NCBI RefSeq assembly: GCF_004570345.1
Contig: NZ_SPQM01000027.1
Span: forward strand, 1-41,992
Direction: 5' to 3'
Source: Blastococcus sp. CT_GayMR20
Lineage (GTDB): Bacteria > Actinomycetota > Actinomycetes > Mycobacteriales > Geodermatophilaceae
DNA length: 41,992 bases
Each line of letters opens with the position of its first letter. Positions within the stretch are counted from its first letter, which is position 1. A program made the translations under genes and the position numbers. Of this stretch, positions 1 through 41,992 are shown in pieces. The notes beneath the pieces are model-generated. The model made no database searches. It was not told the DNA's origin and worked only from the letters and a program-made list of their open reading frames with translations.

Positions 1-1295
1 ACCACCGCCAGGCCCTGCTGGCGATCGGGCGGACCGGCGGTTACATGCACGGTCTCGAACGCGACGTGTGGGGGCGGACGGACCCGCCGGAGCCGGACGG
101 GACCGGACACGGCGCCCGGATGCTGGCCGCCACCCTCGCCTTCGAGACGATGATCGAGGGCACCGACCGCGAGCGCGCCGTCGAACTGGCACGGTTCTCC
201 CTCGACGAGGACCGGCTCTGGTCGGTCGACAACGGGCTGTTCTGGGTGGTGGCGGCCCTCGTCCGGATGGTCGCCGACGACGAGCTCGGGGACTTCTGGG
301 CGCGGGCCCGCGCCCAGGCGCACGCCCAGGGTTCGTTGTTCATGGCGATGTCGACCAGCCTCTGGGAGGGCTACTGGCGCTGGCGGCGCGGCGAGCTGGA
401 CGAGGCCCTGGCCTGCCTGACCGCGGCCCTCGACCAGGACCGGATGTGGGGCGGATCCGGCATCGGCGAGCCCTACACGCGGTCGTTCCAGATCGGCTGC
501 CACCTCGACCGGGGCGACGTCGCGGCCGCCCGGGAGGTGGCCGACGCGGCGCTGAAGGGGCCGGCCGCCGGCGAGGGCGCCCGCCTCATGGAGCACGCGA
601 TCGCCCGGCTGCTCGCCGTCGAGGGCCGCCCCGCCGAGGCCCTGGCCATGCTCGACGCCATCCCGATGCCGGTGCCGGTCCGCAATCCGGCGTGGAACCC
701 CTGGCTGACCACCGCGGCGATCTCGCTCGACCGCCTGGGCCGCACCGGGGAGGCGGTGACCCTCATGCAGGAGGAGGTGGACCGGCTGCGGCGGTGGGGC
801 GCGCCGAGCTACCTCGGGACGGCGCTGTGCGGCCTCGGCCAGCTGCGGAGGGACGACGGCCTCGACGACGTGCGCGAGGCGGTCGACGTGCTCACGCCGA
901 CGTATGCCGCGGTGGAGCTCGCGCGGGCGCGGTGCGTGCTGGGCAGCAGCCCGCAGGTGCCGGACGACGAGGCGGTCGGGCTGCTGCACGCGGCGCTGGA
1001 GACGGCGCTCGACCGGGGAGCCGTCGGCATCACCCGGCGCGCCCGCGCCGCCCTGGCCCGTCGCGGCCGGCCGGACGAGAGCGGCCGGGACGCGCAGCGG
1101 TGCCCCACCTCGACCGAGCGCCGCATCGTCGAGCTCGCCGCGGCGGGCCTCGGCGTCCGTGACGTGGCGCAGCAGCTGTTCCTGACGCCGGGCACGGTGC
1201 AGGCGGTGCTGGAGTCGACGTCCGGGAACGGCTTCAAGTTCGCCGCAAGTCCGCCGACGGATCCTGGGTCGGTGAGCACCGGGAGGACGCCGTGA
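1..1295 (+). CDS. LuxR-family transcriptional regulator, C-terminal part (5' truncated by window)
   Basis: The reading frame (codons beginning at positions 3, 6, 9 …) is open from the window edge, so the ATG at 45 is probably internal. What is visible is an Ala/Arg/Leu-rich helical region of about 340 residues resembling the TPR-like part of large ATP-dependent LuxR (LAL/MalT-type) regulators. A C-terminal LuxR HTH begins at TSTERRIVELAAAG and continues through VRDVAQQLFLTPGTV. The HTH fades after 'VLEST': the last 25 or so residues do not look like LuxR helix 4, whereas another frame does (see findings). The TGA stop overlaps the GTG of the following FAD oxidase (GTGA), so the two are probably translationally coupled. 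The N-terminal ATPase expected for this class lies outside the window and is not seen. Target genes are unknown; the adjacent oxidases are the obvious guess. Confidence 0.8.
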   Translation, partial: HRQALLAIGRTGGYMHGLERDVWGRTDPPEPDGTGHGARMLAATLAFETMIEGTDRERAVELARFSLDEDRLWSVDNGLFWVVAALVRMVADDELGDFWARARAQAHAQGSLFMAMSTSLWEGYWRWRRGELDEALACLTAALDQDRMWGGSGIGEPYTRSFQIGCHLDRGDVAAAREVADAALKGPAAGEGARLMEHAIARLLAVEGRPAEALAMLDAIPMPVPVRNPAWNPWLTTAAISLDRLGRTGEAVTLMQEEVDRLRRWGAPSYLGTALCGLGQLRRDDGLDDVREAVDVLTPTYAAVELARARCVLGSSPQVPDDEAVGLLHAALETALDRGAVGITRRARAALARRGRPDESGRDAQRCPTSTERRIVELAAAGLGVRDVAQQLFLTPGTVQAVLESTSGNGFKFAASPPTDPGSVSTGRTP

Positions 1296-2698
1296 CGCAG
1301 CAGGCGACGCCGCCGGCCGTGCTCCGCGCGGAGTCGCTGCGCGGGCTGTGCGGCGGGTCCGTGCAGCTGCCCGGCGACCCGGCCTACGACATGGCCCGCT
1401 CGCCCTGGAACCTGCAGATGCGCGACTACCCGGCGGCCGTGTGCTACCCGGCGTTCCCCGACGAGGTGGCCGAGGTGCTGCGCGCCGCGGGTGCTGCCGG
1501 GCTGCAGGTCGCGGCGCAGGGCACCGGCCACGGCGCCCCACCACTGGAAGGCCGGCTGGACGACGCGGTGCTGCTGCGCACGTCGGCCATGACGGAGCTC
1601 GAGGTCGACGCCGACCGGCGCACCGTCCGCGCCGGGGCCGGCGTCCTGTGGGGCGACCTCGCCGACACCGCGGGCCGGTGCGGGCTGGCGTCGCGGCATC
1701 CGTCGTCCCCGGACGTCGGTGTCGTGGGCTACTCCCTGGGCGGGGGGATCGGCTGGTACGCCCGGCGGCTGGGCCTGCAGTGCAACGCGATCACCGCCGT
1801 CGAGCTGGTCCTCGCCGACGGGACGTTCGTCCGTGCTTCCGCCGACCGCGACGCGGACCTGTTCTGGGCGCTGCGCGGGGGAGCGGCACCGCTGGGCGTG
1901 GTGACCGCGCTGGAGTTCGAGTTGTTCCCCCTGGAGACGGTGGTCGCCGGTGCGCTCGCCTGGGACTGGGCGGACGTCGAGCAGGTCCTGCCGGCGTGGG
2001 TGGCCTGGTGCGCCGACGTGCCCGAGGAGGCGACGACCTCCCTGCGGATGATCGACGTCCCGGCGATGGAACCGATCCCGCCCGAGCTCCACGGGCGGCA
2101 GATCGTCATGGTCGACGGGGCGGTGCTGGGCGACGACGCGTTCGCGCGCGAGGTGCTCGCGCCCCTGCGGGCCCTGCGGCCGCAGTTCGACACGGTGGCG
2201 CGGGTGCCGGCGGCGTCCCTGGTGCGCCTGCACCTCGACCCCGAGGGACCGACCCCGGCCTACGCCAGCAGCACCCTGGTGTCCGACCTCCCCGACGCGG
2301 CCATCGCCGGGATCCTGGAGGCCGTCGGGCCCGGGTCCGGGACGCGGCTGGCCGCCGCGGAGCTGCGGCAGCTCGGTGGGGCGCTGTCCCGGCCCGATCC
2401 CGACGGCGGAGCCCTCTCGTTCCTCGACGGCGCGTACCTCGCGCTCGGCCTCGGCATCGGCGGGGGCAGCGACCAGGACTGGGAACGTCAGCGGGCCGAC
2501 GCCGCCCGCTACCTCGCCGCGGTGGAGCCCTGGGCCACCGGGCGGCAGTACCTGCCGATGCTCGACGACCGCACCGACACCCGGAAGGTCTTCCCGCCCG
2601 GCGTGCACGCACGGCTGTCGGCCATCCGCCGCGCCGCCGACCCGGGCGACCTCTTCCTGGCCCCGCACCCCGAGCACGCCCGACCTGAGAACGCTTGA
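1292..2698 (+). CDS. FAD-binding oxidoreductase (berberine-bridge/PCMH type), copy 1
   Basis: A 468-residue flavoenzyme with an N-terminal FAD-binding PCMH domain (about residues 45-220) and a C-terminal substrate/BBE-like domain. The flavin-binding stretch has TGHG with His80, the likely 8-alpha-histidyl FAD attachment site. The loop that carries a second, cysteinyl attachment in bicovalent BBE enzymes reads SPDVGVVGYSLGGG, with no Cys, so mono-covalent attachment is inferred. It starts at GTG 1292, overlapping the stop of the upstream regulator, with GGGAGG a few bases before it. The next gene is a paralogue of the same length class. Substrate cannot be told from sequence; such enzymes oxidise alcohols, sugars or secondary metabolites with O2 and release H2O2. 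Confidence 0.88.
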   Translation: MTQQATPPAVLRAESLRGLCGGSVQLPGDPAYDMARSPWNLQMRDYPAAVCYPAFPDEVAEVLRAAGAAGLQVAAQGTGHGAPPLEGRLDDAVLLRTSAMTELEVDADRRTVRAGAGVLWGDLADTAGRCGLASRHPSSPDVGVVGYSLGGGIGWYARRLGLQCNAITAVELVLADGTFVRASADRDADLFWALRGGAAPLGVVTALEFELFPLETVVAGALAWDWADVEQVLPAWVAWCADVPEEATTSLRMIDVPAMEPIPPELHGRQIVMVDGAVLGDDAFAREVLAPLRALRPQFDTVARVPAASLVRLHLDPEGPTPAYASSTLVSDLPDAAIAGILEAVGPGSGTRLAAAELRQLGGALSRPDPDGGALSFLDGAYLALGLGIGGGSDQDWERQRADAARYLAAVEPWATGRQYLPMLDDRTDTRKVFPPGVHARLSAIRRAADPGDLFLAPHPEHARPENA

Positions 2699-2786
2699 GG
2701 CGGTCGCCTCAAGGCGGCCACAGCCCCCCGTCAAGGTCGGGAGCGCACGGTTCCTCCATCAGTCGGATCCACCCAGGAGGAACCCC

Positions 2787-4184
2787 GTGGCCCTCATCCT
2801 CGACGCCCACTACGCCGTCGACTCGGAGATCTCCTTCGACGACCTGCGCGCCCGGCTGACCGGGTCCGTGCACACCCCGTACGGCCCGGAGTACGACGCG
2901 CTCGTCTCCCCGTGGAACCTCGCCGTGGACATGCGGCCGGCGGCCGTCGTCGCCGTCCGTACCGCCGAGGACGTCGTCGAGACGGTGCGCTTCGCCGGCG
3001 CCCACGGCTTCACCACCGGCGTGCAGGCCACCGGCCACGGAGCCCACTCCTCGCTGGCCGGCCACCTGCTGATCGTCACCCGCGGCCTGGACGAGGTCAC
3101 CGTCCACCCCGAGGGCTGGGCCCGCGTCGGCGCCGGCGTGAAGTGGTCGAAGCTGGTCGCCGCAGCGACGCCCTACGGCTTCGCCGGCCTCAACGGCTCC
3201 ACCACGGACGTCGGCATCGTCGGCTACACGACCGGCGGCGGCGTCGGCCCGCTCGCCCGGACCTACGGCCTGGCCGCCGACCGCGTGCGCGCCTTCGAGG
3301 TCGTCACCGGGGACGGCGTCTTCCGGCGGGTCACCCCGACCCAGCACCCGGACCTGTTCTTCGCCCTGCGCGGGGGCAAGGGGGCCGCCGGCATCGTGAC
3401 CGCGATCGAGTTCGACCTCGTCGACCTCCCGTCGTTCTACGGCGGGGCGGTCTACTTCGACGCCGAGGACGCGGCCGCGGTCATCGACCGGTGGCGGGGC
3501 TGGGCCGACGCCCTCCCGGACCTGGGGACGACGTCCTTCGTGATCTTCCAGCTGCCGCCGCTGCCGGAGATCCCGCCACCGCTCGCCGGGCGGATGACCC
3601 TCGGGATCCGGTTCGTGTGGACCGGGGACCCCGACGAGGGCGCCCGCCTGCTCGACGAGATGCGGGCGGTGGCACCGGTCATCCTGGACGACGCCCGCCA
3701 ACGGCCGTACGCCGAGATCGACGCGGTCCACGCGGACCCGGTCGAGCCGATGCCGGTGACCGACCCGGCGATCCTGCTGAACGGCTTCCCGGCCGAGGCG
3801 GCCGGGCGGCTGCTGCAGGTGGCCGGCCCCGGCTCGGGCTCGCCGCAGGTCATGGTCGAGGTGCGGCACCTCGGCGGCGCCTACGCCCGCGACGGCGCGC
3901 ACCCCAGCGCCTTCAGCCACCGGGCGGCGAAGTTCAGCGTGCTGACCCTCGGCGTCGCTGCGGACGCGGGCATGGCCGCCGGCGCGCTGGCCCACGCCGA
4001 CCAACTGTTCGCGGCGCTGGGGGACTGGGACACCGGTGGGGTGTGGCCGAACTTCGGGATCCCGCACGACCGCGCCTCGGCCCTGCGGTCCTACGACGCG
4101 GCCACCCTGGCCCGGCTCCGCCAGGTCGTCGAGACCTACGACCCGCAGGGCGTCCTGCAGGCAGGGGCCTACACCCGGTCGTGA
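2787..4184 (+). CDS. FAD-binding oxidoreductase (berberine-bridge/PCMH type), copy 2
   Basis: A 465-residue paralogue of the preceding oxidase, with the same order of motifs: SPWNLAVDMRP, ATGHGAHSS (His84, probable covalent FAD link), TTDVGIVGYTTGGGVG (no Cys in the second attachment loop) and DLFFALRGGKGAAG. The GTG start at 2787 was chosen because a perfect AGGAGG lies at 2775-2780 and the conserved domain begins about 40 residues later; upstream extensions of the open frame have no Shine-Dalgarno and overlap copy 1. The 88-base gap after copy 1 suggests one transcript. The stop lies inside a short hairpin shared with the convergent Clp-N gene. Two adjacent mono-covalent flavin oxidases behind a LuxR regulator suggest a small catabolic or specialised-metabolism locus; the substrate is unknown. 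Confidence 0.88.
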   Translation: MALILDAHYAVDSEISFDDLRARLTGSVHTPYGPEYDALVSPWNLAVDMRPAAVVAVRTAEDVVETVRFAGAHGFTTGVQATGHGAHSSLAGHLLIVTRGLDEVTVHPEGWARVGAGVKWSKLVAAATPYGFAGLNGSTTDVGIVGYTTGGGVGPLARTYGLAADRVRAFEVVTGDGVFRRVTPTQHPDLFFALRGGKGAAGIVTAIEFDLVDLPSFYGGAVYFDAEDAAAVIDRWRGWADALPDLGTTSFVIFQLPPLPEIPPPLAGRMTLGIRFVWTGDPDEGARLLDEMRAVAPVILDDARQRPYAEIDAVHADPVEPMPVTDPAILLNGFPAEAAGRLLQVAGPGSGSPQVMVEVRHLGGAYARDGAHPSAFSHRAAKFSVLTLGVAADAGMAAGALAHADQLFAALGDWDTGGVWPNFGIPHDRASALRSYDAATLARLRQVVETYDPQGVLQAGAYTRS

Positions 4185-4198
4185 CGCCCTGCGTCACG
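4180..4198. terminator. short hairpin across two convergent stop codons
   Basis: CGTGACGC, loop CCT, GCGTCACG forms an 8-bp perfect stem. It contains the TGA of the plus-strand oxidase (4182-4184) and the TGA of the minus-strand Clp-N gene (4196-4194). No U-tract follows, so termination is inferred only from position between convergent genes. Confidence 0.4.
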
Positions 4199-4733
4199 CG
4201 GTGAGGGCCGCCGTGAGGTCGCGGCGCAGCTCGACGACATCGGCGCCTCGGTCGGCCAGCACCTTCGCCGCCAGCCCCTGGCCCTCGCGGAGCAGCCCGA
4301 GGGCGATGTGCCCGTCGGCGATGCTCTTCGACTTCAGCGCGAGGGCCTCCCGGAGCGAGAGCTCCAGGACCTTCTTGGCCCGCGGGGTGAACGGGAGGTG
4401 ACCCGGCACGTCGCGCGGGCCGGACGGTGCCCGGTCCAGGGCGCCGGCTCCGAAGGTCGCCTCGACACTGCTGCGGACGGCGTCCAGGTCGATGCCCAGG
4501 GCGGTCAGCGCCTCGGCGTCCAGGTCGCCGTCGCCGACGTAGCGGACCACCGCGTCGGCGACCTCGTCCCTGGTGAGCCCGTGCCGGGCCAGGACCGCCG
4601 CGCTCGGCGTCCGCTGACCCAGCAGGCTGAGCAGCAGGTGCTCGGTGCCGATGCGACCGTGGTGCAGCCGCCGTGCCTCGTGCTGCGCGCCGACGACGAC
4701 CTCGCGGGCCTCGGCGGTGAAGCGTTCGAACAT
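4194..4733 (-). CDS. Stand-alone Clp N-terminal (Clp-N) domain protein
   Basis: A 179-residue protein made of two Clp-N repeats and nothing else. The first opens with MFERFTAEAREVV and GTEHLLLSLL; the second contains FTPRAKKVLELSLREAL and IADGHIALGLLREGQG. These are the substrate/adaptor-binding modules found at the N terminus of ClpC and ClpA. No AAA+ ATPase domain follows, so this is not an unfoldase. In actinobacteria such short Clp-N proteins often pair with a small HTH protein, as here: the HTH gene's TGA is one base before this ATG (TGACATG), so the two are certainly co-transcribed. A role as adaptor, decoy or ligand-sensing partner of the HTH protein is inference. Confidence 0.85.
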   Translation of the reverse strand: MFERFTAEAREVVVGAQHEARRLHHGRIGTEHLLLSLLGQRTPSAAVLARHGLTRDEVADAVVRYVGDGDLDAEALTALGIDLDAVRSSVEATFGAGALDRAPSGPRDVPGHLPFTPRAKKVLELSLREALALKSKSIADGHIALGLLREGQGLAAKVLADRGADVVELRRDLTAALTA

Positions 4734-4734
4734 G

Positions 4735-4968
4735 TCAGTCCTTCCGCCGGAGCGGCCCGCGGCCGCTCGCGTACTTCTTGTGCACTGCCTGCCGGGTGAC
4801 GCCGAGGAGCTGGGCGATCTGGTCCCACGTCCAGCCCTGCTCGCGGGCGCTGCCGACCTGGAGGGCCTCGAGCCGCTCGACCAGGACCCGGAGCGAGCGG
4901 ACCGCTTTCAGCCCGATGGCGGGGTCCCGGCTGCTGGCGGCGGTGGCCACCTGCGCTGTGTCTGCCAT
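4735..4968 (-). CDS. Small HTH DNA-binding protein paired with Clp-N protein
   Basis: A 77-residue protein ending in a compact HTH: QGWTWDQIAQLLGVTRQAVH, then a basic tail (KKYASGRGPLRRKD). The start is the ATG at 4968, chosen because a promoter places the transcription start at or next to this ATG, giving a leaderless mRNA; the longer open frame upstream has no support. It is the first gene of a two-gene operon with the Clp-N protein. Two palindromes sharing TGTCAAC half-sites cover the -35 and -10 elements, the arrangement expected for an autorepressor. That this protein is the one that binds them is inferred from family context. Confidence 0.85.
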   Translation of the reverse strand: MADTAQVATAASSRDPAIGLKAVRSLRVLVERLEALQVGSAREQGWTWDQIAQLLGVTRQAVHKKYASGRGPLRRKD

Positions 4969-4971
4969 GGC

Positions 4972-4987
4972 TGTCAACCTAGGTTGC
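4972..4987. promoter_or_regulatory. operator-like half-degenerate palindrome over the -10
   Basis: TGTCAAC-CTAG-GTTGctt: the left arm is identical to that of the better palindrome at 4999-5016, with the same 4-base spacer; the right arm keeps only GTTG. The two centres are 27 bases apart. It overlaps the -10 of the HTH/Clp-N promoter. Confidence 0.55.
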
Positions 4988-5004
4988 TTCCACCGGATTG
5001 TCAA
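4976..5004 (-). promoter_or_regulatory. leaderless promoter of the HTH/Clp-N operon
   Basis: On the minus strand, -35 TTGACA (5004-4999), a 17-base spacer, then -10 TAGGTT (4981-4976). Seven bases separate the -10 from the A of the ATG (4968), so the predicted transcript begins at the start codon. This is the closest match to the sigma-70 consensus seen in the window. Confidence 0.75.
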
Positions 5005-5016
5005 CTGTGGTTGACA
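4999..5016. promoter_or_regulatory. operator-like palindrome TGTCAAC-N4-GTTGACA
   Basis: A perfect inverted repeat with 7-base arms (4999-5005 and 5010-5016) and spacer TGTG. It overlaps and lies upstream of the -35 of the HTH/Clp-N promoter, so a bound protein would block RNA polymerase. Likely bound by the HTH protein it controls. Confidence 0.65.
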
Positions 5017-5102
5017 GCGCTCGGCAGGCACCCGCCCTCGGAGCGCGCTCGGTACGGCGCGCCCCCGCTCCGCTCGACGTGGGCGGCGTGGACGTCCTGG
5101 GT

Positions 5103-6068
5103 CTACAGCGTGAAGACGATCTTGCCGGCGGTGCGGCCCTCGAGCATCCGCTCGAAGCCCTCGCGCGCCTGGGACAGCGGCAGCTCGACGTCGATCTCCG
5201 GCCGGATCCCGGTCACGCTGCACATCTGGATCAGCGACTCGAGCTCCGCCCGGGTGCCCATCGTCGAGCCGATGACGGACAGCTGGGTGAAGAACACCCG
5301 GTTGAGCTCGGCGCCGGGGTTGAAGCCGGTCGTCGCGCCGGAGGTGACCACGACGCCGCCGGGCTTGAGCGACTTGATGCTGTGCGACCAGGTGGCGTCG
5401 CCGACGGTCTCCATGACGCCGTCCACCCGCTCGGGCAGCCGCGCCCCGGTCTCGAACGCCTGCTCGGCACCGAGCGCGAGCGCGGCGGCGCGCTTCTCCT
5501 CGCTGCGCCCGGTCACCCACATCCGGTAGCCGGCGGCCCGCCCCAGCACGATCAGCGCGGTGGCGACGCCGCCGCTGGCGCCCTGCACGAGCACCGTCTG
5601 CCCGGGGCGCAGGCCCGACTTCACGAACAGCATCCGGTAGGCGGTCAGCCAGGCGGTGGGCAGGCAGGCGGCCTCGGCGAACGACAGCTCCGACGGCTTG
5701 GGCAGCAGGTTGCCCTTCGGGACGACGACCTTCTCGGCCATCGTCCCCTGGTGCAGCTCGGAGAACAGCGAGCGCTTCGGGTCCAGCGTCTCGTCTCCGG
5801 TCCACCCGGGGCTGGCGACGACGCCGTGGACGACGACCTCGTTGCCGTCGGGGTCGAGCCCGGCGGCGTCGGTGCCGAGGATCATCGGCATGCGCTCCTG
5901 CGGCAGGCCGATGCCCTGCAGGCTGAACAGGTCGTGGTGGTTCAGGGAGACCGCCTTGACCTCGACCGTCGTCCAGCCGTCGGGCGCCTCGGGCTCGGGC
6001 CGGTCACCGACCTCCAGGACTGACAGCGGGTCCTCGGGCGCAGGCGTCGATACGAAGGCGGCGAGCAT
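5103..6068 (-). CDS. Zinc-less MDR-family alcohol dehydrogenase/quinone oxidoreductase
   Basis: A 321-residue medium-chain reductase: an N-terminal GroES-like domain (about 25-130) followed by a Rossmann NAD(P)H-binding domain with GASGGVATALIVLGRAAG and the downstream VTGRSEEKRAAALALGA. The structural-zinc cysteine cluster of classic alcohol dehydrogenases is absent. There is no Shine-Dalgarno; instead TAGCTT, six bases, ATG gives a possible leaderless start in which the -10 begins with the UAG stop of selD. The gene ends in UAG. It is in the same frame as selD with only that UAG and three codons between. Substrate is unknown. Proximity to selD is conserved-looking but does not by itself imply a selenium role. 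Confidence 0.85.
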   Translation of the reverse strand: MLAAFVSTPAPEDPLSVLEVGDRPEPEAPDGWTTVEVKAVSLNHHDLFSLQGIGLPQERMPMILGTDAAGLDPDGNEVVVHGVVASPGWTGDETLDPKRSLFSELHQGTMAEKVVVPKGNLLPKPSELSFAEAACLPTAWLTAYRMLFVKSGLRPGQTVLVQGASGGVATALIVLGRAAGYRMWVTGRSEEKRAAALALGAEQAFETGARLPERVDGVMETVGDATWSHSIKSLKPGGVVVTSGATTGFNPGAELNRVFFTQLSVIGSTMGTRAELESLIQMCSVTGIRPEIDVELPLSQAREGFERMLEGRTAGKIVFTL

Positions 6069-6074
6069 GCAGGG

Positions 6075-6080
6075 AAGCTA
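6075..6080 (-). promoter_or_regulatory. possible -10 of the MDR gene, overlapping the selD stop
   Basis: TAGCTT on the minus strand followed by CCCTGC and the ATG at 6068. It matches the xAxxxT-N6-8-start pattern seen at several other genes here. The first three bases are the selD UAG stop codon. No clear -35. Confidence 0.4.
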
Positions 6081-7085
6081 ACGAACGATCACGACGGCGT
6101 CCTGCCGGGGTACCAACTCGCCGATCACCGGCGCCCCGGGGACCTCGCCGCCCAGCAGTAGTCCGCCGGAGGTCTGCGCGTCGGCGAGGAGCAGCGCCTC
6201 GTCCTCCGACACGGCCGACAGGTCGGTGTGCGGGCGCACCCAGTCGAGGTTGCGCCGTGTCCCGCCGGAGACGAAGCCGTCGGCCAGGGCCTCGCGCGCC
6301 CCCACCAGGTAGGGGACGGCGGCGGCGTCGACCACCGCCGTGACCCCGCTCGCGCGCGCCATCTTGTAGAGGTGGCCCAGCAGGCCGAAGCCGGTGACGT
6401 CGGTGCCGGCGCGGATCCCCGCGGCCACCGCTGCCCGGCCGGCCTCGCGGTTGAGCGCCGTCATCGAGGCGACCGCCTCCTCGGAGACCTCGCCCGTCGC
6501 CTTCATCCGGCTGTTGAGCACCCCGACGCCGAGCGGCTTGGTCAGCGACACCGCCGTCCCGGCGACGGCCGCGTCGTTGCGGATGATCCGGTCGAGGTCG
6601 ACCAGGCCGGTCACGGCCATGCCGTACTTGGGTTCGGGGTCGTCGATCGAGTGGCCGCCGCCGACGTGGCAGCCGGCCTCCTGGGCCACCTCGAGACCGC
6701 CGCGCAGCACCTCGGCGGCCAGCTCGGCGGGCAGCACGTCGCGGGGCCAGCCGAGCAGGTTCACGGCGACGACCGGGGTGCCGCCCATCGCGTAGACGTC
6801 CGACAGCGCGTTGGCGGCCGCGATCCGGCCGAAGGTGTACGCGTCGTCGACGACGGGGGTGAAGAAGTCGGTGGTGAGCACCAGCCCCTGGTTGCCGGCG
6901 ATGCGCACCACGGCCGCGTCGTCCCCGTCGTCCAGCCCGACCACCAGTTCGGCGTTGGGAGCAGCGGGACCGGTCGCGGTCAGGCCGGCCACCACCGCCT
7001 CGAGCTCGCCGGGTGGGATCTTGCAGGCACAGCCGCCGCCGTGTGCGAACTGGGTGAGGCGGATCCGGGCCGGTGCAGTCGTCAC
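6078..7085 (-). CDS. selD: Selenide, water dikinase (selenophosphate synthase)
   Basis: A 335-residue SelD: it makes selenophosphate from selenide and ATP, the selenium donor for SelA. The N-terminal catalytic loop reads HGGGCACK: Cys19 (TGT) aligns with the catalytic Cys/Sec17 and Lys22 with Lys20 of the E. coli enzyme (from memory), so this is the Cys form, not a selenoprotein. AIRS-type motifs follow: LVVGLDDGDDAAV, TTDFFTPVVDDAYTFG, GHSIDDPEPKYG and GTDVTGFGLLGH. The start is GTG 7085, seven bases after a TACCGT -10 (leaderless). It terminates with UAG, the codon its own tRNA-Sec should read. It lies 1.4 kb from tRNA-Sec, selA and selB on the opposite strand and completes that pathway. 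Confidence 0.96.
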   Translation of the reverse strand: MTTAPARIRLTQFAHGGGCACKIPPGELEAVVAGLTATGPAAPNAELVVGLDDGDDAAVVRIAGNQGLVLTTDFFTPVVDDAYTFGRIAAANALSDVYAMGGTPVVAVNLLGWPRDVLPAELAAEVLRGGLEVAQEAGCHVGGGHSIDDPEPKYGMAVTGLVDLDRIIRNDAAVAGTAVSLTKPLGVGVLNSRMKATGEVSEEAVASMTALNREAGRAAVAAGIRAGTDVTGFGLLGHLYKMARASGVTAVVDAAAVPYLVGAREALADGFVSGGTRRNLDWVRPHTDLSAVSEDEALLLADAQTSGGLLLGGEVPGAPVIGELVPRQDAVVIVR

Positions 7086-7092
7086 CCCGACG

Positions 7093-7098
7093 ACGGTA
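7093..7098 (-). promoter_or_regulatory. -10 element of selD (leaderless)
   Basis: TACCGT on the minus strand, seven bases before the GTG start at 7085; no Shine-Dalgarno is present. No convincing -35 was found. Confidence 0.5.
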
Positions 7099-7148
7099 GC
7101 CGCGCCGGCGGTGGCGCGTGATCATGAGCGGGTCCACGAGGAGGCCCC

Positions 7149-7733
7149 GTGCGCGTCCTGCTGCTCGCCGTCCTGCTGCTGCTCGCCGGCTGCTCGGGCC
7201 CGGATGCGGAGCCCGCAGCGACGGCGTCGTCCGCCTCCGCGGCGCCGGAAGGCTTCGACCAGGCACTGCACGACGAGTTGATCGCCATGCTCGAGCGCGA
7301 CCAGAGCGGCCGCACCGGCGGGTCGGACGCCGAGGGCGATGCCGCCCGGACGGAACGGATGAAGGAAATTCTCGCCGAGCACGGCTGGCCGACCTTCGAC
7401 CTCGTCGGGACGGACGGCGAGGACGCGGCGTGGGCGATCGTCCAGCACTCCGACCAGGACCCGGCCTTCCAGCGGGAGGCGCTCGAGCTGCTGCGCGCGG
7501 CGGTCGCTCAGGCGCAGGGCTCGCCGGGCAACCTCGCCTACCTCACCGACCGGATCGCGGCGGGCGCCGGCGAGCCGCAGACCTACGGCACCCAGGTCGG
7601 CTGCGGACCCGACGGGCCGGTGCCCGCGCCGCTCGCCGTCCCTTCCGCCGTCGACGCACGCCGCGCGGAGGTGGGGCTGGCACCGATGGCCGAGTACCTC
7701 GCCGAGATGGCGGCGATCTGCGCCGAGGACTGA
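7149..7733 (+). CDS. Secreted lipoprotein, DUF6624-like
   Basis: A 194-residue protein with a lipoprotein signal: MRVLLLAVLLLLAGCS, lipobox LAGC with Cys15 as the lipidation site, then a Ser/Ala-rich linker. The mature part contains ILAEHGWPTFDLVGTDG, AWAIVQHSDQDPAFQ, LAYLTDRIAAGAGEPQTYGT, a pattern I associate with DUF6624 (family call from memory). GTG start at 7149 with GAGGAGG four bases upstream. It sits between divergent selD and convergent WYL gene; nothing links it to selenium metabolism. Function is unknown; it is expected on the outer face of the membrane. Confidence 0.82.
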   Translation: MRVLLLAVLLLLAGCSGPDAEPAATASSASAAPEGFDQALHDELIAMLERDQSGRTGGSDAEGDAARTERMKEILAEHGWPTFDLVGTDGEDAAWAIVQHSDQDPAFQREALELLRAAVAQAQGSPGNLAYLTDRIAAGAGEPQTYGTQVGCGPDGPVPAPLAVPSAVDARRAEVGLAPMAEYLAEMAAICAED

Positions 7734-7796
7734 GAAAGGACCCGCCTGCCCCCCCCGCTCGCACGCTCGCCGCGGGCCTCTGCAGGAGAGCCACGC

Positions 7797-8381
7797 TCAG
7801 AGGCGCCCTCCGGGCAGGACGACGAGCCGCGGTGCCTTCGCCGCCGGTGCCGCCGTCCGGCCGAGCGCCCGCCCGGCGGGGTGCCCGTCGGCCGGAGGGG
7901 TGCCGAAGTCGGTGAGGTCCCGCCGCGGCGCCGTCTCGGAGGTGAGCTCGACGCTCTCGATGCGGTCCTCGCGGAACCAGCGCATCGCATCCCGCTCGCG
8001 GCACCACGCGACCAGGAACCAGTGCCGGCCGCTCTTGGCCAGCAGCTGCGGCTCGACCTCGCGACGGGAGGTCGTGCCCTTGCTGTCCCGGTACCGGACC
8101 ACCAGCACGCGGCGGCGCGTCACCGCCTGCTCGACGACCGACCGGATCTCCGCGGAGTGACCGGCCTCCGCACTGACCCACAGGCTGGTCGCCAGCAGCT
8201 GGGACCGGCGACCCGGGTCGGGCTCGAGTGCGCCGAGGACCTTCTCCAGGGCCGACCGCCCGTCCGCGCTGAACGGGCCGTCCGGCTGAGCGGCGAGCGC
8301 CACCGCGACCGCCGCTGCCTCCTCGGGCGTGAGGGTGACCGGCGGCAGCGTGGCGGCGGGGCGGGGCTCGGTGCGGGTCAT
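7797..8381 (-). CDS. WYL-domain protein lacking an HTH
   Basis: A 194-residue protein consisting of the middle linker (VTLTPEEAAAVAVALAA …) and the WYL ligand-sensing domain (VVRYRDSKGTTSRREVEPQLL, then RHWFLVAWCRERDAMRWF; the W-Y-L triad appears as W-F-L). Typical WYL regulators are about 320 residues with an N-terminal DeoR-type HTH; here that part is absent and no HTH-like open frame is visible immediately upstream. The promoter region is shared back-to-back with tRNA-Sec. The start ATG at 8381 has no Shine-Dalgarno but has ACCAT six bases upstream. It may be a remnant or a partner-dependent sensor. Confidence 0.85.
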   Translation of the reverse strand: MTRTEPRPAATLPPVTLTPEEAAAVAVALAAQPDGPFSADGRSALEKVLGALEPDPGRRSQLLATSLWVSAEAGHSAEIRSVVEQAVTRRRVLVVRYRDSKGTTSRREVEPQLLAKSGRHWFLVAWCRERDAMRWFREDRIESVELTSETAPRRDLTDFGTPPADGHPAGRALGRTAAPAAKAPRLVVLPGGRL

Positions 8382-8432
8382 GCGGGGATGGTGACGAGCC
8401 CCTCTGACAGTTTCTGCGGAGCGCCCGCCACG

Positions 8433-8438
8433 TAGGCT
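8433..8438 (+). promoter_or_regulatory. -10 element of tRNA-Sec
   Basis: TAGGCT ends seven bases before the first base of tRNA-Sec (8446), so the primary transcript may begin at or within a base of the mature 5' end. The only -35-like hexamer (CTGACA, 8404-8409) is 23 bases away, too far for a standard promoter. Confidence 0.45.
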
Positions 8439-8445
8439 GCCGGAC

Positions 8446-8541
8446 GGAGGCGTCAGGGTGTCTGGTGACCCCCGCGGCCTCTAAAGCCGACGTGGCCGAG
8501 CAGCTCGGTCAGGCGGGTTCGATTCCCGTCCGCCTCCGCCA
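8446..8541 (+). tRNA. selC: tRNA-Sec with anticodon CUA (decodes UAG)
   Basis: 96 bases with selenocysteine-tRNA architecture. Acceptor 8446-8453/8530-8537: seven perfect pairs, and the eighth (T8453/C8530) mismatched; G73 at 8538; CCA encoded at 8539-8541. Long D stem 8456-8462/8467-8473 with one T/C mismatch and a 4-base loop TGGT (E. coli has CGGT, from memory). Anticodon stem C8475-C8478/G8486-G8489 closes the loop CTCTAAA (8479-8485): U33 is 8480 and the anticodon is 8481-8483, CTA. The E. coli loop is CTTCAAA, so the loop is conserved apart from the anticodon. Variable arm: TGGCCGAG / CTCGGTCA, 8 bp (one G·U), loop CAG. T arm 8513-8529 with TTCGATT. It lies 41 bases upstream of selA. 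Confidence 0.96.
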
Positions 8542-8567
8542 TCCCGCCTCGTCGCCCGGGCGCCGCC

Positions 8568-8573
8568 TACGCT
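8568..8573 (+). promoter_or_regulatory. possible -10 of selA (leaderless)
   Basis: TACGCT followed by eight bases and the selA ATG. No Shine-Dalgarno precedes selA, so a leaderless transcript separate from tRNA-Sec is plausible. No clear -35. Confidence 0.4.
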
Positions 8574-8581
8574 GAGTAGCG

Positions 8582-9889
8582 ATGAGCGATCCCCGCCGGC
8601 AGGTGCCCCGCACCGACACCCTGCTCGCCGACCCGCAACTCGCGGCCGCCGGCGAGCGGCTCGGCCTCGGCCTGGTGAAGGACGTCGTCCAGCGCGTGCA
8701 GCAGCGCATCCGTGACGGCGAGGTCTCCCCGCCCCACGCGGTGGACGCCGTCCTCGCCGCGCTCCCGAGCACGGCGAGCAGCCTGCGGCCCGTCCTGAAC
8801 GCGACCGGCGTGCTGGTGCACACCAACCTCGGCCGGTCGCCACTGTCCGCGGCCGCCGTCGAGGCCGTGGTCGCGGCGAGCGGCACGACCGACGTCGAGC
8901 TCGACCTGGCCACCGGCCGGCGCGGCCCCCGCGGGGAGGCGGCGATCGCCGCGCTCCTGGCCGCCGTCCCGGCCGCCGAGGCGGCGATCGTGGTCAACAA
9001 CTGCGCGGCGGCCCTCGCCCTGGTCGCGACCGTGCTCGGTCAGGGGCGCGAGCTCGTCCTCGCTCGCGGTGAGCTGGTCGAGATCGGCGACGGCTTCCGC
9101 ATCCCCGACCTGCTCGTCTCCACCGGCGCCCGCCTGCACGAGGTCGGGACGACCAACCGGGTCACGCTCGCCGACTACCGCGGCGCCCTGGGCCCGGAGA
9201 CCGGCGCCGTCCTCAAGGTGCACCCGTCGAACTTCGTCGTCCGCGGTTTCACCCGGGAGGTCGATGTCGCCGACCTGGCAGGAGCGCTCGACGGCACCGG
9301 CACCCCACTGGTCGCCGACATCGGGTCCGGGCTCCTCCAGCCGCATCCGCGGCTCCCCGAGGAGCCGGACGCGCAGGGCACCCTCGCGGCGGGCGCCGAC
9401 CTGGTCCTGGCGAGCGGGGACAAGCTGCTCGGGGGACCGCAGGCCGGCCTGGTCCTGGGCCGGGCAGAGCTCGTCCAGCGTCTCCGCCGGCACCCGCTGT
9501 ACCGGGCGCTGCGGGTCGACAAGACGACGCTCGCCGCGCTCGAGGCCACGCTGCGCGGGCCGCTGGCGCCCGTCCAGGAGATGCTCGCCGCAGATGTCGA
9601 CGGCCTTCGGGTGCGTGCCCGCAGGCTGGCCGCCCATCTGGCAGCGCAGGGTGTCGACGCCGCGGCCGTCGACGCCGAGGCGCGGGTCGGCGGGGGAGGG
9701 GCGCCTGAGCACCCGCTGCCCAGCGCGGCCGTCTCGCTGCCCGCCTCCTTCGCCGAACCCCTGCGGCGGGGCGCCCCGCCGGTCGTCGGCTACCTGGACG
9801 GCGACCGCACGCTGCTGAACCTGCGCAGCCTCCTGCCCTCGGCGGACGACGACCTCGCCGCGGCCGTGCTGGCGGTCGCCGCGCAGTGA
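8582..9889 (+). CDS. selA: L-seryl-tRNA(Sec) selenium transferase
   Basis: A 435-residue PLP enzyme that converts Ser-tRNA(Sec) to Sec-tRNA(Sec) with selenophosphate from SelD. The PLP lysine is Lys281 in ASGDKLLGGPQAG. Other family landmarks: LRPVLNATGVLVHTNLGRSP, VNNCAAALAL, ARGELVEIGDGFRIPD, LHEVGTTNR, KVHPSNFVVRGF and IGSGLL. The N-terminal tRNA-binding domain (residues 1-70) is present, so this is the decameric bacterial type rather than an archaeal SelA-like truncation. The stop overlaps the upstream-most start of selB (GTGA). It should act on the CUA-anticodon tRNA directly upstream; SelA recognises the body of the tRNA, not the anticodon, so a changed anticodon need not impair it (family knowledge). 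Confidence 0.97.
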   Translation: MSDPRRQVPRTDTLLADPQLAAAGERLGLGLVKDVVQRVQQRIRDGEVSPPHAVDAVLAALPSTASSLRPVLNATGVLVHTNLGRSPLSAAAVEAVVAASGTTDVELDLATGRRGPRGEAAIAALLAAVPAAEAAIVVNNCAAALALVATVLGQGRELVLARGELVEIGDGFRIPDLLVSTGARLHEVGTTNRVTLADYRGALGPETGAVLKVHPSNFVVRGFTREVDVADLAGALDGTGTPLVADIGSGLLQPHPRLPEEPDAQGTLAAGADLVLASGDKLLGGPQAGLVLGRAELVQRLRRHPLYRALRVDKTTLAALEATLRGPLAPVQEMLAADVDGLRVRARRLAAHLAAQGVDAAAVDAEARVGGGGAPEHPLPSAAVSLPASFAEPLRRGAPPVVGYLDGDRTLLNLRSLLPSADDDLAAAVLAVAAQ

Positions 9890-11640
9890 GCTCCATGCAC
9901 GTGATCGCCACCGCCGGCCACGTCGACCACGGCAAGTCGGCCCTGGTACGAGCGCTCACCGGGATGGAGCCCGACCGCTGGGCCGAGGAGCGCCGCCGGG
10001 GCCTCACCATCGACCTCGGCTTCGCCTGGACGACGCTGCCGTCGGGACGACGGATCGCGGTGGTCGACGTCCCCGGGCACGAGCGGTTCGTCGGCAACAT
10101 GCTGGCCGGCGTCGGGTCGGTGCCGGCGGCGCTGCTCGTGGTCGCCGCGGACGACGGCTGGTCGGCCCAGACCGCCGAGCACGTGGCCGTCCTCGACGCC
10201 CTCGGGGTCCGGCACGCCCTGCTCGCGGTGAGCAAGGCCGACCTCGCCGACCCGGACCCCGTGCTGGCCGACGTCGGGGAGAGGCTCCGCCGCACGTCCA
10301 TGGGCGACGTCCCGGGGATGGCGGTGAGTGCCCTCACCGGTGCCGGCCTGCCCGATCTGACCGCGGGTCTCGAGCAGCTCCTGGCCGGCCTGCCGTCCCC
10401 GGACCCGGCCGCACCGGTGCGGCTCTGGATCGACCGCGCCTTCACCATCCGCGGCGCGGGCACCGTGGTCACCGGCACGCTCGCCGCGGGCGCCGTCGAC
10501 GGCGAGGACCGGCTGCAGCTCGGCGACCGCAAGGTGGTGGTGCGCGGGGTGCAGTCGCTCGGCGAGCCGGTCGACCGCGCCGTCGCGACCGCGCGGGTGG
10601 CCCTCAACCTGCGCGGCGTCGCCGTCGAGGACCTCTCGCGGGGGGACGCCCTGCTGACGCCCGGCGCGTTCCGCTCCACCGCCACCGTCGACGTCACCCT
10701 GGCCCGCGCACCGGAGGACCGGCTGCCCGCGGAGGCGGTGGTGCACGTCGGCTCGGCCACGGTGGGCGCCCGCGTCCGGCCGCTGGACGGGACGGTCGTC
10801 CGGCTCCGGCTGAACGCGCCGCTGCCCCTGCGGATCGGCGACCGGCTGCTGCTGCGCGACCCCGGCACCCGCCGGGTGCTCGGCGCCGACGTGCGGGACG
10901 TCGACCCGCCGGAGCTCCGCCGTCGGGGCGCGGCCCGGCAGCGGGCCGCCGAGCTCGCCGCCCAGCCCCATGGCACCGCCGGTGCCGCGGCCGATCTCGC
11001 CCGGCGGAGAGTCGTGCGGGCCGGGGATTTCGCCGCCATGGGCTGGCCGGTGCCGCCCGGGGCCACCCTGCACGGCCCGTGGCTGATGGCCGGCGGGCTG
11101 GCCGACGAGCTCGCCGGCCGCGTGCCGGACGTCGTCGTGCGTTTCCGCAGGCTGCGGCCGCTCGAGCCGGGCCCGCCGGTGGAGGTCGTGCGCCGGGCGC
11201 TCGACCTGCCGGACGCCGACCTGGTGGCCGGCGTCGTCCGGCCGCCGCTCGTGCTGCGGGACGGCCGCGTGGTCCACGCGGCGGCGGAACTGCCGCCGCA
11301 GGTCCAGCGTGCGGTGGACGACGTCCGCGCCCGGCTGGCCGGGGACCCGTTCGCCGCACCCGAGGCAGGAGACCTCCAGGCCGCGGGCCTCGGCCCGCGC
11401 GAGCTGGCGGCGGCGGTGCGCAGCGGCCAGTTGGTGCGGATCGCCGGCGGCGTCCACCTCGCCCCCGGCGTGGCCGAGGAGGCGCGGAAGCGGCTGGTCC
11501 CCCTCGACCAGCCGTTCAGCGTGAGCCAGGCGCGCCGGGCCTGGGGAACCAGCCGCCGGGTCGCCGTGCCGCTGATGGAATGGCTCGACGCCCAGGGTGT
11601 GACAGTCCGGCTGCCGGACAACACCCGCCGCCTGCGCTGA
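9886..11640 (+). CDS. selB: Selenocysteine-specific elongation factor
   Basis: A 584-residue translational GTPase delivering Sec-tRNA to the ribosome at a SECIS-marked codon. G motifs: GHVDHGKS (G1), RRGLTIDLGFAW (G2, the SelB signature), DVPGHERF (G3), SKAD (G4, usually TKAD). EF-Tu-like beta-barrel domains follow (AFTIRGAGTVVTGTLAAG), then a C-terminal winged-helix region (about 400-584) that in SelB binds the SECIS hairpin. Start: GTG 9886 overlaps the selA stop; ATG 9895 (MHVIATAGHVDHGK) also fits the family and may be the true start. A degenerate second copy of its last 14 codons lies at 11885-11928. No selenoprotein gene is visible in this window. Confidence 0.96.
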   Translation: MSSMHVIATAGHVDHGKSALVRALTGMEPDRWAEERRRGLTIDLGFAWTTLPSGRRIAVVDVPGHERFVGNMLAGVGSVPAALLVVAADDGWSAQTAEHVAVLDALGVRHALLAVSKADLADPDPVLADVGERLRRTSMGDVPGMAVSALTGAGLPDLTAGLEQLLAGLPSPDPAAPVRLWIDRAFTIRGAGTVVTGTLAAGAVDGEDRLQLGDRKVVVRGVQSLGEPVDRAVATARVALNLRGVAVEDLSRGDALLTPGAFRSTATVDVTLARAPEDRLPAEAVVHVGSATVGARVRPLDGTVVRLRLNAPLPLRIGDRLLLRDPGTRRVLGADVRDVDPPELRRRGAARQRAAELAAQPHGTAGAAADLARRRVVRAGDFAAMGWPVPPGATLHGPWLMAGGLADELAGRVPDVVVRFRRLRPLEPGPPVEVVRRALDLPDADLVAGVVRPPLVLRDGRVVHAAAELPPQVQRAVDDVRARLAGDPFAAPEAGDLQAAGLGPRELAAAVRSGQLVRIAGGVHLAPGVAEEARKRLVPLDQPFSVSQARRAWGTSRRVAVPLMEWLDAQGVTVRLPDNTRRLR

Positions 11641-11658
11641 AGCGCCGATGGAGGTCGT

Positions 11659-11833
11659 GTGTCCGTCACCGCCAGCGAGGCTCGTCAGCGGCTCTTCCCG
11701 CTGATCGAGGAGGTCAACGCCGAGTGGTGATCTCTCAGGTTGCTGGTCGCGCCGGATCGACCAGGAGCACCGGCTGGTCTACACGGTCCCAGGGGAACAG
11801 CTCGTCGTGCTGCAGGCTCGCTACCACTACTGA
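11659..11833 (+). pseudogene. yefM-yoeB toxin-antitoxin scar (antitoxin head joined to toxin tail)
   Basis: GTG 11659 with GGAGG at 11650-11654 begins [20 protein letters not shown], the start of YefM/Phd antitoxins, but stops at TGA 11728-11730 after 23 residues. From about 11726 another frame reads [20 protein letters not shown] and ends ARYHY-stop (11831-11833), matching the C-terminal third of YoeB (E. coli LSGFWSRRITEEHRLVY … ACRYHY, from memory). An out-of-frame internal deletion, estimated at 300-350 bases from usual family lengths, removed the end of yefM and the first half of yoeB. No functional toxin can be made. The antitoxin promoter and Shine-Dalgarno survive. Confidence 0.88.
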
Positions 11834-12099
11834 GTCCTGTGGGTGGCGCCCCCTCTCCCCGGTCGCCGGTCGGTACCCAGCGGGGGCGTGAGGGTACGGC
11901 TGCCCGGACAACATCCGTCGACTCCGCCTTGCTTGCGGGGCTCGTCTGAGCAGCCCCGCGACGGAGCCGTGGGTCATCCCTTGGAGTGCCCTGAGCCGCC
12001 CAGCTGCTGACACGCTGCGCATCGGGAGGGTTACTTACTGTGCAGCTCGGCCACGGGGTCAGCGCGATTCCTCACGAACGCGGAAGAACAGGTCACGCA
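11834..12099. other. intergenic region, mostly without identifiable genes
   Basis: Between the toxin-antitoxin scar and the protease. It holds the degenerate selB tail (listed separately). GGGAGGG at 12024-12030 precedes a GTG at 12040 that is an alternative start of the protease. I see no other gene. Confidence 0.5.
11885..11928 (+). pseudogene. degenerate duplicate of the selB 3' end
   Basis: Aligns with 11596-11637, the last codons of selB: both read G-V-x-V-R-L-P, then D-N-x-R-R-L-R, with one extra C in the relic (CTGCCCGGAC versus CTGCCGGAC) shifting the frame. I count about 36 identities over 45 aligned positions by eye. Several differences are at third codon positions. It is separated from selB by the yefM-yoeB scar. 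Confidence 0.7.
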
Positions 12100-13719
12100 A
12101 TGTCACCAGGATTCGGATCCTCGCCCAGGCGCGGACGCACGAGCAAGCGCATGCTCCGCGGCGTCGCCGTCTCGACGTTGGGTGCCCTGCTCGCCGGCTC
12201 CGGGCTCGGTGTCGCCCACGCCGAGGTGGACCCTGCGCTGGGCTACGACGCGATCGCGAACAAGGGTTCCCTGTTCAACATCGCCGAAGTCGTCGGCGCC
12301 CACGACGCCTACCGCAAGGGGCTCACGGGCAAGGGCGTCGGCGTGGCGCTGATCGACACCGGCGTCGCCCCTGTGCCCGGCCTGACGAGCGGCAACGTCG
12401 TCAACGGACCGGACCTGTCGTTCGACAGCCAGCTGGACGGGATGGCGCATCTCGACGCCTTCGGCCACGGCACCCACATGGCGTCGATCATCGCCGGCCG
12501 GGATGCCGCGGGGACTCCGTCGTCCTACCTCGACCCCGGCCGCTTCACCGGGATCGCGCCCGACGCCACCCTGGTGAACGTCAAGGTCGGGGCGAGCAAC
12601 GGGGCGGTGGACGTCACCCAGGTCATCGCGGCCATCGACTGGGTCGTCGAGCACGCGAAGGACCCAGGGCTCAACATCCGCGTGATCACGCTGGCCTACG
12701 GCACCGACTCGTTGCAGAGCAGCACGGTCGACCCCCTCGCCTACGCCGTCGAGAACGCCTGGAGGAAGGGCATCGTCGTCGTCGCCGCGGGCGGGAACGA
12801 CGGCCGGCCGGACAAGACGCTGGCAAACCCGGCCTACGACCCGCACGTGCTCGCCGTCGGCGCGATGGACAGTGCCGGCACGGTGAGCTCCTCCGACGAC
12901 ACCGTCCCGAACTGGTCGACGCGGGGCACCGATGCCCGGCACGTCGACGTCGTCGCCCCTGGCGTCTCGGTGCTCGGGCTGCGCGTGCCCGGTGGCGTGT
13001 CGGACTCGAACAACCCGCAGGCCCGGGTCGGGGAACGGTTCGCACGCGCCTCGGGCACGTCGCAGGCAACCGCCGTCGCCGCCGGTGAGGCGGCGCTGAT
13101 CCTGCAGAAGTACCCCTGGCTCGCACCGGACCAGGTGAAGCAGCTGATGACGACCACCGCCAGCGGCATCCTCTCCTCGCTGCCGATCTTGAGCGGCAGC
13201 GGTCTGGTCAACCTCCGGGCGGTGCTGTTCAACCCCGTCAACTCCCTCCTTGGAACCGTCGGCGGGCTGCTGGACTCCCTCGGCACCAAGCGCTGGGGGT
13301 CGGGCACGGGTTCGCTGGAGAAGGCGCGCGGCAGCTTCCACGTGGGCGCGGGTGCGACGGAGCTCCGGGGCGAGATCGACATCTTCGGCCGTGCCTGGAG
13401 CGGCTACACCTGGACGCGGCAGGCCTCCGGCGGCTCCGTCTGGAACTACGGCGCCTGGCTCGGGCAGCGCATGACCGGCGACGGCTGGCAGGACCACAGC
13501 TGGCCGACCGCCTCCTGGCCCGCCACCGACTGGACCGGCGCCAGCTGGACTGCCGACGCCTGGTCGGCGAAGACGTGGAGCAACGGGTCGTGGTCGGCGA
13601 AGACGTGGAGCGGCGACACGTGGTCGGCGAAGACGTGGAGCGGCGACACGTGGTCGGCGAAGACGTGGAGCGGCGACACGTGGTCGGCCAAGACCTGGAG
13701 CAGCGAGAACTGGTCGTGA
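12100..13719 (+). CDS. Secreted subtilisin-like (S8) serine protease with Trp-pentad tail
   Basis: A 539-residue secreted protease. A signal peptide (basic RRGRTSKRMLRG, hydrophobic VAVSTLGALLAGSGLGVA, cleavage near AHA-EV) precedes the S8 domain. The catalytic triad is visible: Asp86 (ALIDTG), His123 (GHGTHMAS), Ser321 (SGTSQA), with oxyanion Asn233 (AAGGND). After about residue 430 the chain becomes a low-complexity tail in which Trp recurs every five residues, ending in near-identical WSAKTWSGDT decads. Start ATG 12100 was chosen for the signal peptide; GTG 12040, with GGGAGGG upstream, would add 20 residues. An 18-bp hairpin terminator follows. The Trp tail may bind cell wall or carbohydrate, but this is inference. 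Confidence 0.9.
   Translation: MSPGFGSSPRRGRTSKRMLRGVAVSTLGALLAGSGLGVAHAEVDPALGYDAIANKGSLFNIAEVVGAHDAYRKGLTGKGVGVALIDTGVAPVPGLTSGNVVNGPDLSFDSQLDGMAHLDAFGHGTHMASIIAGRDAAGTPSSYLDPGRFTGIAPDATLVNVKVGASNGAVDVTQVIAAIDWVVEHAKDPGLNIRVITLAYGTDSLQSSTVDPLAYAVENAWRKGIVVVAAGGNDGRPDKTLANPAYDPHVLAVGAMDSAGTVSSSDDTVPNWSTRGTDARHVDVVAPGVSVLGLRVPGGVSDSNNPQARVGERFARASGTSQATAVAAGEAALILQKYPWLAPDQVKQLMTTTASGILSSLPILSGSGLVNLRAVLFNPVNSLLGTVGGLLDSLGTKRWGSGTGSLEKARGSFHVGAGATELRGEIDIFGRAWSGYTWTRQASGGSVWNYGAWLGQRMTGDGWQDHSWPTASWPATDWTGASWTADAWSAKTWSNGSWSAKTWSGDTWSAKTWSGDTWSAKTWSGDTWSAKTWSSENWS
13561..13710 (+). repeat. 30-bp tandem repeat in the protease gene
   Basis: Five consecutive 30-base units, each encoding ten residues (WSAKTW plus four variable residues). 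Units 2, 3 and 4 (13591-13680) are identical at the DNA level; units 1 and 5 have diverged. The identity suggests recent expansion and likely length variation between strains. Confidence 0.95.
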
Positions 13720-13776
13720 CCGGGCCGCCGGGGACGTCGAAACGGCACGTCCTCCTCGACTGACCCGGTGGGGTGA

Positions 13777-13817
13777 GGCAGAGCGGGGTGGGACTCAACG
13801 TCCCACCCCGCTCTGCC
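13777..13817 (+). terminator. strong intrinsic hairpin after the S8 protease
   Basis: A perfect 18-bp stem (13777-13794 with 13800-13817) and a 5-base loop TCAAC. It is GC-rich and not followed by a U-tract, the usual actinobacterial form. It lies between the protease stop and the GGDEF-EAL gene. Confidence 0.85.
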
Positions 13818-13843
13818 GTCCTGGTCAGGGAGGAGGTGAGGAA

Positions 13844-16384
13844 ATGGTGCCAGGTCTGCGTACGGCCCTGCGACCGGCGCGGCAGACGGTGCTCGTCGTC
13901 GCGATGATCGCCGCGCTGCTGTCCCTCACCCTGCTCGTCGGGCACCCGTTCGTGGGGCTGGGGCCCTACCTCGGGTTCGCGAACCTGCCCTGGTGGGCGT
14001 TGGGCGTCGGGTTCGCCGCCACCGAGGCATGCGTCTTCTACCTGCAGACCAAGCGGGAGGCACGGACGGTCTCGATCAGCGAGCTGCCGCTCGTCCTCGG
14101 TCTGTTCCTCGCCTCGCCGGCGCAGCTGCTGCTCGGCCGCCTGGCCGGGTCGGTCGCGGTCTTCGTGATCCACCGGGGCGCCCCGGTGTTGAAGACGACG
14201 TGGAATCTCGCGCTCGTCAGCCTGCAGACCGCCGTAGCCGTCGCCCTGTTCCACCTCCTCGCCGACGGCCGGGAGGTGAGCAGCCCGCTGGTCTGGCTCG
14301 GTGCCTACGCCGGGGCGATCGCCGCCAACTGCGTCGCCAGCATCGCCCTCGCTCTCGTCATCGCGATCTACGAGCGCGACCTGCGCATCCGTCCGATCCT
14401 CGACGACATGGTGAAGGGCGAGCCCTTCGCACCGTTCGTGGTCACCCTCGCGCTGATCGCGGTGATGAGCCTCTCGGCCGCCCGGCACAGCGCATGGCTG
14501 CTGCTGGTCACCGGTACCGGCCTGCTGCTCGGCTATCGGGCCTATGCCTCGCTCGCCAACCGGCACCTGGGCACCGAGCGGCTGTACCGCTTCGCCCAGG
14601 CCGTCACCAGCGCCCCGGAGGTCGACGAGACCCTGCGCAAGCTGCTGCAGGAGGCCAAAGAGCTGTTGCGCGCCGAGCGCGCCGAGGTCGCCTTCGTGGC
14701 CTCCGACGGCGGGGACGTCGCGCACGTGCGGCTCGGTGCCACCGGGCGCCTCGGACGCTCCTCGGAGCCTCCCGCGCCGGCGGACCAGTGGCTGATCTCG
14801 CGCGTCGTCGGCGAGGGGGAACCGCTGCTGATCAGCCGCGGGACCCGGGACGCCGTCGAACGGCGGTGGCTCGACGCCCAGGTCGCCCGCGAGGCGGTAG
14901 CGGTGCCCCTGCGCGGCGGGACCGGCATCCTCGGCGTCCTCATCGCGACCGACCGGATCGGGGACGTCCGCACCTTCGCCGACGACGACGTACGGCTGCT
15001 CGAGACGGTGGCCAGCCACGCCAGCGTGGCGCTGCAGAACGGCAAGCTGATGGACCAGCTGCGGCACGAGGCGATCCACGACGCGCTGACCGGGCTGCCG
15101 AACCGGACCGCCCTCCAGCGCCAGCTGGCGGCTGCGCTGGAGGAGGTGGCCGACGGCCGTTCGCCCGGTGCCGCGGTCATGATCCTCGACCTCGACAGCT
15201 TCAAGGAGGTCAACGACACCCTGGGTCACCAGCACGGCGACCAGCTCCTCATCGAGGTCGGTGCGCGCCTGAGCACCGCGGCCGGCCCCGCCGGCTTCGT
15301 CGCGCGGCTGGGCGGTGACGAGTTCGCCGTCCTGCTGAGCGGCATGGACGACGAGGACCGCGCCATCCGGGTGGGCCGACGACTGCTGCGCTCCCTGGAG
15401 CAGCCGGTGTCGCTCGACGGGCTCGAGATCGAGGTGGGCGGTTCGCTCGGCGTGGCCATGGCCCCCGTACACGCCTCGGACCCGGCCGGGTTGCTCAAGC
15501 GCGCCGACATGGCGATGTACGACGCCAAGGCGTCCACCGGTGGACTCCGGCTCTACGAGCCCGACCCGGACTCGGACAACCCCCGCCGGCTCATGCTCGT
15601 GTCCGAGCTGCGCACGGCGCTCAACCAGGGCCGGATCGAGGTGCACGTCCAGCCCCAGGCAGCACTGTCGACCGGGAAGACCGTCAGCGTCGAGGCGCTG
15701 GTCCGGTGGAACCACGCCGACCTCGGTCCCATCCCGCCCGACGAGTTCATCCCGATCGCCGAGCGCAGCGGGCTCGTCGGCCTGATCACGACGCGGGTCC
15801 TCGACGCCTCCCTCGCCGCCGTGGCCGACTGGCAGCGGCACGGCGTGGAGCTCGGCATCGCGGTCAACCTGTCGGCCCGCAGCCTGCAGGACACCGACCT
15901 GGTCGACGAGGTGTCCCGTCTCCTCCGCCGGCACGGCGTCCCCGCGTCGCGGCTGACCCTCGAGGTGACCGAGAGCTCGGTCATGGCCGACCCGACGCGG
16001 GCGATCGCGCTGCTGCACCAGTTGCGGGCGCTCGGGGTCCGCCTCTCCGTAGACGACTTCGGCACGGGCTACTCGTCGCTGTCCTACCTCAAGAGCCTGC
16101 CGGTCCAAGAGGTCAAGATCGACCGCAGCTTCGTCACCGGCCTCAGCAACCAGAGCGAAGACGTCGCCATCGTCCGGGCGATCGTGGACCTGGGCCGGCA
16201 TCTCGGCCTGGAGGTCGTCGCGGAGGGCGTCGAGGACCGTCCGACCTGGGACCTTCTCGCCTCGATGGGGTGCGACCTCGTGCAGGGTTGGCACCTCGCC
16301 CGCCCCATGCCGGTGGACGAGCTCGTCCCATGGATGAGGGCACACGCGGGCACTGCGTCGCGCCCCGCGCTCCACGCCCTCTGA
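13844..16384 (+). CDS. Membrane GGDEF-EAL cyclic-di-GMP protein with GAF domain
   Basis: An 846-residue protein: an N-terminal membrane region with six or more hydrophobic segments (about 15-235), a GAF-like sensor domain (about 260-405), a GGDEF diguanylate cyclase domain (about 410-570) and an EAL phosphodiesterase domain (about 590-840). The cyclase active-site motif GGDEF is intact (RLGGDEFAVLL), as is EAL (VEALVRW) and the DDFGTGYSS loop of the EAL domain. Both activities are therefore possible; which dominates is not predictable. Start ATG 13844 follows AGGAGGTGAG at 13831-13840, one of the best ribosome-binding sites here. It is a single-gene unit between a terminator and a convergent gene. 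Confidence 0.93.
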   Translation: MVPGLRTALRPARQTVLVVAMIAALLSLTLLVGHPFVGLGPYLGFANLPWWALGVGFAATEACVFYLQTKREARTVSISELPLVLGLFLASPAQLLLGRLAGSVAVFVIHRGAPVLKTTWNLALVSLQTAVAVALFHLLADGREVSSPLVWLGAYAGAIAANCVASIALALVIAIYERDLRIRPILDDMVKGEPFAPFVVTLALIAVMSLSAARHSAWLLLVTGTGLLLGYRAYASLANRHLGTERLYRFAQAVTSAPEVDETLRKLLQEAKELLRAERAEVAFVASDGGDVAHVRLGATGRLGRSSEPPAPADQWLISRVVGEGEPLLISRGTRDAVERRWLDAQVAREAVAVPLRGGTGILGVLIATDRIGDVRTFADDDVRLLETVASHASVALQNGKLMDQLRHEAIHDALTGLPNRTALQRQLAAALEEVADGRSPGAAVMILDLDSFKEVNDTLGHQHGDQLLIEVGARLSTAAGPAGFVARLGGDEFAVLLSGMDDEDRAIRVGRRLLRSLEQPVSLDGLEIEVGGSLGVAMAPVHASDPAGLLKRADMAMYDAKASTGGLRLYEPDPDSDNPRRLMLVSELRTALNQGRIEVHVQPQAALSTGKTVSVEALVRWNHADLGPIPPDEFIPIAERSGLVGLITTRVLDASLAAVADWQRHGVELGIAVNLSARSLQDTDLVDEVSRLLRRHGVPASRLTLEVTESSVMADPTRAIALLHQLRALGVRLSVDDFGTGYSSLSYLKSLPVQEVKIDRSFVTGLSNQSEDVAIVRAIVDLGRHLGLEVVAEGVEDRPTWDLLASMGCDLVQGWHLARPMPVDELVPWMRAHAGTASRPALHAL

Positions 16385-16410
16385 CAGCGCCTTGTGCCGG
16401 ATCCCGCTGC

Positions 16411-17181
16411 TCAGTCCGTCGTGGGCACCCATCGCGCAGGGCGCTTCTCGCGGAAGGACGCGATGCCCTCCTGTCCCTCCTCGCTGGCGAAGAACCGGGC
16501 CGAGAGCTCCAGCAGCGAGTCGAACTGCAGCGCCGGCGTCCGTGCCCGCAGCAGCCGCTTGGTCTCGGCCAGCGCGGCAGGCGCTCCGGCGGTCAGGTGC
16601 ACCAGCTGCGCGCGCACCTCGCCATCCACGTCGGCGTCGGGGACGACGAGGTCGACCAGCCCGCCCGCCGCGGCCGTCTCGGCGTCGAAGACCTGGCCGG
16701 TGAGCATCAGCCGGTGCGCGATGTGCGGCACCATCCGGGGGAGGACGACGGCCGAGATGACGGCCGGGACGACCCCGATCCGCACCTCGGAGAACGCGAA
16801 GGTCGCCGCCGCGCCGGCCACGACGACGTCGCAGGCGGCCAGCAGGCCGACCCCGCCCGCGCGCGCCGGTCCGCGGACCACCGCGACCACCGGCTTCGAC
16901 GCCTTCCAGATCGCCTCGAGCAACTCGGGGAACTCGCGCACGCCCTGGTCCTGCACCCCGCCGCCGGCCGCCTCGGCGAGGTCCATCCCGGAGCAGAACA
17001 CCCGGCCGGTGTGGTCGAGGACGACCACTCGCACGGCGTCGTCGGCGAGCGCGTCGCGCAGCGCCGCGCCCAGCTCGGCCCGGAGAGCCCGGGAGAGCGC
17101 GTTGCGGTTGGCGGGGGAGTCCATCGTCAGCGTCGCGACGCCGCGCGCCACCTTCACCTGCACCACACGGTCGGAGGTCAC
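16411..17181 (-). CDS. Enoyl-CoA hydratase/isomerase family protein (copy 1)
   Basis: A 256-residue crotonase-fold protein. Family landmarks: RNALSRALRAELGAAL, FCSGMDLAE (first oxyanion-hole strand), GPARAGGVGLLAACDVVVA (second oxyanion-hole glycines), FAFSEVRIGVVPAVISAVVL and LMLTGQVFDAETAAAGGLVD. A Glu is present in FSEVRIG, in the region of the first catalytic Glu; the second usual Glu is not obvious, so hydratase activity is not assured and isomerase or another crotonase reaction is possible. GTG 17181 is preferred because AGGA lies upstream and a longer version would run into the divergent hemW promoter. The divergent pair shares 47 bases. Likely role: acyl-CoA degradation. Confidence 0.88.
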   Translation of the reverse strand: MTSDRVVQVKVARGVATLTMDSPANRNALSRALRAELGAALRDALADDAVRVVVLDHTGRVFCSGMDLAEAAGGGVQDQGVREFPELLEAIWKASKPVVAVVRGPARAGGVGLLAACDVVVAGAAATFAFSEVRIGVVPAVISAVVLPRMVPHIAHRLMLTGQVFDAETAAAGGLVDLVVPDADVDGEVRAQLVHLTAGAPAALAETKRLLRARTPALQFDSLLELSARFFASEEGQEGIASFREKRPARWVPTTD

Positions 17182-17228
17182 AGCGGCATCCTGCCGGGCC
17201 GCGGCGCCGGCGCGGGACACTGGAGCAG

Positions 17229-18467
17229 ATGAACACCGTCCTGCCGCTGCTGCCGGCCCCCGGCGTGCCGGCCGGGTCGCCCGGACCCGACGCGCTGCCC
17301 GACCGCGCCCGGACCGGGCTGACGACCACGCCGTTCGGCCTCTACGTGCACGTGCCGTTCTGCGCGACCCGCTGCGGTTACTGCGACTTCAACACCTACA
17401 CCTCCGACGAGCTGGGCCCCGGGGCGAACCGGTCGGAGTACGCCGGCACCGCGATCACCGAGCTGCGCCGCGCCGCCGCGACCCTCGGCCCGGACCTGCC
17501 GACCGTCTCCACGGTGTTCGTCGGCGGCGGCACCCCGACCCTGCTGCCCGCCGACGACCTGGCCGCCGTCCTGGGCGAGATCCGGGACCTGTTCCCGGTG
17601 ACCGACGACGTCGAGGTGACCACCGAGGCGAACCCCGAGACGGTGGGCCCGCAGTCGCTCTCGCGGTTGCGCGAGGCCGGCTTCACGCGGGTGAGCCTGG
17701 GCATGCAGTCCGCCGCCGAGCACGTGCTCGCCGTCCTCGACCGGCGGCACACCCCGGGCCGGGCCGTCGAGGCCGCGCACGAGGCCCGGGCCGCCGGCTT
17801 CGAGCACGTCAACCTCGACCTGATCTACGGGACGCCGGGGGAGACCGACGACGACTGGGCCGCCACGCTCGACGCCGTCCTCGCGAGCCCGGTCGACCAC
17901 GTCAGCGCGTACGCGCTGATCGTCGAGGACGGCACCCGGCTTGCGCGGCGGATCAGCCGCGGCGAGCTGCCGATGCCCGACGACGACGTCCTCGCCGACC
18001 GCTACGTGCAGGCCGACGCGACCCTGACGAAGGCCGGCCTCGCGTGGTACGAGGTGTCGAACTGGGCGACCGGTGACGCCGCCCGGTGCCGGCACAACGA
18101 GCTGTACTGGGCCAACGCCAACTGGTGGGGCGTCGGGCCGGGGGCACACAGCCACGTCGGCGGCGTCCGCTGGTGGAACGTCAAGCACCCGGCGGCCTAC
18201 GCCGACCGCCTCGCGGCCGGGCTGAGCCCCGCCCAGGACGCCGAGGTCCTGGACGACGCCGACCGCGCGCTGGAGACGATCATGCTCGGGCTCCGGCTCC
18301 GCGACGGCCTGCCGCTGACGGCGCTGTCGGAGACCGGTCGCGACCGCGCGAGGGACTCCGTCGCGCGCGGACTGCTCGAACCGAGCGCCCACGAGGCGGG
18401 CCGCGCCGTCCTCACCGACCGCGGCCGGCTGCTCGCCGATGCCGTCGTCCGCGACCTCACGGACTAG
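17229..18467 (+). CDS. hemW: Radical SAM heme chaperone HemW (HemN-like)
   Basis: A 412-residue radical-SAM protein. The [4Fe-4S] motif is FCATRCGYCDF (CxxxCxxC) followed by Phe; the fourth Cys of true HemN (CxxCxC) is missing, which marks the HemW heme-chaperone branch rather than oxygen-independent coproporphyrinogen oxidase. Further motifs: VFVGGGTPTLL, EANPETV, GMQS and NLDLIYGTPGET, and the C-terminal HemN_C region (ALETIMLGLRLRDGLP). In actinobacteria hemW usually sits just upstream of hrcA; here an insert of about 6 kb separates them. No Shine-Dalgarno; GACACT seven bases before the ATG suggests a leaderless start. It ends in UAG. Confidence 0.92.
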   Translation: MNTVLPLLPAPGVPAGSPGPDALPDRARTGLTTTPFGLYVHVPFCATRCGYCDFNTYTSDELGPGANRSEYAGTAITELRRAAATLGPDLPTVSTVFVGGGTPTLLPADDLAAVLGEIRDLFPVTDDVEVTTEANPETVGPQSLSRLREAGFTRVSLGMQSAAEHVLAVLDRRHTPGRAVEAAHEARAAGFEHVNLDLIYGTPGETDDDWAATLDAVLASPVDHVSAYALIVEDGTRLARRISRGELPMPDDDVLADRYVQADATLTKAGLAWYEVSNWATGDAARCRHNELYWANANWWGVGPGAHSHVGGVRWWNVKHPAAYADRLAAGLSPAQDAEVLDDADRALETIMLGLRLRDGLPLTALSETGRDRARDSVARGLLEPSAHEAGRAVLTDRGRLLADAVVRDLTD

Positions 18468-18505
18468 CCTTCCGTTCCCAGTGCCGGACGGGCAGGCTCG
18501 GTGGC

Positions 18506-19441
18506 ATGGGACGGTTCGACGTGCTGCGCCGCATCGAGCGGCTGGACCCGGCACGCGACTTCGTCGAGATCTACCGGTTGATGGGCTCCTACGAGTTCCC
18601 GTGGGACATGACCCAGGCGCTGAGCTTCGCGCTCTTCCGCACCTACGCCGTCCCGAGCATCGGGGCGATCCTGGCGCAGACCGGCGAACTCACCGCCCGC
18701 CCGCAGAAGCGCTACGACGACACGGTGCTGATCCTGGACGCGGTCATCGAGCACGGGATGGACAGCCCCGAGGGCCGGACGGCGATCCGCCGGATGAACC
18801 AGATGCACCGCGCCCACGACATCGGCAACGACGACCTGCGCTACGTGCTGGCCACCTTCGTGGTGACGCCGATCCGGTGGGTGGACGCGTACGGCTGGCG
18901 CCGGATGACCGAGGTGGAGCGGATCGCGAGCGCCAACTACTACCGCGCCCTCGGCCGGCGCATGGGCATCCGGGGGATCCCGGCCACCTGGCAGGCGTTC
19001 GCCCGGCTGCTGGACACCTACGAGCGCGAGCACTTCGGCTTCGATCCGGGCGCCCGGACGGTGGCCGACGCGACCCTCGCGCTGCTGGCCACCTTCCCGC
19101 CGAACCACCTGCTCCCGGAAGGCCTCGTGCGGCGGATCTCCCTCGCCACCATGGACCCGTCGCTGCTCGACGCGTTCGACTTCCCTCAGCCGGGCCGCAC
19201 GCTCCGCCGCGTCGTCCGCACGGGACTGCGGGCGCGGGGACGCGTCGTCCGGTTCCTGCCGCCCCGCCGCGACCCGTTCTTCGCCCGTCAGCTGCCACAG
19301 ATCCGCAGCTATCCCGATGGTTACGACGTGGCCGGTCTCGGCACCTTCCCGCCGGGCTGCCCCGTGCCCCATCCCCGGGGCGCCGAGCGCGAGAAAGCCC
19401 CGGCCTCATCCGAATGGGCGGTTCCGGATCGCCTCTCGTGA
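18506..19441 (+). CDS. MpaB-like/DUF2236 family protein (putative heme oxygenase)
   Basis: A 311-residue protein of the oxygenase MpaB/DUF2236 family, to which latex-clearing protein also belongs. Visible family features: DFVEIYRLMGSYEFPWDM, RTAIRRMNQMHRAHDI with a conserved His-containing helix, NDDLRYVLATFVVTPIRWV and AYGWRRMT. In characterised members the helix histidines bind heme b. Start ATG 18506 chosen because the conserved fold begins at once and AGGCT lies seven bases upstream (leaderless pattern); 38 bases after hemW. A basic C-terminal stretch (RTGLRARGRVVRFLPPRR) follows the domain. Substrate is unknown. Confidence 0.75.
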   Translation: MGRFDVLRRIERLDPARDFVEIYRLMGSYEFPWDMTQALSFALFRTYAVPSIGAILAQTGELTARPQKRYDDTVLILDAVIEHGMDSPEGRTAIRRMNQMHRAHDIGNDDLRYVLATFVVTPIRWVDAYGWRRMTEVERIASANYYRALGRRMGIRGIPATWQAFARLLDTYEREHFGFDPGARTVADATLALLATFPPNHLLPEGLVRRISLATMDPSLLDAFDFPQPGRTLRRVVRTGLRARGRVVRFLPPRRDPFFARQLPQIRSYPDGYDVAGLGTFPPGCPVPHPRGAEREKAPASSEWAVPDRLS

Positions 19442-19496
19442 GCTAGGGTCCTCGTTCCGGCAACGGCGCCGGGGTGATCGGTGGGGGTGGTCGACG

Positions 19497-19670
19497 GTGG
19501 ACGCAGCAGTGTTCCGCGCCGTGGGCTTTCCGCCAGGTCTCCGCAAAGCCGTTCCCGCGCTGTCGGGCGGCATGCTGCTCGCGCTGGCGATGAACCGGCG
19601 CGCCCGCGGCCTGAGAGGACTCGACGTCCTCCGCCGCAGCCAGGACAGGGCCCCGCCGCAGTTCTCCTGA
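19497..19670 (+). CDS. Possible small protein, 57 residues
   Basis: An open frame from GTG 19497 to TGA 19670, with GGGGGTGG upstream and a TAGGGT -10-like hexamer at 19444-19449. The product has a hydrophobic patch (LSGGMLLALAM) followed by a basic tail (NRRARGLRGLDVLRR). I do not recognise it. It fills an otherwise empty 313-base gap between two supported genes, which mildly favours it, but a chance frame in GC-rich DNA is quite possible. Confidence 0.35.
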   Translation: MDAAVFRAVGFPPGLRKAVPALSGGMLLALAMNRRARGLRGLDVLRRSQDRAPPQFS

Positions 19671-19754
19671 CTCCCTCCGGAGTCCGCGACCCGCCCGTCC
19701 TGACGCGCCACCACCGGTGACCGCGTCTTCCCGCGTTGCCCCAAGGAGATCTGC

Positions 19755-20054
19755 ATGTCCGCCAGCCTCGACACCTCGTCCCGCTTCCGCGCCCTGCTGG
19801 AGAGCCAGCGCGCCGGCTGCGCGCACCAGCGCGAGGAGGCCCTCGCCGAGTGCGCGCAGTCCGTGCCCGACCCGGTCGCGCAGCGTCGTGCCGCCGACCT
19901 CCAGGTCACCCTCGGCGAGATCGACGCCGCCCTCGCCCGCATCGAGGCCGGCACGTACGGGGCGTGCACCCAGTGCGGCAGCCAGATCCCGGAGGAGCGG
20001 CTGGAGCTGCGCCCCTTCGCCAGCCGCTGCGTCGCCTGCACCAGCGCCCGCTGA
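19755..20054 (+). CDS. DksA/TraR-type zinc-finger protein
   Basis: A 99-residue protein with an N-terminal helical region (a likely coiled coil, residues 10-65) and a C-terminal C4 zinc finger, CTQCG … RCVACTSAR (CxxC-x17-CxxC), preceded by ALARIEAGTYG, a TraR/DksA signature. Such proteins bind the RNA polymerase secondary channel, but the acidic coiled-coil tip of E. coli DksA is not clearly seen, so an RNA polymerase role is inferred only. AAGGAGAT eight bases upstream fixes the ATG at 19755. A 20-base perfect palindrome follows its stop. Confidence 0.88.
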   Translation: MSASLDTSSRFRALLESQRAGCAHQREEALAECAQSVPDPVAQRRAADLQVTLGEIDAALARIEAGTYGACTQCGSQIPEERLELRPFASRCVACTSAR

Positions 20055-20061
20055 CCCCACC

Positions 20062-20081
20062 CACCTGACAGCTGTCAGGTG
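20062..20081. promoter_or_regulatory. 20-base perfect palindrome upstream of the ABC/two-component operon
   Basis: CACCTGACAGCTGTCAGGTG. It lies eight bases after the DksA-like stop and 55 bases before the ABC ATPase start, so it could be a weak terminator (8-bp stem, AGCT loop) or, more attractively, an operator for the response regulator of the downstream operon. Confidence 0.5.
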
Positions 20082-20136
20082 CTCATCGCAACGTTCCGCA
20101 CTACTCGCGGGCGGGCGGCCGGACCACGCTGATCGC

Positions 20137-21045
20137 GTGACCCGACCGCCTGCCCTCGAGATCTCCGGCCTGACCGTCCGCTACGGCGACACCGTCGCCG
20201 TCCACGGTCTGGACCTCGCCATCCCCGCCGGTTCCACGGTGGCCCTGCTCGGCCCGAACGGGGCCGGGAAGTCCACGATCGTCAACGCCGTCCTCGGCCT
20301 CCTTCCGACCGCTGCCGGCAGCGTCCGCATCCTCGGCCGCCGGCCGGCCGATGCCGTCCGCGCCGGCAGCGTCGGCGCGATGCTGCAGCACGGCGGCCTG
20401 CCCAGCGAGGCGCGCGTCGGCGAGGTGCTCGACCTCGTCGCCCGCAGCTTCCCGACCTCCTGGCCGCTGGACGACCTGGTCGCCACGGCCGGCATCGACG
20501 GCCTGCTCGGCCGGCCGGTCGAGGCGCTCTCCGGCGGCCAGCGCCAGCGGGTCCTCCTGGCACTCGCCCTGGCGGGCGCGCCGCCGCTGCTGCTCCTGGA
20601 CGAGCCGACCTCGGCCATGGACGTCGAGGGCCGCCGGGCCTTCTGGACGACGATGCGCGGGCTGGCCGACCGCGGGCACACCGTCGTCTTCGCCACCCAC
20701 CACCTCGAAGAGGCCGACGCGGTCGCCGACCGGGTGGTCGTCGTCGCCGGGGGCCGGGTGATCGCCGACGGTTCCGCGGCCGACGTCAAGGCGACCGCGG
20801 CGCGCCGGATCAGCTTCACGGCTGTGCCGGATCGCCGCTTCGACGACCTGCCGGCGGTGACGGCGACGAGCCGGCAGGGCGGCACGCTGACGCTCACCAC
20901 CGCCGACGCCGATCTCACCCTCCGCGCCCTGCTGGCCGACGGCGGCCGGCTGCCCGACCTCGAGGTGCGGGGCGCCAGCCTGGAGGACGCCGTCCTCGCG
21001 CTCGTCTCGACCGGCCGCTCGTCCTCGAACGGAGTTCCGCGATGA
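20137..21045 (+). CDS. ABC transporter ATP-binding protein
   Basis: A 302-residue ABC-2-type exporter ATPase. Walker A GPNGAGKS, Q-loop in MLQHGGLP, signature LSGGQRQR, Walker B LLLLDEPTS, D-loop SAMD and H-loop FATHH are all intact. A C-terminal extension of about 90 residues (RRISFTAVPDRR …) is typical of drug/antibiotic exporter ATPases. GTG 20137 was chosen since the domain begins at residue 8; there is no Shine-Dalgarno, but CACGCT lies six bases upstream. It overlaps the permease by 4 bases (ATGA). With the next three genes it forms an exporter plus two-component operon. Confidence 0.92.
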   Translation: MTRPPALEISGLTVRYGDTVAVHGLDLAIPAGSTVALLGPNGAGKSTIVNAVLGLLPTAAGSVRILGRRPADAVRAGSVGAMLQHGGLPSEARVGEVLDLVARSFPTSWPLDDLVATAGIDGLLGRPVEALSGGQRQRVLLALALAGAPPLLLLDEPTSAMDVEGRRAFWTTMRGLADRGHTVVFATHHLEEADAVADRVVVVAGGRVIADGSAADVKATAARRISFTAVPDRRFDDLPAVTATSRQGGTLTLTTADADLTLRALLADGGRLPDLEVRGASLEDAVLALVSTGRSSSNGVPR

Positions 21046-21788
21046 AGCCCCTGCTCGCCTTCCAGCTGCGCCGCGTCGGCCGCAACCGTCAGTACCTGCT
21101 GTTCACCGTGCTGCTTCCGGCGCTGTTCACGGTCTTCTTCACGAAGATCTTCGGTGGCCTGGCCTCGGGGCCCGCGGGCTACCAGGAGGAGGCCACCCGC
21201 TACATGGTCTCGATGATGGCCTACGGCGGGCTGGGTGCCGCCCTGGGCGCGACGATCCGGCTGTCCTTCGACCGGGCGTCGGGCTGGCTCCGCCAGCTGC
21301 GGATCACGCCGGTGCCGCAGAGCCGGGTGCTCGCCGTCGACGTCGCCGTGGGGGCGCTCCTCACGCTGCCGAGCCTGGTGACCGTCGCCCTGGTCGGCCG
21401 CTTCGTCAACGACGTCCAGCTGGGCCTCGGCACCTGGCTGGCCCTCGTCGGCGTCCTCTGGGCGGGGGCCATCACCTTCGTCGCGCTGGGGCTGCTCCTC
21501 GGGCTGGCGCTGGAGGAGCGGGCGGCGGGCGGCGCGATGGGCTTCGTGGGCGTCGTGCTCGCCGCGCTGGGCGGCCTGTGGGCGCCGGTCGAGGTGTTCC
21601 CCGACTCGATGCGGACCCTCGCGCACGCCATGCCCTCCTACTGGTACGCCGAGTTGGGACGGGACGTGGCCGCGGGCGCCGGCCCGACGGCGCAGGCCGT
21701 GCTGGTGCTGGCCGGGTTCACGGCGGTCTTCGCCGCGCTGGCCGCCCTCGTCGCGGTCAGGCGTCCGCTGTACGCCGTCGCCGGATGA
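21042..21788 (+). CDS. ABC-2 type transporter permease
   Basis: A 248-residue integral membrane protein with about six hydrophobic segments, of the ABC-2 permease family: an N-terminal cytoplasmic helix (LLAFQLRRVGRNRQYLLFTV), TM1, a central region with SFDRASGWLRQLRITPVPQ (the coupling-helix region of this family) and a final pair of TM segments around VFAALAALVAV. It partners with the ATPase immediately upstream. ATGA overlaps on both sides tie it to the ATPase and the histidine kinase. The likely cargo is a lipid, antibiotic or peptide, undetermined. Confidence 0.9.
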   Translation: MKPLLAFQLRRVGRNRQYLLFTVLLPALFTVFFTKIFGGLASGPAGYQEEATRYMVSMMAYGGLGAALGATIRLSFDRASGWLRQLRITPVPQSRVLAVDVAVGALLTLPSLVTVALVGRFVNDVQLGLGTWLALVGVLWAGAITFVALGLLLGLALEERAAGGAMGFVGVVLAALGGLWAPVEVFPDSMRTLAHAMPSYWYAELGRDVAAGAGPTAQAVLVLAGFTAVFAALAALVAVRRPLYAVAG

Positions 21789-22918
21789 GGAGCGTTACGG
21801 TCCGCGGCGTGAACCCGTCGATCCGGTGGCGGCGCGTCGGTTGGGCGCTGCCGTGGCTGCTGTTCCAGGCCTTTCCGATCGCCGACCTGGTGACCACGGA
21901 CCGGCCGGCACTGGTGCGCGTCGTCGCCGGCGCCGGCCTGCTGGTGTTCACCGCCGCCTACCTGTCCGTCTTCGGCCGCTCGTTCGGGTCCGGTCCGGTC
22001 CGCGCCCGTCCCTGGGCCGAGTTCGTCCTTCTCGCGGTGCTCGGCATCGCCCTCGCTGCCTGGCTCGGACCGGGCTGGGCCGGCTTGATGATCTACCTCT
22101 CGTCGGCCGCGGCCGCAGGGCTGCCCGAGCGGTGGGTGTGGCCCGCGGTCGTCGGCGCCGCGGGCGTCTGCACCGCCGTCCTCGCCGCCCACGACCTCCT
22201 CGGCGACGTCTTCGTGCTCCCGGTGCTCTGCCTGCTGACCGGGTTCGCCATCCAGGGGACGCGGCACCTCGTGTCGGTCAACTCCGAGCTCGTCGAGGCC
22301 CGCGACGAACTCGCCCGGAGCGCGGTCGCCGAGGAGCGGATGCGGTTCGCCCGCGACCTGCACGACCTGCTCGGGCACAGCCTGTCGCTCATCGCGCTGA
22401 AGAGCGAGCTCGCCGGTCGGCTGGCCGAGCGGGACCCGGTGCGCGCGCGGCAGGAGATGGCCGACGTCGAGGCGGCCGCCCGGCGGGCCCTCGCGGAGGT
22501 CCGGGACGCCGTCAGCGGCTACCGGCAGGTGAGCCTCGCCCAGGCGCTGGCGGAGGCACGGTCGGCCCTGTCGGCCGCCGGGATCACGCTGCGGACGCCG
22601 CCTCCGGGAGAGCCCCTGCCCGCGGCCGTCGACGCGGTGCTGGGCTGGGTCGTGCGCGAGGCCACGACCAACGTGCTGCGGCACAGCGGCGCGCGCGAGG
22701 TCACCGTCGAGGTCTCGACGGACGACCGGGGCGTGGTCCTCACCGTGTCCGACGACGGCCGGGGCGGCGCCGGTACCGCGGGCGCTGGGCTGTCCGGCCT
22801 CACCGAGCGGGTGACGGCCCTGGGCGGACACCTCGACGCGGGGCCTGCCGCCGGCCGCGGGTTCCGGCTGGCCGCCCGGCTGCCGCTCAGCGCCACGGAA
22901 GCGGCGGTGAGGCGATGA
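21785..22918 (+). CDS. DesK/NarX-type sensor histidine kinase
   Basis: A 377-residue kinase: about five N-terminal TM segments (10-150), then a HisKA_3 dimerisation domain (ERMRFARDLHDLLGHSLSLI, phospho-acceptor His193) and a HATPase_c domain with VVREATTNVLRHSGA (N box) and VSDDGRGG (G1 box). ATG 21785 overlaps the permease stop (ATGA). A second start, GTG 21809, lies seven bases after TACGGT (21796-21801) and may serve a leaderless transcript. The short membrane sensor with almost no extracellular loop is typical of kinases that sense membrane state or their cognate ABC transporter. It overlaps the response regulator by 4 bases. Confidence 0.93.
   Translation: MRSVTVRGVNPSIRWRRVGWALPWLLFQAFPIADLVTTDRPALVRVVAGAGLLVFTAAYLSVFGRSFGSGPVRARPWAEFVLLAVLGIALAAWLGPGWAGLMIYLSSAAAAGLPERWVWPAVVGAAGVCTAVLAAHDLLGDVFVLPVLCLLTGFAIQGTRHLVSVNSELVEARDELARSAVAEERMRFARDLHDLLGHSLSLIALKSELAGRLAERDPVRARQEMADVEAAARRALAEVRDAVSGYRQVSLAQALAEARSALSAAGITLRTPPPGEPLPAAVDAVLGWVVREATTNVLRHSGAREVTVEVSTDDRGVVLTVSDDGRGGAGTAGAGLSGLTERVTALGGHLDAGPAAGRGFRLAARLPLSATEAAVRR
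21796..21801 (+). promoter_or_regulatory. possible internal -10 within the kinase 5' end
   Basis: TACGGT seven bases before GTG 21809, an in-frame alternative start of the histidine kinase. It could allow the kinase/regulator pair to be made without the transporter. Confidence 0.35.
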
Positions 22919-23520
22919 TCCGGGTGCTCATCGCCGAGGACCAGTCCCTCGTCCGGGGTGCGCTGCGGGCCCTGCTCGAGCTGGAGGACGACGTCGAGGT
23001 CGTCGCCGAGGTCGGCCGAGGGGACGCCGTGGTCGACGCCGCCCGCGAGCACCGCCCGGACGTGGCGCTGCTGGACATCGAGATGCCCGGCGGTGACGGC
23101 ATCGAGGCGGCCCGCGCGCTGGCCACCGCCGTCCCGGAGTGCCGGGCGGTCATCCTCACGACCTTCGGGCGGCCGGGGTTCCTGCGCCGGGCGATGGAGG
23201 TCGGCGCCGCGGGCTTCCTGGTGAAGGACGCGCCGGTGGCCGAACTCGCCCAGGGCATCCGCGCGGTGATGGCGGGGGAGCGGGTCATCGACCGCGACCT
23301 CGCCGCCGCCGCGCTGGCGATCGGCGCCACCCCGTTGTCCACTCGCGAGGCCGACGTCCTGCGGGCGGCCGCGGGCGGTGCCACGGTCGCCGACATCGCC
23401 GGTCGGCTGTTCCTGTCGGAGGGGACGGTGCGCAACTACCTCTCCTCGGCGATCGGCAAGACCGGCGCCCGCACCCGGGTGGAGGCCGCCCGCGTGGCCG
23501 AGGAGAAGGGCTGGCTCTAG
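22915..23520 (+). CDS. NarL/LuxR-type response regulator
   Basis: A 201-residue regulator: receiver domain 1-120 with phospho-acceptor Asp54 (ALLDIEMPGGDG), acidic pocket EDQ at 8-10, conserved Thr and Lys (ILTTFG, LVKDAP), then a LuxR-type HTH, LSTREADVLRAAAGGATVAD and EGTVRNYLSSAIGKTGARTR. Cognate of the kinase directly upstream (ATGA overlap). The four-gene order ATPase-permease-kinase-regulator resembles B. subtilis yvfRSTU. It probably controls its own operon; the 20-base palindrome at 20062-20081 is a candidate site. It ends in UAG. Confidence 0.94.
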   Translation: MIRVLIAEDQSLVRGALRALLELEDDVEVVAEVGRGDAVVDAAREHRPDVALLDIEMPGGDGIEAARALATAVPECRAVILTTFGRPGFLRRAMEVGAAGFLVKDAPVAELAQGIRAVMAGERVIDRDLAAAALAIGATPLSTREADVLRAAAGGATVADIAGRLFLSEGTVRNYLSSAIGKTGARTRVEAARVAEEKGWL

Positions 23521-23537
23521 GTCGGCTGCAGCCCGAC
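23521..23537. terminator. weak hairpin between convergent genes
   Basis: GTCGG-CTGCAGC-CCGAC in the 20-base gap between the response regulator and the convergent membrane protein. Five outer pairs; the inner part is imperfect. Listed as a candidate only. Confidence 0.3.
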
Positions 23538-23540
23538 GAG

Positions 23541-23921
23541 TCAGTCCTCCAGCGAGCGCACGACCAGTGAGAAGGCGGCGAAGAACGCGCTGGTCGCCGC
23601 GGCCCGCATCGCAGTCGCTCGGCCGATGGCCTGCGCTGATCCGAGGGCGGTCAGCGTGTCCACGACGTTCATCCCCGCCGACACGGCCAGCATCCGGTCG
23701 GTCTCCTCCCTCGTCCGTGCGGTGGAGGACCAGGCGGCGAGCGCGAGCATCCGGCTCCCGAACAGGCGGAGCAGCTGTGTGGTGTGCGGCGTCGGCGGGA
23801 CGCCATAGGTGGCACCCAGCGCCCGAGGCGCCAGGACGCCGGCGGCCCCGAAGACGACGGCGCCTCCGGTGAGTGCCTGCACCAGCGTCCCCCTCGACAT
23901 ACCCAGCGCTGTCGATGCCAT
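23541..23921 (-). CDS. Small membrane protein, DUF4267-like
   Basis: A 126-residue protein with three or four hydrophobic segments (LVQALTGGAVVFGAAGVLAP; LLRLFGSRMLALAAW; a central amphipathic stretch; AAATSAFFAAFSLVV). The pattern of a short membrane protein with R-x-x-G-x-R near the middle recalls DUF4267 (family assignment from memory, not certain). ATG 23921 follows GAGGGGAT. It is convergent with the response regulator; nothing indicates function. Confidence 0.72.
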   Translation of the reverse strand: MASTALGMSRGTLVQALTGGAVVFGAAGVLAPRALGATYGVPPTPHTTQLLRLFGSRMLALAAWSSTARTREETDRMLAVSAGMNVVDTLTALGSAQAIGRATAMRAAATSAFFAAFSLVVRSLED

Positions 23922-24018
23922 CTCGATCCCCTCTGCCGCCCGAACTGCCCCGGTCCTCGAAGCAGGGTGCTCTCGATGGCGCCGGCCGTACAGGTGCTCC
24001 GCCGCGAAGCGGCGAGGT

Positions 24019-24303
24019 TCAGACCCGGCGGGGGTTGGGGACCGGCGGCTGGGTGGGGATCGACGCGGTGGCCGGCCCGGACGGCGCCTCGACAGGGGTC
24101 AGCGAGTCGAGGTCGAGCACCCGGACGTGGATCACGTTGCGCTGCTGCAGCGCCGCCCGGAGTGCGCGGTGCAGGCCGTCCTCGAGGTAGAGCTCGCCGT
24201 GCCACTGCACCGCGTGGGGGAACAGGTCGCCGTAGAAGGTGGAGTCGTCGGCGAGCAGCGCGTCGAGCGCCAGTTCCTTCTTCGTCGTCGTCAGCGTGTC
24301 CAT
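24019..24303 (-). CDS. Conserved actinobacterial hypothetical protein next to hrcA
   Basis: A 94-residue protein: an N-terminal short helix (TTTKKELALDALLADDS), a conserved core FYGDLFPHAVQWHGELYLED and GLHRALRAALQQRNVIHVRV, then a Pro-rich tail (PTQPPVPNPRRV). A protein of this size lies divergent to hrcA in mycobacteria as well (I believe Rv2375), so the locus is conserved. Start ATG 24303 chosen from the AGGTG before it and because conservation begins just after; ATG 24327 is an in-frame alternative. A TAGGGT on the minus strand at 24449-24444 could be its promoter. Function unknown. Confidence 0.75.
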   Translation of the reverse strand: MDTLTTTKKELALDALLADDSTFYGDLFPHAVQWHGELYLEDGLHRALRAALQQRNVIHVRVLDLDSLTPVEAPSGPATASIPTQPPVPNPRRV

Positions 24304-24632
24304 CCGCACCTGGCGGGGCGGGATCATCGCCCAGTCGCGCGTGGACAGGCCGTGATCGGGATAGGGGCGGCCGTCACGAACCGATTTGAAGATCAGGGAA
24401 CCGACCTCCGCTCTCTGCCCCGCGGGGAGGCGCCGACCGGTCCACCCTAACCGCCGGAACTGTGCGGTGCCCATGCCCCGTACGGCCCCGTCCAGAGGCT
24501 CGCCGCGAGCTTGCGAGCGGTCCGATGGCCTCGGTGCAGGATCCTCCCGCGAGCCCGCGAGTGGTGGGGGCAGCGAGGTCCTTCCGGGGGTCCTCGATCC
24601 GCGAGCCACGCGACGAGGCGCCGTCCCGGACG
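24304..24632. other. divergent intergenic region upstream of hrcA
   Basis: Non-coding stretch between the hypothetical protein and hrcA. It contains a TAGGGT (-10-like, minus strand, 24449-24444) and then no gene I can support; long GC-rich frames through it look like chance. The CIRCE operator follows it. Confidence 0.5.
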
Positions 24633-24638
24633 TATGCT
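24633..24638 (+). promoter_or_regulatory. -10 element of the hrcA operon
   Basis: TATGCT immediately upstream of the CIRCE element, placing the transcription start at about 24645, inside the operator. No clear -35. Confidence 0.55.
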
Positions 24639-24641
24639 GGC

Positions 24642-24668
24642 TTGGCACTCGGTCCGTGCGAGTGCCAG
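24642..24668. promoter_or_regulatory. CIRCE heat-shock operator
   Basis: TTGGCACTC-N9-GAGTGCCAG: an inverted repeat with the exact 9-base spacing of CIRCE (consensus TTAGCACTC-N9-GAGTGCTAA) and only the A/G and T/C variants in the arms. It lies 60 bases before hrcA and should be the HrcA-binding site that autoregulates the hrcA-dnaJ-rsmE transcript. Confidence 0.93.
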
Positions 24669-24727
24669 ATCCGGGCGTGTCCCGGAGGCGCCGCACGGCA
24701 CGTCGACCGGTACGGGGAGGTGTCACC

Positions 24728-25750
24728 GTGGCGCACGACGAACGCCGCCTGGAAGTCCTCCGGGCCATCGTCCAGGACTATGTCTCGACCAACGACCCGG
24801 TAGGCAGCAAGGCCCTCGCCGAGCGCCACGACCTCGGCGTGTCACCGGCCACCATCCGCAACGACATGGCGGTGCTGGAGGAGCAGGGCTACATCACCCA
24901 GCCGCACACCAGCGCGGGGCGGGTGCCCACCGACAAGGGCTACCGGCTGTTCGTCGACAAGCTGTCCGCCGTCAAGCCGCTGTCAGTGGCCGAGCGCCGG
25001 GCGATCGAGCGGTTCCTCGACGGCGCCGTCGACCTGCACGACGTGCTCGGCCGCAGCGTGCGGCTGCTCGCCCAGCTGACCCGGCAGGTGGCCGTCGTCC
25101 AGTACCCGACGCTGTCGCGCAGCGCCGTCCGCCACCTCGAGGTCGTGCAGGTCGCGGCCGCGCGGCTGATGCTGGTGCTCATCACCGATACCGGCCGCGT
25201 CGAGCAGCGGGTCGTGGACTGTCCCGTGGACGTCGACGCCGAGGCCGTCGCCGAGCTGCGCACGTTGCTGAACTCCGCGTTCCACAACGTGAAGCTGATC
25301 GACGCCGGGGGCAAGGTGCCCGACCTGCTCGACACCGCGCCGGAGCACCTGCGGGGCCTTGTCGCCACCGTCAGCGCCACCCTGCTGGAGACGCTGGTCG
25401 AGCCCGGTGAGGACCGGCTGGTCATCGGCGGCACGGCCAACCTCGCCCGCGGCAACGCCCTCGACTTCCCCGGCACGGTGCGCCCCCTGCTGGAGGCCCT
25501 GGAAGAACAGGTCGTGGTCCTGCGGTTGATGGCTCAGGTGGACGCGAGCACGGTGCTCGTCCGGATCGGTGAGGAGAACGCCCACGAGGCGCTCACCGGG
25601 GCATCCTTCGTGTCCGTCGGGTACGGCTCCGACAACCGCGCCCTCGGTGGGCTCGGGGTCGTCGGGCCCACCCGCATGGACTATCCGACGAACATGGCCG
25701 CGGTTCGCGCCGTGGCCCGCTACGTCGGCCACCTGCTGGCCGAGAGCTGA
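24728..25750 (+). CDS. hrcA: Heat-inducible transcription repressor HrcA
   Basis: A 340-residue repressor, the usual length. N-terminal winged helix: [20 protein letters not shown] then [20 protein letters not shown] and [20 protein letters not shown]. The C-terminal GAF-like/dimerisation part includes IGEEN and [20 protein letters not shown], the family-typical ending. GTG 24728 chosen with GGAGG seven bases upstream and CIRCE 60 bases upstream. First gene of an apparent hrcA-dnaJ-rsmE operon (gap 15 bases, then 1 base). Release from CIRCE on heat shock, assisted by GroEL, is known for the family. Confidence 0.96.
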
Positions 25751-25765
25751 GGCTGAGACTTCTTC

Positions 25766-26899
25766 ATGGCAACCGACTACTTCGGCGTGCTGGGCGTTGC
25801 CCGCGGTGCCAGCGACAGCGACATCAAGCGCGCCTACCGGAAGCTGGCGCGCGACCTGCACCCGGACGTCAACCCCGATCCCGGCGCCAAGGAGCGCTTC
25901 CAGGAGGTCACCCGTGCGTACGAGGCGCTGACCGACCCCGAGAAGCGCCGCATCGTCGACCTCGGCGGCGACCCGTTCGACACCGCCGGCGGCGGGGGAG
26001 CGGGGGGCTTCGGGACGGCCGGTTTCGGTGGCCTCGGCGACATCATGGACGCGTTCTTCGGCGGTGCGGCGACGCGCGGCCCGCGCAGTCGCACCCGCGC
26101 CGGGCGCGACGCCCTCATCCCGATCGAGCTGGAGCTCGACGAGACGGTCTTCGGGACGACGAAGGACATCACCGTCGACACGGCAGTCCTGTGCACCGTC
26201 TGCACCGGCGCAGGCACTGCACCCGGCACGCACCCGACGACCTGCACCACCTGCTCCGGCCGTGGTGAGGTGCAGAGCGTCCAGCGCGGTTTCCTCGGAC
26301 AGGTCGTCTCCAGCCGCGTCTGCCCCACCTGCGCCGGCACCGGCCAGGTCATCCCCGAGCCCTGCCCCGAGTGCGCCGGCGACGGCCGCGTCCGCTCGCG
26401 CCGCACGCTGCAGGTGAAGGTGCCCGCCGGCGTCGAGGACGGCATGCGGATCCGGCTCACCGGCCAGGGCGAGGTCGGCCCCGGGGGCGGCCCCGCCGGC
26501 GACCTGTACGTCGAGATCCACGAGCGGCCGCACGACGTCTTCACCCGTGACGGCGAGGACCTGCACTGCCGGGTCACGCTGCCGATGACCTCGGCCGCCC
26601 TGGGGACGACGCTGAGCCTCAAGACCCTGGACGGCGAGGAGGACCTCGACATCCGCCCCGGCACCCAGTCCGGCAGCGTCCTGACGCTGCGCGCGCACGG
26701 TGCCCCGCGGCTGCGAGGCACCGGCCGGGGCAACCTGGTCGTGCACATCGAGGTCTCCACGCCCACCCGCCTGGACGCCGAGCAGGAGAAGCTGCTGCGG
26801 GAGCTGGCGGCGCTGCGCGGCGAGGACCAGGCCGACTCCCACCGCGAGGCCCAGGGCGGGCTGTTCTCCCGGGTCCGCGACGCGTTCAACGGGCGCTGA
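25766..26899 (+). CDS. dnaJ: Chaperone protein DnaJ
   Basis: A 377-residue type I J-protein. The J domain carries HPD at residues 32-34 (DLHPDVN). A Gly-rich linker (about 72-100) is followed by a zinc-binding domain with four CxxCxGxG-type repeats ([32 protein letters not shown]) and the C-terminal substrate-binding domain. It stimulates DnaK ATPase and delivers unfolded proteins. Linked to hrcA in the actinobacterial DnaJ2 arrangement (the copy adjacent to grpE/dnaK is elsewhere). ATG 25766; spacing to hrcA is 15 bases with weak Shine-Dalgarno. Confidence 0.96.
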
Positions 26900-26900
26900 G

Positions 26901-27665
26901 ATGACCAGTCCCGGCGCGGCCGCCGTCCCCGAGCTGGGCGGCGCACCCATGTTCATCGTCCCCGGCCTCGCGGAGTCCGACGAGCTGCTCGTCGACGGCG
27001 CCGAGGGCCGGCACGCGGTCGAGGTGCTGCGGCTCTCGCCGGGGGAGCGGGTCCGGGTCGGCGACGGCCAGGGCACGGTCGCCGACAGCGAGGTCCTCAG
27101 CGCCGGTGCCGACGGTCTGCGCGTGGCCGTGGTGCAGCGGTTCGAGGTGCCGGCACCGGATCCGGAGTTCGTGCTGGTGCAGGCGCTGCCGAAGGGCGAC
27201 CGCGGTCCGCTTGCGGTCGACCTGGCCACCGAGCTCGGCGTGGACCGGATCGTGCCGTGGGCCGCCTCGCGCTGCGTGACCCGCTGGCGCGACGACCGGA
27301 TCGCCAAGGGCGTGGCGAAGTGGCGGGCGGCGGCGCACGCGGCCAGCAAGCAGTCCCGCCGTCCGCACGTCCCGGAGGTCACCGACCTCATGACCACCCG
27401 CGAGGTGTGCGGGCTGCTGGCCGACGTCGACCTCGCGCTGGTCCTGCACGAGCAGGCCCGTCGTCCCCTCGCGGAGCTGGACATCCCGACGTCGGGGACC
27501 GTGGCGATCGTCGTCGGCCCCGAGGGCGGGCTCACCGACGGCGAGGTGGTGGCCTTCCGCGCCGCCGGCGCGCAGGCCGTGCGTCTGGGCGCCGAGGTGC
27601 TGCGCACCTCCACGGCAGGTGCCGCCGCCCTCGCCGCCCTGTCGTCGTCCACCCGCTGGAAGTAG
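26901..27665 (+). CDS. rsmE: 16S rRNA m3U1498 methyltransferase
   Basis: A 254-residue SPOUT methyltransferase that methylates U1498 of 16S rRNA. An N-terminal PUA-like domain (EGRHAVEVLRLSPGERVRVG) precedes the knotted SAM-binding C-terminal domain: ALPKGDRGPLAVDLATELGV, WRAAAHAASKQSRRPHVPEV, VVGPEGGLTDGEV and LGAEVLRTSTAG. ATG 26901 lies one base after the dnaJ stop. Its place after dnaJ matches other actinobacteria. It ends in UAG and is followed at once by a 14-bp hairpin. Confidence 0.95.
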   Translation: MTSPGAAAVPELGGAPMFIVPGLAESDELLVDGAEGRHAVEVLRLSPGERVRVGDGQGTVADSEVLSAGADGLRVAVVQRFEVPAPDPEFVLVQALPKGDRGPLAVDLATELGVDRIVPWAASRCVTRWRDDRIAKGVAKWRAAAHAASKQSRRPHVPEVTDLMTTREVCGLLADVDLALVLHEQARRPLAELDIPTSGTVAIVVGPEGGLTDGEVVAFRAAGAQAVRLGAEVLRTSTAGAAALAALSSSTRWK

Positions 27666-27672
27666 CCGCCGC

Positions 27673-27705
27673 CCCCTGGTGATCAGGTGACCTGATCACC
27701 AGGGG
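27673..27705. terminator. 14-bp hairpin terminator after rsmE
   Basis: CCCCTGGTGATCAG, loop GTGAC, CTGATCACCAGGGG: a perfect 14-bp stem, starting eight bases after rsmE. It serves the plus strand and, with the next hairpin, probably also the convergent cstA-ybdD operon. Confidence 0.8.
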
Positions 27706-27757
27706 TCCTGGCTCACCGTCGACGCTGAGCCAGGACCACACAGGGTGAGCCAGGACC
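27704..27757. terminator. alternative hairpins built on one arm and two partner arms
   Basis: Left arm GGTCCTGGCTCACC (27704-27717) pairs perfectly over 14 bases with GGTGAGCCAGGACC (27744-27757), and over 11 bases with TGAGCCAGGAC (27726-27736). Only one can form at a time. It overlaps the end of the preceding hairpin by two bases and ends four bases before the ybdD stop codon, so it can terminate either strand. Confidence 0.7.
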
Positions 27758-27760
27758 GCC

Positions 27761-27949
27761 TCAGCAGCACCGTGCGATCGGGTTCTTCTCCGCGGCGTCG
27801 GTCCGCTGTCGCTCGAAGTCGTAGCGACTCATCGGCGGGTGCCCGTGCTCCGCGCAGTGCTCCAGGTACCGGTCCCAGTTCGCCTCTCCGGTGAACTCGC
27901 GCAGGTACCAGCGCACGCCCTGCCAGGCGCGGCCGACCCCCGCCGTCAC
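27761..27949 (-). CDS. YbdD/YjiX-family small protein
   Basis: A 62-residue DUF466 protein, full length for the family: WQGVRWYLREFTGEANWDRY, LEHCAEHGHPPMSRYDFERQ and a C-terminal Cys pair (IARCC). Family members are encoded directly after cstA-type transporters and are thought to be needed for their function; here the GTG start overlaps the cstA stop by 4 bases (GTGA), so translation is coupled. The C-terminal CC ending is characteristic. Expected at the cytoplasmic face with CstA. Confidence 0.93.
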   Translation of the reverse strand: MTAGVGRAWQGVRWYLREFTGEANWDRYLEHCAEHGHPPMSRYDFERQRTDAAEKNPIARCC

Positions 27950-30162
27950 GGTTGCGGCCTCCCGCCCGCGCCGGAGCCGACCAGCCGCTCGTGCTCGGCG
28001 ATGGCGCGCTTCTCCTCAGGAGTCGGGAAGAGCCCTGCCGGCTCGACGAGGTTGGACGGCGTCGGCGGTTCCTCCGTCGTCGGCAGCTGGCCCGCCCGGA
28101 TCGCCCGCATGATCACCACGAGGGCGTTGGCGACCACGACGAGCGTCAGCAGTGCGAAGACGGACTGCAGGATGCCGTTGAGGGTGGAGTTGAAGATGAC
28201 CTGGTCCATCTGCCCCTGGTCCTGGGCGGGCGCCAGGACCTCCCCGGCGTTCTGGGCGTCGCGGTACACCTGCGCCTGGGTGAAGTAGCCGACCCTCGGG
28301 TCGCCGGAGAAGACCTTCTGCCAGCTCGCGGTCATCGTGACGACGAGGTCCCAGGCCAGCGGGATCCCGGTGACCCAGGCGTAGCGGAGCTTCCCGTGCT
28401 TGATCAGCAGCACCGTGCAGAGCGTGAGCGCGATCGCGGCGAGCAACTGGTTGGCGATGCCGAACAGCGGGAAGAGCTGGTTGACCCCGCCCAGCGGGTC
28501 GGTGACGCCGATGTAGAGGACCGAGCCCCAGAGGCCGACGACCACCGCGCTGGCGATGATGTTGCCCGGCCGCCACGACAGGTCACCGAAGCGCTTCCAG
28601 ACGTTGCCGACCGTGTCCTGCAGCATGAAGCGGCCCACGCGGGTGCCGGCGTCCACGGCGGTGAGGATGAACAGCGCCTCGAACATGATCGCGAAGTGGT
28701 ACCAGAACGCCTGGCCACCCCCGCCGAACGCCTGGCTGAACACCTGCGCGAGGCCCACGGCGAGCGCAGGAGCGCCGCCGGTCCGCGAGATGAGCGTCTC
28801 CTCCTGGACGGCGGCCGAGGCGGCGGCCAGGTCCTGCGCGGAGGTGTCGAAGCCGAGCCCGTTGACGAACGCGGCGGCCGACTCGACGGTCCCGCCGGTG
28901 GCACCGGCCGGGCTGTTCATCGCGAAGTAGAGACCCTGGTCGATGACGACGGCGGCGATCAGCGCGCTGACGGCGACGAAGGACTCCATCAGCATGCCGC
29001 CGTAGCCGATCAGGCGGACCTGGCTCTCCTTGGCCACCATCTTCGGCGTCGTCCCGGAGGAGATGAGCGCGTGGAACCCGGACAGGGCCCCGCAGGCGAT
29101 CGTGATGAAGACGAACGGGAAGAGCGATCCGGCGAACACCGGGCCGGTGCCTTCCCGGGCGAAGTCGGTGACCGCCTCGGCCTGCAGCACCGGGCGGGCG
29201 ATGATCAGGCTGACCGCCAGCAGGACGATCACGCCGATCTTCATGAACGTCGACAGGTAGTCGCGCGGGGTCAGCAGCAGCCAGACCGGCAGCACCGAGG
29301 CGACGAAGCCGTAGACGACCAGGGCGAGGACCAGCCACTCCTTGGACAGGGTCAGCGCGTCACCGAGGCCGGTGTCCTCGATCCAGCCGCCGGCCACGAT
29401 CGCCAGCAGCAGCAGGGCGACGCCGATGCCGGTGGCCTCGAGCACCCTGCCCGGGCGCAGCCGGCGCAGGTAGATACCCATGAAGAGCGCGATGGGGATG
29501 GTCAGGCCGATCGAGAAGACACCCCAGGGGGACTCGGCGAGCGCATTCACCACGATCAGTGCGAGCACCGCCAGGATGATGATCATGATGGCGAAGACGG
29601 CGATCAGGGCGGCGACGCCGCCGACGATGCCGATCTCCTCGCGGATCATCTGGCCGAGGCTCTTCCCGTTGCGGCGCATCGAGAAGAACATGACCGTCAG
29701 GTCCTGGACCGCCCCGGCGAAGATCACGCCGACGACGATCCAGATGGTGCCGGGCAGATATCCCATCTGGGCGGCGAGCACCGGGCCGACGAGCGGTCCG
29801 GCGCCCGCGATCGCGGCGAAGTGGTGGCCGAAGAGCACCCGGCGGTCCGTGACGTCGAAGTCGACGCCGTTCTCCAGGCGCTCGGCCGGGGTGGCCCGCT
29901 TGTCGTCGGCCCGGAGCACCTTGTAGGTGATGAACCGCGAGTAGAAGCGGTAGGCGATCGCATACGAGCACAGCGCGGCGAAGAGCAGCCACAACGCCGA
30001 GATCGTCTCGCCGCGGGCCAGGGCCAGCACGCCCCAGCAGATCGCGCCGACGACGGCCACCGCCGACCAGATCAGCACCGACTTCAGCGACCGGCCGCTG
30101 CCGGCCGCCTGGCCGGACGGCGAGCTCCCGCCACCGGCGTCCCTGGTGATCGTTCCGGACAT
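27946..30162 (-). CDS. cstA: Carbon starvation protein CstA family transporter
   Basis: A 738-residue membrane protein with about 16 hydrophobic segments. Family motifs: FGHHFAAIAGAGPLVGPVLA, QMGYLPGTIWIVVGVIFAGA, GALSGFHALISSGTTPK and PLFGIANQLLAAIALTL. CstA-family proteins take up peptides or pyruvate under carbon limitation, so this is a nutrient importer; which substrate cannot be read from sequence. ATG 30162 has GAGGGGGCG upstream. It forms a two-gene unit with ybdD. The C-terminal soluble tail (PTEEKRAIAEHERLVG) is short. It is divergent from the HIT gene; the 141-base gap holds both promoters. Confidence 0.94.
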   Translation of the reverse strand: MSGTITRDAGGGSSPSGQAAGSGRSLKSVLIWSAVAVVGAICWGVLALARGETISALWLLFAALCSYAIAYRFYSRFITYKVLRADDKRATPAERLENGVDFDVTDRRVLFGHHFAAIAGAGPLVGPVLAAQMGYLPGTIWIVVGVIFAGAVQDLTVMFFSMRRNGKSLGQMIREEIGIVGGVAALIAVFAIMIIILAVLALIVVNALAESPWGVFSIGLTIPIALFMGIYLRRLRPGRVLEATGIGVALLLLAIVAGGWIEDTGLGDALTLSKEWLVLALVVYGFVASVLPVWLLLTPRDYLSTFMKIGVIVLLAVSLIIARPVLQAEAVTDFAREGTGPVFAGSLFPFVFITIACGALSGFHALISSGTTPKMVAKESQVRLIGYGGMLMESFVAVSALIAAVVIDQGLYFAMNSPAGATGGTVESAAAFVNGLGFDTSAQDLAAASAAVQEETLISRTGGAPALAVGLAQVFSQAFGGGGQAFWYHFAIMFEALFILTAVDAGTRVGRFMLQDTVGNVWKRFGDLSWRPGNIIASAVVVGLWGSVLYIGVTDPLGGVNQLFPLFGIANQLLAAIALTLCTVLLIKHGKLRYAWVTGIPLAWDLVVTMTASWQKVFSGDPRVGYFTQAQVYRDAQNAGEVLAPAQDQGQMDQVIFNSTLNGILQSVFALLTLVVVANALVVIMRAIRAGQLPTTEEPPTPSNLVEPAGLFPTPEEKRAIAEHERLVGSGAGGRPQP

Positions 30163-30290
30163 GAGCGCCCCCTCGCACTCCCGTCAGCGTCCCGGAGACG
30201 CCGGCCGTTTCGCAGCATAGGTACGCGGCGGAGGTCCGGCGCCCGGAGGATCCGAACCGTTATGACGGGGTGGGCGGGTGCTGCGGGCTC

Positions 30291-30296
30291 TAGGGT
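30291..30296 (+). promoter_or_regulatory. -10 element of the HIT gene (leaderless)
   Basis: TAGGGT followed by seven bases and the GTG start at 30304; no Shine-Dalgarno. No clear -35. Confidence 0.5.
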
Positions 30297-30303
30297 CGGG
30301 CCC

Positions 30304-30663
30304 GTGTCCGACTGCCTGTTCTGCCGCATGGTCGCCGGTGAGATCCCGGCCGACGTCGTCCACCAGACCGACCGGGTGTTCGCCTTCCGCGACATCAAAC
30401 CGCAGGCGCCGACCCACGTGCTGGTGATCCCCAAGGAGCACCACCGGAACATCGGTGCCCTGGCCGCGGCGGATCCCGCGCTGCTCGGCGAGGTCGTCTC
30501 CGCGGCGCACGCGGTCGCCCTCCAGGAAGGGCTGGTCACCGACGGCGGCATCGAGCCGGGCTACCGCGTGGTCACCAACACCGGCCCGATGGCAGGGCAG
30601 TCGGTCGACCACATCCACCTGCACGTCCTCGGTGGCCGCGGCCTGGGCTGGCCGCCCGGCTGA
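30304..30663 (+). CDS. HIT-family nucleotide hydrolase
   Basis: A 119-residue HIT protein. It has the N-terminal CLFCRMVAGEIPA (CxxC zinc-ligand type), the IKPQAPTHVLVIPKEHH strand and the catalytic triad HIHLHVLGG near the C terminus. Members hydrolyse adenosine or guanosine phosphoramidates and related nucleotides. GTG 30304 with a TAGGGT -10 seven bases upstream fixes the start. It is full length for HINT-type members. The enoyl-CoA hydratase follows after 30 bases, so the two may be co-transcribed. Confidence 0.92.
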   Translation: MSDCLFCRMVAGEIPADVVHQTDRVFAFRDIKPQAPTHVLVIPKEHHRNIGALAAADPALLGEVVSAAHAVALQEGLVTDGGIEPGYRVVTNTGPMAGQSVDHIHLHVLGGRGLGWPPG

Positions 30664-30693
30664 CCGGGACGGCGGGATGCGAGGCTGGCGCCC

Positions 30694-31515
30694 ATGAGCG
30701 AGGCCCGAGCCCCCGTCCGCATCGAGCGGGACGGCGACGTGGCCGTCGTCGTCCTCGACAACCCGCCGCTGAACCTGTTCACGCCGGCGGTGTTCACGGC
30801 GCTGGACACCGCGGTGCGCGAACTCGTCGCCCTGACCGACCCCGGGCGGGACGACCGTGCCCGTGCAGTGCTGTTCGAGGCCCGCGGCAAGGTCGTGTCC
30901 GCGGGGGTCGACGTCACCTTCTTCCGCGACATCGCCGAGGGCCCCGATCCCGTCGCCCGGGGCGGCGAGCTCTGGGCGCAGCTGCTGCGGGTCGGTCAGG
31001 CGATCGAGGACCTCCCGGTGCCCACCGTGTTCGCCGCCCACGGGCTCGCGCTGACCGTCGCGTTCGAAATCTCGTTGTGCTGCGACATCCTGCTGGCGGC
31101 GGAGAAGGCGTCGTTCGGCCTGGTCGAGATCGTCGTCGGGCTCACGCCGTCGATAGGCGGGCCGCAGCGGCTGGCCGAGCGCGCCGGTCCGGCGCGGGCC
31201 CGGGAGCTGGTCTTCAGCGGGCAGCGCTACCCGGCCGCCGTCCTCGAGCGGTGGAACGTGGTCAACCGCGTCCTGCCGGACGAGGGCTTCGCCGAGGCGG
31301 CCCGCGCGTACGCGCACCAGGTCGCCGCGGGGCCCACCCTCGCGCACGCCGCGACCAAGCGGCTGGTGGCCACGTCCGTCCGGGACGGCGCCCGCGCTGC
31401 CGACGTCCTGGTCCCCGAGGTCTCCGGAGCGCTGTTCGCGACCGCCGATCTCCGCGGGGCGGTGGCGTCGTTCCTCTCCGACGGGCCGGGGAAGGCGACG
31501 TTCTCGGGACGGTGA
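30694..31515 (+). CDS. Enoyl-CoA hydratase/isomerase family protein (copy 2)
   Basis: A 273-residue crotonase-fold protein. It has VVLDNPPLNLFTPAVFTALD, GKVVSAGVDVTFF (oxyanion hole 1), AAHGLALTVAFEISLCCDIL (oxyanion hole 2; the usual GG pair is replaced by G-L-A) and SFGLVEIVVGLTPSIGGPQR. The catalytic Glu of GLVEIVVG is present; the second Glu is not evident. It differs strongly from copy 1 (16411-17181), so they are not a recent duplication. ATG 30694 with GAGGCT seven bases upstream. Substrate unknown; a CoA-thioester hydratase or isomerase is likely. Confidence 0.88.
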   Translation: MSEARAPVRIERDGDVAVVVLDNPPLNLFTPAVFTALDTAVRELVALTDPGRDDRARAVLFEARGKVVSAGVDVTFFRDIAEGPDPVARGGELWAQLLRVGQAIEDLPVPTVFAAHGLALTVAFEISLCCDILLAAEKASFGLVEIVVGLTPSIGGPQRLAERAGPARARELVFSGQRYPAAVLERWNVVNRVLPDEGFAEAARAYAHQVAAGPTLAHAATKRLVATSVRDGARAADVLVPEVSGALFATADLRGAVASFLSDGPGKATFSGR

Positions 31516-31688
31516 CCCCCGGGAGGGTGGGGGGAGGTGAGGGCGCGAAGCCGGGATTCGTGGGTGCGGACGCGGGTAGACTCGACCGGTCCGCAGTGCA
31601 CCCACAGGGCATCCAGCCCGTAGCAGGAAGGCAGGGTCGAGGGTTCTTGCCCGACACCTCCCCAGGCGCATCCGCGCCGGGCGCCCAC

Positions 31689-32795
31689 ATGTCCCGTGAG
31701 GCCTCGGCGCAAGCCGCCGCCGCGGACAGCGCCTCGGCCGGAACGCCCGCTCGCTCAGCCGGATCGGCTCCGCCCGTCCGGACCACCATCACCGTTCCCG
31801 ACTCCGTCTCGATGGTCGCCCTCCTGGGGTCGGCCGACGAGCTCCTCCGCCTGGTCGAGGCCGAGGTCGACGCCGACGTCCACGTGCGCGGCAACGAGAT
31901 CGCCGTGACCGGGCAGCCGGCCGACAACGCCTTCGCCGTCCGGGTCTTCGACGAGCTCATCGCGCTGCTCGGCACCGGCCAGGGACTCCGGCCGGACTCG
32001 GTCCGCCGGGTCATCGCGATGCTGAAGAGCGGTGGCTCCGAGCGTCCCGCCGACGTCCTGAGCCTCGACATCATCAGTCGCCGCGGCCGCACGATCCGGC
32101 CCAAGACGCTGAACCAGAAGCGCTACGTCGACGCGATCGACCAGCACACGATCGTCTTCGGCATCGGCCCCGCCGGTACCGGGAAGACGTACCTGGCCAT
32201 GGCCAAGGCGGTGCAGGCGCTGCAGACCAAGCAGGTCAACCGCATCATCCTGACCCGGCCTGCCGTCGAGGCCGGCGAGCGCCTGGGCTACCTGCCCGGA
32301 ACGCTGTCGGAGAAGATCGACCCCTACCTGCGGCCGCTCTACGACGCCCTGCACGACATGGTGGACCCGGAGTCCATTCCACGTCTGATGGCGGCCGGCA
32401 CGATCGAGGTCGCGCCGCTGGCCTACATGCGCGGCCGCACGCTCAACGACGCGTTCGTGATCCTCGACGAGGCGCAGAACACGACGGCCGAGCAGATGAA
32501 GATGTTCCTCACCCGGCTCGGGTTCGGCTCGAAGATCGTGGTCACCGGCGACGTCACGCAGATCGACCTGCCCGGCGGTGCGCAGAGCGGGCTGAAGATC
32601 GTCCGAGAGATCCTGGACGGCGTCGAGGACGTGCACTTCGCCAACCTGACCAGCTCCGACGTCGTCCGCCATCGCCTGGTCGGCGACATCGTCGACGCCT
32701 ACGAGCGCTGGGACGCCACCCGGCAGCCCGCGGGGTCGCGATCGGCCACGGGTGCGCCGTCCCGGGGCGCCCGGCCGCGCCGGCAGGGGAGCTGA
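31689..32795 (+). CDS. phoH: PhoH-family ATPase
   Basis: A 368-residue PhoH-like P-loop NTPase. An N-terminal KH-like/PhoH-N region ([20 protein letters not shown] …) precedes the ATPase core: Walker [26 protein letters not shown], Walker [10 protein letters not shown] and the sensor loop [12 protein letters not shown]. Family proteins are linked to RNA metabolism; the next gene, ybeY, is its usual neighbour. ATG 31689 was preferred over a TTG at 31647 that would add 14 residues; neither has a strong ribosome-binding site. The gene ends six bases before ybeY. Confidence 0.93.
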
Positions 32796-32800
32796 ACGGC

Positions 32801-33301
32801 GTGCCCGTCGAGGTCGCCAACGAGTCCGAGATCGCCGTCGACGAGGCCGAGTTGGCCGGCGTGTGCCGGTTCGTGCTCGGCGAGATGCAGGTCAACCCGC
32901 TGGCCGAGTTGTCGGTGCTGTGCGTCGACGTCGAGTACATGAGCACGCTGCACGAGCGGTGGATGGGCGAGAAGGGCCCGACCGACGTGCTGGCCTTCCC
33001 CATGGACGAGCTCGATTCCGGCCGCCCGGACGACCCCGATCCCGGACCCGCGCTGCTCGGGGACGTCGTCCTGTGCCCGGCCGTCGCCGTCCGGCAGGCG
33101 CGGGCCGCCGGCCACTCCATGGACGACGAGCTCGTCCTTCTCGCCACGCACGGGGTGCTGCACCTCCTCGGCTACGACCACATGGAGCCCGACGAGGAGA
33201 AGGAGATGTTCGGTCTCCAGCAGAAGCTTCTCGAGGGCTGGCGCTCGGCACCGCGTGAGCCGGTGACCGGCGAACCCGCGAACCGGGAGCCCCGCGCCTG
33301 A
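32801..33301 (+). CDS. ybeY: Endoribonuclease YbeY
   Basis: A 166-residue zinc-dependent endoribonuclease used in 16S rRNA maturation and ribosome quality control. The metal motif [11 protein letters not shown] (H-x3-H-x5-H) is intact, and [16 protein letters not shown] matches the family core. GTG 32801 follows the phoH stop after five bases. The C-terminal tail beyond EGWRSA is short, Pro/Glu-rich and unconserved. Its stop overlaps the start of the CBS protein (TGATG). It is part of the phoH-ybeY-CBS module of actinobacteria. Confidence 0.95.
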
Positions 33302-34659
33302 TGAGCTCCGGTGAGATCACGATGCTCGTGGTCGCCATCCTCCTGGTGCCGCTGGCCGGCCTCTTCGGGGCCATGGACGCGGCGATCCAGCGGGTGTCCA
33401 AGGCGCGCGTGGAGGAGATGCGCCGGGACGGCGTGAAGCGGGCCGGCGCGCTCGAGGAGGTCGTGGAGGAGCGGGCCCGGCACGTCGCCCTGCTGCTCCT
33501 GCTGCGGATCGTCTGCGAGATGCTCGCCGCGGTCCTGGTGACCGTCCTTTTCTACGACCTGTGGGGCAACAGCTGGAAGACCGTCCTCACGGCGGCCGGC
33601 GTGATGATCGTGGTCAGCTACGTGCTCGTGGGCGTCGGTCCGCGGACCCTCGGCCGGCAGCACGCCTACGGGACGGCGCTGGCCACCGCGGGTGTCGTGC
33701 GCCTGCTCGGCCGGGTGCTCGGCCCCGTGGCCACCCTGCTGATCCTGATCGGCAACATGATCACGCCCGGGCGCGGCTTCCGGGACGGCCCGTTCTCCTC
33801 CGAGGTCGAGCTGCGCGAGCTGGTCGACCTGGCCGAGGAACGCGGCGTCGTGGAGTCCGGCGAGCGCCAGATGATCCACTCGGTCTTCGAGCTGGGCGAC
33901 ACCATCGCCCGCGAGGTCATGGTGCCGCGCACCGACGTCGTCTGGATCGAGCGCACCAAGACCGTCCGCCAGGCACTGGCGCTGGCCCTGCGCAGCGGCT
34001 TCAGCCGGCTGCCGGTGATCGGCGAGAACGTCGACGACGTCGTCGGCGTCGTCTACCTCAAGGACCTGGTGCGCCGGTCGCAGAACTCCACGGACCAGCG
34101 CGGTCCGCGGGTCGACGAACTGATGCGCCCGCCGACGTTCGTCCCGGAGTCCAAGCCGGTCGACGAGCTGCTGCGCGACATGCAGGCGCAGCGCGTGCAC
34201 ATCGCGATCGTGGTCGACGAGTACGGCGGGTTCGCGGGACTGGTCACCATCGAGGACATCCTCGAGGAGATCGTCGGCGAGATCGCCGACGAGCACGACG
34301 CGTTCCAGCGGCCCCCCGTCGAGGAGCTGGCCGACGGCTCGATGCGGGTCACCGCCCGGCTGCCGGTCGAGGACCTCGCCGAGCTGTTCGACGTCGAGCT
34401 GCCGGAGGACGACGACGTCGAGACAGTCGGCGGCCTGCTCGCCCGCGAACTGGGCCGGGTGCCGATCGAGGGCGCGTCGGCCGAGGTCGGCGGGCTGCGG
34501 CTGGTCGCCGAGAGCACCGGCGGACGACGCAACCGGATCGACACCCTGCTCGTGTGCCGCGTCGAGCAGATGCCCGAGGCCGACGCCGCCGAGGAGCCGC
34601 GCGGATCGTCGGGCAAGGGGGCCACCCGCTACGAGGAGCCGGCCCCGGTGGAAAGCTGA
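33301..34659 (+). CDS. CNNM/CorC-type membrane protein with CBS domains
   Basis: A 452-residue protein: an N-terminal DUF21 (CNNM) membrane domain with three or four TM segments (1-160), a CBS-domain pair (about 200-330; RDMQAQRVHIAIVVDEYGGF, GLVTIEDILEEIVGEIADEH), and a CorC_HlyC C-terminal domain (VPIEGASAEVGGLRLV). Members of this family are implicated in magnesium or cobalt handling and are often annotated as hemolysins; 'hemolysin' is a historic name with no evidence here. The ATG overlaps the ybeY stop, so it is co-translated. The C-terminal 35 residues are polar and unconserved. Confidence 0.93.
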   Translation: MSSGEITMLVVAILLVPLAGLFGAMDAAIQRVSKARVEEMRRDGVKRAGALEEVVEERARHVALLLLLRIVCEMLAAVLVTVLFYDLWGNSWKTVLTAAGVMIVVSYVLVGVGPRTLGRQHAYGTALATAGVVRLLGRVLGPVATLLILIGNMITPGRGFRDGPFSSEVELRELVDLAEERGVVESGERQMIHSVFELGDTIAREVMVPRTDVVWIERTKTVRQALALALRSGFSRLPVIGENVDDVVGVVYLKDLVRRSQNSTDQRGPRVDELMRPPTFVPESKPVDELLRDMQAQRVHIAIVVDEYGGFAGLVTIEDILEEIVGEIADEHDAFQRPPVEELADGSMRVTARLPVEDLAELFDVELPEDDDVETVGGLLARELGRVPIEGASAEVGGLRLVAESTGGRRNRIDTLLVCRVEQMPEADAAEEPRGSSGKGATRYEEPAPVES

Positions 34660-34665
34660 CGTCCC

Positions 34666-34998
34666 GTGTCTGAACTCCAGCCCGAGGACGCCAAGCTCAT
34701 CACCCTCGCCCGCTCGGCCCGTGGCCGCACCGGTGCGCCGGAGGGGGCGGCGGTGCGGGACACCGACGGCCGCACGTACGTCGCGGCCACGGTCTCGCTG
34801 CCGTCACTGAAACTCTCCGCTCTGCAGGCAGCGGTCGCCGCCGCCGTCTCCAGCGGGGTCGAGGGGCTGGAGGCCGCCGCGATCGTCTCGGCCGCCGACG
34901 CGGTGGAGCAGGAGGGCCTCGCTGCCGTCCACGACCTCACGCCGTCCGCCCCCGTGCACCTCGCCGGCCCCGACGGAGCCCTGCGGACCTCGGCCTGA
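34666..34998 (+). CDS. Degenerate cytidine-deaminase-like protein
   Basis: A 110-residue protein in the position of mycobacterial Rv2365c, between the CBS protein and era. It keeps the overall fold pattern (DAKLITLARSARGRTGAPEG, DGRTYVAATVSLPSLKLSAL, QAAVAAAVSSG) but the deaminase zinc ligands are missing: the HAE motif is replaced by VEGLEAAAIVS and no PCxxC is present. A catalytic deaminase is therefore unlikely. GTG 34666 follows the CBS stop by six bases with no clear Shine-Dalgarno, so it is probably translated from the same mRNA. Role unknown, perhaps non-catalytic. Confidence 0.8.
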   Translation: MSELQPEDAKLITLARSARGRTGAPEGAAVRDTDGRTYVAATVSLPSLKLSALQAAVAAAVSSGVEGLEAAAIVSAADAVEQEGLAAVHDLTPSAPVHLAGPDGALRTSA

Positions 34999-35111
34999 TC
35001 ACCATCACCGGGCCCCGCCCTCGGCCCTGAGTGCTGAGCAGCTCGCTACAGCCGCTGCATCGACGCCGTGGCGCCCGAGGCGCCCTGTCGAGGCCGCGTA
35101 CAGCGGGGGAG

Positions 35112-35702
35112 CTAGCTCCGCGACTGCCGATGGAGGGGAGTGTCGAGCGCGGCCGCGAAAGCCGCGGGGTCGCGGATCCAGCGGGTGAACGCCAGCTCGG
35201 TCACGGCGTCGTCGGCCAGGTGCCGGACGGCGACCCGCCTGCGACCCGGCAGCCATCCACCGCGTCGTGCGGGCCGGGGCCAGTCCGCCGGGACGTCGCC
35301 CACCTGCACCTCGCGGACGAACGCGAGCGGGACGATGGCTGACGTCCGGGTACGCGTCGCCGGTACGTCGGCGGACAGGCCGTGGTCGGTCACGGTGAAG
35401 CGGCCGATGTTGAACAGCAGCACGAGGAGCCCGAGGCCGAGCGCGAGGGGCGCCTCGTCGACCACGGCCGTCCAGCCGCCGCCCCATGCGAAGGCCCCTA
35501 GCCAGAGCCCGACGATGACGACGACGACGGCGATCGGCGTCGGGCGCGGCGGGTCGTACTGCCAGTACCGCAACGGTGCCGGCACGGGAGTGGCGGAGCG
35601 GCGGGGACCGTGGCCGGCCAGGAAGGCGTAGCCGCGGAGCTGCTGCTGGTGCAGGGTGCGCTCCTTGGCCGCACGCCCTGCGAGTCCCGGATGCCGCGCC
35701 AT
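35112..35702 (-). CDS. Two-TM membrane protein, hypothetical
   Basis: A 196-residue protein: a cytosolic N-terminal segment (about 1-55, basic, [12 protein letters not shown]), two TM helices ([19 protein letters not shown] and [17 protein letters not shown]) and a C-terminal domain of about 90 residues ([20 protein letters not shown] …) with the beta-rich look of a PH-like fold. The fold guess is low-confidence. ATG 35702 is chosen since the open frame upstream runs through the era gene region. Convergent with the deaminase-like gene and divergent from era; ends in UAG. I do not recognise the family. Confidence 0.72.
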
Positions 35703-35771
35703 GTCCCGATCATCCCAGCCGCTTCGCGAGTGGTGGCGGGCGACGTCGGCACCCGGTGGGAGACTGGCGGC

Positions 35772-36692
35772 GTGAGCCTCCCCGAGCAGTCGCCGCACCG
35801 CAGCGGCTTCGTCGCGCTGGTGGGCCGCCCCAACGCCGGCAAGACGACGCTGACCAACGCCCTGGTCGGCGAGAAGGTCGGCATCGTCAGCAACCGCCCC
35901 CAGACCACGCGGCACGCGATCCGTGGGGTGGTGCACAAGCCGTCGGGCCAGATCGTCCTCGTCGACACCCCCGGCCTGCACAAGCCGAAGAGCCTGCTGG
36001 GCAAGCGGCTCAACGACGTCGTCCGGGACACGCTCTCCGACGTCGACGTGATCGTGTTCTGCATCCCGGCCGACCAGCCGGTCGGCACGGGCGACGCGTT
36101 CATCGCCCGGCAGTTGCGGGAGGTGAAGGCGCCGATCGTCGTCGTCGTCACCAAGACCGACGCCGCCTCGAAGAAGCAGGTCTTCGAGCAGCTGGTCGCC
36201 GTGAGCAAGCTGATCGAGGGAGCCGCCGAGGTGGTGCCGGTGAGCGCGGTCAGCGGCGACCAGGTCGAGCTGCTCGAGGACCTGCTGATCAAGCTCCTGC
36301 CCGAGGGCCCGCCGCTGTACCCGGAGGAGCAGACCACCGACGAGGACACCGAGCGCCAGATCGCGGAGCTGATCCGCGAGGCGGCGCTGGAGAAGGTGCG
36401 CCAGGAGGTTCCGCACTCCCTCGCGGTCACCATCGAGGAGATGATCCGCCGCCCGGACTCCAAGCGCGGCGGGGGCGAGCTCGTCGAGGTGCACGCGCTG
36501 CTGCACGTCGAGCGGCAGAGCCAGAAGCCGATGCTGCTGGGCAAGGGCGGGCAGATCATCAAGGCCATCGGCAGCGAGGCGCGGGTCGGCATGGAGACGC
36601 TGCTCGGTGCACGCGTGCACCTGGAGCTGCACGTCACGGTGCTCGGCGAGTGGCAGGACGACCCGAAGAAGCTCAACCGGCTGGGCTACTGA
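35772..36692 (+). CDS. era: GTPase Era
   Basis: A 306-residue GTPase required for 30S ribosome assembly. G motifs: GRPNAGKT (G1), QTTRHAIRG (G2), DTPG (G3, in [10 protein letters not shown]) and TKTD (G4). The C-terminal KH domain contains [18 protein letters not shown] 35772 has no Shine-Dalgarno; GAGACT six bases upstream suggests a leaderless start. The stop overlaps the start of recO by 1 base (TGATG), so the two are co-translated; phoH, ybeY, era and recO lie in one functional RNA/ribosome/DNA-repair neighbourhood. Confidence 0.97.
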
Positions 36693-37438
36693 TGAGCCTC
36701 ACGCCCAAGTCGCTGTACCGGGACGAGGGCATCGTCCTGCGCACCCAGAAGCTGGGCGAGGCCGACCGCATCATCACCGTGCTCACCCGGCGGCACGGCA
36801 AGGTGCGCGCGGTCGCCAAGGGCGTGCGCCGGACGAAGAGCAAGTTCGGCTCGCGGCTCGAACCGTTCAGCCACGTCGACCTGCAGCTCTACACCGGCCG
36901 CAACCTCGACATCGTCAACCAGGCGGAGTCGATCCGGTCCTACGGCAACGACGTCGTCGACGACTACCCGGCCTACACCGCCGGCACCGCGGTCCTCGAG
37001 ACCGCCGACCGGCTGACGTCGGAGGAGAAGGAGCCGTCGCTGCGGCTGTTCCTCCTGGTCGTCGGCGCGCTCCGGTCCCTGGCCGACCGCACCCATCCGG
37101 CGGGGCTCGTGCTCGACGCCTTCCTGTTGCGGGCCATGTCGGTGGCCGGCTGGGAGCCGGCGCTGTCGGACTGCGCACGCTGCGCCGAGCCCGGGCCGCA
37201 CCGGCACTTCTCGGTGCCGGCCGGTGGCAGCGTCTGCCCCGCCTGCCGCCCCACCGGGTCGGCGATGCCGAACCCGGTCACCATCGAGTTGCTCGACGCC
37301 CTGCTGACCGGTGAGTGGGACCTCGCCGAGGCGAGCCAGGGCACCAACCGCCGGGAGGCGAGCGGGCTGGTGGCGGCGCTGCTGCAGTGGCACCTGGAGC
37401 GCGGACTGCGATCGCTGGCCCTGGTGGACCGCTCGTGA
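36692..37438 (+). CDS. recO: DNA repair protein RecO
   Basis: A 248-residue RecO. The N-terminal OB-fold ([40 protein letters not shown]) is followed by a helical domain with a C4 zinc site, CARC … CPAC, about 17 residues apart. RecO loads RecA onto SSB-coated single-stranded DNA in RecF-pathway repair. It starts at ATG 36692, overlapping the era stop. Gene order era-recO-uppS is conserved in actinobacteria. Confidence 0.95.
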
Positions 37439-37455
37439 TCCCGTCGCTGGTTCAC

Positions 37456-37475
37456 GCCGGGATGCGCATCCCGGC
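37456..37475. repeat. 20-base perfect palindrome between recO and uppS
   Basis: GCCGGGATGCGCATCCCGGC, in the 103-base gap. It could fold with a TGCGCA-centred loop as an attenuator/terminator for recO, or be a protein site for uppS. No other gene in the gap. Confidence 0.5.
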
Positions 37476-37541
37476 GGTCATCGGGGCCGCTGATACCGCC
37501 GCCGTGCGCATCTCGGCGCGGATCCGCCCCGGGAGCCGTTC

Positions 37542-38306
37542 GTGAGGCGGGAGGTCAAGGCGCCGAACCCCCACCCGTCCGGCGCCCGCCCGCCGCGGAT
37601 CCCCGCCGACAAGGTGCCGAAGCACGTCGCGATCGTCATGGACGGCAACGGCCGCTGGGCGAAGTCGCGCGGCCTGCCCCGCACCGCCGGGCACGAGGCG
37701 GGGGAGTCCTCGCTGTTCGACTGCGTCGAGGGAGCCATCGAGCTCGGCATCGGGGCGATCAGCGCCTACGCGTTCTCCACGGAGAACTGGCGGCGCAGCC
37801 CCGACGAGGTCCGCTTCCTGATGGGCTTCAACCGCGACGTCATCCGCCGGCGGCGCGACGAGATGCACGAGCTGGGGGTGCGGGTGCGGTGGGCGGGTCG
37901 TCGTCCCCGGCTGTGGCGGTCGGTGATCAAGGAGCTCGAGATCGCCGAGGAGCTGACCCGCGACAACGACGTCCTCACGCTGACCATGTGCGTGAACTAC
38001 GGCGGCCGGGCCGAGATCGCCGACGCCGCCGCGGCCATCGGCCGCGAGGTGGCGGCCGGCCGGCTGAATCCCGACAAGATCGACGAGTCCACCGTCGCGC
38101 GGTTCCTCGACGAGCCGGACATGGCCGACGTCGACCTGTTCGTGCGGAGTTCTGGGGAGCACCGCACCAGCAACTTCCTGCTGTGGCAGTCGGCCTACGC
38201 CGAGTTCGTCTTCCTCGACACGCTCTGGCCCGACTTCGACCGCCGGCACCTGTGGGCGGCGTGCGAGGAGTACGCATCGCGGCAGCGGCGCTTCGGCAGC
38301 GCCTGA
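37542..38306 (+). CDS. uppS: Isoprenyl transferase (undecaprenyl/decaprenyl diphosphate synthase)
   Basis: A 254-residue cis-prenyltransferase making the polyprenyl-phosphate carrier for cell-wall synthesis. The active-site Asp34 lies in [20 protein letters not shown]; other motifs are [27 protein letters not shown] and [20 protein letters not shown] (usually RTSGE(H/Q)R). GTG 37542 with no good Shine-Dalgarno; the domain starts about residue 27, so a start 10-20 residues downstream is possible. Chain length (C50 or C55) cannot be told from sequence. It follows recO as in mycobacteria (Rv2361c). Confidence 0.94.
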
Positions 38307-38411
38307 ACGGGCCGCGCCGTATCCGGTAGGCAGAAGGCCTCCTCCTCACTACGTTGCCGTCAGCCCGGGCCGGCACGGCCCGACGATGCCCTCCGAGGAA
38401 GTCCGAGAGTC

Positions 38412-39206
38412 ATGAGCCAGCCCCCCGGTCCGTACGGTCCCTACGGCCAGCCCGCCGAGCCCCACCGCCCGAGCAACCCGTACCCGCCGCAGAGCCAGCC
38501 CGGTCCGTACGGCCGGCCCGCTCCGTACGGCCCGCCGCCCGCCTACGGACCGCCTCCGCAGGGGCCCGGCGGCTACCCGCCCGGCGGCTACGGCCGGCCG
38601 CCTCAGCCGCCGGAGAAGAAGAAGGGCCTGCTGCCCTGGATCATCGTCGGGGTCGCGGTGCTCGTCTCCGGGGTCGGTGTGGCGCTCGTGTTCCTGCTGA
38701 CCGGCAAGGACGACGAGCGCCCGGCCGACAACCAGGCCGCCACCTCGACGTCCTCCAGCTCGTCGTCACCGGCCACCTCGGAATCGGCGGACAACAGCCA
38801 CGACTCCGCCCACGGCGATCTGCCCGGTGGCGCCCAGGTCGTCGTGCCCGAGGACGACGGCGGCGGCCAGTTCGAGGGTTCCGGTGACGTCGCCCTCGCC
38901 TGGGTCCAGGCGCTGGCCGACGGCAACTTCCAGGACGCCTACGACATGTCCTGCGCCGAGGTGCAGGATGCGGCCGCGGCTGCGTCGGTCGGTGGCACCG
39001 AGGACCCCGCCTGGGAGCTGGCCACCTACTTCTACGAGGACACCCTGGGCGGCGTCGGCTTCACCGAGGGGACGTTCGACAGCGTCACCTACCAGGAGGC
39101 CTCGAACCAGGACATGGCCTCGTTCACGCTGCATCTGGACGACGGCAACACCTTCACGCTGCTGGTCTACGTCGGTCCGGACCTGACGGTCTGCGACTTC
39201 TTCTGA
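38412..39206 (+). CDS. Pro-rich single-pass membrane protein
   Basis: A 264-residue protein: an N-terminal Pro/Gly/Tyr-rich disordered region (1-72), a short basic patch (EKKKG), one TM helix (LLPWIIVGVAVLVSGVGVAL) and an exported domain: a Ser/Thr/Asp linker, then a folded part (FEGSGDVALAWVQALADGNF … DGNTFTLLVYVG, two Cys). The layout (Pro-rich cytosolic tail, TM, extracytoplasmic DUF4878-like nuclear-transport-factor-type fold) is common in actinobacteria; the fold call is inference. ATG 38412 with weak GGAAG upstream. Function unknown. Confidence 0.82.
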   Translation: MSQPPGPYGPYGQPAEPHRPSNPYPPQSQPGPYGRPAPYGPPPAYGPPPQGPGGYPPGGYGRPPQPPEKKKGLLPWIIVGVAVLVSGVGVALVFLLTGKDDERPADNQAATSTSSSSSSPATSESADNSHDSAHGDLPGGAQVVVPEDDGGGQFEGSGDVALAWVQALADGNFQDAYDMSCAEVQDAAAAASVGGTEDPAWELATYFYEDTLGGVGFTEGTFDSVTYQEASNQDMASFTLHLDDGNTFTLLVYVGPDLTVCDFF

Positions 39207-39216
39207 GCCGACCCGG

Positions 39217-39253
39217 TCAGGCGGACGTGCGCTCCGGCGGCACGTCCGCCTGA
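39217..39253. terminator. 14-bp hairpin overlapping the zur 3' end
   Basis: TCAGGCGGACGTGC (39217-39230), loop GCTCCGGCG, GCACGTCCGCCTGA (39240-39253): a perfect 14-bp stem. It begins ten bases after the Pro-rich gene's stop and its first three bases are the zur stop codon, so it is shared by both convergent genes; in zur it lies within coding sequence. Confidence 0.75.
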
Positions 39254-39648
39254 TCCGTCGAATGGACCGTGCCGCGGCAGCCGGCACAGGTGCCGAAGAT
39301 CTCCAGGGTGTGACTGACGTCGGCGAAGCCGTGCTCGTCGGCCACCCGGTCGGCCCACCGCTCCACCGCCGGGCCGGCCACCTCGACGGTGAGCCCGCAC
39401 TCGCGGCAGACGAGGTGGTGGTGGTGCGCCGGGCTGCACCGCCGGTACAGCGCCTCGCCGGTGTCGGTGCGGATCGAGTCGAGCTCGCCGTCGTCGGCCA
39501 GCGACTGGACCGCCCGGTAGACCGTGGACAGCCCGATCGGATCGCCGGAGTCGCGCAGCCGGGCGTGCACGTCCTGCGCGCTCTGGAAACCGTCCAGGTC
39601 CTGGAACACAGCACGGACGGCGGCGCGCTGGCGGGTGATGCGGACCAT
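39217..39648 (-). CDS. zur: Fur-family metalloregulator (probable Zur)
   Basis: A 143-residue (or 151 from ATG 39672) Fur-type repressor: a winged-helix N-terminal domain (RITRQRAAVRAVFQDLDGFQ … STVYRAVQSLADDGELDSIR) and a dimerisation/metal domain with the HHHHLVCRECG and GTCAGC clusters (structural zinc). Position three genes before glyS matches mycobacterial furB/zur (Rv2359), so zinc sensing is inferred. ATG 39648 (MVRITRQR) fits other Fur N termini and has GACCAT six bases upstream; ATG 39672 adds eight residues. The partner smtB seen in mycobacteria is absent here. Confidence 0.88.
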   Translation of the reverse strand: MVRITRQRAAVRAVFQDLDGFQSAQDVHARLRDSGDPIGLSTVYRAVQSLADDGELDSIRTDTGEALYRRCSPAHHHHLVCRECGLTVEVAGPAVERWADRVADEHGFADVSHTLEIFGTCAGCRGTVHSTDQADVPPERTSA

Positions 39649-39714
39649 GCCTCCATGGTCCCAGGTCGGCATGGCAACGTCTGCGGACGTCGTCGGTCGC
39701 GCCGGGAGGTCCCA

Positions 39715-40020
39715 GTGTTCGCAGTGACGCGCCTACGGGCGCAGGGGGAGGACGGCGAGGCGCTCGCCGCGGCCGTGGCGCCGCTGCTGGCCGCCCTCGC
39801 CGCCCGACCCGGATTCCGGGACGGCGAGCTCGGTCGCTCCGCCGACGACCCCGGACTGTGGGCCTTGATCACCCGCTGGGACGGCGTCGGCTCCTACCGC
39901 CGCGCCCTCTCCGCGGCCGAGGTGAAGATCACCGGCGCCCCCGTCTGGGTGCACGCCGTCGACGAGCCGAGCGTCTACCTGCCGCAGGAGGACGTCGCTT
40001 TCGGCGCTCGCGACGCGTAG
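39715..40020 (+). CDS. Antibiotic-biosynthesis-monooxygenase-like (ABM) small protein
   Basis: A 101-residue protein of the dimeric alpha-beta barrel type: VTRLRAQGEDGEALAAAVAP, ARPGFRDGELGRSADDPGLW and ALITRWDGVGSYRRALSAAE. The pattern matches ABM-like stress-response barrel proteins (family from memory). GTG 39715 with GGGAGG five bases upstream. It is divergent from zur, so their promoter regions share about 66 bases, and it ends in UAG. A catalytic role is not evident; heme or quinone binding is typical of the fold. Confidence 0.75.
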   Translation: MFAVTRLRAQGEDGEALAAAVAPLLAALAARPGFRDGELGRSADDPGLWALITRWDGVGSYRRALSAAEVKITGAPVWVHAVDEPSVYLPQEDVAFGARDA

Positions 40021-40080
40021 GTCGGGCTCGGGCGGGCACCCCTGCACCGCTGTCCGAAGTCGCTGCCCGGAGGAGAACAG

Positions 40081-40527
40081 ATGAGCGATCGTCCGCAGGA
40101 CGACCCGCGCCTGCACGACGACCGGACACGTGACATCACGCTTCCGCCACTGCCGGACCGGCCGCCGCCGGCGCTGCCGAGGGAGTGGGCGGACCTGGCG
40201 CCGCGTCCCGACGTGCCGGCGCCGTCCGACGCCGCCCCGCCGACGGCCGGGGCGACCGCTGCGGACGCACCGACGCTGCGGGCCGTTCCCGGGGAGGACC
40301 CGCGGCTGCCCGACCAGCCCACGGACAAGGTGGGCTCGCCCCGCCTGCGTGTCCGGCCGCCCGAGCGGACGCTGGCGTTCAGCGCCCCGGAGATGGGCCG
40401 GCGGCCGGTCGACCCGGTGCACGTCGGCCGGGCACCGCGCCGGTGGCCCTGGTTCGTCCTCACCATCGTGCCGATCCTGATCATCGCCGGAGCCGGCATC
40501 GCCCTCGTCCTGCTGCTGCGCAGCTGA
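40081..40527 (+). CDS. C-terminally anchored Pro-rich membrane protein
   Basis: A 148-residue protein with a long Pro/Asp/Ala-rich, apparently disordered N-terminal region (1-115) and a single C-terminal TM helix (PWFVLTIVPILIIAGAGIAL then VLLLRS). The topology is tail-anchored with the disordered part in the cytoplasm. ATG 40081 follows GGAGGAG with good spacing. It follows the ABM gene by 60 bases. I do not recognise a family; function unknown. Confidence 0.75.
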   Translation: MSDRPQDDPRLHDDRTRDITLPPLPDRPPPALPREWADLAPRPDVPAPSDAAPPTAGATAADAPTLRAVPGEDPRLPDQPTDKVGSPRLRVRPPERTLAFSAPEMGRRPVDPVHVGRAPRRWPWFVLTIVPILIIAGAGIALVLLLRS

Positions 40528-40586
40528 GCCGTCGCCCGTCCGCGTGCCCCGGCCGGATCGCACGGCGACAGCCATACGCTGCCGCC

Positions 40587-40940
40587 GTGGTCAGCGGAAC
40601 CCGGAGGTCCAGGAGCGCTCGGAAGCGCAAGCGCCGGATGGAGCGGGTCGAGCACGACCTCAGCTCTGAGCAGTGGACGGCGCTCCGATCGGCCTGGGGT
40701 GGCTGCGCGTACTGCGGCGCGACCGGCACACCGCTGCAGCGGGACTGCGTGCTCCCCATCTCCCGGGGCGGCCGGTACACGCTCGACAACATCGCGCCGG
40801 CCTGCGGCTCCTGCAACGCCAGCAAGTGCAACGACGAGGTGACCGGCTGGCTGCGGCGCAAGCGGCTCGACGAACGCGCCTTCCTGGTGCGGCACGCCGA
40901 GATCAGGGCGGCGCTCGCCGATCGGTTCCTCACCGGCTGA
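40587..40940 (+). CDS. Small HNH endonuclease domain protein
   Basis: A 117-residue protein. After a basic N-terminal tail ([12 protein letters not shown]) comes an HNH core: [40 protein letters not shown] and K (CxxC … CxxC zinc knuckles with the N-containing turn LDNIAPAC). The first His of HNH is replaced: the usual DH(V/I)xP reads DCVLPIS, Cys for His. Alternatively the ligand set has shifted. GTG 40587 follows TACGCT by six bases (leaderless pattern); ATG 40638 is an internal alternative. Host function is unknown. Confidence 0.82.
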
Positions 40941-41022
40941 GCCCGCCCGGCCGGCGCGCGGCCGAGGCCAACTACCGTGGGCTCCTCGACCGCCGACCGC
41001 CAGCCGGATGGAGCCCCTCGCC

Positions 41023-41992
<970 letters not shown>

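Follow-up and report, generated by a model that had tools for sequence, protein, structure and literature searches.

Canonical bacterial selenocysteine tRNA (tRNA-Sec; Rfam RF01852) has the anticodon UCA, a U-A pair at positions 31 and 39, and UGA as its codon. Pyrrolysine tRNA (tRNA-Pyl) has a CUA anticodon in common with the tRNA-Sec described here but differs from it in fold and charging enzyme and operates without SelB or a SECIS element. Insertion of selenocysteine (Sec) at UAG was reportedly demonstrated for Geodermatophilus and Blastococcus by Mukai et al. in 2016 (Angew Chem 55:5337), by 75Se labelling or mass spectrometry. As far as the accessible text of Santesmasses et al. 2017 (PMC5330540) goes, CUA tRNA-Sec genes are described from three Geodermatophilaceae genomes, and the accessible text of PMC10778597 lists UAG, UAA, and ten sense codons as used for Sec in some species. 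We analyzed 41,992 nucleotides of Blastococcus sp. CT_GayMR20 (contig NZ_SPQM01000027.1), referred to here as the window, which carries a tRNA-Sec gene with a CUA anticodon. The window is a further case of the published Geodermatophilaceae switch to UAG. It does not differ in kind from the system in the accessible text of PMC5330540, with which it shares the family, the anticodon, and, in its relatives, UAG at the Sec sites of formate dehydrogenase (FDH), UGSC, and AhpC genes; the census grows from three genomes to 101 of 112, and lineages with a UCA tRNA-Sec bracket the switch. The bracketing within the family and a genome that carries both tRNAs are the newer points.

The window encodes a tRNA-Sec with a CUA anticodon beside selA, selB, and selD

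ARAGORN found a single tRNA gene in the window, at 8446..8541 on the forward strand, with the anticodon cta. The gene matches the tRNA-Sec covariance model RF01852 over its full length (model positions 1 to 91) at 66.8 bits, against a gathering threshold of 47, and this was the sole Rfam family above threshold in the window. The initial annotation had placed CTA at tRNA positions 34 to 36, in the loop CTCTAAA, and had proposed running such a model and reading the anticodon. The anticodon read is CUA, and both ARAGORN (position 36 of the gene) and the sequence put it at 8481..8483 (forward strand). Also borne out from the sequence are the 4-base D loop (TGGT) and the long variable arm (8493..8511, forward strand), in which 8493-8500 pairs with 8504-8511 as an 8-bp stem around a 3-base loop. 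The "8+5" acceptor/T stack claimed at the same time holds in part, since, toward its inner end, the acceptor helix has non-standard appositions in the Rfam alignment; the Geodermatophilaceae copies that were read out have the same bases there. The 3' end, GCCA, is encoded. A long variable arm, G73, and a small D loop thus mark the gene as tRNA-Sec. It resembles the canonical bacterial form in its fold, its variable arm, and its selA, selB, and selD neighbors and differs from it in having CUA for UCA, C-G for U-A at 31-39, and UAG for UGA as its predicted codon.

The three neighbors lie within 5.6 kb (6078-11640), as first annotated, and each matches its NCBIfam model above the cut-off. On the reverse strand, selD (6078..7085; TIGR00476, 386 bits, cut-off 125) encodes selenophosphate synthetase in the Cys form, with the motif GGGCACK. 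On the forward strand, selA (8582..9889; TIGR00474, 425 bits, cut-off 267.9) encodes L-seryl-tRNA(Sec) selenium transferase and overlaps by 4 bases with selB (9886..11640; TIGR00475, 291 bits, cut-off 242.25), which encodes the Sec-specific elongation factor. Given the adjacent selA, the tRNA is predicted to receive Ser, which SelA would then turn into Sec.

ARAGORN labels the gene tRNA-Pyl because its anticodon is CUA, and the accessible part of PMC3639795 has Geodermatophilus obscurus in a table of possible pyrrolysine users, where its Infernal mark is qualified and the entry reads "No UAG-anticodon." That the gene encodes a tRNA for pyrrolysine, or some other amber suppressor, nevertheless has a negligible probability. 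Rfam identifies it as tRNA-Sec, it lacks the fold of tRNA-Pyl, it is flanked by selA, selB, and selD, and the in-frame TAGs of relatives fall on Sec/Cys sites and are followed by a SECIS-type hairpin. For practical purposes, the pyrrolysine reading is refuted.

No selenoprotein gene turned up in the window, either in a scan for TAG or TGA codons accompanied by a SECIS-type hairpin or by tblastn with FDH, UGSC, and AhpC queries, so the UAG-containing partner of the tRNA is inferred from relatives. Taking the locus and its relatives together, the comparison makes it very likely that the window tRNA-Sec inserts Sec at UAG codons that have a SECIS hairpin, while other UAGs terminate. By the established steps of bacterial Sec biology, SerRS would charge the tRNA with serine, SelA would exchange the serine for selenium from the selenophosphate supplied by SelD, and SelB would bring the Sec-tRNA to the hairpin, the loop of which would lie about 20 bases behind the codon. 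The CUA anticodon would pair with UAG in competition with RF1.

CUA tRNA-Sec is found across the Geodermatophilaceae

Loci of relatives were taken as the best 80 of 476 matches to the window SelA in public genomes. Among these 80, a cta tRNA-Sec is present in all 35 Geodermatophilaceae loci, which come from Blastococcus, Geodermatophilus, Modestobacter, Klenkia, Goekera, and Trujillonella, two being without a genus. Since every one of the 35 has this tRNA with the same loop, the window gene is not a chance occurrence. The other 45 loci have a tca tRNA-Sec in 33 cases and no tRNA-Sec by ARAGORN in 12. One locus (L002) is labelled "UNVERIFIED_ORG: Bacillus sp. AZ43"; its SelA (87% to the window) and its CUA tRNA-Sec place it in the Geodermatophilaceae.

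The family set comprised the 112 genomes grouped with G001 and was searched with a pattern that admits several anticodons and that an unlike UCA tRNA could escape. Matches were obtained in 108 genomes, 101 of them with CUA and 7 with UCA only (G068, G070, G071, G072, G074, G075, and G076); G069, G073, G098, and G099 gave no match. The initial annotation had cited the recoding from Geodermatophilus and Blastococcus. It is indeed known in the family, in the accessible text of PMC5330540, and the 101 CUA genomes show it spread across the family, beyond those two genera.

A second tRNA-Sec with UCA had been named as evidence that would count against the UAG reading, and a search for one was run in the relatives. 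A UCA copy accompanies the CUA copy in 1 of the 101 CUA genomes, G061 (Geodermatophilus sp. LHW52908), and is absent from the rest by the pattern. G061, which carries both, is a precedent for supposing that the strain of the window has a further UCA tRNA-Sec and reads both UAG and UGA as Sec. With just one such genome in 101, and allowing that the pattern could miss an unlike UCA tRNA, we regard this as very improbable. UAG exclusivity cannot be assumed, however, because G061 also has a UCA tRNA-Sec.

Among 397 genomes drawn from the order, a pattern admitting CUA or UUA (CTYTAAA) matched 76, of which 75 belong to the family set and the remaining one is G231; every one reads CTCTAAA, and thus no UUA intermediate was found in these 397 genomes. 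As a CUA case outside the family, G231 was rejected, and its assembly is taken to be contaminated. A UCA tRNA-Sec of its own is present, each of its two FDH genes has a single in-frame TGA, and its HemW is outgroup-like (62%). The CUA copy is located on a 4.8-kb contig (C194, locus L192), where SelA and SelD are Geodermatophilaceae-like.

Several other candidates were set aside. Ten pattern matches fell in viral contigs, in which ARAGORN found no tRNA-Sec. One viral contig (L209) has ten tRNA genes, including two short ones with the anticodon CTA (7640-7717 and 8355-8431), which points to a phage that suppresses amber codons and has no relation to tRNA-Sec. A second RF01852 match over the cut-off occurred in 6 of the 9 genomes examined; the one that was read out (L090) is a tRNA-Ser, as is L261 in G231. 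Elsewhere, sel genes with a UCA tRNA-Sec were observed on plasmids. An Arthrobacter plasmid typed as conjugative (L276, NZ_CP110115.1) carries selA, selB, tRNA-Sec, and selD beside formate dehydrogenase genes, and a Tsukamurella plasmid (L277, NZ_LR134459.1) has the same whole kit, likewise beside formate dehydrogenase genes.

Selenoprotein genes of the relatives have TAG at the Sec site

A 367-residue formate dehydrogenase piece that includes the Sec site (P0001) matched 125 places in 101 of the 112 family genomes. The Sec site is covered by 118 of these matches, in 98 genomes, and each has one in-frame stop, which is TAG in all 118 and TGA in none. Together with the CUA anticodon in the family, this supports the central claim of the initial annotation, that Sec is inserted at UAG. 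The seven matches without the Sec site are four pieces of two deleted copies in G080, one of them with two TGAs, and three matches cut by contig ends (G039, G097, and one in G099). G098 and G099 gave no tRNA-Sec pattern match and yet are among the genomes with a TAG FDH. In the 30 FDH loci read out (L091-L120), the context is ENQARI-TAG-H in 29, the 30th being a deleted G080 copy. In an alignment with 6sdr, a solved formate dehydrogenase, the residue encoded by this TAG falls on the X that denotes Sec.

UGSC genes were found at 95 places in 54 of the 112 genomes, 72 with one TAG, 23 free of stops, and none with TGA; at the UGSC position of 30 loci read out, the codon is TAG in 22 and TGC in 8. 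For AhpC-TSA, 86 places were found at E up to 1e-8 in 15 chosen genomes, two of them UCA genomes. Five of these places have one TAG, as GDW-TAG-PYC, and the other 81 have no stop. FDH, UGSC, and AhpC with Sec-TAG are all named in the accessible text of PMC5330540 and are therefore not new families.

In G080, the FDH copies at C4:1820-2819 and C12:814491-815382, both on the reverse strand (L121, L122, and L104), have lost the Sec codon and the hairpin stretch. The left ends of the two deletions differ, the right end is the same, and the tRNA-Sec is retained; the deletions may be a real loss or an assembly artefact. L104, which was the only match with a single TGA among the matches listed, was rejected as a TGA FDH, the TGA being an artefact of the deletion and a frameshift over the Sec site.

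UAG is still an ordinary stop in CUA genomes

If every UAG in the CUA genomes were read as Sec, TAG should not close genes there, and it does. By our own gene calls, TAG ends 62 of 419 genes (14.8%) in the 35 CUA-clade loci and 107 of 502 in the 45 other actinobacterial loci. The terminator is thus somewhat rarer in the CUA clade, as wholesale reassignment would have it (Fisher p 0.013, an optimistic value because the loci share ancestry). Genes that themselves have a Sec-TAG also use it as a terminator. Among the 53 with a readable end, 8 terminate in TAG (1 of 28 FDH, 5 of 22 UGSC, and 2 of 3 AhpC-like genes); 3 further genes ran off the locus and are outside the 53. UAG is still an ordinary stop in these genomes, and wholesale reassignment is highly unlikely.

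The initial annotation had also counted 37 UGA and 7 UAG among the stops of 44 genes in the window and had argued that moving Sec to UAG lowers conflict with ordinary stops. The direction of the count was reproduced, though not its exact figures, a stricter gene picker giving 19 TGA and 6 TAG in 25 genes. TGA ends 84.5% of genes in the CUA loci versus 75.7% in the 45 others. UGA crowding as the driver of the move is possible but not demonstrated, because the loci of relatives with a UCA tRNA-Sec (33 of the 45) are UGA-crowded as well, TGA ending 76% of genes in those 45 loci.

In formate dehydrogenase genes, the SECIS-type loop is equally spaced from UAG and from UGA

In FDH genes, the Sec codon is followed by a 7-bp stem around GGTCT, which occupies positions 22-26 counted from the T of TAG. 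In a set of 18 distinct sequences drawn from CUA genomes alone, which leaves aside the 4 UGA sequences, 99.2% of cells are paired, and none of the 500 shuffles and none of the slides reaches the covariation score (0.353). Two pairs have changes on both sides, a number that shuffles also give. Single-sequence folding is weakly better than that of shuffles (z from -1.9 to -0.3), and RNAfold favors an overlapping stem in 11 of 22 UGSC sequences and 2 of 4 UGA sequences. UGSC genes have AGTGT or AGTCT at the place of the hairpin loop, and in AhpC-like genes the loop is GGTCC and lies two bases later.

The same GGTCT, identically placed, occurs in the four UGA FDH sequences of other lineages. With the spacing from codon to GGTCT equal for UAG in CUA genomes and for UGA in UCA relatives, the SECIS side appears unaltered. 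From these alignments, it is likely that SECIS recognition was kept and that the codon alone moved.

The switch is bracketed by UCA lineages within the family

In the seven family genomes with UCA only, the tRNA bodies are close to those of the CUA group. From these tRNAs to that of the window, U34 becomes C, C35 becomes U, and the 31-39 pair changes from U-A to C-G. Loci were fetched from the nine genomes G068-G076 (L154-L159, L161, L191, and L193-L195), seven of which have the UCA tRNA-Sec. P0001 has no FDH match in these nine at E up to 1e-40, the assemblies being small (2.4-3.7 Mb). Four non-CUA family genomes (G072, G074, G076, and G073) have an FDH that belongs to a different subtype and carries TGA at the Sec site (SCNRT-TGA-HAPSVVGL); the G074 copy shifts frame further on. 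G073, which gave no tRNA-Sec match, groups with the UCA lineages in HemW.

The CUA genomes form one clade in trees of SelA (18 rows, 100/100), SelB (16 rows, 100/100), and HemW (10 rows, 99/98), and the window falls inside this Geodermatophilaceae clade with the same support in each. The SelA and SelB trees comprised 45 and 41 rows, respectively, selected from those available. The UCA lineages lie outside the CUA clade, as two groups in the HemW tree and, in the SelB tree, beside Saccharopolyspora (98/92) and away from the CUA clade. Holding the CUA and UCA lineages together was not rejected (p-AU 0.27 for SelB and 0.11 for HemW), and the Sec system of the UCA lineages may be the direct sister of that of the CUA clade. 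SelB identity between the CUA clade and the others is below that among the others in all three parts of the protein, with no focus in a single domain.

Because the CUA genomes are one clade with the UCA lineages outside it, the simplest reading, and a likely one, is that the switch took place once, on the branch leading to the Blastococcus/Geodermatophilus/Modestobacter/Klenkia group. The survey turns a report from a few genomes into a bracketed event, with UCA and UGA on one side and CUA and UAG on the other, in one family and with the SECIS apparently unchanged. This bracketing makes the order of steps directly testable, both whether the tRNA or the genes changed first and whether the path ran via UUA/UAA or via CCA/UGG.

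One Geodermatophilus genome carries both a CUA and a UCA tRNA-Sec

In Geodermatophilus sp. LHW52908 (G061), contig C11 is identical to locus L011 over 17,260 bases. The second tRNA-Sec of this genome lies on another contig, the 69-kb C17 (L264:1169-1263, reverse strand); it has the anticodon UCA, scores 81.8 bits, and has GCCA encoded. About 300 bases from it is a gene for an AhpD/CMD-type peroxidase (L264:1579-2157, forward strand; PF02627; TIGR01926, 112.6 bits, cut-off 81.8), with an in-frame TGA at a CxxU site, RCFY-TGA-MESH. Among 12 aligned relatives (120 listed), this column holds Cys in 8 and Trp in 4, and all four with Trp are among the five nearest. Trp here is most simply explained by source gene calls that used a code with TGA as Trp. 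The hairpin after the TGA, ACGCAG-AGTTT-CTGCGT, is no better than many shuffles (z -0.5). No selA, selB, or selD is present on C17.

The tRNA and the peroxidase gene lie on an island with a broken DDE transposase gene toward the contig start; on its far side, IS110, rve, and IstB/IS21 genes follow within 14 kb. The GC content is about 61% at 1001-5500 of C17 and 73-79% from 15 kb on. In 4-mer distance to three pieces of other G061 contigs, the first 14 kb is at 0.21-0.30 and the rest is at 0.11-0.18. Because the rest of the contig is close to G061 in 4-mers and its first part deviates in 4-mers and GC content, C17 is most likely G061's own contig carrying a foreign island.

A tentative reading of this arrangement, to which we give slightly less than an even chance, is that LHW52908 uses two Sec codons. 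UAG would be the resident one, and UGA would serve a laterally acquired AhpD-like peroxidase that came with its own UCA tRNA-Sec on the low-GC island between transposase genes and relies on the SelA, SelB, and SelD of its host. If so, a selenoprotein gene and its tRNA would form a mobile unit that brings its own codon assignment into a differently coded cell, and a Sec codon would be importable by horizontal transfer. Eight bacterial genomes with two tRNA-Sec genes are mentioned in the accessible text of PMC5330540. In the open-licence PMC literature, as far as its accessible text goes, we came across no genome described as having UCA and CUA tRNA-Sec together.

Other features of the window

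The stop codon of selD is TAG, and the neighboring gene at 5103-6068 is in the same frame. A readthrough fusion of the two was considered and dropped; the copy in L192 has both genes in different frames, and the shared frame in the window is likely chance. Downstream of selB, a long open reading frame at 12040-13719 resembles a putative subtilisin-type protease and has WSAKTWSGDTW-like repeats at its C terminus.
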